This document shows positions 1 to 49,194 of a stretch of DNA of 49,194 nt, in pieces. The notes under the pieces were generated by a model. That model did no database searches, was not told the DNA's origin, and saw nothing but the letters and a program-made list of their open reading frames with translations. The DNA is from Leptolyngbya sp. Heron Island J (GTDB taxonomy: Bacteria > Cyanobacteriota > Cyanobacteriia > Phormidesmidales > Phormidesmidaceae): contig NZ_AWNH01000094.1 of the NCBI RefSeq assembly GCF_000482245.1, positions 1 through 49,194 on the forward strand. Reading direction: 5' to 3'. The position numbers and the translations under genes were made by a program. Every line of letters begins with the position of its first letter. The stretch's first letter is position 1.

Positions 1-151
1 TGATATCGCCTGAGACAGAAGAGATGGTAATGCTACCCCCATCACCAGCATCACCATAGAATGCGTATGAGTACGAGTCCATATTTCCATTGGTGATGAT
101 ATCGCCTGAGACAGAAGAGATGGTAATGCTACCCCCATCACCAGCATCACC
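1..151 (-). repeat. In-gene 96-bp direct repeat, two copies visible
   Basis: Bases 1-55 and 97-151 are identical, giving a 96-bp (32-codon) repeat inside the exoprotein gene. The remainder of each unit (56-96 against 152-192) has diverged, though both encode a Ser/Tyr-alternating stretch. The identical part encodes a Gly-Asp-rich turn followed by SITISSVSGDI. The array probably continues to the left of the window. Confidence 0.9.
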
Positions 152-1600
152 TGAGTCTGAGTACGAGTACGAGTTCAAGTTATTTAAGACAGTAATATTT
201 CCCGTAGCATCCAGAATAATTGGTCCCCCATCGCCTCCTGTGCTATCCGAGGTATCAATACTGTTGACTGTAATGTCACCACCGGTAGTTGAATTGATTC
301 CAGCGTTGAGAATTGTTGCTCGACTAGTGGCCAGCAAAGTGTCATCTGAAGCGATATCGGGGCCAGTAATGCGAAGATTATCCGCTTGAATGCTGCCCAT
401 GGTTTCTACCTTTAAGGCTGTGCCAGTGTAGTCTCCAAGGGTGATATCTCCATCAGTGTCAATGTTAAGGGCATTAAAGCCAATAATATCGTTGGTTCTA
501 ACATTACTGCCTTGTAGGGTGAGACTGGCGTTATCGGTACCAGTGAGGTTGCCGCCAGTGGTGTTGATGGTTCCAGCTGTAAGGAGAGTAACAGGATCGC
601 TGAAGGTGGTATTTCCGCCTAACGTAATGCTCCCCGTGCTATCGTCCTGGCCGATGGTAATACTTGTAAAGCCGTCGTTTAGAGCCGTCAGATCTGTGGC
701 AGTTAGGTCGAGAGTAGTACTGTCTGTGTCTGCTATATCATTGAGAATTATATTTTGATCAGGTGACAGGGGTCGTAGTACTAGTGTTCCTGTTCCTGAG
801 ATGCTAGAACCCAGGGCAAAGTTGATTTCATCCGCTGCAATCAGAGCCGTCCCGTTTCCTGCATTCCCAACAACATCAATAGACGCCAGATTGGAAAAGT
901 CAACCTGGTTACCTAACACCTGCACAGTACCCCCTGGACTTACTAGGGAGCCATCGTTGAGTATGCTATTCCCAAATAGTGTCAGACTTTCACCAGCGCC
1001 AACGGCTAAATTACCCTGGTTACTGATATTGCCCTGGGGTTGATCATTAAACTGTACCCCCAACGGCGTGCTAAATGTGAGCAGTTCAGTGGCTGTAGTT
1101 AATAAGCTAAACTCACCCCCATTCGCAAACCCAATACTGTCTGCTGTACTCGCTCTAAATGAACCATTCAGATCTAGTTCTGCTTGTGGTCCAAAGACGA
1201 CACCTCTAGGGTTTAGTAAAAATAGATTTGCATTGTTGACTTCGTCTAAGACGCCTAATACCCCATTAATATTGGAAAAATCTGGCCCCGTTACCCGACT
1301 TAGAATGTTGGTAAAGCCAAGAGGATTAGCAAAGTATACTTGCTGACCTGGGTCAATACTAAAATCAATAAAGCTGTGAAATAGGTTTGTGCCTCCTGGG
1401 GTACCATCATTAATCAGAAAACGGTTATTGACCAAAGGATCTGGTGTGACTGTAGTCCCCAAGGTGCCATCGGAAGTGGGCTGCGCTTGTGCTACAGAGC
1501 CGTAGCTGCAGATTGCGACTACAGACGATACCAGTGCATATGCTATTAAGCTCTGCTGCTGAGCACCAGTTACCCAAACAGTCTTACCCGAAGTGCCCAT
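1..1600 (-). CDS. Two-partner-secretion exoprotein, filamentous haemagglutinin N-terminal domain (partial)
   Basis: An open frame of about 533 codons runs from ATG at 1600 off the left edge of the window, so the C-terminus is missing. Residues 1 to about 40 form a long signal peptide ending near VAQAQ. They are followed by a TPS/haemagglutination domain with the hallmark LNPRGVVFGP and GSFRASTAD segments. After that comes beta-helix-like sequence rich in Gly, Asp, Thr and Ser, passing into near-identical repeats (GDAGDGGSITI type). Proteins of this family cross the outer membrane through a TpsB/ShlB-type porin and act as adhesins or surface exoproteins. No partner porin gene is visible here. 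An in-frame TAG at 1658-1660 bounds the ORF upstream; a few non-ATG codons lie between it and the ATG. Family assignment is strong; the function is inferred only from the family. Confidence 0.88.
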   Translation of the reverse strand, partial: MGTSGKTVWVTGAQQQSLIAYALVSSVVAICSYGSVAQAQPTSDGTLGTTVTPDPLVNNRFLINDGTPGGTNLFHSFIDFSIDPGQQVYFANPLGFTNILSRVTGPDFSNINGVLGVLDEVNNANLFLLNPRGVVFGPQAELDLNGSFRASTADSIGFANGGEFSLLTTATELLTFSTPLGVQFNDQPQGNISNQGNLAVGAGESLTLFGNSILNDGSLVSPGGTVQVLGNQVDFSNLASIDVVGNAGNGTALIAADEINFALGSSISGTGTLVLRPLSPDQNIILNDIADTDSTTLDLTATDLTALNDGFTSITIGQDDSTGSITLGGNTTFSDPVTLLTAGTINTTGGNLTGTDNASLTLQGSNVRTNDIIGFNALNIDTDGDITLGDYTGTALKVETMGSIQADNLRITGPDIASDDTLLATSRATILNAGINSTTGGDITVNSIDTSDSTGGDGGPIILDATGNITVLNNLNSYSYSDSGDAGDGGSITISSVSGDIITNGNMDSYSYAFYGDAGDGGSITISSVSGDI

Positions 1601-1910
1601 GAGCCCATCTCCCAACACCTTGACTGTAATGTATATAACTTGAGTAGATCGGCCATCCTACAACTGTAGATAATTTGGGCCAGCTCACGTATTTTCGCTG
1701 AAAAATTCTATTTGGGAAATATTCAAGTTACAAATCGATATCTCGGGCCAATGCCTTTGTAGCCTGTTTGTATTATGTAATTTGCGAATGGGAAGATCTG
1801 GTGCCCCGTGAGAGATAAATATTGCTACGCCATTGATTCTCTCTTTTTGATTAAGAGAGAGAATTGTAAAATCTCAACAGTTAAAAAAACTGAGGCAATG
1901 AAAAATTGTC
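1601..1910. other. Intergenic region: exoprotein upstream region and MerR downstream region
   Basis: No coding ORF is supported here. The segment must hold the promoter of the exoprotein gene (minus strand) and the 3' end of the merR transcript. An imperfect inverted repeat lies at 1836-1864, with arms of about nine bases (ATTCTCTCT and its complement). No clear T-run follows it on either strand, so I do not call a terminator. Confidence 0.5.
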
Positions 1911-2333
1911 CTAAGAATTTCGGATTAGGCTAACTGTTTCAATTAAGGGGCAAATATTTCCTGGCAACGTCTGTGGCTGTCTTGATGCCCAAAGATCGCG
2001 ATAGTCTTCTAGTTCCGCTTTAAACTCTGTCATCTGTCGAATTTGAGACTCTAGCTGATCAATTTTCTCCTGCAAAAGAGATTGTACTAACCCACAAGGA
2101 GTATCTCCCTGCTTATGTAAATTCAGGACTTCACCAATTTCTTCTAGCGAGAAACCAATTGCCTGAGCTTTTTTAATAAACTGTACTTGCTGTACAGCAT
2201 CGGGAGAGTAATAGCGATAGCCATTGTCGCCGCGCTCTGAAGTGAGTAACCCCAAACTTTCGTAATAACGTAGGGCACCTACGGCAAGAGCGGTCTGTTT
2301 TGCCACCTCACCGATTTTTAACCGAACAGCCAT
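1911..2333 (-). CDS. MerR-family, metal-responsive type transcriptional regulator
   Basis: This is a 140-residue MerR-family activator. The N-terminal winged helix (KIGEVAKQTALAVGALRYYE) is followed by the GLL...R...GYRYY wing typical of the family. A long dimerisation helix runs at about 75-115. Two cysteines, C80 (TPCGLV) and C128 (NICPL), sit near the first and last metal ligands of ZntR/PbrR/MerR-type sensors. The middle cysteine of those proteins is not present, so the metal cannot be predicted. I chose ATG at 2333; a TTG six bases upstream is in frame. It is divergent from a His-rich secreted protein, with a long dyad between them, so that protein is the likely target (inference). Confidence 0.88.
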   Translation of the reverse strand: MAVRLKIGEVAKQTALAVGALRYYESLGLLTSERGDNGYRYYSPDAVQQVQFIKKAQAIGFSLEEIGEVLNLHKQGDTPCGLVQSLLQEKIDQLESQIRQMTEFKAELEDYRDLWASRQPQTLPGNICPLIETVSLIRNS

Positions 2334-2362
2334 GGTCAATGTTTTTAGCGAGTTAATCTGAT

Positions 2363-2394
2363 CATAAACCCTATAGTCAAATATAGAGTTTATG
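2363..2394. promoter_or_regulatory. Candidate MerR operator dyad
   Basis: Two 14-base arms, CATAAACCCTATAG and ATATAGAGTTTATG, form an inverted repeat with 12 of 14 positions matching around a TCAA centre. It lies 30 bp upstream of the merR start, in the intergenic region shared with the divergent His-rich gene. Position and symmetry fit a MerR operator. I could not place unambiguous -35 and -10 boxes around it. Confidence 0.6.
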
Positions 2395-2511
2395 GTGTCT
2401 TGGGAAATTGATTTAGTCCAGACGTTGTGCTGACGTTACGCTAAGGGCAGTACCTGCTGAGTTGAAAAACCTGGTTTGATGAACAACCGGCATGAGGGGG
2501 GCAATAAAGGC

Positions 2512-2868
2512 ATGACTACTAACTCTACAATTAAAGCCGTTAGTGTTCTGGCATTTGGACTATTGGCAGCGCCACCAGCGGTAGCCCATGATGGTCACCA
2601 CCATGGGCAAAGCCAAGCAGAAACTGCGGCAGAAGGGCAGCCCAATACCGCTGCTGAACCAACTAACTCTGACGCAGATGTTACTGATATCAATTCTGAG
2701 GCTAATACAGTGGAGTCGATTGCTGAGGAGGGAGGGGAGTCTTTACCGGCGGCAACTATATTAGTGGATAGTTTTCCGATTGGATGGGCTGAAGCCCTAT
2801 TTGGTCTGGTCTTGATTTTCCCTTGGTTACTAATCACACTCAGAAAGCAGCTACAAACCCGTTTATGA
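2512..2868 (+). CDS. Small exported His-rich, membrane-anchored protein
   Basis: This 118-residue protein has a signal peptide (residues 1 to about 26, ending PPAVA). The predicted mature N-terminus is HDGHHHG, a compact cluster of four histidines. A disordered acidic Ala/Glu/Asp/Thr linker follows, then one hydrophobic segment (about 92-109) and a basic tail. ATG at 2512 is preceded by a G-rich ribosome-binding site (GAGGGGGG) at good spacing; an in-frame ATG at 2479 is the alternative. The stop overlaps the next start (ATGA at 2865-2868). The histidine cluster and the neighbouring MerR gene suggest a periplasmic metal-binding role, which is inference. I do not recognise a named family. Confidence 0.72.
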   Translation: MTTNSTIKAVSVLAFGLLAAPPAVAHDGHHHGQSQAETAAEGQPNTAAEPTNSDADVTDINSEANTVESIAEEGGESLPAATILVDSFPIGWAEALFGLVLIFPWLLITLRKQLQTRL

Positions 2869-3140
2869 AGGCTTACCAAATTCGTCAGCTCCATCGTGCC
2901 TTGGTCCCATTTATGGTGCTGCCGCTATTGATTACTTTGACCACTGGAACCGCCTTTCAATTTGCGATCGCTGCCAACCGTGCTAGCGACTTTCTTTGAT
3001 TGCTTGATTTGCATCGTGGCAAGTTTGGCATCATCAATCTGGAATTTATCTACCCTATTCTCAATGCTTTGGGGTTATTAACTTTGGTGATTACTGGATT
3101 GTTGATGTGGATAAACATGCCTGTTCGGCGGCGATCCTAG
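2865..3140 (+). pseudogene. Small PepSY-associated-helix-like membrane protein with in-frame TGA
   Basis: ATG at 2865 overlaps the stop of the His-rich gene. The frame gives a two-helix membrane protein of 91 codons whose LHRALVPFMVLPLLI start and LDLHRGKFG segment resemble small PepSY_TM-type proteins. Codon 45 (2997-2999) is TGA, where related sequences would plausibly have Trp (DFL-x-LLDLHRGKFG). The same frame then continues to TAG at 3138, encoding a second hydrophobic helix and a basic tail. The break may be a real nonsense mutation or a sequence error. The end overlaps the convergent LysR stop by four bases. Confidence 0.6.
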
Positions 3141-4042
3141 GCCGCTGGATGCGTTTCTAGTGGCAGGGTCTTAAATACATCTAGAAACGCATAGACCGCT
3201 GGTGAAAGCAGGGCCTCTTTGAGCCATGACACGCCCAGGGGCCGAAAAATCTGAAATGGGAGTTGCATCACTCGCACATCTTGAGGGATGGGGTAGGCCG
3301 ATAGCTGATGTAAAAGACCAATGCCCAGACCCTGGGTGACCATGCCCACAATTGTGCTATCGGTGCGGACGCGGTAGTCCACCTCGACAGGAGGAACCAC
3401 TTGCTTAAGGGCACGATTGAGCCGGTGAGTGCAGCTGCCGTGGACTGAGGTGATCAACGGATACTCGTACAGGTGATCCCAGGTGAGCTGAGATGTATCG
3501 ATGGGATAGTTGAAGGGGACTAACCCAATGCAGGGATCATTAATGACCAGCAGTGTTTCAAAATCTTCCTCCGGTAGGAGCTCGGCTACCGAGACATCGG
3601 CTTTACCTTCAACCAGGGCTTGCTGAAACTCTCGCAGTTCATCCATTTCGGTAATGGTGACCTGGATATTGGGATAGATGGCATGGAGCTTGGCGATCGC
3701 ACTTGGCAAGACATTACTGGCCATGCTGCGAAACGCAACGATCCGGACCTGACCGCCTTCCACACCGCGTGCCTGAGAGGCTAGCCGCCCAATGTCATCC
3801 AGATGCTGCAGCATTTGCTGAGCCTTGGCACAGATGGCCTCGCCCACAGGTGTAAGGCTGGCCCCGTGACGACCACGATTGACTAAAACGATGCCCAGCT
3901 CAGATTCTAGAGTGGCAATACTATGGCTAATGGTGGACTGGCTGAGATTTAGCTCCAGGGCCGCTTCACTAAAGTTTTGGGTGGCTGCGATCGCAACCAA
4001 CGCCCGCAACTGTGACAGCCTGAGTTTCCCTAGATTCATCAT
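3137..4042 (-). CDS. LysR-family transcriptional regulator
   Basis: This 301-residue protein is full length for the LysR family. An N-terminal winged helix-turn-helix (LRLSQLRALVAIAATQNFSEAA, SQSTISHSIATLESELG) precedes a periplasmic-binding-like effector domain from about residue 95, with GGQVRI at its start. The resemblance to CysB/Cbl- or NtcB-like regulators is general, and the target genes are not evident. Two adjacent ATG codons (4042 and 4039) are possible starts. It is convergent with the broken small membrane gene. Family certain, ligand unknown. Confidence 0.9.
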   Translation of the reverse strand: MMNLGKLRLSQLRALVAIAATQNFSEAALELNLSQSTISHSIATLESELGIVLVNRGRHGASLTPVGEAICAKAQQMLQHLDDIGRLASQARGVEGGQVRIVAFRSMASNVLPSAIAKLHAIYPNIQVTITEMDELREFQQALVEGKADVSVAELLPEEDFETLLVINDPCIGLVPFNYPIDTSQLTWDHLYEYPLITSVHGSCTHRLNRALKQVVPPVEVDYRVRTDSTIVGMVTQGLGIGLLHQLSAYPIPQDVRVMQLPFQIFRPLGVSWLKEALLSPAVYAFLDVFKTLPLETHPAA

Positions 4043-4173
4043 GCTCTACGCCTTTTCACTATCGAGCCCTACGACCCTCAATGCCAGGCTATCGCAACTA
4101 ACTCTATAAGAATCATCGATTTTCTGCATACAAGCCATGGGGAATCTAAAGAAATTCCTGCCAAGCAGCTTAC

Positions 4174-4207
4174 AAAAAAACGTAGCCCAGGTGACTTTAC
4201 ACCTGGG
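4174..4207 (-). terminator. Rho-independent terminator
   Basis: Read on the minus strand, an 8-bp perfect stem (CCCAGGTG/CACCTGGG, arms 4186-4193 and 4200-4207) with a six-base loop is followed, after a five-base spacer, by seven consecutive T residues (4174-4180). It lies 33 bp beyond the stop of the small ORF at 4241-4342. No other minus-strand gene ends nearby, which supports that ORF being part of a transcript. Confidence 0.72.
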
Positions 4208-4240
4208 ATTAGAGCATTGTATTGAATTTAGAAAAATATT

Positions 4241-4342
4241 TTAGATTAGCCAGTCAAAGACGCAAGCTAGTAAAATCAGCAATCCAGTTCCCATCGCTAC
4301 TGTTTCAGTGAGCCAGATCAGTCGACTTTTCAGGTTAATCAT
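4241..4342 (-). CDS. Candidate 33-residue single-pass membrane protein
   Basis: An ATG-initiated 33-codon ORF encodes a short basic/polar N-terminus (MINLKSRLIWLTET) and one hydrophobic helix (about residues 15-33, ending FDWLI). It is too short for routine gene calling. Support is positional: a strong minus-strand terminator sits 33 bp after the stop. The ribosome-binding site is weak (AAAGG about a dozen bases upstream). It does not match the small photosystem, cytochrome b6f or NDH subunits that I can recall. Real-gene status is plausible but unproven. Confidence 0.38.
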   Translation of the reverse strand: MINLKSRLIWLTETVAMGTGLLILLACVFDWLI

Positions 4343-4810
4343 GCAAAAAGTTGCCTTTTCGATACATCATCCCCAGGTGGGCTCAGGCTCAGGTCAAAAA
4401 CGGTCCAAATTGGTGAAATTTTCCTGAGGTAAAGCTTGCTAAATAGCTGAAAATACCTGTGGCTGGTTAGATGGCCTGCAAAACCGCACCCATTTGAGTT
4501 TGGAAAGGTCAGGAGTGAATACAAACAGCAGGCTAACATATTCGCACATAAGAATGCCAAGCCGCACCCTGCACACATCAGTAATGCTAATCTGCGTGTT
4601 TACATACACTGCAACAATTATATTCATCGCTCAAAATATGGACGATGTCTGTCTAATTCTTCAGTATGATTTTATAATCTTGTAAATTAAAAAGAGCATT
4701 GCTGATCCCCGGTACGATTGTCTCTTAGAGATTGCACTGGATGGCATTCTCAATCGATCGGTTCATCCTCTAAATCAGCAACGGCATCAATGGCGAATGA
4801 GTTCGTCAGT
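4343..4810. other. Intergenic region without recognisable gene
   Basis: Several short frames are open on both strands, but none looks like protein: they have Cys-rich or low-complexity composition, no ribosome-binding sites, and they overlap each other. No tRNA or repeat was recognised. The left part presumably carries the promoter of the 33-codon ORF. Confidence 0.5.
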
Positions 4811-5305
4811 TTAGGTGCCCTCAATGGCGAGTTCCATCAGGTTAATGTCGGTGTGGCCTGGCCTGCGTCCTAGATCTTGCCAGCCGTGGCGTTTGTAAAA
4901 ATTAATCGCTGTTTGATTAGTCGGGCTGACTGACAGCTGGGCTCGAATGACGCCAACTTCCTGAAATAGTTGCATGACATAGGCATGCAACTGATTGCTA
5001 AGGCCCTGTCTGCGCCGGCTGGGGATCAAATAGAACAAATATATATAACCCAATTTTTCCTGACCTCGCAGTTCTGTCTCGATTTGGCCAATGATTTCCT
5101 GGCCATCAAAGACATGAACACAGCTTTCTGGGCAAGCATTAATGCGTTTGCTTAGCCAGTTGAGATAAGCCTGGGCATGTTCGCCGCTTTCGAGGGCAAA
5201 CCGTTTTTCTCCATCCTCAAAACTGCAGACAAACGCATCACGCCGAAAATGAACACAGAGTTCGGCATGGGCTGCAAGGTCGATAGAGCGAAAAACGAGG
5301 GGCAT
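4811..5305 (-). CDS. GNAT-family N-acetyltransferase
   Basis: A 164-residue single-domain GNAT protein. The acetyl-CoA motif is visible as LIPSRRRQGLSNQL (about 93-106), and motif B as NQTAINFYKRHGW near 130-142. GNAT enzymes transfer an acetyl group from acetyl-CoA to an amine; the acceptor cannot be read from the sequence. It is transcribed alone on the minus strand, with more than 300 bp of non-coding DNA on either side. Confidence 0.88.
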   Translation of the reverse strand: MPLVFRSIDLAAHAELCVHFRRDAFVCSFEDGEKRFALESGEHAQAYLNWLSKRINACPESCVHVFDGQEIIGQIETELRGQEKLGYIYLFYLIPSRRRQGLSNQLHAYVMQLFQEVGVIRAQLSVSPTNQTAINFYKRHGWQDLGRRPGHTDINLMELAIEGT

Positions 5306-5622
5306 CCGTTGATGATATGAGCCTAGAGGTAGGGCTGCTGGGAAATAGAAAAGGGATGAGTTAATCAGTCAGTGAGCTGACTGGTTAACGAAACTCTGAT
5401 ATCCAGGGTAGTGCGACTACGATACAAGCGACTATAACTTCTACGGTAACTTTCCGTAGTATGGAGCATAATACCCGGCACCCTGCCCATAGATTAGCTG
5501 TGATGGGGTGGGGATCATTATAGGTAAACGTCTGCTATGTTCTATCTTGGCTGATGCTCAGTTAAGCTGAAATTTTCTGGGCCAAATTTAACAGTTTATG
5601 GCCCTCTTTAGGGCTCGGTGTT
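5306..5622. other. Intergenic region
   Basis: No ORF with coding character is present. A 6-bp inverted repeat (CTACGG at 5441-5446 with CCGTAG at 5454-5459) is present but lacks a T-run. The segment should hold the GNAT promoter and the 3' end of the rsmA-ispE transcript. Confidence 0.45.
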
Positions 5623-6570
5623 TTAGTTCGCTTCTAAACGAATTCCTGTGGCTGTACAACAGGCTGACCATAGTTTGAGGTCAGGATCGGGTAAGTCAGT
5701 TTGGACCTTGCCTATGATTTCATCGGCGCTTTGCTGGGTGGTCGCCAGGGTAAAAACAGTGGGACCAGAACCAGACATCATCGTGCCTAGGTTGCCATGA
5801 CTGGCCATGCAATCGCGCAGCTGCTGCACTTTTGGATGGGCTGGCAATACAACCCGCTCTAAATCATTGTGGAGATGCGAGCCGATGGCCTGAGCATCCT
5901 TGTGGGTGATGGCGGTGACCATGGGACCTGAATGCACACGCTGCTGACGTTCTTGCAGGGTAGCGCTATTGGCAATGTCGGCGTAGCGATCGCTAAAGTT
6001 TGTCCGGTAAGTTTTGTAGGCCCAGGGTGTTGAAATAGATAGGCTTTCGTACTTTGCCAGGACCACATACAGGTCGCTGAGGCTATCAATGGGATCAAGG
6101 ACTTCACCACGACCAGTGGCGATGGCGGTGCCACCCCGAATGCAAAAGGGGATGTCTGAACCGAGCTGGGCGGAAAGTTCTTCTAGTTCGATTTGGGTCA
6201 GACCCAATTCCCAAAGCATATTTAGTCCTACCAGAGTGGCGGCTGCATTCCCAGAACCTCCCGCTAGCCCTGCTCCCACTGGAATATTTTTTTCAATGGT
6301 GATGTCAACGCCGCGATTGGCGAGTTCTGGAAACTTGCTAATGAGTAAATTAGCTGCCTTTAGGACTAGGTTAGAGCTATCAGTCGGCACTTGGGGATGG
6401 TTACAGTGCAGGCGTTGGGTGGGCATCGTTAGGCTGGTCAGGGTGATGCGATCGCACAAATCCACACTTTGCATGACCATTGCCATTTCATGAAACCTAT
6501 CAGGGCGGTGACCAATGATTTCTAGGTACAGATTAATCTTGGCTGCTGACAGCAACGTGTAAGTTGTCAT
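5623..6570 (-). CDS. ispE: 4-diphosphocytidyl-2-C-methyl-D-erythritol kinase
   Basis: This enzyme phosphorylates the 2-hydroxyl of CDP-methylerythritol with ATP, a step of the MEP pathway that supplies isoprenoids for carotenoids, phytol and quinones. The 315-residue length is normal. The N-terminal AKINLYLEI motif (10-18) and the GHMP kinase ATP loop PVGAGLAGGSGNAA (97-110) are intact, and the C-terminal MMSGSGPTVF motif is also present. It follows rsmA on the same strand with a 78-bp gap, probably as one operon. Assignment is firm. Confidence 0.96.
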   Translation of the reverse strand: MTTYTLLSAAKINLYLEIIGHRPDRFHEMAMVMQSVDLCDRITLTSLTMPTQRLHCNHPQVPTDSSNLVLKAANLLISKFPELANRGVDITIEKNIPVGAGLAGGSGNAAATLVGLNMLWELGLTQIELEELSAQLGSDIPFCIRGGTAIATGRGEVLDPIDSLSDLYVVLAKYESLSISTPWAYKTYRTNFSDRYADIANSATLQERQQRVHSGPMVTAITHKDAQAIGSHLHNDLERVVLPAHPKVQQLRDCMASHGNLGTMMSGSGPTVFTLATTQQSADEIIGKVQTDLPDPDLKLWSACCTATGIRLEAN

Positions 6571-6648
6571 AAACCCTTAGGACTGGACGTAGCCTACTCA
6601 ATATCGCATTCCTTTGCAGAGTTAAACGTATCGATTCACGACGAACGT

Positions 6649-7512
6649 TTACGGGACGGATATGTCTTGTGGGGGTGGGGATTGCTCACTTTCCGCAGTT
6701 AGGGCCTCGATATGGTTACATAAGCCAACCCATTTACCGATGCTGAGTTGTTCTGCCCGCACCCGCAGATCAATATCCATAGTTTCAAAAATATGGGTGA
6801 GCTGCTCGCGATCAACAAGGCTCTTCAGATTGTTGCGGAGCATCTTTCGTTTTTGAGAGAAGCCTTGTTTTACCAAGGTATCCAGTAGTTTAGGGTTGTT
6901 AGCCTGTTGGGGAAATGGCCGGGGGCGCAGTCGCACGACAGCAGACTCCACTTTAGGAGCTGGTTTAAATGCTTTGGCTGGCACCGGACAAATCAGTTCG
7001 CAGTCTGCCAGATACTGCACTCGCACTGACAGCCCATTAAAGGCTTTGGTCCCTGGTTCAGCGTATAGCCGCTCGGCTACTTCTTTTTGCACTAGCAGCA
7101 CAATTGATTCATAGGGATGGGGATTGGGTTGTCGGATCCGACCCAGGAGCTTTTCTAGAATTGGGCCAGTAATGTAATAGGGAATGTTGGCAACGACCTT
7201 ATTGGGCGATTGAAAATTGGGATAGTCGGCTAAAGCTGCTGTTAAATCAATATCTAAAAAGTCACCTGCAATTAGATGAAAGCGCTCAGATGCCTGAAAC
7301 TGTTGCTGTAACTGACGCACCAGGTCTCGATCGACCTCCACAGCCACTACAGCTTGGGTAAACGGTACCAGCCCTTTGGTGAGTACCCCCTGACCTGGAC
7401 CAATCTCTAACACCCGGTCGGTGTCGGATAGCTCTGCCGCCGCCAGAATCTGATTCAAAATCTGTGGGTCGCGCAGCCAGTGTTGGCCAAACCGTTTACG
7501 GGGACGGGGCAT
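6649..7512 (-). CDS. rsmA: 16S rRNA (adenine1518-N6/adenine1519-N6)-dimethyltransferase
   Basis: RsmA/KsgA dimethylates two adjacent adenines in helix 45 of 16S rRNA during late 30S assembly, using S-adenosylmethionine. At 287 residues it is of normal size. Visible signatures are the start KRFGQHWLRD, the SAM-binding VLEIGPGQGVLT (34-45) and the catalytic NIPYYITGPI (109-118). The C-terminal helical region contains SQKRKMLRNNL. It is divergent from the DUF3082 gene and lies upstream of ispE. Confidence 0.96.
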   Translation of the reverse strand: MPRPRKRFGQHWLRDPQILNQILAAAELSDTDRVLEIGPGQGVLTKGLVPFTQAVVAVEVDRDLVRQLQQQFQASERFHLIAGDFLDIDLTAALADYPNFQSPNKVVANIPYYITGPILEKLLGRIRQPNPHPYESIVLLVQKEVAERLYAEPGTKAFNGLSVRVQYLADCELICPVPAKAFKPAPKVESAVVRLRPRPFPQQANNPKLLDTLVKQGFSQKRKMLRNNLKSLVDREQLTHIFETMDIDLRVRAEQLSIGKWVGLCNHIEALTAESEQSPPPQDISVP

Positions 7513-7613
7513 AACGGGTTAAGAAGAAAGGGACTGTATTTTAGCGTTTGGTGGTTCAGCAGGGCAGGGGGAGACTGCTAGTAAACTGAGATATATGGGT
7601 TTGGATTTTGGTT

Positions 7614-7943
7614 ATGGCTGACTTGCCAAAGGTTGCTGATGACAGTGCCACGGACAAGCGTAAACAGGTTTCTCCACTGAGCTGCTTTAGTGGTGCCTTT
7701 GTGGCAGGCACCTTGGCGATTCTGGTCTATCGCATGATGATTGCGATCGCAACCACCTTTGCTAACAAGCCTGTCACTTCTGACAACCTGACGGTGATCA
7801 ATCTTTCAGCGGCTGTTCGCACCCTGGTGGTGGGCATTGTTGCCTTGGGAGCTGGTGTGTTCGGTATTGCTGCCCTGGGTTTATTTTTACTGGGGGTGCA
7901 GCTGACGATCAAAAAGCTGACGGGCCAGGATGCGACGGTTTAG
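7614..7943 (+). CDS. DUF3082-family membrane protein
   Basis: This 109-residue protein has a polar N-terminus and two hydrophobic segments (about 26-48 and 69-98), matching the cyanobacterial DUF3082 family in size and layout. ATG at 7614 is preferred over the in-frame TTG six bases upstream. Its end overlaps the convergent glycosyltransferase stop by four bases. Its function is unknown; an inner-membrane or thylakoid location is likely from the helices. Confidence 0.75.
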   Translation: MADLPKVADDSATDKRKQVSPLSCFSGAFVAGTLAILVYRMMIAIATTFANKPVTSDNLTVINLSAAVRTLVVGIVALGAGVFGIAALGLFLLGVQLTIKKLTGQDATV

Positions 7944-8752
7944 AGCCGTAGGGTTAACTGCCGTCCAATGGCAAATCGTAACAGTCTGCCTGGATGGGCC
8001 GAGCCCCGCAGGACGGGACCCCGCAAATATCTGTTGAGCAACAACCGCCCCAGACCTTTGATGCGACCATAGGTGCGTTCTTTAAAGAGTTCACCATAGG
8101 GTGGGTCAAAGGCTAGTGGTCCATAGAGAACATCAGCTCGATGGGTGGTGCTGAGATTGTTCTGCCGATGTTCAGGATTAGGAATGCCGCCATGTTCGCC
8201 ATAGTTACGCCAGGGGACATAGTTGTGGAAGTTGCGATCGCGCAGATAATACTCAATGCCTGAATCCCAGGGAGTATAGGTTTCCGGGCCAGGGTCTGCT
8301 TGAATCGCTTCGGCCAGCTCAATCAGCCGCCAGGCACTCTTTTTTGTGACTATATAGGCCACCATAGCGGTTGAATATCCCTGGGCATAGCCTTGGTCGG
8401 TAATGTTATAAATCTGGGCGGCACAGGTGTAGAGCCAGGCGATACCAAGATTTTTGTCAGCTGGGTCAAAGGGGGCTGGCAGCTCAGCAAAGTTAGCCAC
8501 GGGTACAAAGTCTGCTTCCACAATCAGCGTGGGTTTTTCAGATAGCAGGGCTTGCTCCCAAGCCTTGCGATGATTCAGCAAACACAGGTAGCTACGGGAG
8601 TAGGTTTTGTACTCTGAACGATGGATTTGACGTAGCACTTCAACCTGACACCCGGCACTGTTGAGAAATGTGGCCAATGGTTCAGTTTGCTCTCGATAGG
8701 CAAGGATAAATGTATGACCAATTGAATCCACTAAGGGTTGAGTCATGGTCAT
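7940..8752 (-). CDS. Glycosyltransferase family 25-like protein
   Basis: About 270 residues. The region LCLLNHRKAWEQAL...PTLIVEADFVPV resembles the conserved S-x2-H-x2-AW...LIxEDD core of LPS glycosyltransferase family 25, although the usual acidic pair appears as EAD. A conserved-looking DSGIEYYLRDRNFHNY segment follows at about 165-180. The basic C-terminus (RLLLNRYLRGP) could contact membrane lipid. Substrate unknown; a role in cell-surface polysaccharide is inferred. ATG at 8752 is chosen; GTG 8755 and ATG 8746 are alternatives. Confidence 0.62.
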   Translation of the reverse strand: MTMTQPLVDSIGHTFILAYREQTEPLATFLNSAGCQVEVLRQIHRSEYKTYSRSYLCLLNHRKAWEQALLSEKPTLIVEADFVPVANFAELPAPFDPADKNLGIAWLYTCAAQIYNITDQGYAQGYSTAMVAYIVTKKSAWRLIELAEAIQADPGPETYTPWDSGIEYYLRDRNFHNYVPWRNYGEHGGIPNPEHRQNNLSTTHRADVLYGPLAFDPPYGELFKERTYGRIKGLGRLLLNRYLRGPVLRGSAHPGRLLRFAIGRQLTLRL

Positions 8753-8866
8753 CACTCGTTAGCTATTTGTAGTGGAGACTTAAGCTGTTGAACTAAACGG
8801 GCTGTAAGCATGCCATACATCCTGTTTTGGTCATGAATTTTATTTGCGAAGGCATTATCCCTCAGG

Positions 8867-9574
8867 CTATGAGGTTTGAGGTTTGAGGTTTAGCATTGCC
8901 TGAGCAGTAGTTCCTGCATACACTACACCGCCAATGGCACCGAGGAGCACTCCCCAGGTAGTGAGAAACGTTGCTGACCCGAAGGTCTCTGGCAGCATCA
9001 GGCCCAATATGCTAGCGCTGACCCAGCCCAGGGTGCGACCTAGGAGATTCGCAACCCACCAAGGGCGTAGCTTCTGAGCATGCTGTCGCAGGCTGACAAG
9101 CTGGGCCGCTCCCACTACGATGCCAATGACGGCTCCATAAAGTGCAAAGGTCAGCATCATGGGAAGCCATGAAACTACATTGAAAACGCTGCTCCAGCCG
9201 TTGATCGATTGCACCAAGGCATATACGAGGCCAAATACAAATAGGCCGATCCATGAGCCTAGGTAGCTACCGATAATATTGGCCAGTATCCACTGCCAAA
9301 TTTTGAGCCTGGGTAGCTGACGCTTGAGCACCAAGGCTTGGAGTGGCCCAGTGATCGCTCCCACAATAAAACCTGCAACTGACAGGGCGGCAAAGGGGGA
9401 TGGCGAGAGACTAAGTAAGAAGCTCAAGGGGGTAGCGATCGCAAACCCCAACCCATTGGCTCCTACCCACAGCCACAAAAGTTTTTTAGTAGAACCTTGA
9501 AATAAGACGTTAGTACCAGTATTCAAGGGCTCTGATGGAGATACGTTCGACGGATCAGAATTGGCAGAGGGCAT
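8867..9574 (-). CDS. Hypothetical polytopic membrane protein
   Basis: 235 residues with a polar N-terminus of about 30 and then about six hydrophobic segments rich in Gly, Ala and Leu. Conserved-looking polar features include GPLQALVLKRQL after helix 2 and a similar AAQLVSLRQHAQKL after helix 4, suggesting an internal duplication of about 90 residues. The last codons arise from a triple GAGGTTT-type heptamer repeat (near 8871-8890), so the C-terminal NLKPQTS may be a recent slippage product. No function recognised. Confidence 0.65.
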   Translation of the reverse strand: MPSANSDPSNVSPSEPLNTGTNVLFQGSTKKLLWLWVGANGLGFAIATPLSFLLSLSPSPFAALSVAGFIVGAITGPLQALVLKRQLPRLKIWQWILANIIGSYLGSWIGLFVFGLVYALVQSINGWSSVFNVVSWLPMMLTFALYGAVIGIVVGAAQLVSLRQHAQKLRPWWVANLLGRTLGWVSASILGLMLPETFGSATFLTTWGVLLGAIGGVVYAGTTAQAMLNLKPQTS

Positions 9575-9663
9575 AGAACGTACACACAGGGGAACAGTTA
9601 GATATACATAAATCAGTAGTCCCTTTCCCCATAGGCTGACAGCGATGGTTCCACGTATGTTAA

Positions 9664-10644
9664 CTAGGGCAGCTCTACCGAAGTGGGTTTAGCAATGTGG
9701 GGGAGTCCCCAGCCTAGTTTTTCACGCAGTACTTTGAAAAACTCTGGGTCTTTGAGGCGGATAAACTTTGCTGAAAACTTAGCCTGCTGCAAACACACCC
9801 GATCCCCGGGTGCTACATAGCAGCCTGCATTACCATCAACGACCATGACCAATGGGTCCGGATTGGCCGATGATACCGTTACCAGCTCGGCACTGGGAAA
9901 AACTAACCCGCGAGCGGCTAGGGAATGGGGGCAAATTGGAATCAGCTGTAAAACTGGTACCCCTGGTGTGATCACTGGCCCGCCTGCCGATAAAGAATAG
10001 GCGGTTGACCCCGTCGGTGTCGAAATAATGATGCCATCTGCGGCAATATCAACCGGTGCATGGCGACCAATGGTGACTTCAAAATGGCACATGCTTGTCA
10101 GTGGCTCACGGTTGATGGCCACTTCATTTAGACACAGTGCCTCCCAGACAGACTGGTTATTTCGGATCAGTCGCACCGCTACCATAGTGCGCTCTTCCAC
10201 CTGATAATTACCGGCCAGAACTTGTTCGAGTACGTGGGGCAGCTGATTGAGATAGGTTTCAGTTAAAAAACCCATATGGCCTGTATTGACGGTTAATAGG
10301 GGAATACCCGCCGGAGCTACTTGCCGAAATGCGGATAGGACAGTGCCGTCACCCCCCAGTACGATGGCAAAATCCATCGAGTCATCAAACTCTTTGGGAA
10401 CCAGTGATTCAATGGGGGCTAACGTGGCGGGTTTGTTGGCATTGGCATAGCCCAGTAGACCCCCTAGTCCTGTTGCCGTCGCTACTTGACAACCATACGC
10501 CTCAAGTTTGGCCGTTAACTCCTGAGTAACTTGACAGGCAACGGGTTTGACATCGTTATAAATGATGCCAACCTTTTTACCAATCTTTTCAGGGGGGTTT
10601 TGTTGATAGGGAAGGTTTTTAGAAACCGAGGGCACGTTCAACAT
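9664..10644 (-). CDS. nadK: NAD kinase
   Basis: This enzyme phosphorylates NAD+ to NADP+. The 326-residue protein has the GGDGT motif at 97-101 (ATP/NAD site), NTGHMGFL at 120-127, and the [21 protein letters not shown] block near 203-223 that is diagnostic of the family. It resembles the longer cyanobacterial form that carries an N-terminal extension. It is monocistronic by layout, divergent from the DUF3146 gene. Cyanobacteria usually carry two NAD kinases; which paralogue this is cannot be decided here. Confidence 0.95.
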
Positions 10645-10792
10645 CCGACCTAATCGATATCCTTTAGGCTACCGTCTTTAGCTCTTTCTTGAACAGTTGG
10701 CTACCCTTAGCGGATCTGATTTTTCTGCATTAGAGGGTAGCTCTCAAGCAAAGAGGTGGCTATCTTAACTCTAAAGCCCTCTTCTGCATAAT

Positions 10793-11062
10793 GTGCCTGT
10801 GACTGCTCAACGTTTACCCGAAACTACCGCCCACGTCCGCATTACTTATCAATCCTGGCAACATGGCAAACTTGAAGGCGAAGTAAGCGCTAATGATTTT
10901 GCCTGGCAGTTTCAATGGAAATTTCGTGGTGGTCACCTGAGGGTGGAGCCATCACTTGGGCGTGCTTTGATTCAGGAACCCCTGGGCCGGTTTTTAGAAC
11001 GGTTTGACTATCAGCTAGAGCCCGGTGGGGACTATTCATTTACGATTCGCGCTCAGCTATAA
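10793..11062 (+). CDS. DUF3146-family protein
   Basis: An 89-residue soluble protein rich in Trp, Phe and Gln (HVRITYQSWQHGKLEGEV, FAWQFQWKFR, LEPGGDYSFTI). It matches my recollection of the cyanobacterial DUF3146 family. The alternating beta pattern suggests a small beta-sheet fold. The start is GTG at 10793; the ATG two bases earlier is out of frame. Its function is unknown. It precedes the DUF3119-DUF3086-plsY run on the same strand, after a 91-bp gap. Confidence 0.78.
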   Translation: MPVTAQRLPETTAHVRITYQSWQHGKLEGEVSANDFAWQFQWKFRGGHLRVEPSLGRALIQEPLGRFLERFDYQLEPGGDYSFTIRAQL

Positions 11063-11153
11063 GGGCAACCCTGAAATTTTGGGGCGGTCATAACGCTTGT
11101 CGGTAAAGTAGTCTAAAGTGCCCAATAAATATGCCTTTAACTAGTGCTTTGTC

Positions 11154-11549
11154 ATGGCAACCTTATCTTCTGCGTCCTCCCAAGGTGCGACACTCCGTCC
11201 CGACTATCGTCTATCCTTGTCGATTCTCTTCATTGGTCTGTGTCTAGTATTTGTGCAAACTTGGGTGGGCTTGGTGATTGCCCTATTGGGGCTGTTTCTT
11301 GTTGTGCAAACAACGATTATTCGCCTAACGTTTACTGATGTGGAATTGCAGGTGTGCCGGGGAACGACGATCTTACGGCAATTTCCCTATGCTGAGTGGC
11401 AGAGTTGGACGGTGTTTTGGTCGCCAGTGCCGATTTTGTTCTACTTTCGTGAGGTGAAGAGTATTCACTTTTTACCGATGCTATTTAATCCGGTTGAGCT
11501 GCGGGATCAATTGAACCAACACTGTGAAACTGTGGGGTTAGACCGCTAG
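11154..11549 (+). CDS. DUF3119-family protein
   Basis: 131 residues. A short polar N-terminus leads to two close hydrophobic segments (about 22-52), followed by a PH-domain-like beta-rich C-terminus (LTFTDVELQV, TTILRQFPYAEWQSWTVFW, FLPMLFNPVELRDQL). This layout fits cyanobacterial/plastid DUF3119. It sits 44 bp before the DUF3086 gene, an association that looks operonic. Function unknown. Confidence 0.78.
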   Translation: MATLSSASSQGATLRPDYRLSLSILFIGLCLVFVQTWVGLVIALLGLFLVVQTTIIRLTFTDVELQVCRGTTILRQFPYAEWQSWTVFWSPVPILFYFREVKSIHFLPMLFNPVELRDQLNQHCETVGLDR

Positions 11550-11593
11550 TCAACTGTGACTAACGCCGAAAAACAAAAGAGCACGTTAAAACT

Positions 11594-12562
11594 ATGCCTC
11601 CTGAAGAGTTTGCTGATTCGTCTGATAAGCCATCTAAGGATATGCCTTTGCCACCTTTGCGGGCATCGTCCAGCCGCAGCGTGGATGCTGATATTGCTCG
11701 CTTGGTGCAGGCTGGGCTGCAGGATTTAGAATCTCGTCGCCAGGCGCTACAGCAGGAAGTTGAACAGTTAGAACGACGTCGCGATCGCATTCAGGCAGAA
11801 ATGCGCACTACTTTTGCCGGTGCATCCCAGGACTTGGCTGTGCGGCTACAGGGTTTCAAAGAGTACTTAGTCGGTAGTTTGCAGGATTTAGCCACATCGG
11901 CTGAGCAGCTAGATCTGGTACCGCCTGAGCCAAAGTCGTCGCCACCTGAGACGGGGGCTTATCGTTCTGCTGCCATTCCTGAGCCACCTGCTAGCGATAT
12001 GGCGACGACTGCATTCTCCATACAACGGTTTGAAGAACAGCGAGAGCGGGTGCGTAGTTTGATCGATCAATATCGCACCCGACCGGATTATTACGGTCCT
12101 CCCTGGCAGCTACGGCGCACCTTTGAAACGATCCATGCTGACCGTGTATCCAATTGGTTTTTTACCCAAGGGGGACGGGGGGCGGTCAAGAGTCTGGGCA
12201 GTCGGCTGCAAAATGTGTTGGTGGCATCGGGGGCCATATCAGCACTCTATGCGCTCTATGGCGACCGTTTATGCACAATGGTGCTGGCTAATACGCCTGA
12301 ACGTTTGGGGGAATGGCGGCGTTGGCTGCAGGACTGCTTGGGGGTCTCACGGGCTGATTTTGGCTCAAATCGGGGCATTATGCTGTTTGAGGTGCCAGAA
12401 TCTATGGTGCAACGAGCTGAGCGACTGCTAGATAATGGTTATCTGCCACTGCTGATCATTGATGAATCGGAGGATAAATTGCCATTGGCGGCGTTGCGTT
12501 TCCCCTTGTGGCTGGTGTTTGCACCAGATCCGACGAATCCAATCCAGGATGATTATTACTAG
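11594..12562 (+). CDS. DUF3086-family protein
   Basis: 322 residues. A disordered N-terminus (1-40) precedes a coiled coil (about 40-80, LESRRQALQQEVEQLERRRDRI). A Pro-rich linker follows, then a conserved C-terminal domain from about 160 containing PDYYGPPWQLRRTFE, VSNWFFTQGGRGAVKSLGSR and DYGSNRG-like segments. This fits the cyanobacterial DUF3086 family. It lies between DUF3119 and plsY, so a link with membrane lipid synthesis or the envelope is possible, but this is only context. Confidence 0.8.
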   Translation: MPPEEFADSSDKPSKDMPLPPLRASSSRSVDADIARLVQAGLQDLESRRQALQQEVEQLERRRDRIQAEMRTTFAGASQDLAVRLQGFKEYLVGSLQDLATSAEQLDLVPPEPKSSPPETGAYRSAAIPEPPASDMATTAFSIQRFEEQRERVRSLIDQYRTRPDYYGPPWQLRRTFETIHADRVSNWFFTQGGRGAVKSLGSRLQNVLVASGAISALYALYGDRLCTMVLANTPERLGEWRRWLQDCLGVSRADFGSNRGIMLFEVPESMVQRAERLLDNGYLPLLIIDESEDKLPLAALRFPLWLVFAPDPTNPIQDDYY

Positions 12563-12648
12563 TCTATAACTAGTCCATGGGTAGTTTGCCGTAAGCCCAT
12601 AACCGCCTAAACTAAAATCGGATTGGGTTTTTAGGGATTAATTGCCTT

Positions 12649-13263
12649 ATGGTTTGGTGGGTTGCAGGCGGGTTGCTGGTGTTAGCTTATTTGCTGGGAT
12701 CGCTGCCTACGGGCTATGTGATCGCAAAGCTGGTCCAGGGAATTGATATTCGTGAGCATGGCTCAGGCAATACGGGAGCCACTAATGTATTCCGGGTAGT
12801 TGGTAAGCAGGCTGGGATCACGGTTTTGGTGATCGACTTGATCAAGGGGCTGTTGGCTGTTTTGGTAGCCCGTTGGGTGATGAATCAGTTTGATGCTGAG
12901 CTATCGACCTGGGTGCAAACCCTGTCGGGATTATTGGCTATTCTCGGCCATAGCCGTTCTGTGTGGCTAAACTTTACTGGCGGGAAGTCGGCAGCGACCG
13001 GATTGGGGGTGATACTAGCGCTGGCTTGGCCGGTGGGTTTAGGAACGGCTGCTGTGTTCGGTCTGGTGTTTGGTCTTTCCCGCACGGTATCGTTGGGGTC
13101 TATTTCTGCTGCGATCGCAGCTCCAATCCTCATGTTTCTAACGCAGCAGCCACTGCCATTCATTTTGCTGGTGCTTTTAGGTGGTGTCTACGTGATCATT
13201 CGCCACCGTAGCAATATCTCCAGACTGTTAGCGGGCACCGAACCCAAGCTGGGTAATAGCTAA
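12649..13263 (+). CDS. plsY: Acyl-phosphate:glycerol-3-phosphate acyltransferase
   Basis: PlsY transfers the acyl chain from acylphosphate to glycerol-3-phosphate, making lysophosphatidate, the first committed phospholipid step. The 204-residue polytopic protein carries the motifs GSLPTGYVIAK, GSGNTGATN, GHSRSVWLNFTGGKSAATGLG and RHRSNISRLLAGTE at family positions. It is the last gene of the plus-strand DUF3119-DUF3086-plsY group and converges on proC across an 81-bp gap. Confidence 0.95.
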   Translation: MVWWVAGGLLVLAYLLGSLPTGYVIAKLVQGIDIREHGSGNTGATNVFRVVGKQAGITVLVIDLIKGLLAVLVARWVMNQFDAELSTWVQTLSGLLAILGHSRSVWLNFTGGKSAATGLGVILALAWPVGLGTAAVFGLVFGLSRTVSLGSISAAIAAPILMFLTQQPLPFILLVLLGGVYVIIRHRSNISRLLAGTEPKLGNS

Positions 13264-13344
13264 AAGCAACATGTAAATATGCAGATAAATATGCAAACCT
13301 AAGACCGGGAAATCTACTTTTTTACTGCTTTGCCCCTGGTTTCC

Positions 13345-14172
13345 CTACTGATTCCCTAATTCCCTGGAGCGACTGCTGGCGGCTCTCACAGCCTCGATCA
13401 GTGCTGAGCGTAACCCCAACTCCTCTAAACAAGCAATACCAGAAATGGTTGTACCACCAGGGCTAGTGACTCGATCCTTGAGCACAGCCGGGTGCATACC
13501 GGTTTTTTGTAGCAACTGAGCTGTGCCCAGAACCGTCTGCAGTGCAAGCTTATTAGCAGTTGTCCGTGATAGTCCAGCCGCCACACCACCGTCTGCCAAA
13601 GACTCAATCACAATAGCAACATAAGCTGGCCCAGACCCTGATAACCCCGTAACGCCATCCAGTAGGGGCTCTGCCACCTGAACAACATCCCCAACCGCGC
13701 TGAAAAGCTGTTTGGCTAAATCTATATGTTCAGCAATCGCTCGGCTGCCAATTGAAATGGCTGTCATGCCACAGCCGACTGTTGCCGGAGTATTGGGCAT
13801 TGCTCGAATTACTGGCCAACCGGGAACGGCTTGCTCTAGGCGAGCGATCGCAACACCGGCCAAAATAGAAATAACCAGGGGAGGATCAACAACAACCCCT
13901 GAAAAATCCCTAGCAACGCTATCAAAAACCTGAGGCTTAATCGCTAAAACGATAACGTCACTATGCTCAATGACCTCACGATTACTGTGGGTAGTGCGAA
14001 TACTGTACTGTTCGGCGAGCAGCTGTCGCCGCTCATGGGATAGATCGGACACTAAAATAGAGTCCGGTGTATGCATTCCTTTAGAGAGTAGACAGGATAA
14101 CAGGGCTTCTCCCATTACACCGCCACCAATAATGCCGAGTTTAGCAGCAGGCAAAGATCCAAGGCCTCCCAA
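13345..14172 (-). CDS. proC: Pyrroline-5-carboxylate reductase
   Basis: ProC reduces 1-pyrroline-5-carboxylate to L-proline with NAD(P)H. The 275-residue protein has the Rossmann motif IIGGGVMGEALL (14-25), the VLAIKPQ and IRAMPNTPA segments, and the family signature in LSGSGPAYV and RVTSPGGTTISG. It lies downstream of sepF on the same strand (137-bp gap), the order sepF-proC being common in cyanobacteria. Confidence 0.96.
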   Translation of the reverse strand: MGGLGSLPAAKLGIIGGGVMGEALLSCLLSKGMHTPDSILVSDLSHERRQLLAEQYSIRTTHSNREVIEHSDVIVLAIKPQVFDSVARDFSGVVVDPPLVISILAGVAIARLEQAVPGWPVIRAMPNTPATVGCGMTAISIGSRAIAEHIDLAKQLFSAVGDVVQVAEPLLDGVTGLSGSGPAYVAIVIESLADGGVAAGLSRTTANKLALQTVLGTAQLLQKTGMHPAVLKDRVTSPGGTTISGIACLEELGLRSALIEAVRAASSRSRELGNQ

Positions 14173-14309
14173 TGAGCTGATAGCCCCCTAAGAATACCGT
14201 GAAATGGACCCATAACCCCTACTCGCCAACGACAAGCCAGGACGATGATGGTAAATCAGTGAAGAGACGCTCAACATCGCCCTGAATGGCTTTACCGTTG
14301 CCTTTTTCA

Positions 14310-14960
14310 TTAGGCCATGCGTGCCACTTGCTCAGTAGCCCAAGCGGGTGTAGGTGCTGCTGTAGAGGCCACACTGGGCTCTTCTTGCATGGGTAGAGTA
14401 TCGTCAGCATCAACAGGCATGCTGACCTGTACACAGTTGGGGGTAAACAGGAAGATGCTTTCGCCAATGCGCTCCTGGTGACCGTCCATAGCATAGGTTC
14501 CACCTGCGACAAAGTCTACTGCCCGCTGAGCTTGGTCAGGGTCCATGATAGTCAGGTTCAATACTACTGACTTTCGCTCACGTAGTGCCTGAATTGCCTG
14601 GGGCATTTCCTCAAAGGAACGAGGCTCCATCACAATCACCTCGGATACTCCGTTAATTGCACCAGGCATACCAATCACGTTGCTCACACTACTCATGGAA
14701 TTATTCATGTTCATGGAAACCATACCAGAATCGGTTGACATTACTCGATCACGAACGCGGCGACGCGGAGCGCGAGTCTCAGTTGCCGCAGTAGATACAC
14801 CTGTTACAGGCTGAGGCTGGGGTTGAGGCTGGGGAGCTTGATTCTCTTGTTCGTAGAGATTTTGATACTCCTCACCATCCATTTCGTCATATTCATACTC
14901 ATAGTCGGCCGGGTCATTAAGGCCAACAAAGTCACGTAATTTAGTAAAAATGGTGCTCAC
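14310..14960 (-). CDS. sepF: Cell division protein SepF (Cdv2)
   Basis: SepF binds FtsZ and the membrane and helps form the division ring. The 216-residue protein has the expected membrane-binding N-terminus ([14 protein letters not shown]), an acidic Tyr-rich stretch, a long disordered linker with a PQ repeat (about 43-51) and many Met/Asn/Ser, and the C-terminal globular domain with [41 protein letters not shown] and [10 protein letters not shown]. The linker is unusually Met-rich ([17 protein letters not shown]). It precedes proC. Confidence 0.94.
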
Positions 14961-15379
14961 GGCTGAAACTCCGTCATGGCTAGGACTAACTTGGCTAGGG
15001 AAACTCTCAAAACTTGACCAACAAGCATTCGAGAGATTGCTTGAGACTAAAGTGAACCATTAATGGCTTGAAATATCAGCTAGGGATTACTGATAGCTCT
15101 AACCCCATTACCTAAGACCAGGAATACTGTAGACTCCTTGCGCTCAAACGGCAATGGTAGGACAAACGTCATAAAGCATGAGTACGCTTGCAGTGGTCGT
15201 TCAACCTGGAGAATTAAACCCCTTGAGTCGAATTTGAAAATACCCGTGAATAATCGCTCGGGAATAACTTTGAGCCACAGTATACACGAATCGCTCAAAA
15301 AAAATCATCAATTGCAAAGATCGGTCTAAATATCTTGAACCTTTTTTGGGTAAGAGATAGCTCTGAATGCTCAAAACCT
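14961..15379. other. Intergenic region upstream of sepF
   Basis: The pipY stop and the sepF start are 419 bp apart, so sepF probably has its own promoter here. A 72-codon minus-strand frame (15080-15298) is open but shows no ribosome-binding site or recognisable domain; I do not call it. No terminator with a clear T-run was found. Confidence 0.45.
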
Positions 15380-16096
15380 TTAGCTGCGGGAGCCGAACAG
15401 TGTAGTTCCTAATCGAATGATATTGGCTCCAGCTGCGATCGCAACCGGAAAGTCCTGGGACATTCCCATTGAAAAGTAACGAATCGGTAATGATGTTTCC
15501 TGATGTTTTGCCAGGGATTGACCTAGAGTATAGGCGCGCTCAAAAAAATCCTGAGCTTGAGATATTAACAGACCATAGGGCGGGATCGCCATGATCCCCG
15601 CCAATTCTAGGTGAGATAGCTGAGCTAAATCGGGCAATGCTTGCCAAAGTTCAGCCTCGGTTAAACCATGTTTGTTTGGATCTGCCAACAGTTTTACCTG
15701 TAGACAACAAACAGGAGAACGAGATAGCTCAGCCGCTATTTGATCTAAACGTCGAGCTAATTTCAGACTATCTACAGAGTGAATCCAATCAAAATGTTGT
15801 ACGGCTTTACGCGCTTTATTGGTTTGAAGATGGCCAATAAAGTGCCAGGTAATATCCGGCAGATCGGCAAGTTCTGCCTGTTTAGTAATCGCTTCTTGCA
15901 CCTTGTTTTCGCCAAAGTCCCGTAAGCCTGCTGCATAGGCTGCCCGAATGGCGTCGGCAGGAAACGTTTTGCTCACAGCTACCAAACGAACGTTGCCAGG
16001 TAGCGACAATCGCTCGACACGCTGGGCAATTTGTTGACTATTCCATGAAGTCAACCGTGGGGCAGAGCTTTGGCCGGTATCCGCAGCGTTCATCAT
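15380..16096 (-). CDS. pipY: PipY, YggS/PLPBP-family pyridoxal-phosphate-binding protein
   Basis: PipY is the cyanobacterial member of the PLP-homeostasis family, a single-domain TIM barrel with no known catalytic reaction. The PLP lysine is K43 in LVAVSKTFP; GENKVQEA, WHFIGHLQTNK and the phosphate-binding SMGMSQDFPVAI follow in family order. Length (238) is slightly above average because of the N-terminus. The start ATG (16094-16096) overlaps the pipX stop, so the two are translationally coupled, as is usual in cyanobacteria. Confidence 0.95.
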   Translation of the reverse strand: MMNAADTGQSSAPRLTSWNSQQIAQRVERLSLPGNVRLVAVSKTFPADAIRAAYAAGLRDFGENKVQEAITKQAELADLPDITWHFIGHLQTNKARKAVQHFDWIHSVDSLKLARRLDQIAAELSRSPVCCLQVKLLADPNKHGLTEAELWQALPDLAQLSHLELAGIMAIPPYGLLISQAQDFFERAYTLGQSLAKHQETSLPIRYFSMGMSQDFPVAIAAGANIIRLGTTLFGSRS

Positions 16097-16365
16097 TGAA
16101 ACGTTCGCTTATACACTTTGTTTAAGTGCTCAAATTCATTATATTGGCCAGCCTGACGCAATATACGCAGTCTTGTCTCTAGCATCATCCGGGCTTCGGT
16201 ACGACCAATGGGATCAAAGAGTAATCCCGCCGCCCGGTCAACTTTTGCCAGAAAAAATAGCCTTTGGGCATAGAGCGTGGTAAACAGCTCTTTATCGCCA
16301 TCCACCAGGCAAATCCGAAACAACAGCCCAAAGTCGGGGTGATTAAGATAAGTTTCAGTGCTCAT
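16093..16365 (-). CDS. pipX: PipX, PII-interacting protein and NtcA co-activator
   Basis: PipX binds NtcA when 2-oxoglutarate is high and is sequestered by PII when nitrogen is plentiful, so it links nitrogen status to transcription. The 90-residue protein matches the family along its length: ETYLNHPDFGLLFRIC at the start, LYAQRLFFL, IGRTEARMMLETRLR and a RTFQ terminus. The Tudor-like beta domain is followed by two helices. It overlaps pipY by four bases. I found no clear GTA-N8-TAC NtcA box directly upstream. Confidence 0.96.
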   Translation of the reverse strand: MSTETYLNHPDFGLLFRICLVDGDKELFTTLYAQRLFFLAKVDRAAGLLFDPIGRTEARMMLETRLRILRQAGQYNEFEHLNKVYKRTFQ

Positions 16366-16658
16366 TCAAGGGGTGCGATAAATACGAAAACAAGGACAGT
16401 GAATAGTAGCTTTACTAAAAGTAACTTAATTCTGTTGATTATCTATTGCGTCATGGCTGGAGCATAAACTCTACTCAACAAACTGTCAAAGCAACAGCGT
16501 TCTAAACTTTGTTGACTCATCCTCATCCCGCAATATAGCAAGTATGGCCTGAAAAAGGCTAAAGGCAACCAACACAGCTTCAAAGACACTGATAGAGTTT
16601 ACAGTGTTTCTCCGAACTATCTCCAAGAATTCCTGGATAGCTTCTGAAAACAGCCATT

Positions 16659-18104
16659 TTATACCCCAGTTTGGTTCATTGAAACGCCCAAGGCCAGCAG
16701 TTGTGCTTGGGCCTTTTGTAAAGACTCTAGCCATTCCTGATGGGGATTGCTGTCGGCGACAATCCCTGCACCAACTTGGCCCCAGACATTGTGGCTGCTG
16801 GCTTTGGTGGGTGTTAAGAGCAATGTACGGATCAAAATGTTGAGATCTAAATGTCCTCGTCGATCCAGGTAGCCGCAGGAGCCATAGAACAAACTGCGCC
16901 GCAGGGGTTCGAGTGTTTCAATGATTTCCATACAGCGAACCTTAGGGCAGCCGGTAATCGTACCACCTGGAAAGGTGGCTCGAATTAGATCGATGGCGTT
17001 GAAATTGGGTTGCAGTGTACCAATGACATTACTAACTAGATGCATCACATGGCTGTAGCGTTCAATCGCCATCAGCTCATTCACCTGCACTGAGCCCCAG
17101 TTACACACCCGACCCAAGTCATTGCGTTCTAGATCGACAAGCATAATGTGTTCTGCTCGTTCTTTGTGGTTAGCTTGCAGGGTTTGTGCAAATGCTTCAT
17201 CTATTTCTGGGGTGGTGCCACGGGGGCGAGTGCCTGCAATGGGGCGAGTTTGGGCCGTTTGATTGTGTAGCTGCACCAGCCGCTCGGGGGAACAACTAAT
17301 CACATGCCCCCAGGGACTTCGCCAGTAGCTGGCAAAGGGAGACGGATTAATCTGGTGTAGCTGGCGATAGACATCCCAGGGCGCACTATCGGTTTGGGTT
17401 TGAAATCGTAGGGAAAGATTGACCTGGAAAACATCTCCAGCGCGAATATGGTCTTTGGCTGTTTGTACGGCTGTTTCAAACTGGACCTGGTCAGAACAGA
17501 GGGTGACTTTTTGCGAGGTTGGCGAGGTGCCAGGTACTAAAGGTTTGTGGTGTTTAATCTGGTGCACCATAGTCTCAATATCTGCCATAGAAAAAGCAGA
17601 TAGCCATAGGTGCTGCTGTTGATGATCGAGAATGGCAAACTGTTCGGGTTCGTACCAGTAGGCGACCGGAAATGGCAGGGAGTCTTCTTTGAGATATGGT
17701 AGGGTTTCAATCTCCCAGGCGGTATCAAATCCTAACCAGCCTAACCAGCCCCCCATAAAGGGAAGAGTATTAGGGGGAGCTGTTGGTGATGTAGAAATGA
17801 TTTGGTTGGACGGTTGGTCAGTGAGTAATTGACTCAGGGTTGGTAAAATCTCACCCACGGCAGGTGTAAAAATTTGTGGCTGCGCTGCGGTCTCTCGGGG
17901 AGCCCCAGCGCACAGAGAATAGCGGATCAGGTCTTTGGGAGCGCCGTCAACTCGATCGGGGCTCTCTAATAGGGTCGCGATGTCGGATGTATAAAACAGC
18001 GCTTCAAAGACATCAGCGCCACTGCGGTGCTGAAGATCAAGCCGATGCCAATAGCGGGGCAGCACCTCTTGTTGACGAATGGATGGGGGAGACGAGAGGG
18101 TCAA
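16659..18104 (-). CDS. Chorismate-utilising enzyme: anthranilate synthase / aminodeoxychorismate synthase component I
   Basis: A 481-residue member of the TrpE/PabB family, which aminates chorismate with ammonia from a glutaminase partner. The C-terminal catalytic core shows PIAGTRPRG, RAEHIMLVDLERNDLG, SHVMHLVSNV, FPGGTITGCPKVR and GQVGAGIVADS. PIAGT (Ala) is the anthranilate-synthase-type residue, where classical PabB has Lys (PIKGT), but both enzyme types occur with Ala, so TrpE versus PabB is left open. An LLES element is present near the N-terminus (about 45-48). It lies 77 bp after ecfT on the same strand. Confidence 0.88.
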   Translation of the reverse strand: MTLSSPPSIRQQEVLPRYWHRLDLQHRSGADVFEALFYTSDIATLLESPDRVDGAPKDLIRYSLCAGAPRETAAQPQIFTPAVGEILPTLSQLLTDQPSNQIISTSPTAPPNTLPFMGGWLGWLGFDTAWEIETLPYLKEDSLPFPVAYWYEPEQFAILDHQQQHLWLSAFSMADIETMVHQIKHHKPLVPGTSPTSQKVTLCSDQVQFETAVQTAKDHIRAGDVFQVNLSLRFQTQTDSAPWDVYRQLHQINPSPFASYWRSPWGHVISCSPERLVQLHNQTAQTRPIAGTRPRGTTPEIDEAFAQTLQANHKERAEHIMLVDLERNDLGRVCNWGSVQVNELMAIERYSHVMHLVSNVIGTLQPNFNAIDLIRATFPGGTITGCPKVRCMEIIETLEPLRRSLFYGSCGYLDRRGHLDLNILIRTLLLTPTKASSHNVWGQVGAGIVADSNPHQEWLESLQKAQAQLLALGVSMNQTGV

Positions 18105-18181
18105 GTGAGAAATTGAAAATGGGGAATAGTGAGGGTGAGCGACTCTCGCTAGCTAGGCTGGCGAGAGCTTAGGCAGCTGGA

Positions 18182-19093
18182 CTATGTGGGGTTACCCAGG
18201 GTAAAACGGCCCCACCAAAAGAAAATAAGACTGATGAGAAGACACCAATCCCACCAGCGTAGCTGTAGCTGATGCCATTGCACCTGGTGGTGGTCAGGGC
18301 TGGTAAAACCGCGCACTTTCATGGCCCCAGCAATTTGCTGCGCTCGTAACAACAAGTTATCTAGCAGTCGCTCTGCTACCATGAGCCAGATTTGACTGGC
18401 ATGACGCCAGCCTAGCTTGCGCCAGTTAATGGCACGAGTGCGTACAGAGCGGACAAGATTTTGGACTTCTTCTAACACGAGGGGAATAAATCGCAGCGCT
18501 AGGGTCAGGGTCAGGGCAATTTCGGTAACTGGTAGCTTAAACCATCGCAGCGGTGACATCAGTTCTTCGATGGCGGCGGTGATTTCTTCAGGCGCAGTGG
18601 TTAATAGAAATAGATTGGTGCTGTAAATCAGGGTAAACAGTAGCGTGCCAACTTTGATGGCTAATTTTAGGGACTTTTGGGTGATTTGTACCCAGTGAAG
18701 ATCGACGATGATATATCGATAGCTGGTTTCCGGCAGTGTACCGATGATTTCAAAGGGGGTGTCGAGGGTTGCGATCGCATCCGGTGTCGGCCAGCGAGGC
18801 TGCGTAATCACCGCCACCCCATCAGGCATCACCATAATCAATAGAGACGCCAGGGTAAACAAAATCAGCAGTCCACCCATCTGCTGTCGCCAAACGCGCC
18901 AGGGAATCCGTGCCGTTAGGGTCAGCAGCATCAAAACAGCGACTAGGCCAATACGCCAGCTCGTATTGGCTAGGACCGGTGTCAGCAAAAAACTCAATAA
19001 CCAGGCCAGTTTTACCCGCGCATCCAGACGATGCAGCCAGGTGACCGGCTGTTCCAGGTACAGGCCTATCGGTAGTGAGCGGAGTAAATCCAT
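18182..19093 (-). CDS. CbiQ/EcfT-family energy-coupling transmembrane protein
   Basis: 303 residues with an N-terminal HRLDARVKLAWLLSFLL helix, further hydrophobic segments, and two cytoplasmic motifs typical of EcfT: SVRTRAINWRK and AGAMKVRGF. These would be the coupling helices that contact ABC ATPases. EcfT recruits substrate-binding S components for vitamins or metals; no S component or ATPase gene is nearby. It follows der by 11 bp, a pairing seen in cyanobacteria, so a solitary, conserved role is likely. Family confidence is high; transport substrate unknown. Confidence 0.85.
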   Translation of the reverse strand: MDLLRSLPIGLYLEQPVTWLHRLDARVKLAWLLSFLLTPVLANTSWRIGLVAVLMLLTLTARIPWRVWRQQMGGLLILFTLASLLIMVMPDGVAVITQPRWPTPDAIATLDTPFEIIGTLPETSYRYIIVDLHWVQITQKSLKLAIKVGTLLFTLIYSTNLFLLTTAPEEITAAIEELMSPLRWFKLPVTEIALTLTLALRFIPLVLEEVQNLVRSVRTRAINWRKLGWRHASQIWLMVAERLLDNLLLRAQQIAGAMKVRGFTSPDHHQVQWHQLQLRWWDWCLLISLIFFWWGRFTLGNPT

Positions 19094-19104
19094 AGGGAAG
19101 AGGG

Positions 19105-20466
19105 TTAAACTTTAGTGGCCCGATTTGCGCTTTCGCGGTCGAGATCGCGAATTTTCTTACCACGCCAGATCAGGCGAATTGGAGTCCCCTCATAACCAAG
19201 GTTTTCACGAAACTGGCGTTCTATGTAACGACGATAGTTGTCAGTGAATAGTTTGGCGGAATTGACAAATAAGGTAAAAGTAGGTGGTCGCACGCTGACC
19301 TGGGTACCGTAGTAGATCCGTCCCTGTTTGCCTTGACGGGTGGTGGGTGGTGAATGCCAGCTGACGGCGTCTTCGAGCACTTCATTGACAACAGCTGTAC
19401 TGACGCGACGACGATGTTGGACAACAGCTTCGTCTACCGCATCCAAAATCTTAGGCACCCGTTGACCGGTGAGGGCACTGACATATAGCCGTGTAGCCCA
19501 GTCCAAAAAGTAGATCTTGCCGCTTAGCTTTTTGTCATAATCGTAAATGGTATGGCTGTCTTTATCGATCGCGTCCCACTTGTTCACCACAATGATGCAG
19601 GCGCGACCATCGTCTTCGATCCGCCCCGCTAGTTTTTGGTCCTGCTCGGTCATGCCATCAAGGGCATCAATCACCAGTAACACCACATCAGACCGGCGGA
19701 TAGCTTTAAAGGAGCGGTTAATGCTAAAAAACTCGGGACCGTAGTTAACGTTCTTCTTTTTACGAATTCCAGCGGTATCAATCAGGCGATAAATGGTTTC
19801 CTTACGCCGCACCACCATGTCAATGGTGTCGCGGGTGGTGCCTGAGATATCACTGACAATAGAGCGATTTTCGCCAACAAAGGCGTTGAGCAAACTAGAT
19901 TTGCCCACATTGGGACGACCAACAATGGCGACCTTAATTTCATCATCTTCTGTCAGCTCATCGGTGGGGGGAAGATGAGTGATCAGTTCATCTAGCAGTT
20001 CGCCGGTACCATTGCCGTGGATGCCGGATACAGCATAGGGTTCCCCCAGACCCAGCTCCCAAAATTCAGCGGCTTGAATCAAACCCTGCTCTTCTGACTC
20101 ACATTTATTAACAGCTAATAGCACAGGCACCGACTGCTGCCGGAGCCAGGAGGCAATTTCGCGATCGCTTTCGTTCAGACCTTCTTGGCCATCAACAACA
20201 AAGATAGCGGCTTTGGCTTCCGCTAGGGCCAACATGGCCTGCTCACGGATATAGGGTAAAAATTCGGTATCGTCATCAAAGACGAGGCCGCCGGTATCCA
20301 CCACCATAAAGTCGCGGTCTTGCCAAAAGGCGGGTTGGTAGGTGCGATCGCGAGTTACGCCAGGTTGGTCATAAACAATTGCCTCCCGCGCCCCAGCCAA
20401 TCGATTGACCAGGGTAGATTTGCCCACGTTAGGACGACCAATAATTGCAACTACGGGCAAAGCCAT
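19105..20466 (-). CDS. der: Ribosome-assembly GTPase Der (EngA)
   Basis: Der is a double-GTPase factor for 50S subunit assembly. Two G domains are visible: G1 motifs GRPNVGKST (10-18) and GRPNVGKSS (183-191), each with DTGG/DTAG and NKC/NKWD motifs. The C-terminal KH-like domain ends in [18 protein letters not shown]. At 453 residues the protein is of family size. It is the first gene of the minus-strand run der-ecfT-trpE/pabB-like. Confidence 0.97.
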
Positions 20467-20591
20467 GGGGAACCGGCAGGTAAAAAGCAGACAATCATTC
20501 TAACAAGTTGTGTTAGACAGCGACTTGCTTTCCAATCGAGATTTGGCAGGTCTGCGGTAGCTACGCTTCACCAATAGCTGCGATCAAGGTT

Positions 20592-22640
20592 CTAGGCCAG
20601 TATGGAACTTCCTGTATGGAGATTGGCTAAATCCTGATTTTCCTTCAGTGCCCAAGCCCTGCGCACCGCTGCATCGGCATTGACCAAACCATGGCCATAG
20701 GCTGTATCTTTACCGACAGTGCCTAAATCCATGGCCGTATCAATTAAAATTTGACGAACTTCGCCACCATCTAGAGAGTCGTTGACACTCCACACCAAAG
20801 AGGCAATGCCAGCCATGTTGGGATTCGCCGCTGAGGTGCCGCTAAAGTAGTTCATATTGCCATACTTATCCATGGCAGGACTGTCGGTGGCTGCCATCAG
20901 TGTCAGGCTTTCACCATAATTAGAGTAAGAGGCTCGCCGCACGTTGCCTGCATTCATCAGGCCATTTTGCCAGGTGTTGGCCCAGTTGCCATTGGCATGA
21001 CGATTTTCCAAAGCCCCAACGGCGATCACATTACTGTGGTCAGTTTGTAATCTGGCGACACCGCCGCTGGTGCCGTCGCGGACGCTGGGATTGGAGGCAG
21101 AGGTCTGATCAATGTTTATGTTGCCGTTGCCAGCTGCGATCGCAAAGACAGCAATATCCGAATTCGCAGAAATCAGCTCCTCTAATTGAGCTTGCGTCCC
21201 GCCATCGGTGAGCCAAAATTCCCCTTGAATACCCCCCTGGAAAACAACCTTTAGATTATTACGGCGGGCATAGTCTATGGTCTCTGCAATTGCCTGTTGT
21301 AGGGGAGTGCGATCGCTATTGTAAATGTCATGTACATATACAGAGCTATGCCAATTGATGCCACTTACGCCATAACCGTTGTTGGCTGCCGATGACATCA
21401 CGCTAATCGCCTGATGTCCATGTCCGTTGTCTTGGAACTCATCATCATCCGTTGCATCTAAAATTAAACGGCCAGTATCAATGTCTACAACGCCATCAAA
21501 TGTGCCCGGTGTCGTTAAAATGCCTGAATCAAGAGACACCAGTAGTACATCTTCAGTCCCCTGGGTAAATCGCCAAGCACTACTCACATCCGATATGTGA
21601 AGATTCCATTGCCAATCAAAATACGTATCCCTGGGCTGAACTAACAGATCCAGGCTGCCATCGTCAAAGTTCAGAAATTCAATACCTTGAAAATAAATTT
21701 CTCGACCATCCGCCAAGGTCATGTAATCAAAAGCTGTACCGCCAAAGATAGCTTGATGTGTGTTACTAGCCGAGAAGTTGGTCAGGCTCACACCATTAAT
21801 GTTGGCGATATCCCCCATCTCAAGACCGTTCAACGTCAGGGTATCAGTGCCGCCACGGCCTAAAAAGACAGTACCTGTTGGAGAGAATGTATCGTAAGTG
21901 AGCGTGTCTGCCCCAAAGGTTCCCAATGTACTTAGCCAAGGCAGAATACTAATTGACTGTGATGTGGATGCAACATTGGTGCCCTGACCATCACGAGCAA
22001 CTAGTCGGAAGTCATAGTCACCGGCGGTCAAACTCGTAAAATTCGCCAAATTCAGCAACTCATCCGAGAGGGATACCTCGCTCCAGGTGCCGAGTGTAGA
22101 AGTGAGGGTGTCCTCTTGCCAGGCTTCTAAATAAACCGATGAAAATGAGGAAGAAAGATCGCCCAAATCATAGTTCAACCTGAGGGCACCGTCGTCAAAA
22201 ATAGTATTCAGGGTGCTGTCACCGGATGCATCGAAGAGACTAAACTCAATAACATCAGGCTTAGAACTATCGATGTCCTTGAGTTCCAGTGAGGGCGATA
22301 GCAGAGCTTGACTGTTGTTATTGCCTAATATGGGGTCAGGTTTATCCCCGAAGCTGGTTGACAAATCCTTAGCTAAATCGTTGTCCGTCACTGCTGGGGA
22401 CACCCATAACTCATGGGCAATGTCACTCTCTTTAAATGCTTCAAACTCCTCGTAAATCTGTAGCTCTGTCAAAGAGTAGAGTTCAGCATCCTGGTCAGTG
22501 ATGGCGCTGTCAGTTTTGTAAAAGTACTGTGAATGTTTGGAAATAGATCCTGATGTCAATAAGTCATTTTTAGCGTTAACTGCAAAGGCGTCTAACCCTG
22601 TGAGCAGGTCAGAACCTTGTTCTATAAATGTTTCCACCAT
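20592..22640 (-). CDS. Subtilisin-like (S8) serine peptidase with RTX-like N-terminal region
   Basis: 682 residues. The catalytic residues fall in family order: Asp371 (VSLDSGI), His407 (NGHGHQ, where the usual Thr/Ser after HG is His), oxyanion Asn505 (AAGNGN) and Ser603 (SGTSAANPNMAG). The first 340 residues are acidic, Ser/Asp/Leu-rich and non-catalytic. They include an Ig-like stretch (about 140-235) and a segment with GRGGTDTLTLNGLEMGD resembling one RTX/calcium-binding turn. There is no signal peptide, which suits type I secretion, but that route is inferred. It stands alone on the minus strand. Confidence 0.9.
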   Translation of the reverse strand: MVETFIEQGSDLLTGLDAFAVNAKNDLLTSGSISKHSQYFYKTDSAITDQDAELYSLTELQIYEEFEAFKESDIAHELWVSPAVTDNDLAKDLSTSFGDKPDPILGNNNSQALLSPSLELKDIDSSKPDVIEFSLFDASGDSTLNTIFDDGALRLNYDLGDLSSSFSSVYLEAWQEDTLTSTLGTWSEVSLSDELLNLANFTSLTAGDYDFRLVARDGQGTNVASTSQSISILPWLSTLGTFGADTLTYDTFSPTGTVFLGRGGTDTLTLNGLEMGDIANINGVSLTNFSASNTHQAIFGGTAFDYMTLADGREIYFQGIEFLNFDDGSLDLLVQPRDTYFDWQWNLHISDVSSAWRFTQGTEDVLLVSLDSGILTTPGTFDGVVDIDTGRLILDATDDDEFQDNGHGHQAISVMSSAANNGYGVSGINWHSSVYVHDIYNSDRTPLQQAIAETIDYARRNNLKVVFQGGIQGEFWLTDGGTQAQLEELISANSDIAVFAIAAGNGNINIDQTSASNPSVRDGTSGGVARLQTDHSNVIAVGALENRHANGNWANTWQNGLMNAGNVRRASYSNYGESLTLMAATDSPAMDKYGNMNYFSGTSAANPNMAGIASLVWSVNDSLDGGEVRQILIDTAMDLGTVGKDTAYGHGLVNADAAVRRAWALKENQDLANLHTGSSILA

Positions 22641-23016
22641 CTACTTTCCGGGTTTGAAGGTAAGTTACGTGGAGTAAGTGCCGTTTGGGCCATATTCCCT
22701 TGAGGCACGCCATCAGAAGTTGATTAAAAGCAAATCCTCTACAGCCTTCGAGAGTGCTTCTGATTCCGGCTATCTCCTGAGTCCCCGAGTCGTCTTATCA
22801 AGAGATATATCTGTAAATTCCGGCAATATACAAGTTCTGGACAGCAGCCTTTACCTTTACTTGATACTCAAATATTGTTTCTGATTTAGAGGAAAATGAT
22901 GTCGAGGTACAGCACGCCCCAAAATTTATGGGGTGCCCTCACCCAAAGTCCCTCGCCCGCAGGGCGAGGGACTTTGGGTGAGGGCAAAAAGCTGGACATT
23001 AATCAAGTCTGATTCC
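22641..23016. other. Intergenic region with long palindrome
   Basis: This is the gap between the peptidase start and the DnaJ gene stop. The left half is AT-rich and presumably holds the peptidase promoter. A 25-bp-stem hairpin occupies 22934-22986. A 68-codon plus-strand frame is open but has no coding signs. Confidence 0.5.
22934..22986. repeat. Perfect 25-bp inverted repeat (REP-like palindrome, possible terminator)
   Basis: Arms 22934-22958 and 22962-22986 are exact reverse complements around a three-base loop. The arm begins TGCCCTCACCCAAAGTCCCT. It lies 30 bp beyond the DnaJ gene stop. The GC-rich CCTCACCC/GGGTGAGGG arms resemble dispersed palindromic units in cyanobacterial genomes. 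A run of A on its right gives T on the minus strand only before the hairpin, so it is not a textbook rho-independent terminator. Confidence 0.85.
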
Positions 23017-23697
23017 TTAGAGAATCGCTTTCATATCAGCTTTGGCTTCGTGGCGCAGCTGTTTGGCAATGCGAAATAGTTCCTGACCTGTGTGCAAATA
23101 GCTATCGTCGTAGGTATAGGTAAACCGTTCGATTTCCTCGATACCGTCTTCTAGCTGGTTGAGGCAGTAGTAGAGATTGGCTGCGACTTTGGCGGCTTGA
23201 GATGGATTGGGCATGGACTTGAACTTTTGCTTGGCCTTTTCCAGGGATTCGCGACAGTTTTCTAAATAGTCTTGAAAGACTTCCATCAGCTCATCATCGA
23301 AGGGATCGGCTGAAAGGCTTCGTACTTCTGCCTTGAGCGGACTAATGATTTTGCTGATTAAGCGGTCAATGGGGTTATAAACGCTGCGAATCCAGTGGGT
23401 TAGGGAATCATCTGCCTTTTTATTTGCCCGGCGTCGTTGCTGATATTGCGCACTAATGTCGCTAGCGCGTTGGGCCCTGCCTCCATCCCGCTGGGCATCG
23501 TAGCGTCTCCGTGCTGCAGGATCGCCTAAAATCTCATAAGCAGCATTAATTCTGGCAATATGCTCATGATCACTATTTTCATCGGCCCGACTATCGGGAT
23601 GGTGTTGTTTAGCCAAGCGATGATATGCCCGTTTAATGTCAGCCTGGCTAGCCGATTCGGGCAGTTCTAAGGTTTGGTAATGATTGGAGGTTGCCAT
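23017..23697 (-). CDS. J-domain (DnaJ-like) protein
   Basis: 226 residues. The N-terminal J domain (about 6-66) includes HYQTLELP, the HPD tripeptide (HHPDS) that stimulates Hsp70 ATPase, and AYEILGDPAARRRYD. There is no Gly/Phe region or zinc finger, so it is a class III J protein. The C-terminal half is helical, with ENCRESLEKAKQKFKSM and LEDGIEEIERFTYTYDD. It would direct a DnaK to a specific client, which is unknown. It is 39 bp downstream of nei on the same strand. Confidence 0.88.
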   Translation of the reverse strand: MATSNHYQTLELPESASQADIKRAYHRLAKQHHPDSRADENSDHEHIARINAAYEILGDPAARRRYDAQRDGGRAQRASDISAQYQQRRRANKKADDSLTHWIRSVYNPIDRLISKIISPLKAEVRSLSADPFDDELMEVFQDYLENCRESLEKAKQKFKSMPNPSQAAKVAANLYYCLNQLEDGIEEIERFTYTYDDSYLHTGQELFRIAKQLRHEAKADMKAIL

Positions 23698-23736
23698 GGC
23701 TGGTGTGAGATCCAGCTTTCATTTTATGGGGAAAGC

Positions 23737-24564
23737 TTACCCTTGAGCGGGCTGACAGACTGGACAATAGTAAAACCGTCGACTGCTGGCAAAGTCTTTT
23801 ACAATCGGTGTTGTGCAAACTCGGCAAGGTTGACCAGCGCGGCTAAAGACCCAGTGGCGGTATTGCGATCGCTTTTGCCCCTGTGCTTTGAGCTGATTGG
23901 CCAGGTCTAAATCATTGGTAATACCGTTGTATCGATAAGACTGATAAGGAATGGCCGTACTGGCTTCGGCCAAGGCTTCTAGCTGAGCATCACTACAGTC
24001 GATCGGGCGCAGCCGAGGGTGAAGGCGGGCTGTATAGAGGATTTCACTGCGCAGATAGTTACCGATGCCAGCTAAAAAATGTTGATCTAAATATAAGGTG
24101 GTGAACTGTCGGCGCTGATGTTGTTTGGCGGTGAGTAGTTCAAGAATGTGATCAGGTCGGAGGGTTGGGTTGAGGACATCGGGCCCCAGCTTGCTTAAAA
24201 ACGGGTGGTTGGGAATTTGCTCAGGGGTGAGCACTTCAATATCAGAGGCGCTGTAGAGCAGGGCGGATTTTTGGGCGTTATGGATGGCGAGTCGTAACTG
24301 GCGTTTGGTGGCTGGATAATTGTGGGCGTTGCGCACCATCCAAACACCGTAGAGTTGGTTATGGCTATAAATGCTCAGCTCGTTATCAAAGTGAATTAGC
24401 AGGGCTTTGCCACGGGTTTCAACCTGACGTACTTTTTGGCCAGTGAGGGTGCTTTCGTAGGGTTTTAGATGCTCAAAGGCAAAGAAGACTTTGTCGGTAA
24501 CTTTGGCTTTGACAGCACGCTCGATTTTATCGGCGGCTTTTCGGATTTCGGGGCCTTCGGGCAT
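23737..24564 (-). CDS. nei: Endonuclease VIII (DNA glycosylase/AP lyase)
   Basis: This base-excision repair enzyme removes oxidised pyrimidines and cleaves the backbone. The 275-residue protein starts with MPEGPEIRKAADKIE: Pro2 is the catalytic nucleophile and Glu3 the general acid. Further markers are the helix-two-turn-helix GIGNYLRSEILY and a C-terminal zinc finger C-x2-C-x16-C-x2-C ending YYCPVCQ. PEGPEIRKAAD is Nei-like rather than MutM-like. It lies nine bases after the kinase gene and 39 bp before the J-domain gene. Confidence 0.93.
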   Translation of the reverse strand: MPEGPEIRKAADKIERAVKAKVTDKVFFAFEHLKPYESTLTGQKVRQVETRGKALLIHFDNELSIYSHNQLYGVWMVRNAHNYPATKRQLRLAIHNAQKSALLYSASDIEVLTPEQIPNHPFLSKLGPDVLNPTLRPDHILELLTAKQHQRRQFTTLYLDQHFLAGIGNYLRSEILYTARLHPRLRPIDCSDAQLEALAEASTAIPYQSYRYNGITNDLDLANQLKAQGQKRSQYRHWVFSRAGQPCRVCTTPIVKDFASSRRFYYCPVCQPAQG

Positions 24565-24573
24565 GGGTTTGGG

Positions 24574-26913
24574 TCATTCTTTGTGCCACAGCTTAATAGT
24601 TTTATCAGAGCTGGCGCTGGCCATGTACTGACCGTTGGGGTGAATTGCGATCGCAGTGACCGAATTGCCATGGTCTGTGAAGGTTTCCACTAGCTCACCA
24701 GTTTTGGTATCCCACACCTTGATACAGCTGTCACCACCTGCGCTCACAACTGTGCGCTGATTGGGTGCGATCGCAACCGCATTAATCTCCCGTGTATGCC
24801 CTTTGAGTGTGTGGATCAAATTTCCCGAACGCAGGCTCCACAGCTTAATACAACGATCCTTACTAGCACTTACAATCAAGCGCCCATCAGCACTAATTGC
24901 AATATCATTAATCGAATTAAGATGACCCGACAGCACTCGAAACACTTCACCAGTGCCAAGCTGCCAGAGCCGAATCTTATTATCAAAGCCACCGCTGACC
25001 ACCAGTTCTTCATCCGGAGAAATATCTACACAGCGGATCATGCCTGCATTGCCCGACAGCACCTTAGCCAGCTTTCCCTGCTCCAAATTCCACACCCCAA
25101 CGGTGCGATCTTCGCTACCACTGATTAATAATGATCCCCGTCGACCAATAGCGACCGATGTAACATCGTGACGATGTCCTTTCAGGATGTGCAACAGTTG
25201 GCCAGTGCCTGCATTCCACACACGAATGGTGTCGTCATCACTGCAGCTGGCCAAGACCTGACCCCGAGGACTAAAAGCAAGGCCATTAATGCCACGAGCG
25301 TGACCTGTTAGCGATGTTGTTAAGGTACCAGTACTAATATCCCAGAGATTAACAGTGTCATCTAAGCCCCCACTGGCCAGCACCATGTACTTTGGATTAA
25401 ACGCCACAGCAGATACCCACGAATTGTGTCCTTCCAGCGTGTGGGTACATACCCAGTGAGATGGTCCGCTAAGAGGACCAGAAGATTGTGACCTGGTGGT
25501 CATGCCGCTACTGGTCATGCCGCTACTGGTCATGCCAGAAATACGGCTGCTAGGCGAACCCAATGACGAACCTGTCGACGGTCGTCCTAGACTCATTGGT
25601 CCAGAAGGAATACCGGAGACTGGTCCAGATTGGCCTTTAGATACAGGCCCAGATTTTCTGCCCGAAATTGGTCTAGATTGACCTTTAGATACAGGCCCAG
25701 ATTTTCTACCTGAGAACGGCTTAGACTGACCTTTAGATACAGGCCCAGAACGTCTTCTGTTGGGAGCTGGTCCAGACTGGGGATGGGCAGGTCCAGGCCC
25801 AGGCTTAGCCTGAGAGATGGGCCTAGCTCCAGATGAGCGATTGGGTGGGGCCGTAGGTGGATGCTCTTGTCCAAACTGTGGGTCAAATTCTTGATTAATT
25901 AGTTGCTCACTTAAATTGCGGCTAACATCTTGACCAGTACTGATGGCGTCAGACATCAAACCGGCATCTTGAGGACGCTGTCGAGTCCAGCCAGGTACCG
26001 ATCGATGGTAAGCAGGCAACGCCTCTAATTCCTGTATAACTTCGGCTGCTGAACGATAACGCTCATTAATAAAATCCTTCAGCATTCGATCTAAGATCGC
26101 AGCCAGTTCAGGGGTTGCGGGGCGACCTGCCGCAGTCAAATGTTCTTGCCACAGCCAACGTCCTTCCAGAGGGCTGTAAAGCTTTTCAGGTTTGCGTCCT
26201 GTCATCAGACAGATGCAAGTGGCACCCAGGCTATAAAGGTCGCTCGATGGGTAAGCTTCACCACTGCGCAACTGTTCGATGGGCGAATACCCTTCAGTGC
26301 CAATGCGCGTACCGGTGTGATTCTTTTTGTCTGATAGCGATACCTCAAGCTGCTTAGCAATGCCAAAATCAATCAGCACCGGTTTGTTGTCCGGTTGGCG
26401 GCTAATGATATTGGTTGGGTTAATATCCCGATGCACCACATTGCGATCGTGAATGAACTGCAGCACTGGCAGTAGATAGTGCAATAAGCTGCGCACCTTC
26501 CCCTCATCAAAAGGCCCTTCTTTTTTGACCTCCTGCAGTAGGGTATTACCCTTAATCTCCTGCTGCACCAGATAAAAATTTCCCTGTTGCTCAAAGTAGG
26601 CCAGAAGAGATGGAATCTGTGGATGTTCTCCCAGCTCATTCAAACGCACCGCTTCCTGGTTAAACAGGGTGAGCGCTTTATCAAAGGTTTTATTGCTAGC
26701 CTGACGAGCAAATTGCTTAATTACACAGCGTGTATTCAGCCGATCGATGTCTTCCGCCAGATATGTTTTCCCAAACCCTCCTTGTCCTAGCGGTTTGATC
26801 GGCCGATAGCGATTGCGGAGCAACTCTGCCAGAGGACTGCCACACGATTGACACACAGTTACCCCATCAGGGTTTACCGGCACCAAACAATCAGGATTTA
26901 AACAGCAGATCAT
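24574..26913 (-). CDS. Ser/Thr protein kinase with WD40 beta-propeller
   Basis: 779 residues in three parts. A short zinc-ribbon-like N-terminus (four Cys, residues 3-24) leads into a Hanks-type kinase (about 35-305) with GQGGFG (43-48), Lys66, HRDINPTN (161-168) and DFG (182-184), all intact. A Ser/Gly/Pro/Lys-rich linker (about 320-485) contains near-identical 16-residue repeats. Seven WD40 repeats (about 490-779, LxGHxxxVxxVAFxPxGxxLASGSxDxTIRLW pattern) close the protein. No transmembrane helix is seen. Kinase-WD40 fusions are common in large cyanobacterial genomes; substrates are unknown. The stop lies nine bases before nei. Confidence 0.93.
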   Translation of the reverse strand: MICCLNPDCLVPVNPDGVTVCQSCGSPLAELLRNRYRPIKPLGQGGFGKTYLAEDIDRLNTRCVIKQFARQASNKTFDKALTLFNQEAVRLNELGEHPQIPSLLAYFEQQGNFYLVQQEIKGNTLLQEVKKEGPFDEGKVRSLLHYLLPVLQFIHDRNVVHRDINPTNIISRQPDNKPVLIDFGIAKQLEVSLSDKKNHTGTRIGTEGYSPIEQLRSGEAYPSSDLYSLGATCICLMTGRKPEKLYSPLEGRWLWQEHLTAAGRPATPELAAILDRMLKDFINERYRSAAEVIQELEALPAYHRSVPGWTRQRPQDAGLMSDAISTGQDVSRNLSEQLINQEFDPQFGQEHPPTAPPNRSSGARPISQAKPGPGPAHPQSGPAPNRRRSGPVSKGQSKPFSGRKSGPVSKGQSRPISGRKSGPVSKGQSGPVSGIPSGPMSLGRPSTGSSLGSPSSRISGMTSSGMTSSGMTTRSQSSGPLSGPSHWVCTHTLEGHNSWVSAVAFNPKYMVLASGGLDDTVNLWDISTGTLTTSLTGHARGINGLAFSPRGQVLASCSDDDTIRVWNAGTGQLLHILKGHRHDVTSVAIGRRGSLLISGSEDRTVGVWNLEQGKLAKVLSGNAGMIRCVDISPDEELVVSGGFDNKIRLWQLGTGEVFRVLSGHLNSINDIAISADGRLIVSASKDRCIKLWSLRSGNLIHTLKGHTREINAVAIAPNQRTVVSAGGDSCIKVWDTKTGELVETFTDHGNSVTAIAIHPNGQYMASASSDKTIKLWHKE
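25634..25749 (-). repeat. 48-bp tandem repeat in kinase linker
   Basis: The 19-base core CCTTTAGATACAGGCCCAG starts at 25634, 25682 and 25730, an exact 48-bp period (16 codons, unit SGPVSKGQSKPFSGRK and variants). A second, shorter repeat of 15 bp (GGTCATGCCGCTACT) lies just left, at about 25497-25531, and encodes SSGMT units. Both sit in the disordered linker, where copy number can change without breaking the frame. Confidence 0.9.
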
Positions 26914-27246
26914 TTCAGCAGGTAGGACGGCTAACGGTGACGCAAGTGGGAACGCTACTCTACTTTACCTATCAACCTATCTTTAGGGGGGGTGATTTTG
27001 GCATTGGAGTCAGTAATTTCCCGGGAGCAACGAAATATTCCCTCTCAGTCGTATTATTTCTTAATAAAAGCATCACTTAAGCCAAAAAAAGTCAGCCTTT
27101 GCGGATAATGAAAACTACAGTGACAAAAAAATAGTCTATTTCGTCTATGTAGTCCGCGTATGGGGCGTGACAGCTGAGCACTGACCCGTTAGAAGTTATT
27201 ATTGGGACATTTCAGATATGGCCTTTCACAACAACGCCTATTTCAT
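26914..27246. other. Divergent intergenic region
   Basis: A non-coding segment between the kinase gene (minus) and bciA (plus). It is AT-rich around 27050-27140, including two A-runs. It should hold both promoters; I cannot assign boxes with confidence. Confidence 0.45.
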
Positions 27247-28257
27247 ATGACTGACTTCAGTACTTCAGGGGTACGCCGCATCTTAGTGTTGGGCGGCACA
27301 GGTACGATTGGTCGTGCTGTAGTCGCCACGTTGGTAAAGCGCGGTCACGAAGTTGTCTGTATCGCTCGACCAAAAGCTGGTAGCGGCGGTAAGTTAACCC
27401 AGGAGAAAATCGCTCGCCTTTTGGCAGGTGCCAAGGTGCTTTTCGGTGACGTTACGAATACTACGTTTCTGACCGAGCAGGTTTTCTGTGAACAACAGTT
27501 TGATGCGGTAGTGTCATGCTTGGCATCGCGGACGGGTGAGCCAAAAGATGCCTGGGCCATCGACTATCAAGCTCATGCCGACGTTTTATCCTTGGCGAAA
27601 GAATCCGGGGTGACGCAGGTAGTACTTTTGTCTGCGATCTGTGTGCAAAAGCCGCGACTTGTGTTTCAGCATGCCAAGCTCAAGTTTGAAAAGGAGCTAG
27701 TAGAGTCGGGGTTGACCTATTCTATCGTTCGACCGACTGCATACTTTAAATCGCTTGTTGGCCAGGTGGATCGGGTGAAGAAGGGGCAGCCTTTTTTACT
27801 TTTTGGTGACGGCAAGCTGACCGCTTGCAAGCCGATCAGCGATGCTGATTTAGCAGAGTATATGGCGGATTGTTTGGAAGACGTTTCACTACAGAACAAA
27901 ATTCTGCCCATCGGCGGACCGGGGCCAGCAATTACGCTATTGGACCAGGGAGAATATCTTTTCAAGATATTGGATCGCAAGCCATGCTTTAAGAGCGTAC
28001 CGGCTTCGTTATTGAGCTGGGTAGCTTCAATTTTGGATGGTCTGGGTAAGATTGTGCCACCGTTGGCTGCAAAGGCTGAGCTAGCACGGATTGGACATTA
28101 CTATGCAACGGAATCGATGTTAGTGCTCAATTCCGAGACGGGGCTATACGATGCTGATGCCACACCTGAGACAGGTAGCGATACGCTATTTGAGTACTTG
28201 CAGCGCCTTGTTGACGGTAGTGAAACGGCTGATCGTGTTGATTACGACTTGTTTTAA
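27247..28257 (+). CDS. bciA: Divinyl-chlorophyllide a 8-vinyl-reductase, BciA type
   Basis: BciA reduces the C8 vinyl group of divinyl-chlorophyllide with NADPH. The 336-residue protein is an atypical SDR: NADPH motif LVLGGTGTIGRAVV near the start, CLASRTGEPKDAWAIDYQAH, VVLLSAICVQKPRLVFQHAKLKFE, SIVRPTAYFKSL, LFGDGKLTACKPISDADLAEY and LPIGGPGPAITLLDQGE. These segments match my recollection of plant DVR and BciA rather than BciB. ATG at 27247 is chosen; an upstream in-frame TTG at 27202 would add 15 residues without conservation. Confidence 0.88.
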   Translation: MTDFSTSGVRRILVLGGTGTIGRAVVATLVKRGHEVVCIARPKAGSGGKLTQEKIARLLAGAKVLFGDVTNTTFLTEQVFCEQQFDAVVSCLASRTGEPKDAWAIDYQAHADVLSLAKESGVTQVVLLSAICVQKPRLVFQHAKLKFEKELVESGLTYSIVRPTAYFKSLVGQVDRVKKGQPFLLFGDGKLTACKPISDADLAEYMADCLEDVSLQNKILPIGGPGPAITLLDQGEYLFKILDRKPCFKSVPASLLSWVASILDGLGKIVPPLAAKAELARIGHYYATESMLVLNSETGLYDADATPETGSDTLFEYLQRLVDGSETADRVDYDLF

Positions 28258-28460
28258 AGACTCATTAGTTTTCAAGACCTCGTGTCAATTTGTCGATATG
28301 CCATACCTTAGTCAGCTAGAAACTCAGTCAGTGATGTCGAAGGGCGATCGCAAACAGGCGGTGCAAACCAGTATTTCTGTTTACGATAAAAGAGCATGTA
28401 CCTGGTGATGCTAAAAAGATTGTTGAGCAATACACATTGCCTGATGAGTAAACTAGCTCG

Positions 28461-29168
28461 ATGAGAATTTTATTGGTTGATGATGAGGTGGAGCTGACTG
28501 AACCGCTGAGTCGGGTGCTACAGCGGGAGGGCTATAACGTCAAGATAGCCCATGATGGAGAGACAGGCTATAAACTGGCGGTTGATGGTGAGTTTGACTT
28601 GCTGATTCTGGATTGGATGATGCCAGGACTTAGCGGGTTAGAGATGTGTCGAAAGTTGAGAGAGCACCACCTCACCACTCCAGTGCTTTTTCTCACTGCC
28701 AAAGACACCCTCGATGATCGAGTAGAAGGTCTGGATGCCGGTGCAGATGACTATCTGGTCAAACCCTTTGAACTGCGAGAGCTATTAGCTCGGGTGCGGG
28801 CACTATTGCGGCGTCCACCGATTCGAGAAGAGGTTCCAACAACAATACTGCAGTATCGAGACTTAACCCTGGATAGCGCTAACCAAATTGCTAAGCGGGG
28901 TGGTGATATCCTGCCTGAACGAACGATCGAGCTATCAGAAAAAGAATCTCAGATTCTTAGCTATCTGATGCAATATCCGGATCAGCTGCTTACCCATCAG
29001 CAAATTTACGATACTGTCTGGGGTACGAGTGCGCAGCCCAGCAGTAATGCTCTGGCGGCTCAGATGCGTTTGTTGCGGCGAAAAGTTGAGCATAACGGCG
29101 AGACAACTTTAATCCATACGGTTTATGGCAAAGGTTATCGGTTTGGGTCACCGTCGGAGTCTGTGTAA
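28461..29168 (+). CDS. OmpR-family response regulator, RppA-like
   Basis: 235 residues. The receiver domain has the acidic pair DD (7-8), phospho-acceptor Asp51 (LILDWMMPG), a conserved Thr (FLTAKD) and Lys (LVKPFE). It is followed by an OmpR/PhoB winged-helix DNA-binding domain (LSEKESQILSYLM, VYGKGYRF). It resembles RppA/NblR-type cyanobacterial regulators, but no sensor kinase gene is adjacent, so it is an orphan here. A 203-bp leader with one HIP1 site separates it from bciA. Confidence 0.9.
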   Translation: MRILLVDDEVELTEPLSRVLQREGYNVKIAHDGETGYKLAVDGEFDLLILDWMMPGLSGLEMCRKLREHHLTTPVLFLTAKDTLDDRVEGLDAGADDYLVKPFELRELLARVRALLRRPPIREEVPTTILQYRDLTLDSANQIAKRGGDILPERTIELSEKESQILSYLMQYPDQLLTHQQIYDTVWGTSAQPSSNALAAQMRLLRRKVEHNGETTLIHTVYGKGYRFGSPSESV

Positions 29169-29447
29169 CGACATGGGATTTCGTTAGCGAATCTAGTGGT
29201 TGATTGCTGACTACAACAAAGTGACTACGCTCTAACAGCTATTCACCATTAATCCACCTACACTTACATTGAGACTTTCTGGTTACCTTCTAGGAACAGG
29301 ACAGTATCCAGAAAATTCGATATGCATTATGGGTATACAGCAAAGTTCTAGCTGATTAATTTTTCTCAGTTACCCTATCATTATTAATTACTAAAAACTT
29401 CAGCAGTCTTTAGTAGAAAAAAGTTCTCAAAGGTTGGTAATTGGTTA

Positions 29448-30095
29448 ATGTCTAAAATTAAACAAACACTGATAACCAAACAAGCTTTTATTTTCTTTAT
29501 CTATGTAATCCTTATTCTTGATGTTGCATATAGAGTTTGGAATCGCAGTGACACGATTTTAGACTGGCAACTTGTGACAATTTTAGGGCTATTGACTTTT
29601 GCAATACTGGGGGACCGGATAAGTGAGTTCATCATAGGTAGGGAAGGAATTACTCTCAAACAAAATATTGATATCCAAGTTCTTGAAGTCAAGAAAGATA
29701 CAGAGGATCTTCAATTAATCAATGAGACTGGAAATGCTAGATATATAGACGGTTTACTAAAAAGAGCTATGAGCTCAGACCGTGATGTTTGGTCAAAACT
29801 TATAATTTACAGGCTTTCCCTACGCGCCCTTGCTCGTCAAATATGTAAAGACCAGGGAATGTATCTTGGAGATTGTCCATCCCTTACCAGCATGATTAAT
29901 TTTATGAAAGAAAAGGATTTGATCACTGCTCAATTCAAGCGTGATCTAAACTTTATGAAATCCTCAACCTTTTTCTTTGAGTGGGGCACAGGAACTCCAC
30001 CTACTGTAGAGGAAATTCGACGAGTATTAGATATAGCGCCTCAAGTTCTAAAGTATTTGGAGTATATGATTGAGGATCAGAGACAAGCTACATAA
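29448..30095 (+). CDS. Hypothetical membrane protein with soluble C-terminal helical domain
   Basis: 215 residues. Two hydrophobic segments lie at about 13-27 and 41-57; then comes a soluble region in which LRALARQICKDQGMY, SLTSMINFMKEKDLIT and FKRDLNFMKSSTFFFEWG give a helical pattern faintly reminiscent of DUF4145/HEPN-like domains (weak). Base composition is clearly more AT-rich than its neighbours and it lacks HIP1 sites, consistent with transfer. Function not recognised. Confidence 0.6.
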   Translation: MSKIKQTLITKQAFIFFIYVILILDVAYRVWNRSDTILDWQLVTILGLLTFAILGDRISEFIIGREGITLKQNIDIQVLEVKKDTEDLQLINETGNARYIDGLLKRAMSSDRDVWSKLIIYRLSLRALARQICKDQGMYLGDCPSLTSMINFMKEKDLITAQFKRDLNFMKSSTFFFEWGTGTPPTVEEIRRVLDIAPQVLKYLEYMIEDQRQAT

Positions 30096-30155
30096 TTTTA
30101 AATCATTAAGGTATGACACAGTGACTGAATAGTCGGTGGAGAAGAGAGTGAGGCT

Positions 30156-30989
30156 ATGAAAGTTCAAAAGATTGCTGCTTTTTCAGATGGTAATACGTGA
30201 GGAAATCCTGCTGGGGTTGTTATTTCTGAAAGTCATCCCAGTGATGCGGAAATGAAAAAGATTGCGGCTGAAGTGGGATTTTCAGAAACAGTGTTTGCTG
30301 CACCTGTTGGGGATGCATTTCGGGTCCGTTACTTTTCTCCTGAGTCTGAAGTGCCCTTTTGTGGTCATGCCACTATTGCCTTGGGCGCAGCGCTGGTTAT
30401 GGAGCAGGGAGATACTACGTTTCCGCTAATACTCAACGATGCTGAAATCACAGTTGAAGGTCATCAGCATGATGGTGTTATTTCTGCTGCCCTGCAGTCA
30501 CCACCAACCCATAGTGCAGAAGCATTGCCTCGGTTAGTTGCCGATACCCTGGTCCTATTTGGCTATACTCATGACGATTTAGACCCTAATATTCCACCGG
30601 CTCGGATCAATGGCGGTGCCGAACATTTGGTGTTAGGGCTAAAAACACGAGAAGCGCTTGCTGCTATGAAATACGATCTTGCTTCAGGTCGGGATTTCAT
30701 GAATCAAGAAGGATTAGTGACTATTACGTTGGTGTATGCAGAAACCTCTCAACGGTTTCATACCCGTAATCCTTCTGCATCGGGGGGTGTCTATGAAGAT
30801 CCGGCAACGGGGGCTGCCACGGCTGCGTTTGCTGGCTATCTGCGGGATATTGGATGGCCCCACAACGGTGTTATTAATATTGTGCAAGGTGAGGATATGG
30901 GGATGCGATCGCTACTCAAAGCAGAAATCCCTCCAGAACCCGGCAGCTCCATCCGTATTTCTGGCACAGCCAGATTAATGGCAAGCTAA
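30156..30989 (+). pseudogene. PhzF-family epimerase/isomerase gene with in-frame TGA
   Basis: The frame from ATG 30156 reads MKVQKIAAFSDGNT, then TGA at 30198-30200, then GNPAGVVISESHP and on to the stop at 30989. The interruption falls exactly where PhzF proteins have the conserved (G)GNPAG strand-turn. Downstream sequence is intact: the catalytic Glu in FSETVF, VPFCGHATIALG and the second-domain PSASGGVYEDPATGAATAA. Re-initiation at ATG 30252 would give 245 residues lacking the first strand. Either a nonsense mutation of a Gly codon or a sequencing error. The family includes diaminopimelate-epimerase-fold isomerases; substrate unknown. Confidence 0.78.
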
Positions 30990-31389
30990 GGCTCCAACTT
31001 TTTGCTATGAGGCATTCAACAAGCTAGCTTAGGGATCTGCGGCGAAATAATACCCCCAGTCAATCCGGTTTCGACTTCGCTCAACGTACCTTGTTTGATA
31101 TTCAGCTTGTACTTGAGTGATGCTTTTGTAATCGCTGCAAGCCATGGCTAAATAAAGACATCAAGTGGTTGAACCGTCGCTGTATGTCCTTATTCTAGCT
31201 AAGGACTTAACTCTCATTCCCGGCTTTGCAGCAGCTAGATTTAGTTGTACCGTAAGCTTCTTCTGAACGAAGTCGTTGGCATAGCCTCCCCATAGGGAAT
31301 AGGGGGGCTGAACGAAATAGTTGGCTGAGCGAAGTCGAAGCCAACGATGTCTGAGACGATTACATCAATCACGCTGATAGTTTATTGGT
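30990..31389. other. Intergenic region with dispersed cyanobacterial repeat motifs
   Basis: There is no gene here. The segment carries related short motifs around GAGCGAAGTCGAA: one inverted copy at 31067-31086, one direct copy at 31327-31339 inside TTGGCT...AGCCAA arms, and degenerate copies with GAACGAAGTC and GAACGAAATAG at about 31265 and 31310. CGTTGGC (31274-31280) pairs with GCCAACG (31340-31346). It looks like a folded, decayed dispersed repeat. Confidence 0.6.
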
Positions 31390-31719
31390 TTATTCAGCTG
31401 TGGGCATGTCCTCGCCATGGTCCATGCCGCCGTGACCACTGTGATCCATCATCAGCTCCATACTAGATGGACCCGCTGCCTTGATCCCCATGGATACCAA
31501 TCCAGACGTTAACAAGCCCATAGATACTAGACCTGTAGAAAGTACGCCCATGGAAATGAGACCGATGGAGACGATGCCATGGGCAATGACGCCAATGGAA
31601 ATGACCCCATGAGCGGAGACCCCGACCGCAATGAAGCCATGAGCACCAATACCCATTGAGAAGAACTTCTTTTTCTTGGGAGGGCTTAAAGGCTGTGTAC
31701 TGGTAGAACTGTCTATCAC
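31390..31719 (-). CDS. Glycine-periodic repeat protein with His/Met-rich tail
   Basis: 109 residues. A basic N-terminus (KKKK at 15-18) is followed by a region in which Gly occurs at every fifth position from 23 to 83 (13 glycines). Read as 10-residue units, the residue before alternate glycines is His at 27, 37 and 47 (AHG) and then Met at 57, 67 and 77 (SMG). The tail has MELMMDHSGHGGMDHGEDM. The regular hydrophobic-hydrophobic-small-x-Gly pattern suggests a solenoid or membrane-inserted stack; the tail suggests copper or other metal binding (inference). The start is GTG at 31719, since a stop lies two codons upstream. I do not recognise a named family. Confidence 0.72.
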   Translation of the reverse strand: MIDSSTSTQPLSPPKKKKFFSMGIGAHGFIAVGVSAHGVISIGVIAHGIVSIGLISMGVLSTGLVSMGLLTSGLVSMGIKAAGPSSMELMMDHSGHGGMDHGEDMPTAE

Positions 31720-31811
31720 AGGTCAACGAATTAAATAGCTTTGCGATATTAATTCGCTAAGCTGCGGTCTGTCAAAAGACAGGCTGTCGTAGAAGCTGAA
31801 ACCTTGATTTA

Positions 31812-32645
31812 TCAACCCTTTACGCCACTGCTGGTTTCGCTAGGAACGATATAGCGCTGCATAATTACAAAGAAGAGCAAAATCGGAGCTGTAGCGATGA
31901 CAGAGCCTGCTGCAATTAAGCGCCAATCGAGGGAAAAACTGCCAGCTAAGCGGGCGACACCTAGGGGCAGGGTGTAATATTCAGGCCGGTTGAGTACCAA
32001 TAGCGGCCAGAGAAAATCGCTCCAGGAGCCGATAAAAACAAAAATGGCCAGGGTGACCAGGGCCGGACGCACCGACGGAATCATGATGTGCCACCAGATG
32101 CCTAATTCTGAGCAACCATCAATCCGTGAAGCTTCTTCGAGTTCTTTGGGGACATTTTGAAAAGCCTGACGCATCAGAAAAATGCCAAATGCGGAGGCAA
32201 TCGATGGAAAAATAACCCCTAGATAGCTGTTGGTAAGACCCAGCTGTACGGTGAGGATGTACAGCGGAATCATCACGATTTGAAATGGAATGAGAATTGT
32301 GGTGACTATCAGTGAAAAGAGCAGCTCACGTCCGCGAAAGGTCAGTCTGGCTAAGGGATAGGCGGCCAGGGAACAGAACGTCAGATTCAGCACTACCGTA
32401 ATGACAGCGATCAGGGTGCTGTTGAAAAAGTAACGACCAAAGGGATTGGTCTGCCAGACGTTGACAAAGTTGCTAAAGGTGGGCTGCTGGGGGATAAACC
32501 GGGGTGGAAATTCAAAGATGTTTTCGGTGCCTGATTTGAAGGCGGTGCTGATTAGCCAGAGGAGGGGGAGCAGCATTGAGATCGCAATTCCCCCTAAAAG
32601 CGCGTACGTTAGCACCACTTCCCACCAACGCTTTTGCTTCAGCAT
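31812..32645 (-). CDS. Sugar ABC transporter permease, MalG/UgpE type
   Basis: 277 residues, six predicted transmembrane helices, and the cytoplasmic EAA loop EEASRIDGCSELGIWWHIMIPSVRP cut as EEASRIDGC near 160 that docks with the ATPase. FEFPPRFIPQQPTFSNF in the first periplasmic loop is typical of carbohydrate-uptake CUT1 permeases. No partner permease, binding protein or ATPase gene is adjacent in the window, so the substrate is unknown and the other subunits must be encoded elsewhere. It lies 10 bp after the Tab2 gene. Confidence 0.88.
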   Translation of the reverse strand: MLKQKRWWEVVLTYALLGGIAISMLLPLLWLISTAFKSGTENIFEFPPRFIPQQPTFSNFVNVWQTNPFGRYFFNSTLIAVITVVLNLTFCSLAAYPLARLTFRGRELLFSLIVTTILIPFQIVMIPLYILTVQLGLTNSYLGVIFPSIASAFGIFLMRQAFQNVPKELEEASRIDGCSELGIWWHIMIPSVRPALVTLAIFVFIGSWSDFLWPLLVLNRPEYYTLPLGVARLAGSFSLDWRLIAAGSVIATAPILLFFVIMQRYIVPSETSSGVKG

Positions 32646-32655
32646 CGCCTATCCC

Positions 32656-33513
32656 CTAGCCAAATGAGCGGTTTTGCATCAGCCAAAAACCGGCAAAGGA
32701 CTCCGAGTCCGGATTATCCTGAACAGCCACAAAGTGTACCTGATTCGCCTGTTCCTTAGCAGCCATAAAGCGCTCAGCTTCTTGCTTCAGCTCAGGTCGA
32801 TTCAACCCAGCCATAATCCAGGTATCGTTACTGCCAGTTTCCAACAACAGCTGTGATATGTCCCCGATTTGCACATCCAAATAAGCCAGCTCCAGCCCTG
32901 ATATCCAGCCGGCCAGAGGCAGCGCCCGCTCCGAAAAAATCAGAATGCCAGGCACCATCGTATCGGGAGTAATACCAGCAAGTTCTAGGGGAAATGCATC
33001 GCTAAAGCCAATGTCCCACTCAGGCATATCAACAAACTCCTTCGCCGGTAAGCTGACCATGGCCCAGCGCTCCCCCATCAAGGCATCTGGCAATGGCCGA
33101 GCCGCTTCTGTCGGCTGCACCGTTGATGCTGATTTCCCCTCCTGATAACCAGGCTGCTGTGGGTAAAAATTCTCCCGACGGTCGTCAAGCCAGGTTTGTA
33201 GGGTCAGAGCCCGACGACTCAGACGAGCAGAGATACCCAGCTCCTCGCAGGCTCGCTTGATCATGTTCTGCATCTGATAACGAAAGAATCGAATCCGAGT
33301 AGGAGATTCTTCTGCTTGTGCAATGGCCTCTTCAATAGCCTGCTTCAACTCGATGGAGTTTATCTGCTTATTCGACAGAAACTTACTGTAGCGAACATTG
33401 GGACTATCAGTCACCGACTGAGCCCCATCACAGATGAGTACTTCCCATCGTTTCTTTTGATTTTCATCTAAAATCGGGCGCGAGTAAAAGTCTAGTTCCC
33501 ATACGCTACCCAT
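32656..33513 (-). CDS. Tab2/Atab2-family RNA-binding protein
   Basis: 285 residues matching the Tab2/Atab2 (DUF1092) family: start VWELDFYSRPILDENQKKRWE, middle RIRFFRYQMQNMI with an RRALTLQTWLDDR element, and the C-terminal conserved GWISGLELAYLD...FVAVQDNPDSESFAGFWLMQ. In algae and plants, Tab2/Atab2 activates translation of photosystem mRNAs; a similar role here is inferred. Its ATG shares one base with the upstream S1-like stop (TAATG), indicating translational coupling. Confidence 0.9.
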   Translation of the reverse strand: MGSVWELDFYSRPILDENQKKRWEVLICDGAQSVTDSPNVRYSKFLSNKQINSIELKQAIEEAIAQAEESPTRIRFFRYQMQNMIKRACEELGISARLSRRALTLQTWLDDRRENFYPQQPGYQEGKSASTVQPTEAARPLPDALMGERWAMVSLPAKEFVDMPEWDIGFSDAFPLELAGITPDTMVPGILIFSERALPLAGWISGLELAYLDVQIGDISQLLLETGSNDTWIMAGLNRPELKQEAERFMAAKEQANQVHFVAVQDNPDSESFAGFWLMQNRSFG

Positions 33514-34391
33514 TAGCTATCTTGCTCCGCCAGTAGTTTGCCTGGATCTGCAGCTCGTTCAGGAGCCTCAGCCATTAGCTTATCAGCTTCTTTGAGAATC
33601 TCACCGGGATACTTTTCTAGGACTTTTGTGGAAAGGCTAATCCGTCCTTTCTCTTCGTCTAAATTGAGCACTACCGCTTTGACGGGCTGGCCCACTTCAA
33701 AAACATCACCAATAGAAGGGACAAAACTCTTACTAATTTGTTTGACGTGGAGTAACCCCCGCACCCCATCAAAGTCAACAAATACGCCAAAGGGCTTGAT
33801 GGAACCGACTTTGCCATCAATCAGCTGACCGGGATTTAACTGTCCCAAAGCAGCGGTACGGGCTGCATTACGATTCGAAAGAACCAGCTTGTTGTTTTCT
33901 TCGTTAACTTCTAAAAATGCGACGGAAATGGTTTGCCCTACCAGGGTGGTCAAATCTTCAGGAGGGTTGACCAGATGAGAGCGAGGAACAAAGCCGCGCA
34001 GACCCTCCACATCGGCAATGACGCCACCCTTATTGGTGCCAGTGACAGTAACATCAAGAATGTCCTTGTTGGCCTCGCGCTGAACTAGCTGAGCCCAGAC
34101 CTCCTTAATTTCTAGTTTGCGAATGGATAAAATTACCTGACCATTAGCATCCTGGTCCCGCACAATCAGAAACTGTCGTTCGCTGCCGATGGGCACAGCG
34201 TCTGTAAGGGGGATACTAGAGTCTACAGATGCTTCACGGGCTGGAAGAAAGGCCGCTGCTTTACCACCAATGTCTATGTAAGCGCCATCATCAGTATGGC
34301 TATCCACCTTGCCAGTAACAATTGCTCCCTTCTGGAAGTTAAAGTCATGTTGGTCAAGGGCTTTGAGAAAATCGTCAGCAGAAAAAGTCAA
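33513..34391 (-). CDS. Ribosomal protein S1-like protein with three S1 domains
   Basis: 292 residues with three S1 RNA-binding domains (about 20-90, 107-175 and 192-260): GAIVTGKVDSHTDDGAYIDIG, ILDVTVTGTNKGGVIADVEGLRGFVP and IDGKVGSIKPFGVFVDFDGVRGLLH. This three-domain form is typical of cyanobacterial S1 proteins; the first domains in such proteins bind mRNA. The start is TTG at 34391: no ATG or GTG fits in frame, and MTFSADDF aligns with the usual MSFSADDF start of the family as I recall it. It is coupled to the downstream tab2-like gene. Confidence 0.9.
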   Translation of the reverse strand: MTFSADDFLKALDQHDFNFQKGAIVTGKVDSHTDDGAYIDIGGKAAAFLPAREASVDSSIPLTDAVPIGSERQFLIVRDQDANGQVILSIRKLEIKEVWAQLVQREANKDILDVTVTGTNKGGVIADVEGLRGFVPRSHLVNPPEDLTTLVGQTISVAFLEVNEENNKLVLSNRNAARTAALGQLNPGQLIDGKVGSIKPFGVFVDFDGVRGLLHVKQISKSFVPSIGDVFEVGQPVKAVVLNLDEEKGRISLSTKVLEKYPGEILKEADKLMAEAPERAADPGKLLAEQDS

Positions 34392-34400
34392 CGGTCTATG

Positions 34401-34416
34401 GCCTGTCAGGACAGGC
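34401..34416 (-). promoter_or_regulatory. Hairpin just upstream of the S1-like TTG start
   Basis: GCCTGTC (34401-34407) and GACAGGC (34410-34416) form a perfect 7-bp stem with a two-base loop, centred about 17 bases before the TTG start, where a ribosome-binding site would lie. A T-run precedes it in transcript sense. It may control initiation; the tight two-base loop makes a DNA-binding palindrome equally possible. Confidence 0.4.
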
Positions 34417-34607
34417 TCCCATAAAAAAAGTCAGTTTTCCAAGTTTAAGTCAATTTTCACTCAGCGAAATCTTAAATTTTAGCAACGACGTGGGTTGGGT
34501 TGAGCCACTGGGTTTGCCCTGTAAGCCTTCATAGAAAACGTCAAACCCAACTTGTAACACGTCAGCAGGTCACGATTGCAGCCAAGGCAACGGATACGAG
34601 CCATCCT

Positions 34608-35390
34608 TCATCCACCAATCTTCTCCGCAAACAACGCCTTTACCTTCTCCCAGGCATCAGCTGCCGCATCAGAGTTATAGCTACCACGTCGGTCGCAGAA
34701 AAACCCATGACCTGCGCCTTCGTATTCAAAAATTTTGTAGTCAATCTTCGCTTGTTGTAAAGTCGAGCGAATTTGCTCAACAGCGGTAGCCGGAATCGAG
34801 GCATCTTCGGTACCAAAAAAACAGTGCAGGGTGCCAGTAATCTGCGGCGTTCGGTCCAGGGCAACGGGGCCAGGACCAAAGGCCGTGTCGGGAATGCCTG
34901 CGCCGTAAAAAGATGCGATCGCACTCGTATCCTGCAACGTCGCTGCCAGATATGCCACATGACCCCCAAAGCAAAAGCCAATGCAGCCCACACCGCCAGC
35001 CTTTACCTGGGGTAGCGTTTTAGCGTAATCAATTGTGGCTTGAATATCGCTCAGTAGCTCATCAGCTTTGGTTTGCACCTTACACTGTCGCCCCACTTGA
35101 ATATCTTCAGGCGTGTAGCCAGTCTCAAAACCAGGAGCCTGGCGATGATACAGGGCCGGGGCCAGGGCGATATATCCTGCCCTGGCAATGCGTTCAGTGA
35201 TGTCGCGGATGTGGCCATTGACGCCAAAAATTTCCTGTAGCACAACCACTGCGCCAAACGGACCATTCCCTGCAGGCATGGCCATATATACCGGCAGAGT
35301 AATATCGCTGCTTGTGACCTCAATGGTTCTAGTTTCAATCTTGGGCGGGGTCATGGTTCCAGTGTTGATGTCACCGCTATTATTCTGCAT
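34608..35390 (-). CDS. Dienelactone hydrolase family protein
   Basis: 260 residues, alpha/beta-hydrolase fold. The nucleophile is Cys140 in GCIGFCFGGH, the acid is in HCFFGTEDASIP, and the His is in GAGHGFFCDRRGSYN; the VVLQEIFGVNGHIRDI segment forms the oxyanion-hole region. Cysteine as nucleophile places it in the dienelactone hydrolase family (carboxymethylenebutenolidase-like), but the natural substrate in cyanobacteria is unknown. Start ATG 35390 or the in-frame ATG 12 codons later. Divergent from plmA. Confidence 0.9.
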   Translation of the reverse strand: MQNNSGDINTGTMTPPKIETRTIEVTSSDITLPVYMAMPAGNGPFGAVVVLQEIFGVNGHIRDITERIARAGYIALAPALYHRQAPGFETGYTPEDIQVGRQCKVQTKADELLSDIQATIDYAKTLPQVKAGGVGCIGFCFGGHVAYLAATLQDTSAIASFYGAGIPDTAFGPGPVALDRTPQITGTLHCFFGTEDASIPATAVEQIRSTLQQAKIDYKIFEYEGAGHGFFCDRRGSYNSDAAADAWEKVKALFAEKIGG

Positions 35391-35584
35391 CCAGTGTATT
35401 TACAGTACCTATGACTACTGTGAATTTTTGTGTTCTATGCCAGTTAAATGACAATTGTCACATCTCAAAACCCGGTTTCGCGAGTAACCTCTATGTAATG
35501 TTGGGTAGCCTGGTTGTGGTTTGCGCTATTTCTGGGTGCCAAACCACGGTAAATTTCCGTTTTAGAAGGCAACGAGCACGATCT

Positions 35585-36571
35585 ATGGTGCAATTTCATA
35601 TTCAAACCGATAGCGAAATTCCAGCGTCTACTCAGCTTTACGATCAGATTTGGTTTGCGATCGCATCTCGCCAATATCCACCTGGGTATCGTTTGCCCAG
35701 TACCCGTCAGCTGGCCATGCAGACAGGGTTACACCGCAACACCATTAGCAAGGTATACCGACAGCTAGAAGAAGCCGGAGTCGTCGAGGCCCAGCCTGGT
35801 TCTGGTATTTATGTGCGTACTCAGGGCAGTGTCGAAATTGATAAGCCGCGATCGCCTTTGCTAGCCCAGTTTCCCAAGGCCCAGGAACTGGTGGAAAGCA
35901 GCCTGGATGAACTCCTCCGTCAGGGCTGTTCACTCCATCAGGCCCGTGAGCTATTTCTGGGTGAAATTGACTGGCGGTTACGCTGCAGCGCCCGAGTTCT
36001 GGTCACCACTCCACGCCAAGATATTGGTGCGGGTGAATTAATGGTGCGCGAGCTAGAACAGGCACTGCGAATTCCGGTGCAGCTAGTGCCCTTAGAAGAA
36101 CTAGAAGATGTATTGTCCCAAACCCGTTCGGGTACAGTGGTGACTAGTCGCTACTTTATTAATGAAGCAGAAGCGATCGCAGCGCCGAAATCGGTGCGGG
36201 TTATCCCCATCGATATTTATGACTATGCCGAAGAGCTTGGCCAGCTCAAGGATTTACCCAAAGACACCTGTCTTGGTCTCGTCAGTCTTAGCTCCGGTAT
36301 TTTGCGAGCAGCTGAAGTCCTTTCCTATAGTCTACGCGGTGACGAAATTCTAGTAATGACCGCTCAAACCGAAGACGAACAAAAACTGTCGGCGGTTGTG
36401 CGCAGTGCTCAAACTATTGCTGCCCTAGATAAAGCCAGCTTTCCAGCCATTAAAGAAGCGCTACAGGCAGCGAGAGAAGACATTATTCGTCCACCAAAAG
36501 TGTTCTGCTGTGAGAACTATATTGGTGAAAAGTCTATTGAAGTACTGAAGCGAGAATTGGGTCTGGATTAA
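35585..36571 (+). CDS. plmA: GntR-family regulator, PlmA-like
   Basis: 328 residues from ATG 35585. An N-terminal GntR winged helix (IPASTQLYDQIWFAIASRQY, RLPSTRQLAMQTGLHRNTISKVYRQLEEAGVVE, SGIYVR) is followed by a long C-terminal domain not found in typical FadR/HutC/MocR members. Length and layout match the conserved cyanobacterial PlmA, which is reported to bind the PII-PipX complex. An in-frame extension to 35411 includes a hydrophobic stretch but no conserved sequence, so I reject it. Divergent from the dienelactone hydrolase gene. Confidence 0.82.
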   Translation: MVQFHIQTDSEIPASTQLYDQIWFAIASRQYPPGYRLPSTRQLAMQTGLHRNTISKVYRQLEEAGVVEAQPGSGIYVRTQGSVEIDKPRSPLLAQFPKAQELVESSLDELLRQGCSLHQARELFLGEIDWRLRCSARVLVTTPRQDIGAGELMVRELEQALRIPVQLVPLEELEDVLSQTRSGTVVTSRYFINEAEAIAAPKSVRVIPIDIYDYAEELGQLKDLPKDTCLGLVSLSSGILRAAEVLSYSLRGDEILVMTAQTEDEQKLSAVVRSAQTIAALDKASFPAIKEALQAAREDIIRPPKVFCCENYIGEKSIEVLKRELGLD

Positions 36572-36621
36572 GGCATCTAAGGGAACAGGATTTTATGAGA
36601 TCCATCCAAAAAAATCTGCAG

Positions 36622-36641
36622 AGGCGTTCCATGGAACGCCT
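36622..36641. repeat. 20-bp perfect palindrome
   Basis: AGGCGTTCCATGGAACGCCT is exactly self-complementary, with its centre at CCATGG, 51 bp after the plmA stop. With no loop it suits a dimeric DNA-binding protein or recombination/cruciform site better than an RNA hairpin. Confidence 0.8.
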
Positions 36642-36912
36642 GTACGGCAAAAGATAGGACCTAGTTGAATCCTTATTCCTAAGTAAAGCTGACAGCGTCT
36701 ACAGAAGAAGCTAATATTCGGCATTGTTGATTCTCGGGATGGATTTGACTGTCCAGGACTGTCAAATAGTAGTGGTTACAGATCGGCTCATCCCATCAAT
36801 CAGCAATCGCTCATATTCGAGATAGTTTGGCTTTTTGCCTGGCTTTTTGCCTGAGTAAAGGCTAATGCTAATGGAAGATTTGTCGGTAATGCCGCTAGGA
36901 TGTCTCATCCCT

Positions 36913-36970
36913 GGGAAAGGTTTGACTGCAGATGCCGATCAAGATGATGCGACGGGCAGTCACCTTTCCC
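36913..36970. other. Stem-loop with bulge, possible RNA structure
   Basis: The arm GGGAAAGGTTTGACTGC (36913-36929) pairs with GCAGTCACCTTTCCC (36956-36970) with one two-base bulge, around a 26-base loop. It is directly preceded by the GGATGTCTCATCC mini-hairpin. On the minus strand it lies about 50 bp beyond the NACHT stop. Could be the 3' structure of the NACHT mRNA or a small RNA. Confidence 0.4.
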
Positions 36971-37017
36971 TGATAGCAATGAGTCTATAAGGACTGCGTG
37001 TGCTTAGCGATTGTGGT

Positions 37018-39228
37018 TCATGCGTGTTTTGCTAAATAGGGCTGTAATGTATTCATGCCTAACCAGTTAGTGTCTCCTAATGCTCTATGCTCAGTGGGGG
37101 CAGTCATTAGGCGTGATTCGATGCCTGCCCAAATTTGAGGCGACACTCTGACAGCGATTTGCTTGCACCGGATCATCAGCTCACAGATATAAAAGTAATC
37201 AGCGAGTGCTTGGGCATCAGTTGGTGATAAATGCCAATCATCGGGAGAAATACCTAGGCTGCTAAACCATAGCTTGAGAACTCTGGTTTGAAATATCTGC
37301 TTTTGATACTCAGATGTTGCTTGGGTAGGAATGCTGGATTTAAGTGTTTGCAATCTTTTGAGTAGATCTAAGCAATTGACAGAGGTGAGAATATGGAGAC
37401 TAGCAAAGCGTTTGGTTAGGATGATGCCACGTGCGATCGCGCGTGTAATATCCAGATCAGACTCATGGACACGGGTCAGTGCATGGTTGAGTGTTAGCGT
37501 CCGCGCAAGATTAATATCGATAATGCGAGCGTGGGCTGGATCGAGAGCCAATGCCAGGGCGCGAGCACGTTCGAGGATGTGAGTGTGGGCCAATTCACGA
37601 TTGAGTTCGCGATTAAGGGCGAGGGCAAGATAAATAGCGGATACCCTTTTGGCTGCTGGGTTAAAGCTGCTCAGAGAATTCGCTGTTGCGTCGGTCGCCC
37701 ACTGAGTTAGGCACTGTAGTTTGATAGAACGAAGGCATTGGTTCGCTTTTTGTTCGAGCGCTGCTAAAAATTGGTTGGCTCCTTGTTTGCCGGTCAATAA
37801 CCCTGGCGTTAATAACAACACCTCTCGCCAACGTCTGTCGGCTGCATGAGCGGTAATCACCTGCTCCCAGTGGTGATTATCTGTTAAACATTGGGCAGTG
37901 AGATATTCTTGCAGGGTGAGATGAGAAAACGAATAGGCATCTTCAGCGCGCTCTACTAAAATACCCTGCTGAACTTCAATGGCTTGTAAGACAGCTTCCC
38001 CATCTAAGGTTTTAGGGACGTTGAGGTTGCTCGCCAAAAAGTCTTTAATTTGTACTGTTAGCTCTCTTCGAGAGAAAAATAGCCGATTTGCTTCAAAGCC
38101 AGCATAGGCAATTTCAGATAACAGTCCTTCCTCCAGCTCAATACTCAGCCCTTCATAGATCTCATCACGATTGATCCGCTTTTCTGCGGCCCATTCCTCT
38201 AAAAGGATACGTAATGCCCGCTGATACAGGCTGCTACGATTAGCTGGAAATCTCTGCGAGCGGTCGTAGACGAGGCATAAAAAGGTGAGCAGTAGGGGAG
38301 TGTGGGCTAACTCTTTGGCAGCTCTATTTTTCTCTTCTTGTAATGTCTCCCAGCATCGTTGACTGGTGGCACGTTCCATATCTTGTTCACTGCTAAACCA
38401 GTTAACAATGAACTGTTCAATTTGTTCATTGTCAAAGTCCGCCATGCCCACATCACTAAAGCGAGTAAAGCCACCGTGGTAGGCTGCAGTTCGGCATGAT
38501 CCTACGAACCGGTTTTGATCGTAACGATCAACAAAATCCTGAATGGTACAGATAACATTATCGAGATTGGCGGTGGGTACTTCATCGAGTCCGTCTAATA
38601 AAATTAGCAACTTACCTTGCCTCAGGGCCTGTTGAACAAATTCAGCAGGGGCAGGAAATCCACAGTTGCCAAATTCCTCGGCGATTAGCATGGCAATATC
38701 AATATCATCCGCCTCAAATCGTTTCAGTTCTAATAAAACAGGAATTTTTCGATGATGATAAGCTGTGTACTCGTGATGAAATGTTCGCAATGCTTCCAGC
38801 CCTAGTTTGCGCAGAAATGTAGATTTGCCTGCACCTGGTGCGCCTAGAACCATCAGGTAATGTTTTTCGTTAGCCACATCAATGCCAGAACGCTTTTCAT
38901 TGCGGTTACGTCGACCGATGGCACTACGAAATCGAGTTTGTCGATATTGTTTTTCCAAAGCTTGAGGAGATTCAAACCCCAGGATGTCATCTTCATCGAG
39001 GAACTTTACACCTGTGTAGACCTTTGCCAGGTCTACGGGTTCGCGCATTCCTAAGACCTTGAGCTGGCAATGACGTTGCCTGTAGGTATGCACATATTTC
39101 CTTGATGCGTTAAAAAAAAGATTCTGTATTTCAGCAACAGCTTGACTGCCGACTCTCGGTAAAAGATTAAATGCAAAGTTGGCAATGCCTTCTGCGACTG
39201 GTTCCGCCAGCAGTTCTAAGCCGGTCAT
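37018..39228 (-). CDS. NACHT-domain STAND NTPase
   Basis: 736 residues. An N-terminal helical domain (1 to about 100) with LKVLGMREPVDLAKVYTGV is typical of bacterial NACHT proteins. The NACHT domain follows (about 122-290), with Walker A GAPGAGKST (129-137), Walker B LLILLDGLDEVP (207-218) and the sensor SCRTAAY. A winged-helix/ARC2 region ends in FSHLTLQEYLTAQ near 425-440. The C-terminus is a low-complexity Ala/Leu/Arg helical region (about 525-600) and a terminal domain with WFSSLGISPDDWHLS and CKQIAVRVSPQIWAGIESRL. No TIR, nuclease or protease effector is recognisable. Related bacterial NACHT proteins defend against phage; that role is inferred here. Confidence 0.92.
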   Translation of the reverse strand: MTGLELLAEPVAEGIANFAFNLLPRVGSQAVAEIQNLFFNASRKYVHTYRQRHCQLKVLGMREPVDLAKVYTGVKFLDEDDILGFESPQALEKQYRQTRFRSAIGRRNRNEKRSGIDVANEKHYLMVLGAPGAGKSTFLRKLGLEALRTFHHEYTAYHHRKIPVLLELKRFEADDIDIAMLIAEEFGNCGFPAPAEFVQQALRQGKLLILLDGLDEVPTANLDNVICTIQDFVDRYDQNRFVGSCRTAAYHGGFTRFSDVGMADFDNEQIEQFIVNWFSSEQDMERATSQRCWETLQEEKNRAAKELAHTPLLLTFLCLVYDRSQRFPANRSSLYQRALRILLEEWAAEKRINRDEIYEGLSIELEEGLLSEIAYAGFEANRLFFSRRELTVQIKDFLASNLNVPKTLDGEAVLQAIEVQQGILVERAEDAYSFSHLTLQEYLTAQCLTDNHHWEQVITAHAADRRWREVLLLTPGLLTGKQGANQFLAALEQKANQCLRSIKLQCLTQWATDATANSLSSFNPAAKRVSAIYLALALNRELNRELAHTHILERARALALALDPAHARIIDINLARTLTLNHALTRVHESDLDITRAIARGIILTKRFASLHILTSVNCLDLLKRLQTLKSSIPTQATSEYQKQIFQTRVLKLWFSSLGISPDDWHLSPTDAQALADYFYICELMIRCKQIAVRVSPQIWAGIESRLMTAPTEHRALGDTNWLGMNTLQPYLAKHA

Positions 39229-39718
39229 GTTCGTTGATTGTTACGCCATAAACCATTGTGCCAAGAGTCTGCATTCTCGGGGAGAGGGGGAAGCGACCTG
39301 GTTATCTAGGCTTCAGGGGGTAAGATGCCGGGTGTTTAGAAGCTATCGAGTTTTTTCGGACGTGGGTTGGTATTATTTGGCACTAGAGAAAATCAATATA
39401 TGCAAATTGTTTTTCTTCGTGTATGGTAAGGATGCGGAATTCAATGCCTGTCCAAACATCAGGATAGACTCATACGTTAGCTCCTTTGCAACGTGCTATT
39501 AAATCACAAAAGTAGAATATTTGAAAATGTGATTACCTCCTCCAAAGAGAAACCAATTAATCGAGGTGTCCTCAAACGAGGGCTGTTGCTGAAGCGATAA
39601 CAGAATCCTGTCATATCTAAGGTTTCTTCAAAGTCAGCTATCTTTGCACTCATTAAAGGTAAGGTATTAGGGGATGTCAGTGTAGGTCAGAAGCAGGAGT
39701 GGGGCCTAGGGGAGTTCC
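39229..39718. other. Intergenic region upstream of the NACHT gene
   Basis: No convincing gene. An ATG-started 49-codon minus-strand frame (39504-39653) is open but has no ribosome-binding site and no recognisable sequence. The A+T content is higher than in the flanks. The NACHT promoter should lie in the left part. Confidence 0.45.
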
Positions 39719-39922
39719 TTACTGTTGCTGTTGTTTTTTCCAGGTATCTGTGAGTAGGCCAGAATATCCCCAGTTTTCCTCATTGATTTCCTGAATAACA
39801 ATATGAATGTGCTCAGGCTTTTTCCCTAACACACGCACAAGGGAATCAGTTACATCTTTGACTAGCTCTGCTTTCTGTGCTCGTGTTGCACCTGTTGTAA
39901 TCTGAATATTGACGTAGGGCAT
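39719..39922 (-). CDS. 4-oxalocrotonate tautomerase family protein
   Basis: 67 residues, start MPYVNIQITTGATRAQKAELVKDV cut as MPYVNIQITTGATRAQKAEL. Pro2, exposed after Met removal, is the catalytic base of the tautomerase superfamily. The second half, with PEHIHIVIQEINEENWGYSG, matches the family, which usually has 60-75 residues. It probably isomerises a keto-enol or related compound; substrate unknown. It lies 26 bp after the deaminase gene on the same strand, so the two may be co-transcribed. Confidence 0.88.
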   Translation of the reverse strand: MPYVNIQITTGATRAQKAELVKDVTDSLVRVLGKKPEHIHIVIQEINEENWGYSGLLTDTWKKQQQQ

Positions 39923-39948
39923 GATTTTGACTGTTCCTATCGAGACCT

Positions 39949-40488
39949 TTAATGACTATTCTGCCAGAATGCCTGATGGACATTTGCGATTTCCATTTCC
40001 ACCTCGGCTATGGGGCCAATAACAGCAATTGCTTTTTGTCCCCGTTGAAAAATCTCGCGGCAAGGGACATCAAGGGTAGGATTTTCAGGATGGTTGCCCG
40101 TCAGTTCCAATAAGCGTGACTCGGAGAGACCATAGACTAGTCGTCCTACGTTGCCCCAATATTGAGTGGCGGCACACATTGCACAGGGTTCCACCGTTGT
40201 GTAAAGCGTGCAGTCCCACAGATAGTCTGGACCAAAGTTAGTAGTAGCTGAGCGGATAAGTACGGATTCAGCGTGGTTAACGGTGTCCACATTGCCCTGG
40301 CTGAGCAGAGTTGTTTCATGGTCTGGAGCTACCAGTGTGGCACCGAAAGGATGGTGACCAAAAGACTGGGCTCGTAATGCAATTTGATTAGCATAGCGAA
40401 GATGGCGAATGATCTGAGCCAGCGTCGGTCCTTCACTATCGATAGATACTTTAGGTAAAGGGTTAGGGAATTCAGCCATAGGATTCAT
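39949..40488 (-). CDS. Cytidine/deoxycytidylate-type nucleoside deaminase
   Basis: 179 residues. The zinc site is intact: His72-Ala-Glu74 (NHAESVLIR) with Glu74 as proton shuttle, and PCAMC (Cys102, Cys105). This HAE + PCxxC pattern is shared by guanine, cytosine and tRNA-adenosine deaminases. The extended C-terminus (AVIGPIAEVEMEIANVHQAFW) looks like the guanine-deaminase-like subgroup, but the base cannot be fixed. It is divergent from the BMP transporter operon, which suggests that it processes an imported base or nucleoside. Confidence 0.86.
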   Translation of the reverse strand: MNPMAEFPNPLPKVSIDSEGPTLAQIIRHLRYANQIALRAQSFGHHPFGATLVAPDHETTLLSQGNVDTVNHAESVLIRSATTNFGPDYLWDCTLYTTVEPCAMCAATQYWGNVGRLVYGLSESRLLELTGNHPENPTLDVPCREIFQRGQKAIAVIGPIAEVEMEIANVHQAFWQNSH

Positions 40489-40756
40489 GCACCATATATT
40501 AGTATCTTGCAGATGAAATCATAGTTTGGTGCAGCAACGCCAATAAAATAACAGCCTGTACCCCAATCAAGGCAAGTAGTCTTTCATCGTCAGAGTTCAG
40601 GATGCTATTGGCTGTGACTAACACCCCAGGCTCTAGTGCTCGCTACCCTAACGGCGGTTCCCCAGTTAGTAAATTTAGTCACCGAATTCTCTAACCTGCT
40701 TACCTATGGTAGTAATCAAGACAAAAAAATTTAAGACTACCTTCACACTTATAGCC

Positions 40757-41827
40757 ATGGCGAATCCTTTCAATCGACGTAAATTTCTGGGCTATGGTGC
40801 GGCCACGGCTGCTACCAGTCTCTTGTTAAAGGCTTGCTCTCCTGGGGCGACACCAGAAGCTACCACTGAGAAGGCCACCGCAACACAGGCCACTGCTAAA
40901 GAGGCTTCAAGTCTGGCAATTGTTTTACCTGGGACGATTACAGACGGTGGTTGGAATCAACTGGGTTATGAAGGGGTCAAGCGAGCGGGAGACGAACTGG
41001 GGCTGGAAGTAGCCTATGTGGAACAGGTCAAAAATGCGGATCAAACCGAAGCGCTGACGGATTTTGCGCGTCAGGGTTATTCTTTGGTGGTGGGTCACGG
41101 TGGCCAATTTGATGCGGCGATTGAGCAGGTGGCGGCCCAGTTCCCTGAGACGTTCTTTTTAGGTGTTAATGGCGATATTGTTGGTGACAACTATGCTTGT
41201 GTGCGCACCAACTATAATCAGATGCTTTACCTCAGCGGCATGATTGGTGCGGCCATGAGTACAACAAAGAAAATGGCCTACCTGGCGGGAATGGAGTTTA
41301 AATCTACTCAGCAGCAAGGGGTGGCAATGGACTTGGGGGCTAAGGCGATGGACCCCAGCGCCGAGGTGGTTTCTAGCTTTGTAGGAGACTTTAACGATAT
41401 TGCCAAGGCGAAGGAATCGGCGTTAGCGTTGATTTCTAGCGGGGTGGATGTGATTTTCCATAATCTAGATAAATCGGCTCCTGCGGTATTGAAGGCCTGT
41501 GAAGAGGCGGGTGTCTATGCCTTCGGTAACAATATTGATCAGTTTGATCTGGCTCCTGAGGCGATTTTGACTAGCGCTATTCAAGATATTGGCGGAGCGA
41601 TTTCGATGGTGGCTGGTCTGGCGGGGAAGGGTGAAATTGAAGGTAAGAAGTATGTGATTGGTCTAGAAACGCCTGAGTTGGTTCGCTTTGGCACCTTTAA
41701 TGAAGCAGTGCCTGAGGAGGTTCGTGCTCAGGTTGAGACGGTGGCAGCAGACATGGTGGCTGGCAAACTGACTTTTGAGGATGCTGAAGAGAATGGTAAG
41801 GCGGCAGTACGTTTAGTAACCTCATGA
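40757..41827 (+). CDS. BMP-family ABC transporter substrate-binding lipoprotein
   Basis: 356 residues from ATG 40757. The N-terminus has a twin-arginine-like RRKFLGYGAATAATSLLLKAC signal (cut as RRKFLGYG and LLLKAC); Cys27 is the lipidation site, so the protein is anchored outside the inner membrane. The mature domain has IVLPGTITDGGWNQLGYEG, VGHGGQFDAAIEQVA, LYLSGMIGAAMS and HNLDKSAPAVLKACEEAGVYAFGNN, the BMP/PnrA nucleoside-binding layout. It ends in ATGA shared with the ATPase gene. The upstream in-frame ATG at 40706 is less likely. Confidence 0.93.
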   Translation: MANPFNRRKFLGYGAATAATSLLLKACSPGATPEATTEKATATQATAKEASSLAIVLPGTITDGGWNQLGYEGVKRAGDELGLEVAYVEQVKNADQTEALTDFARQGYSLVVGHGGQFDAAIEQVAAQFPETFFLGVNGDIVGDNYACVRTNYNQMLYLSGMIGAAMSTTKKMAYLAGMEFKSTQQQGVAMDLGAKAMDPSAEVVSSFVGDFNDIAKAKESALALISSGVDVIFHNLDKSAPAVLKACEEAGVYAFGNNIDQFDLAPEAILTSAIQDIGGAISMVAGLAGKGEIEGKKYVIGLETPELVRFGTFNEAVPEEVRAQVETVAADMVAGKLTFEDAEENGKAAVRLVTS

Positions 41828-43341
41828 GCGATCTGCAGCTGGTTAATATTACCAAGCGATTTGGGGATTTTACGGCCAACGATGGTATTAGCTTGACGGT
41901 TCATGCCGGGTCTATCCATGGGCTTTTAGGAGAAAATGGTGCAGGTAAGTCTACATTGATGAATATTCTCTCGGGGTTGTACCAGCCAGACGAGGGAGAG
42001 ATTCTGTTGGACGGTCGATCGGTGCAGATTAAGGCTCCAGCCGATGCCATTCGCCGTGGGATTGGTATGATCCATCAGCACTTTATGCTGGTACCTCAGC
42101 TGACGGTGACAGAAAATATTATTCTGGGCTGTCCTGGGGGCTTGCATTTGGATATGCGATCGCAAGCCCAGCGCATTACCGAACTCAGTCAAACCTATGG
42201 TCTAGATGTGCCGCCCCTGGCCCGTGTTGAAAATCTACCCGTAGGCATTCAACAGCGGGTGGAGATTCTCAAGGTGCTCTACCGTCAGGCTCGCATTCTG
42301 ATTTTGGATGAGCCCACAGCGGTGCTGACCCCAGGAGAAATCCAGGGGTTTTTGGAGACCTTAAAACAGCTGGCCAGTCGTAACCACACCATTATTTTTA
42401 TCAGCCACAAGCTGGATGAGGTAATGGCGGTATGCAATGAGGTGACCATTCTCCGTCGTGGTAAACAGGTGGCCTCCTGCGCTACGGCTGACACTAATCG
42501 TACTGAGCTGGCACGGCTCATGGTGGACCGTCATGTGGAGATTAATTCACGGCCCGAACCCCAGTCTACGGGCAATGTTGTGTTAGATGTACAGGATCTT
42601 TGGGTGAGCACTGAACACCAGGTGGAGGCGGTGCGCGGGTTGTCTCTACAGGTGCGAGCTGGGGAAATTGTCGGTATTGCTGGGGTGGATGGCAACGGTC
42701 AGCGGGAATTGACGGATGCGATCGCAGGTCTTCTCCCCGCTAAAAAAGGCTCGATCAAGATTCATGCAAACCCATCCAAAGGGACCTCCAAACCATTTGC
42801 CTACATTCCTGAAGACCGTCAAAAACAGGGACTGGTGCTAGGGTTTTCAATTGCCCGTAATCTAATTCTCAAAGCCTTTACGCGGCTGCCGTTTTGTCGT
42901 GGGTGGCTGCTGCAAAGAGAAAAAATCAATACCAATGCCCATCAAGCAATTCAGGCCTTTGATATTCGCACTCCCACGTCTCAGCTGCCCGTGGGTCAGC
43001 TGTCTGGCGGTAACCAGCAAAAGGTGATTTTGGCCCGAGAACTAGCGGGTGATCCGGCGCTGATTATTGCCATGCAGCCCACCCGTGGTCTCGACATTGG
43101 GGCCACTGCCGAGGTGCAGCAAAGCCTGCTGGCTCAGAGGACTCGCGGTGCCGCTATTCTCTATATCTCGACTGAGCTAGAAGAGGTGATGGCCATGAGC
43201 GATCGCCTGGGGGTGATCTATCGCGGTCAGCTAGTGGATATGCTGGATGCCAGCACCGCTACCCTCGAACAGGTGGGGTTACGCATGGCCGGTGTTCATA
43301 CAGGAGTTACCCGTGAGCCGATCTATTCAGAGCCTGCGTAA
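41824..43341 (+). CDS. BMP-family ABC transporter ATPase (duplicated ABC domains)
   Basis: 505 residues with two ABC domains. In the first, Walker A is GENGAGKST (36-44) and Walker B is ILILDEPTA; the signature is degenerate (PVGIQQRVE), as usual for this family. In the second, Walker A is degenerate (GVDGNGQRE), while the signature LSGGNQQKVILAREL and IIAMQPTRGLDIGA are present. It powers uptake through the two following permeases. Overlaps of four bases (upstream) and 29 bases (downstream permease) indicate one operon. Confidence 0.95.
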   Translation: MSDLQLVNITKRFGDFTANDGISLTVHAGSIHGLLGENGAGKSTLMNILSGLYQPDEGEILLDGRSVQIKAPADAIRRGIGMIHQHFMLVPQLTVTENIILGCPGGLHLDMRSQAQRITELSQTYGLDVPPLARVENLPVGIQQRVEILKVLYRQARILILDEPTAVLTPGEIQGFLETLKQLASRNHTIIFISHKLDEVMAVCNEVTILRRGKQVASCATADTNRTELARLMVDRHVEINSRPEPQSTGNVVLDVQDLWVSTEHQVEAVRGLSLQVRAGEIVGIAGVDGNGQRELTDAIAGLLPAKKGSIKIHANPSKGTSKPFAYIPEDRQKQGLVLGFSIARNLILKAFTRLPFCRGWLLQREKINTNAHQAIQAFDIRTPTSQLPVGQLSGGNQQKVILARELAGDPALIIAMQPTRGLDIGATAEVQQSLLAQRTRGAAILYISTELEEVMAMSDRLGVIYRGQLVDMLDASTATLEQVGLRMAGVHTGVTREPIYSEPA

Positions 43342-44389
43342 AACTCTGAAGCCAGAGCAGCGATTGCGGTCAGCTCTGCTGCCGGTGGTGGCGGTGCTCA
43401 GTGCTTTGCTGGTGGGGGCCATACTGATGATTGTGGCTGGGGCAAGTCCCTTAGCGGCCTATGGAGCTTTGTTTCGCCAGGCCCTGACTACCTACTTTGG
43501 GTTTGCCGATACGCTGACCAAAACTACACCGCTACTGCTGGTCAGCCTTGGGGTACTGGTGGCTCTGCGGGCAGGCCAGTTTAACCTGGGTGGAGAAGGA
43601 CAAATCTATATGGGGGGGCTGGGCAGCTTACTGATTGGATTGGCGCTACCCGGCCTGCCACTGATAATTCACCTGCCGCTGGCGCTGTTGGGTGGCTTTG
43701 GTTTTGGGGCTGCCTGGGGAGCCATTGCTGGCTATTTAAAGGTGGCGCGGGGGCTCAATGAAGTGCTGACGACACTGTTGCTCAACTATGTCGCCCAAAG
43801 TCTGATTAGCTATTTGGTCAATGGTCCGCTCAAAGCGGCCAATGCCCCCAGTCCTTTTTCTGAACTGGTGGCTGAATCGGCCCGGCTGCCAGCAATTTTA
43901 CCGAAAACCCAGGCCCATGCCGGTATTTTTCTGGGGCTGATCCTGGCGGGGGTACTTACCCTGGCTTTTGCCCTGACTGCCTGGGGCTACCGGGTGGATG
44001 CTGTCGGACAAAATCCGGTTGCGGCTAACTATGCTGGTATTTCCGTTAATCGTACAATTCTCAGTGTGATGGCGCTCTCTGGTGGGCTGGCAGGACTGGC
44101 GGGGAGCAGTGAGGTGTTGGGGCTAAAGTATCGCCTATTTGAAGACTTTTCTCCCGGCTATGGCTTTGACGCGGTTGCGATCGCACTGCTCAGCCGTGGT
44201 GATCCTACTGCTGTGATTGTCACCTCCTTTTTCTTTGGCATTCTCCGCAGCGGTGCCAATGTCATGCAGCGCAGTGCCTCGGTGCCTGTTGCCATTATCT
44301 ATGCCATCCAGGGCCTAACGGTATTATTTGTCGCCATTAGCCTGGCCATAGAACAACGAGGAACAAAACCAACCGTTGAAAAAACATAG
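43313..44389 (+). CDS. BMP-family ABC transporter permease, subunit 1
   Basis: 358 residues from GTG 43313, preceded at good spacing by AGGAG. The frame is open earlier (43247), but that part overlaps the ATPase gene and has no conserved sequence. About eight to ten hydrophobic helices follow a basic N-terminus. FNLGGEGQIYMGGLG, ARGLNEVLTTLLLNYVA and a GYGFDAVAIALLSRGDP segment are typical of the NupP/YufP-like permeases. It pairs with the next permease as a heterodimer. Confidence 0.92.
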   Translation: MSRSIQSLRKTLKPEQRLRSALLPVVAVLSALLVGAILMIVAGASPLAAYGALFRQALTTYFGFADTLTKTTPLLLVSLGVLVALRAGQFNLGGEGQIYMGGLGSLLIGLALPGLPLIIHLPLALLGGFGFGAAWGAIAGYLKVARGLNEVLTTLLLNYVAQSLISYLVNGPLKAANAPSPFSELVAESARLPAILPKTQAHAGIFLGLILAGVLTLAFALTAWGYRVDAVGQNPVAANYAGISVNRTILSVMALSGGLAGLAGSSEVLGLKYRLFEDFSPGYGFDAVAIALLSRGDPTAVIVTSFFFGILRSGANVMQRSASVPVAIIYAIQGLTVLFVAISLAIEQRGTKPTVEKT

Positions 44390-44397
44390 TTTTTGTC

Positions 44398-45321
44398 ATG
44401 CCCCCAATTGCCATCCTGACCGATTTTCTCTCTGCCTGTCTCCGGCTCACTGTCCCCCTGACCTTTGCGGCTATGGGGGGACTTTTCTCTGAGCGTTCGG
44501 GAGTGCTTAATATTGGCTTAGAAGGCATGATGCTGACCGGCGCTTTTGTGAGTGCGGCAGTGGCGCTGGCAACCGATCAGGTTTGGCTGGCAGTGGGTGT
44601 CGCTTTTGCTGTTAGTGCCCTGGTGGGCATGCTCCATGCCTATCTCTGTGTCAGCTTGGGCGTGAATCAGCTCGTCTCTGGCTTAGCCATTAACCTCACC
44701 GCCGCAGGGTTGACTACCTATGGAGCCAGGCTGCTATTTGACAGTGGCACAGTAGAACTGCCCAGTATTGCGCCTATCGTCATTCCCGGTCTTCATCAGC
44801 TACCGATAGCCGGGATTTTGTTTCGTCAAGATCTACTCTTCTATTGGCTGTTGTTGCTGATTCCTGCCAGCACATATCTGTTGTTTCGGACGCGTTGGGG
44901 ACTGGTGTTGCGGGCGGTGGGCAATGCACCTCGGGCGGCGGATACGGCTGGAGTATCGGTCACCCAGGTGCGCTATATCAGCGTGATGCTGTGCGGTGGT
45001 TTGTGCGGGTTAGCTGGGGCCTATTTGGCGCTAGTCCATGTGCGCTTTTTTGCCGAAGGCATGAGTGCAGGCAAGGGATTTATTGCCCTGGCGGCGTTGA
45101 TCTTTGGTCGCTGGCATCCTGTTTCTACCGCTCTGGCCTGTCTCCTGTTTGGGGCCACAGAAGCCCTGCAATTAAGAATTCAAGCCTTAAACCTCAATAT
45201 TCCCTATCAGTTTTTGACCATGCTGCCCTATGTAACCGCTCTGCTGGCGCTGATGGGGATAGCCGGTAAAGCTACCCCGCCCGCCGCCCTTGGTCTTCCC
45301 TACACAAAAGAGAATCTATGA
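44398..45321 (+). CDS. BMP-family ABC transporter permease, subunit 2
   Basis: 307 residues, multi-helix. SERSGVLNIGLEGMMLTGAF, SLGVNQLVSGLAINL, GNAPRAADTAGVSV and GKGFIALAALIFGRWHP are typical of the NupQ/YufQ-like partner permease. It starts eight bases after subunit 1 ends and overlaps the flavoprotein gene by four bases (ATGA). Complex: lipoprotein, fused ATPase, two permeases. Confidence 0.93.
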   Translation: MPPIAILTDFLSACLRLTVPLTFAAMGGLFSERSGVLNIGLEGMMLTGAFVSAAVALATDQVWLAVGVAFAVSALVGMLHAYLCVSLGVNQLVSGLAINLTAAGLTTYGARLLFDSGTVELPSIAPIVIPGLHQLPIAGILFRQDLLFYWLLLLIPASTYLLFRTRWGLVLRAVGNAPRAADTAGVSVTQVRYISVMLCGGLCGLAGAYLALVHVRFFAEGMSAGKGFIALAALIFGRWHPVSTALACLLFGATEALQLRIQALNLNIPYQFLTMLPYVTALLALMGIAGKATPPAALGLPYTKENL

Positions 45322-46790
45322 CCTCTGTCCATTGCCCCCCAAGTCTGCCCAAAGACTTTGACCCTCAAGCTTTTTGGACACTACCGCCCTTATTGGCCGA
45401 TGCAGACCAACGGTTACAGCGGTTAGCAACAGACATCGCGACAGATTTAGAACTCCTGAGCTACCCTAGCCGCACCTGGGACTATAGCCGTCATACCGAT
45501 AGCCTGGAAGTGGCGATTATTGGCGCAGGTTATGTGGGTAAGTCAGCAGCCTTTGGCTTACGGCGGTATGGCCTGAGTCAGGTCCGTATTTTTGATCGGT
45601 GTTCCCCTGGTCAGGAAGGCCCCTGGCGCACCTATGCTCGCAATGCCACCTTGAGAACTCCTAAAGACGTGACTGGTGGACTGGATTGGGGTATGCCAAA
45701 TCTTAACTTTCGTCGCTGGTGTGCCGCCTGCTATGGAGATGAGTATTGGCAGCAGATTCGCTATATCCCCCGTCTACTGTGGGCTGACTATTTAGACTGG
45801 TATGGCAACATCCTGAAGCTACCGATTCAATACCATACCGACATTGTTGATATTCACTGGCAAGCAGACGAACAATGTTTCTGGCTCCAGACGATGCATA
45901 AGGGCATGGGCGAGATCCAAAAAGCCCGTTTTATTATTTTTGCCACTGGCATGGACTGTGCAGGTGGTCAGTATGTCCCGGCAATTGTGCAAACCAGTTT
46001 GCCCGCAGACTGTTATCACCACACCATGGATACAATCGACTTTGTTGCCATGGCAGGTCAGCGTGTGGGCATTATCGGGGGTGGGGCCAGCGCCTTTGAC
46101 AATGGGATTATGGCGCTTCAGGCCGGGGCTGAGTCGGTGGATATTATGATCCGTCGTCCGCAGTTGCCCAACCTTAACCGGATTCGCTGGAGTGAGTGGA
46201 ATGGCTATCATCGTCACTTTATTGACCTGCCAGATGGGATGAAATGGGCCTACAGTTTGGCTGAGTTGCGGGTAGGACAGCTGCCGCCGCCCCATACCTA
46301 CTACCAGGCGATCACTCATCCTCGTCTGACACTGTACACAAATGCGCCTGTAAACCAGTTGAACTATCAAAAAGGCGAAGTTGTGGGTCAGTATGGAGAG
46401 CTGACGCTACGCCATGATGTGTTGATCTGTGGTACAGGGTTTGTGACTGATTTAGATGCACAGCCGGAGTTGAAGACCCTGGCTCCTTACATCGCCCGTT
46501 GGGAAGATCGCTATACGCCGCCCCCTGGAGATGAACACCTGGCTATGGCTCGCTATCCTTATCTGGGTAAAAGTCTGCAGTTTACTCCAGTCTCCTCGGA
46601 TTATGCCTATCTCAATCGCTGCTACTACCTTTCGTCGGGAGCAGCCTTGCTGAGTGGCTATCGGGCGAATCTTTCGGGTTTGCAATTTGCTCTACCCAGG
46701 GTGACCTACGATATTGGTCGTCAGCTGTTCTTGGACCACCAGGATGAGATCTGGGCTGCTTACAATGCGTATGATATTAAAGAATATTAG
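45318..46790 (+). CDS. FAD/NAD(P)-binding oxidoreductase
   Basis: 490 residues with two Rossmann motifs: VAIIGAGYVGKSAAFGLRR (about 65-83) for FAD and VGIIGGGASAFDNG (about 249-262) for NAD(P), separated by an ATG-type FATGMD motif. RTYARNATLRTPKD and ANLSGLQFALPRV are distinctive. The architecture resembles flavin-containing/N-hydroxylating monooxygenases, but the FxGxxxHxxxY fingerprint is absent. Translationally coupled to the permease gene, so its substrate is probably the imported compound (inference). Confidence 0.85.
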   Translation: MTSVHCPPSLPKDFDPQAFWTLPPLLADADQRLQRLATDIATDLELLSYPSRTWDYSRHTDSLEVAIIGAGYVGKSAAFGLRRYGLSQVRIFDRCSPGQEGPWRTYARNATLRTPKDVTGGLDWGMPNLNFRRWCAACYGDEYWQQIRYIPRLLWADYLDWYGNILKLPIQYHTDIVDIHWQADEQCFWLQTMHKGMGEIQKARFIIFATGMDCAGGQYVPAIVQTSLPADCYHHTMDTIDFVAMAGQRVGIIGGGASAFDNGIMALQAGAESVDIMIRRPQLPNLNRIRWSEWNGYHRHFIDLPDGMKWAYSLAELRVGQLPPPHTYYQAITHPRLTLYTNAPVNQLNYQKGEVVGQYGELTLRHDVLICGTGFVTDLDAQPELKTLAPYIARWEDRYTPPPGDEHLAMARYPYLGKSLQFTPVSSDYAYLNRCYYLSSGAALLSGYRANLSGLQFALPRVTYDIGRQLFLDHQDEIWAAYNAYDIKEY

Positions 46791-46805
46791 GGTGTTGGTC
46801 GGATC

Positions 46806-47354
46806 ATGTTTTCTCACTGGATTGATGAGCGGTTAGAGTTGCGATCGCTGCAGCTTACCGATGCGGCTGAACTCTTTGCCCTCACTGATGTTAACCGTGC
46901 CTACCTGCGTCGATGGTTGCCATGGCTAGACAGAACCACCACATCAGCGGATACCCGGAACTTTATTCGCAATGCTCTAGAACAGTTTGCCGACACCGAC
47001 GTCGGTGTTGCAGCCATTTGCTATGACAACAGTATCGTCGGCGTTATTGGCTACAACCGGATTGACTGGGATAACCGGATTGGCCATATTGGCTACTGGC
47101 TGGCAGCATCTCACCAGGGTAAAGGCATCATGACCCGATCGTGCCAATGTCTGGTGGACTATTCATTTGCCAAGCTGTATCTCAACCGGATTGTTATTTG
47201 TTGTGCTACAGCTAATCGGCGGAGTCGTGCCATTCCTGAGAGATTAGGGTTCACTCACGAAGGGACCGCTTGTGAATCAGAATGGCTCTACGATCGCTTT
47301 GTTGATCATGAAGTGTATGCCATGCTGCGGAGTCAGTGGCATGGGCAAGAGTAG
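46806..47354 (+). CDS. GNAT-family N-acetyltransferase, RimJ/RimL type
   Basis: 182 residues. It starts with LELRSLQLTDAAELFALTDVNRAYLRRWLPWLD, the RimL-like opening, given here in part as LELRSLQLTDAAELFAL. The acetyl-CoA motif is YWLAASHQGKGIMTRSCQCL and motif B is ATANRRSRAIPERLGFTHEG, both RimL/YdaF-like. These enzymes acetylate protein N-termini, amino acids or small amines; the substrate is unknown. It is 15 bp after the flavoprotein gene, the last gene of the operon before the insertion sequence. Confidence 0.9.
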   Translation: MFSHWIDERLELRSLQLTDAAELFALTDVNRAYLRRWLPWLDRTTTSADTRNFIRNALEQFADTDVGVAAICYDNSIVGVIGYNRIDWDNRIGHIGYWLAASHQGKGIMTRSCQCLVDYSFAKLYLNRIVICCATANRRSRAIPERLGFTHEGTACESEWLYDRFVDHEVYAMLRSQWHGQE

Positions 47355-47418
47355 CTGGGATCTCACACGAGTGTCAGAGAACAAAAGTGTGAATGACGAG
47401 TACTCTGTGGTGTAACCC

Positions 47419-47432
47419 ACATTCCGCCCTCT
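47419..47432 (+). repeat. Left terminal inverted repeat of the insertion sequence
   Basis: The 14-base sequence ACATTCCGCCCTCT is the exact reverse complement of 49178-49191. Confidence 0.9.
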
Positions 47433-47563
47433 GGATTGTCACATTTGGAATAATGAGCGATGATACACGTCAACATCGTCGCAAAGGGTAGCCTCTTATC
47501 GATATCGTCGTCCAAACCGTAGACCATCTAGGCATCGTCGCGGGTATTGTCGATGAGCTGGGT

Positions 47564-49147
47564 GTGGTTGAGACCATCAATGAGTGTCTTGGCCAAGATC
47601 CGCATGAGCAGATCAGCGCCGGGATAGCAGTAAAAGCGATGATCTTGAATGGGTTGGGGTTTGTATCTGCCCCGTTGTATTTGTTCGAGCAGTTTTTCGA
47701 AAGCAAAGCCACCGAGCATCTGCTAGGCTCCGATGTCTTGCCTCAGTATCTGAATGATGATCGCTTAGGGCGTGTGTTAGATCGTCTCTATCAAACGGGC
47801 ATCACATCTGTGTTTTTGGCCATTTGCCTGGAAGCCGTCAAGCGCTTTGACGTTAGCTGTGAGCGAGCCCACTTAGATGCCACGTCGATGAGTGTGTCTG
47901 GGGACTATGTACAATCGACTGATACGGGTTCCCTAGCCGCAACGGTGCCGATTCAAGTCTGCCATGGCTATTCGCGTGACCATCGCCCTGACTTGAAACA
48001 GTTTGTGATGAATCTGGTGTGCTGGGGAGATGGCGATATCCCAGCCTTCCTCGAACTGGCCGATGGGAATCAATCGGATAAAGCTCGCTTTGCCGGACTC
48101 CTCGGCGAGTTCCAGCAACAATGGGAGTTTGAAGGGGTCCATGTTGCCGATTCGGCGCTCTACAGTGCCGATAATGTGCAGCAATTGGGAAGCTTGCGGT
48201 GGATCTCTCGGGTACCGTTAACCCTGGCCCAAGCCAATGCCCTGATTGAAGACATCGACGACAGTGCTTTTCGTCCCAGTCAGCGCGACGGGTATCGCAT
48301 CGCTGAGGTGTGTTGCACCTATGGCGATGTACAGCAACGGTGGATTGTGGTTGAATCGAGCCACCGTCAAGCCTCGGACTTGAAACAATGGGAGAAGCGG
48401 TGCGCCAAATCCACCCAACGCAAACAAACTGAGTTAGACCGTCTTAGCCATCAACCGTTTGCGTGTGAAGCGGATGCCCAGAAGGCAGTAGAGCGGTTTG
48501 AGAAGACCTTAAACTACCATCTCATCACGGACTCTAACATCGTTAAACAGGCTCACTATGGCCACCCCGGACGACCGGCCAAAACCGCCCCACCGACCTC
48601 CGTGAGCTATCACGTTCAGGCCACCTTGACACTCGACCCTGAGGCCGACGCCCTGCAACGGCGCAGAGCAGGACGATTTATCCTGGCCACCAATGTCTTG
48701 GCATCACCTGAGATCCCTCTGGAGGAGGCAGACACTGACTCAATCCACCTTTCAACCGATGAGATTCTCTCCGAATATAAGGCGCAACAGGGCACCGAGC
48801 GAGGGTTTCGGTTTCTAAAAGACCCATTATTTTTCACCTCCAGTGTCTTTCTTAAATCCCCTGAGCGCATCATGGCGTTGGGGATGATTATGGGCCTGTG
48901 TTTACTGGTCTATAATCTAGGCCAGCGACAACTTCGAAATGCTTTGAAAGTTGCCCATGAAACCCTGCCTAACCAACTTGGTAAACTGACTGAAACGCCG
49001 ACGCTACGATGGGTCTTTCAATGTTTCATGGCCATTCATATGGTCAGTATTAATGGCCAACAGCAGATCGTAAATCTGACCGAAAATCACCGAAACATTC
49101 TGCGTTTCCTTGGCTCTGCTTCACAAGCCTACTACTTACTCTGTTGA
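47564..49147 (+). CDS. IS1634-family DDE transposase
   Basis: 527 residues from ATG 47564. The DDE residues are Asp105 (AHLDATSMS), Asp196 (VADSALY) and Glu412 (QQGTERGFRFLKDP). Other family features are VKAMILNGLGFVSAPLYLFEQFF and FFTSSVFLKSPERIMALGMIMGL. Homologous-looking sequence (DIVVQTVDHLGIVAGIVDEL) continues upstream in the same frame to about 47498, but the natural ATG (47453) is cut off by TAG at 47489-47491. The gene is either N-terminally truncated or uses a non-ATG start. Confidence 0.92.
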   Translation: MVETINECLGQDPHEQISAGIAVKAMILNGLGFVSAPLYLFEQFFESKATEHLLGSDVLPQYLNDDRLGRVLDRLYQTGITSVFLAICLEAVKRFDVSCERAHLDATSMSVSGDYVQSTDTGSLAATVPIQVCHGYSRDHRPDLKQFVMNLVCWGDGDIPAFLELADGNQSDKARFAGLLGEFQQQWEFEGVHVADSALYSADNVQQLGSLRWISRVPLTLAQANALIEDIDDSAFRPSQRDGYRIAEVCCTYGDVQQRWIVVESSHRQASDLKQWEKRCAKSTQRKQTELDRLSHQPFACEADAQKAVERFEKTLNYHLITDSNIVKQAHYGHPGRPAKTAPPTSVSYHVQATLTLDPEADALQRRRAGRFILATNVLASPEIPLEEADTDSIHLSTDEILSEYKAQQGTERGFRFLKDPLFFTSSVFLKSPERIMALGMIMGLCLLVYNLGQRQLRNALKVAHETLPNQLGKLTETPTLRWVFQCFMAIHMVSINGQQQIVNLTENHRNILRFLGSASQAYYLLC

Positions 49148-49177
49148 GAAAACGCATTATTGTCAATGTGCCACTTA

Positions 49178-49191
49178 AGAGGGCGGAATGT
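49178..49191 (-). repeat. Right terminal inverted repeat of the insertion sequence
   Basis: The exact inverted match of the left repeat at 47419-47432; only three bases remain to the window end. Confidence 0.9.
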
Positions 49192-49194
49192 CGG

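Follow-up and report, generated by a model that had tools for sequence, protein, structure and literature searches.

The window, a stretch of 49,194 nucleotides of contig NZ_AWNH01000094.1 of Leptolyngbya sp. Heron Island J, carries on its minus strand (31390..31719) a gene that starts with GTG and encodes a protein of 109 amino acid residues; its open reading frame, purifying selection and homologues all mark it as a gene. Residues 23–83 (31471..31653, minus strand), delimited from the sequence and the alignments, form an array with the repeat unit G-[ILV]-[ILV]-[SAT]-x, in which glycine recurs at every fifth position (23, 28, 33, 38, 43, 48, 53, 58, 63, 68, 73, 78 and 83); further glycines are found at residue 25 and, four of them, in the tail. 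In a register of 10 residues, the position preceding a glycine is His at residues 27, 37 and 47 and Met at residues 57, 67 and 77 (31489..31641, minus strand; traced in the core alignment described below). The array is flanked on the N-terminal side by a Lys-rich segment (KKKK, residues 15–18; 31666..31677, minus strand; seen in both alignments) and on the C-terminal side by a His/Met-rich tail (residues 80–109; 31393..31482, minus strand) with three His and five Met among the last 30 residues. The preliminary description of this DNA had noted the unbroken glycine period, the His-then-Met order and the rich tail, and the translated reading frame bears out all three; the column even reaches one step past M77, as Met87 continues the same register.

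The longest run of glycines at a spacing of five comprises 13 residues, compared with a maximum of 7 in 100,000 shuffles. With the glycine lattice kept in place and the rest of the core shuffled, none of 200,000 shuffles placed His or Met at all six named positions, and two of the 200,000 gathered at least six His or Met residues in any single 10-residue phase. The dN/dS ratio of the gene is 0.04–0.07 against three congeners (L007, L010 and L014), on which this estimate rests, with dN of 0.07–0.12 and dS of 1.6–1.9, the latter being near saturation; dS for two further relatives (L008 and L018) was not computable. Purifying selection acts on the open reading frame in the window, which is a genuine gene and no shadow frame.

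A Gly-five pattern alone is no evidence of a gene; GLTT-like open reading frames also arise as shadow frames. The weak matches on another contig of the same genome (C15, L003:1273-1782) proved to be a shadow frame within a gene for pentapeptide repeats, and a match on a viral contig (L160:5001-5264), the one that was translated out of four such matches, the other three having the same score, a shadow frame of a PVDTTP-type repeat gene. Region L028 was dropped as a Leu-Ser-Leu-Gly frame. Two further regions (L025:1507-1806 and L027:56-403) encode another Gly-five family, with FSxG units behind a hydrophobic N-terminus; they have no His/Met column and were also dropped.

Upstream of the array gene, 92 bp away and on the same minus strand (31812..32645), lies a permease-like gene, which by its look we take to encode an ABC-type permease. 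Judging from gene order, it keeps its place in L007, L009 and L010; a shared operon is unproven. An RppA-type response regulator is encoded on the plus strand (28461..29168; NF041734, 266 bits against a cut-off of 250) and is found near the array gene in the same three regions, and a further neighbour looks like a PhzF-type gene. There is no copper gene among the neighbours of the array copy in the window.

A family of small proteins with a conserved His/Met column

Matches at an E-value of 1e-6 or better were found in 15 of 59 genomes of relatives, the genome of the window included; one of the 15 (G009, region L025) has the different Gly-five family mentioned above. Within the genus, seven of eight genomes, again counting that of the window, encode a homologue, and the exception is a genome that is 75% complete. 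Across the phylum, 89 of 386 sampled genomes match the array at 1e-8; by manual count, 54 of these belong to a small-genome family, f2, and 35 lie outside it. A scan of named genomes with the single protein returned five close relatives, assigned to Leptolyngbya, Leptolyngbyaceae, Adonisia and an uncultured cyanobacterium, and a tblastn search of phage records with an f2 member (L045) gave no match. NCBIfam has no model that names the family: a pyrophosphatase model was matched by 2 of 36 full-length rows at 0.0035, which we attribute to chance, and sequence matches in the PDB to IcmE/DotG (2.9e-5) were taken to reflect a common repeat period. A search of open-access PMC articles on DUF3721, the GLTT repeat and methionine-rich or beta-helix proteins returned no paper on such a family. 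The family is conserved and unnamed, with an architecture that we rate as categorically new and a function that we infer.

Two alignments were used. The core alignment (A2) has 54 rows, the window protein and 53 of 60 non-redundant cores; the seven left out are L059, with a frame that stops near residue 68, L125, L138, L139 and L152, which display the L-M-M-M-M-M pattern, L137, which has that pattern and Ala in place of Gly28, and L143. The full-length alignment (A1) has 36 rows, the window protein and 35 of 42 non-duplicate proteins, and leaves out L009, L023 (truncated), L025, L027, L047, L049 and L052.

In the core alignment, positions 37 and 47 admit no third residue besides Met and His (33 Met and 21 His at position 37, 34 Met and 20 His at position 47). 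Met is found in all 54 rows at positions 57 and 77 and in 53 at position 67, where the single Cys belongs to a short paralogue (L076). Position 27 is His or Met in only 20 of the 54 rows, the others having mostly Leu, so that the first rung is not a general feature; the column described from the window protein is accordingly retained in its homologues from rung 37 to rung 77, and variable at its start. The patterns are HHHMMM in 18 rows, SHHMMM in two and HHMMMM in one, the remainder having no His, and within residues 27–77 a Met preceding a His was never found. The half-way columns (32, 42 and 52) are always occupied by Ile, Val, Leu or Phe. Beyond the core, position 87 is His in two rows. 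Six further array regions (L082, L091, L132, L149, L151 and L153) also keep His or Met from the second to the sixth rung.

A second short array protein occurs in f2 (L076:6460-6663, L077:6654-6905 and L107:6413-6607; also in L082 and L151), in which the first rung is Arg and, in some cases, one Met is replaced by Cys.

On a tree inferred with the six columns excluded, the minimum numbers of changes at positions 37, 47, 57, 67 and 77 are 1, 2, 0, 1 and 0, respectively, and the exchanges of His for Met amount to few events. On the same tree, 15 of the 22 aliphatic columns between residues 24 and 79 need 8–19 changes. The aliphatic columns with fewer are 24 and 32 (five), 42 (two), 45 (seven), 49 and 55 (four) and 65 (none), and some small-residue columns are also low, with one change at 36, two each at 51 and 61, and three at 26. 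Val65 (31525-31527 in the window) is invariant across all 54 rows, unlike most of the remaining aliphatic positions, which exchange.

As judged from these alignments, no part of the family is better conserved than the His/Met column together with the glycine lattice. Such constancy is not unique to the column: Val65, position 36, Ile42 and Ser51 (two changes each) and position 61 appear equally constant and are not ligands. The manner of exchange is more telling. Met at the retained rungs is never replaced by Leu, Ile or Val, although packing alone would permit that, and His exchanges only with Met at positions 37 and 47, a behaviour that resembles that of metal ligands and points to such a role.

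Core composition, predicted fold and known repeat families

Residues 30–73 (31501..31632, minus strand), a putative membrane-embedded core, are free of Asp, Glu, Lys and Arg throughout the 54 rows, and the mean Kyte–Doolittle hydropathy over 19 residues reaches 1.93; at residues 74–75 there are six charged residues across the 54 rows. Ahead of the array, Lys is found at position 16 in 35 rows and at position 18 in 42, and the 12 residues preceding the array carry a net positive charge in 35 of the 36 full-length rows. In all 36 full-length rows, the segment that starts at G23 and ends at residue 79 comprises 57 or 58 residues, so by alignment the length of the array is nearly fixed, and all 36 have a tail with at least three His or Met residues. 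Deviations are a one-residue insertion at His27-Gly28 in six rows of the core alignment and the protein of L143, outside both alignments, which is shorter by one pentapeptide and in which the strict 10-residue phase is broken at the first repeat. Judged on composition, then, the protein combines the charge-free hydrophobic span and the positive-inside flank of an integral membrane protein; spans of near-fixed length that lack charge and have one positive side are characteristic of membrane segments, and the protein is probably inserted.

The AlphaFold2 models of the whole protein (from the 36 full-length rows) and of the core (from the 54 rows) are both of low confidence (pLDDT 49.5 and 53.5, respectively) and show a similar all-beta pattern; the strands of the first model comprise residues 30–35, 39–45, 49–55, 59–65 and 71–75. 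Since both models are all-beta and break at every x-[His/Met]-Gly, a 10-residue structural unit is favoured. At pLDDT values below 55, the predicted ligands may lie on one face, as the preliminary description envisaged for a solenoid (in coils of 10 residues), on two faces (in coils of 20 residues) or along the two edges of a meander. VIA-align comparison of the first, low-confidence model gave a best Z-score of 5.0; the matches, all at Z 5.0 or less, are to what we take to be largely antiparallel sheets, and an antiparallel meander would place the ligands on its two edges in turn. Foldseek found no match for the second, equally low-confidence model at an E-value of 0.001 or better. A helical reading was rejected, as periods of 5 and 10 miss a single helix face and neither of the low-confidence models contains a helix.

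Among known families close to it, the GLTT repeat of Pfam (PF01744) scores 50.6 bits with the window protein against a cut-off of 21 and is matched by all 36 full-length rows at an E-value of 0.01. What the two have in common is the Gly-pentapeptide repeat; the PF01744 model describes a five-residue repeat only and has neither the 10-residue His/Met register nor the charge-free core and its flanks. The GLTT repeat originates from nematode proteins and its name implies a Gly-Leu-Thr-Thr unit, whereas Thr-Thr is absent from the window protein. As the match reflects a common period, we do not count the window protein as a functional member of that family. Pentapeptide-repeat proteins (PF00805, PF01469) likewise have the period of five but a different repeat consensus; the window protein scores 15.3 bits with Pentapeptide_2 (PF01469), under the cut-off of 26.4, and 5 of the 36 full-length rows give weak matches. 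By description only, the array may be likened to the midge antifreeze protein, a solenoid of 10-residue coils with a Gly at every fifth residue and a stacked ladder of side chains, which is a secreted, disulphide-bonded, ice-binding protein.

Gene neighbourhoods in relatives

Gene neighbourhoods were surveyed in 93 regions with a recognised array, a set that does not include the six further regions listed above. In five of these (L057, L061, L063, L065 and L086), from four genera, the array gene is followed directly and on the same strand by a gene for a BlaI-type regulator and then by a metalloprotease-like gene. The regulator of L057 matches Penicillinase_R at 7.7e-29. The assignment of the protease is weaker: M48 matches are at 30 bits against a cut-off of 20.3 in L057 and in L156, the protease-like copy in the genome of the window, no family was matched in L061, and M56 stays below its cut-off in L156. 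The pair looks like PetR/PetP, with the identity of the PetP-like protease weakly supported by these scores. PetR, a BlaI-like factor, and PetP, a BlaR1-like protease, switch between plastocyanin and cytochrome c6 with copper, and the copper-regulated PetRP set is reported to include two proteins of unknown function (PMC7896320).

A petR-like regulator was found at 1e-15 in 109 of the 386 genomes, as a single copy in 107. By eye, 31 of the 35 array genomes outside f2 have this gene, which lies beside the array in only four of them, and none of the 54 f2 array genomes has a match at this threshold. In the window genome the array gene is on contig C94 and the petR-petP-like pair on contig C106; there the array gene is no operon partner of the pair.

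For comparison with controls, 20 loci were chosen manually from 19 genera that do not belong to f2 (two of the loci from G371) and set against 20 control regions from array-bearing genomes, 11 of which are the genomes of the case loci. Penicillinase_R and response regulators are the most frequent neighbour families of the case loci, the former being found beside 4 of 20 loci, i.e. in 4 of the 80 neighbours within two genes (Pfam). It is absent among the 25 families, out of 137, listed for the 80 control neighbours, and BLAST detected a petR-like regulator in none of the 20 control regions. In a broader BLAST comparison, a reference gene was found in 9 of 19 case regions (8 if the Zn/Cd-type ATPase is set aside) versus 4 of 20 controls, the control matches being to two P-type ATPases, one Fur and one DUF92 gene; 10 of the 19 case regions had no reference gene at all. 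We give this comparison little weight because it is biased, the references having been drawn from seven of the nine matching case regions.

Several neighbourhoods contain genes of copper metabolism. In L056 and L098, which belong to one genus, a cytochrome c6-like gene immediately precedes the array gene on its upstream side and a CopC-CopD gene lies two genes away; the former scores 118 bits with the PetJ model in L056, below the cut-off of 135. A cytochrome c6-like gene is found on the opposite side of the array gene in L062. Within four genes of the array gene, L055 and L097, also from a single genus, encode DUF411, a multicopper oxidase and a copper ATPase (CopA; TIGR01511, 656 bits against a cut-off of 397 in L055). 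In L067 an apparent RND metal pump, as we read it, lies four genes away. Other metals are represented as well, by a Zn/Cd-type ATPase beside the array gene of L059, an ABC-3 permease and a Fur-family regulator in L106 and a HupE/UreJ gene in L105. A Fur-like gene occurs within two genes of the array in 19 of the 93 regions, all from f2. A CopY-like operator (TACANNTGTA and three variants) was found upstream of array genes in 0 of 94 stretches, compared with 0 to 3 in shuffled stretches. The preliminary suggestion of a metal, probably copper, thus draws support from the gene neighbourhoods of some relatives, whereas many others have no copper gene adjacent.

Two side observations concern these regions. 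In L056, a 237-codon open reading frame (L056:5332-6042; 237 aa) lies between the array gene and CopC-CopD. In L059, the array gene (L059:5993-6172), which stops near residue 68 and is possibly frameshifted or a broken copy, adjoins genes for a Zn/Cd-type ATPase and a Met-rich protein.

In f2, the array is fused to DUF3721 (PF12518), which was matched behind the array in 9 of the 36 full-length rows; these nine f2 rows also have a Cys ahead of the array, in an HCG motif. DUF3721 was found in 56 of the 386 genomes, all of them in f2, and comparison of the lists by eye indicates that all 54 f2 array genomes carry it; the other two (G320 and G387) have DUF3721 and no array match at 1e-8. The window genome has no DUF3721 match at an E-value of 0.001 with the same model that matches those 56 genomes in the other search. 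A DUF3721-like gene adjoins the array gene in 22 of the 93 regions, and beyond it, in L077, L079, L106, L115 and L143, there is a gene for a secreted-looking protein whose start is rich in His and Met; for the one such protein tested (L077), Pfam named no family. The resulting cluster (L077:4497-6428, and likewise in the other four regions) comprises the secreted-looking protein, a lipoprotein-like DUF3721 protein with a His-rich tail, and the array-DUF3721 fusion, and looks like a trans-envelope metal route. Stand-alone DUF3721 proteins often begin, by their look, like lipoproteins, which would place DUF3721 outside the cytosol, where the reading proposed below puts the tail of the array.

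Proposed copper handling and its alternatives

Our preferred, tentative reading, to which we assign a probability of about 0.42, is that the array gene encodes a small membrane-embedded protein that handles Cu(I) by relaying it along the His/Met sites. That the protein binds a soft metal in one way or another, be it copper or a different one, appears likelier than this. The charge-free Gly-pentapeptide array, paired into 10-residue beta-type repeats, would sit in the plasma or thylakoid membrane, with the Lys-rich N-terminus in the cytosol and the His/Met-rich tail (in f2, DUF3721) reaching into the periplasm or lumen. Every 10 residues would contribute a single ligand, His (as many as three) at the end facing the cytosol and Met toward the lumen, and the column would provide a chain of Cu(I) sites along which copper could be handed by ligand exchange. 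Membrane insertion, copper binding, relay and direction are all features that we infer, and the inward direction is a guess by analogy, since Ctr1 has a comparable order of sites.

In Ctr1, Met layers lie outside and an HCH motif inside, and replacing Met with Leu abolishes transport (PMC6437178). If the copper reading is right, the likeness would extend to ordered outer Met sites, His/Cys ligands at the cytosolic end and a metal-binding outer tail (PMC6437178). Ctr1 forms a helical homotrimer whose TM2 carries an MX3M motif, whereas the array protein is a Gly repeat with a beta prediction; its array, with a Met spacing of 10, contains no M-x-x-x-M, the only one being in the tail (M87 to M91). 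No Ctr family is among the Pfam matches of the window protein, and we see no homology to Ctr1.

A more specific form of the relay, a transmembrane beta-solenoid importer acting as a "copper wire", is unlikely in our estimate. Six or seven coils of 10 residues would span some 30 angstroms, beta-solenoids being spaced at roughly 4.8 angstroms a coil, with hydrophobic side chains turned to the lipid, backbone hydrogen bonds running between coils, and a line of Met and then His carrying Cu(I) from the periplasm or lumen to the cytosol. In f2 the metal would pass from a barrel-like protein with the His/Met-rich start to the DUF3721 lipoprotein and on to the array-DUF3721 fusion. To our knowledge, there is no example of a transmembrane beta-solenoid of this kind.

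Three explanations compete with the membrane relay. The array and its tail might merely hold Cu(I) at the membrane, as a buffer or sensor accessory for a PetP-like protease or a lumenal cuproprotein, which is how the order of array, regulator and protease genes in 5 of 93 regions, the copper response reported for PetR/PetP (PMC7896320) and the His/Met-rich tails of all 36 full-length rows could be read. Yet 27 of the 31 non-f2 genomes that have both genes, that of the window included, keep them apart, the 54 f2 array genomes lack a petR-like match at 1e-15 (by eye), and a buffer would need neither a near-fixed length nor a strict His-then-Met order, so we hold such a role to be possible if rather improbable. 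A soluble or peripheral beta-solenoid, akin to pentapeptide-repeat proteins and carrying its copper ladder outside the membrane, is unlikely: it would suit the Gly-pentapeptide period, the small residue two before most glycines, the beta prediction (pLDDT 49.5 and 53.5) and the weak Pentapeptide_2 matches in 5 of 36 rows, but fits poorly with a core that has no charged residue at 30–73 in 54 sequences and with a length near-fixed in 36 of 36, since soluble repeat proteins usually vary in length.

Conservation of the rungs need not, in itself, mean a metal. In a hydrophobic membrane protein the Met and His residues could be structural turn residues, or the Met residues an oxidant sink; they do sit at the turns predicted by the low-confidence models, and the constant Val65 and the low-change positions 36, 42, 51 and 61 illustrate strict conservation of other kinds. 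Turn formation or packing would, however, poorly explain why positions 37 and 47 accept His or Met only and why Met to Cys is the sole change seen at 57, 67 and 77 in the core alignment, and it leaves aside the His/Met-rich tails and the copper-gene neighbours, where present. A protein with no metal function is therefore quite improbable in our view, and the membrane-embedded Cu(I) relay remains our preferred reading.

The question of how copper enters cyanobacterial cells gives this family its interest. According to a 2025 review, CtaA is the only well-characterised dedicated copper importer, there are proposals that CtaA in fact exports, and FutABC and the zinc or manganese ABC transporters are listed as other copper routes (PMC12292863); another review calls for an additional copper import system in Synechocystis (PMC4284471). 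Should the solenoid importer be true, cyanobacteria would have in it their missing copper importer, and an array that is a membrane solenoid would represent a new way of building an ion path. Conserved, unnamed, endowed with an ordered His/Met column and, in some genomes, located near copper genes, the array family is a concrete candidate for copper handling that could help to explain how copper moves in photosynthetic cyanobacterial cells.
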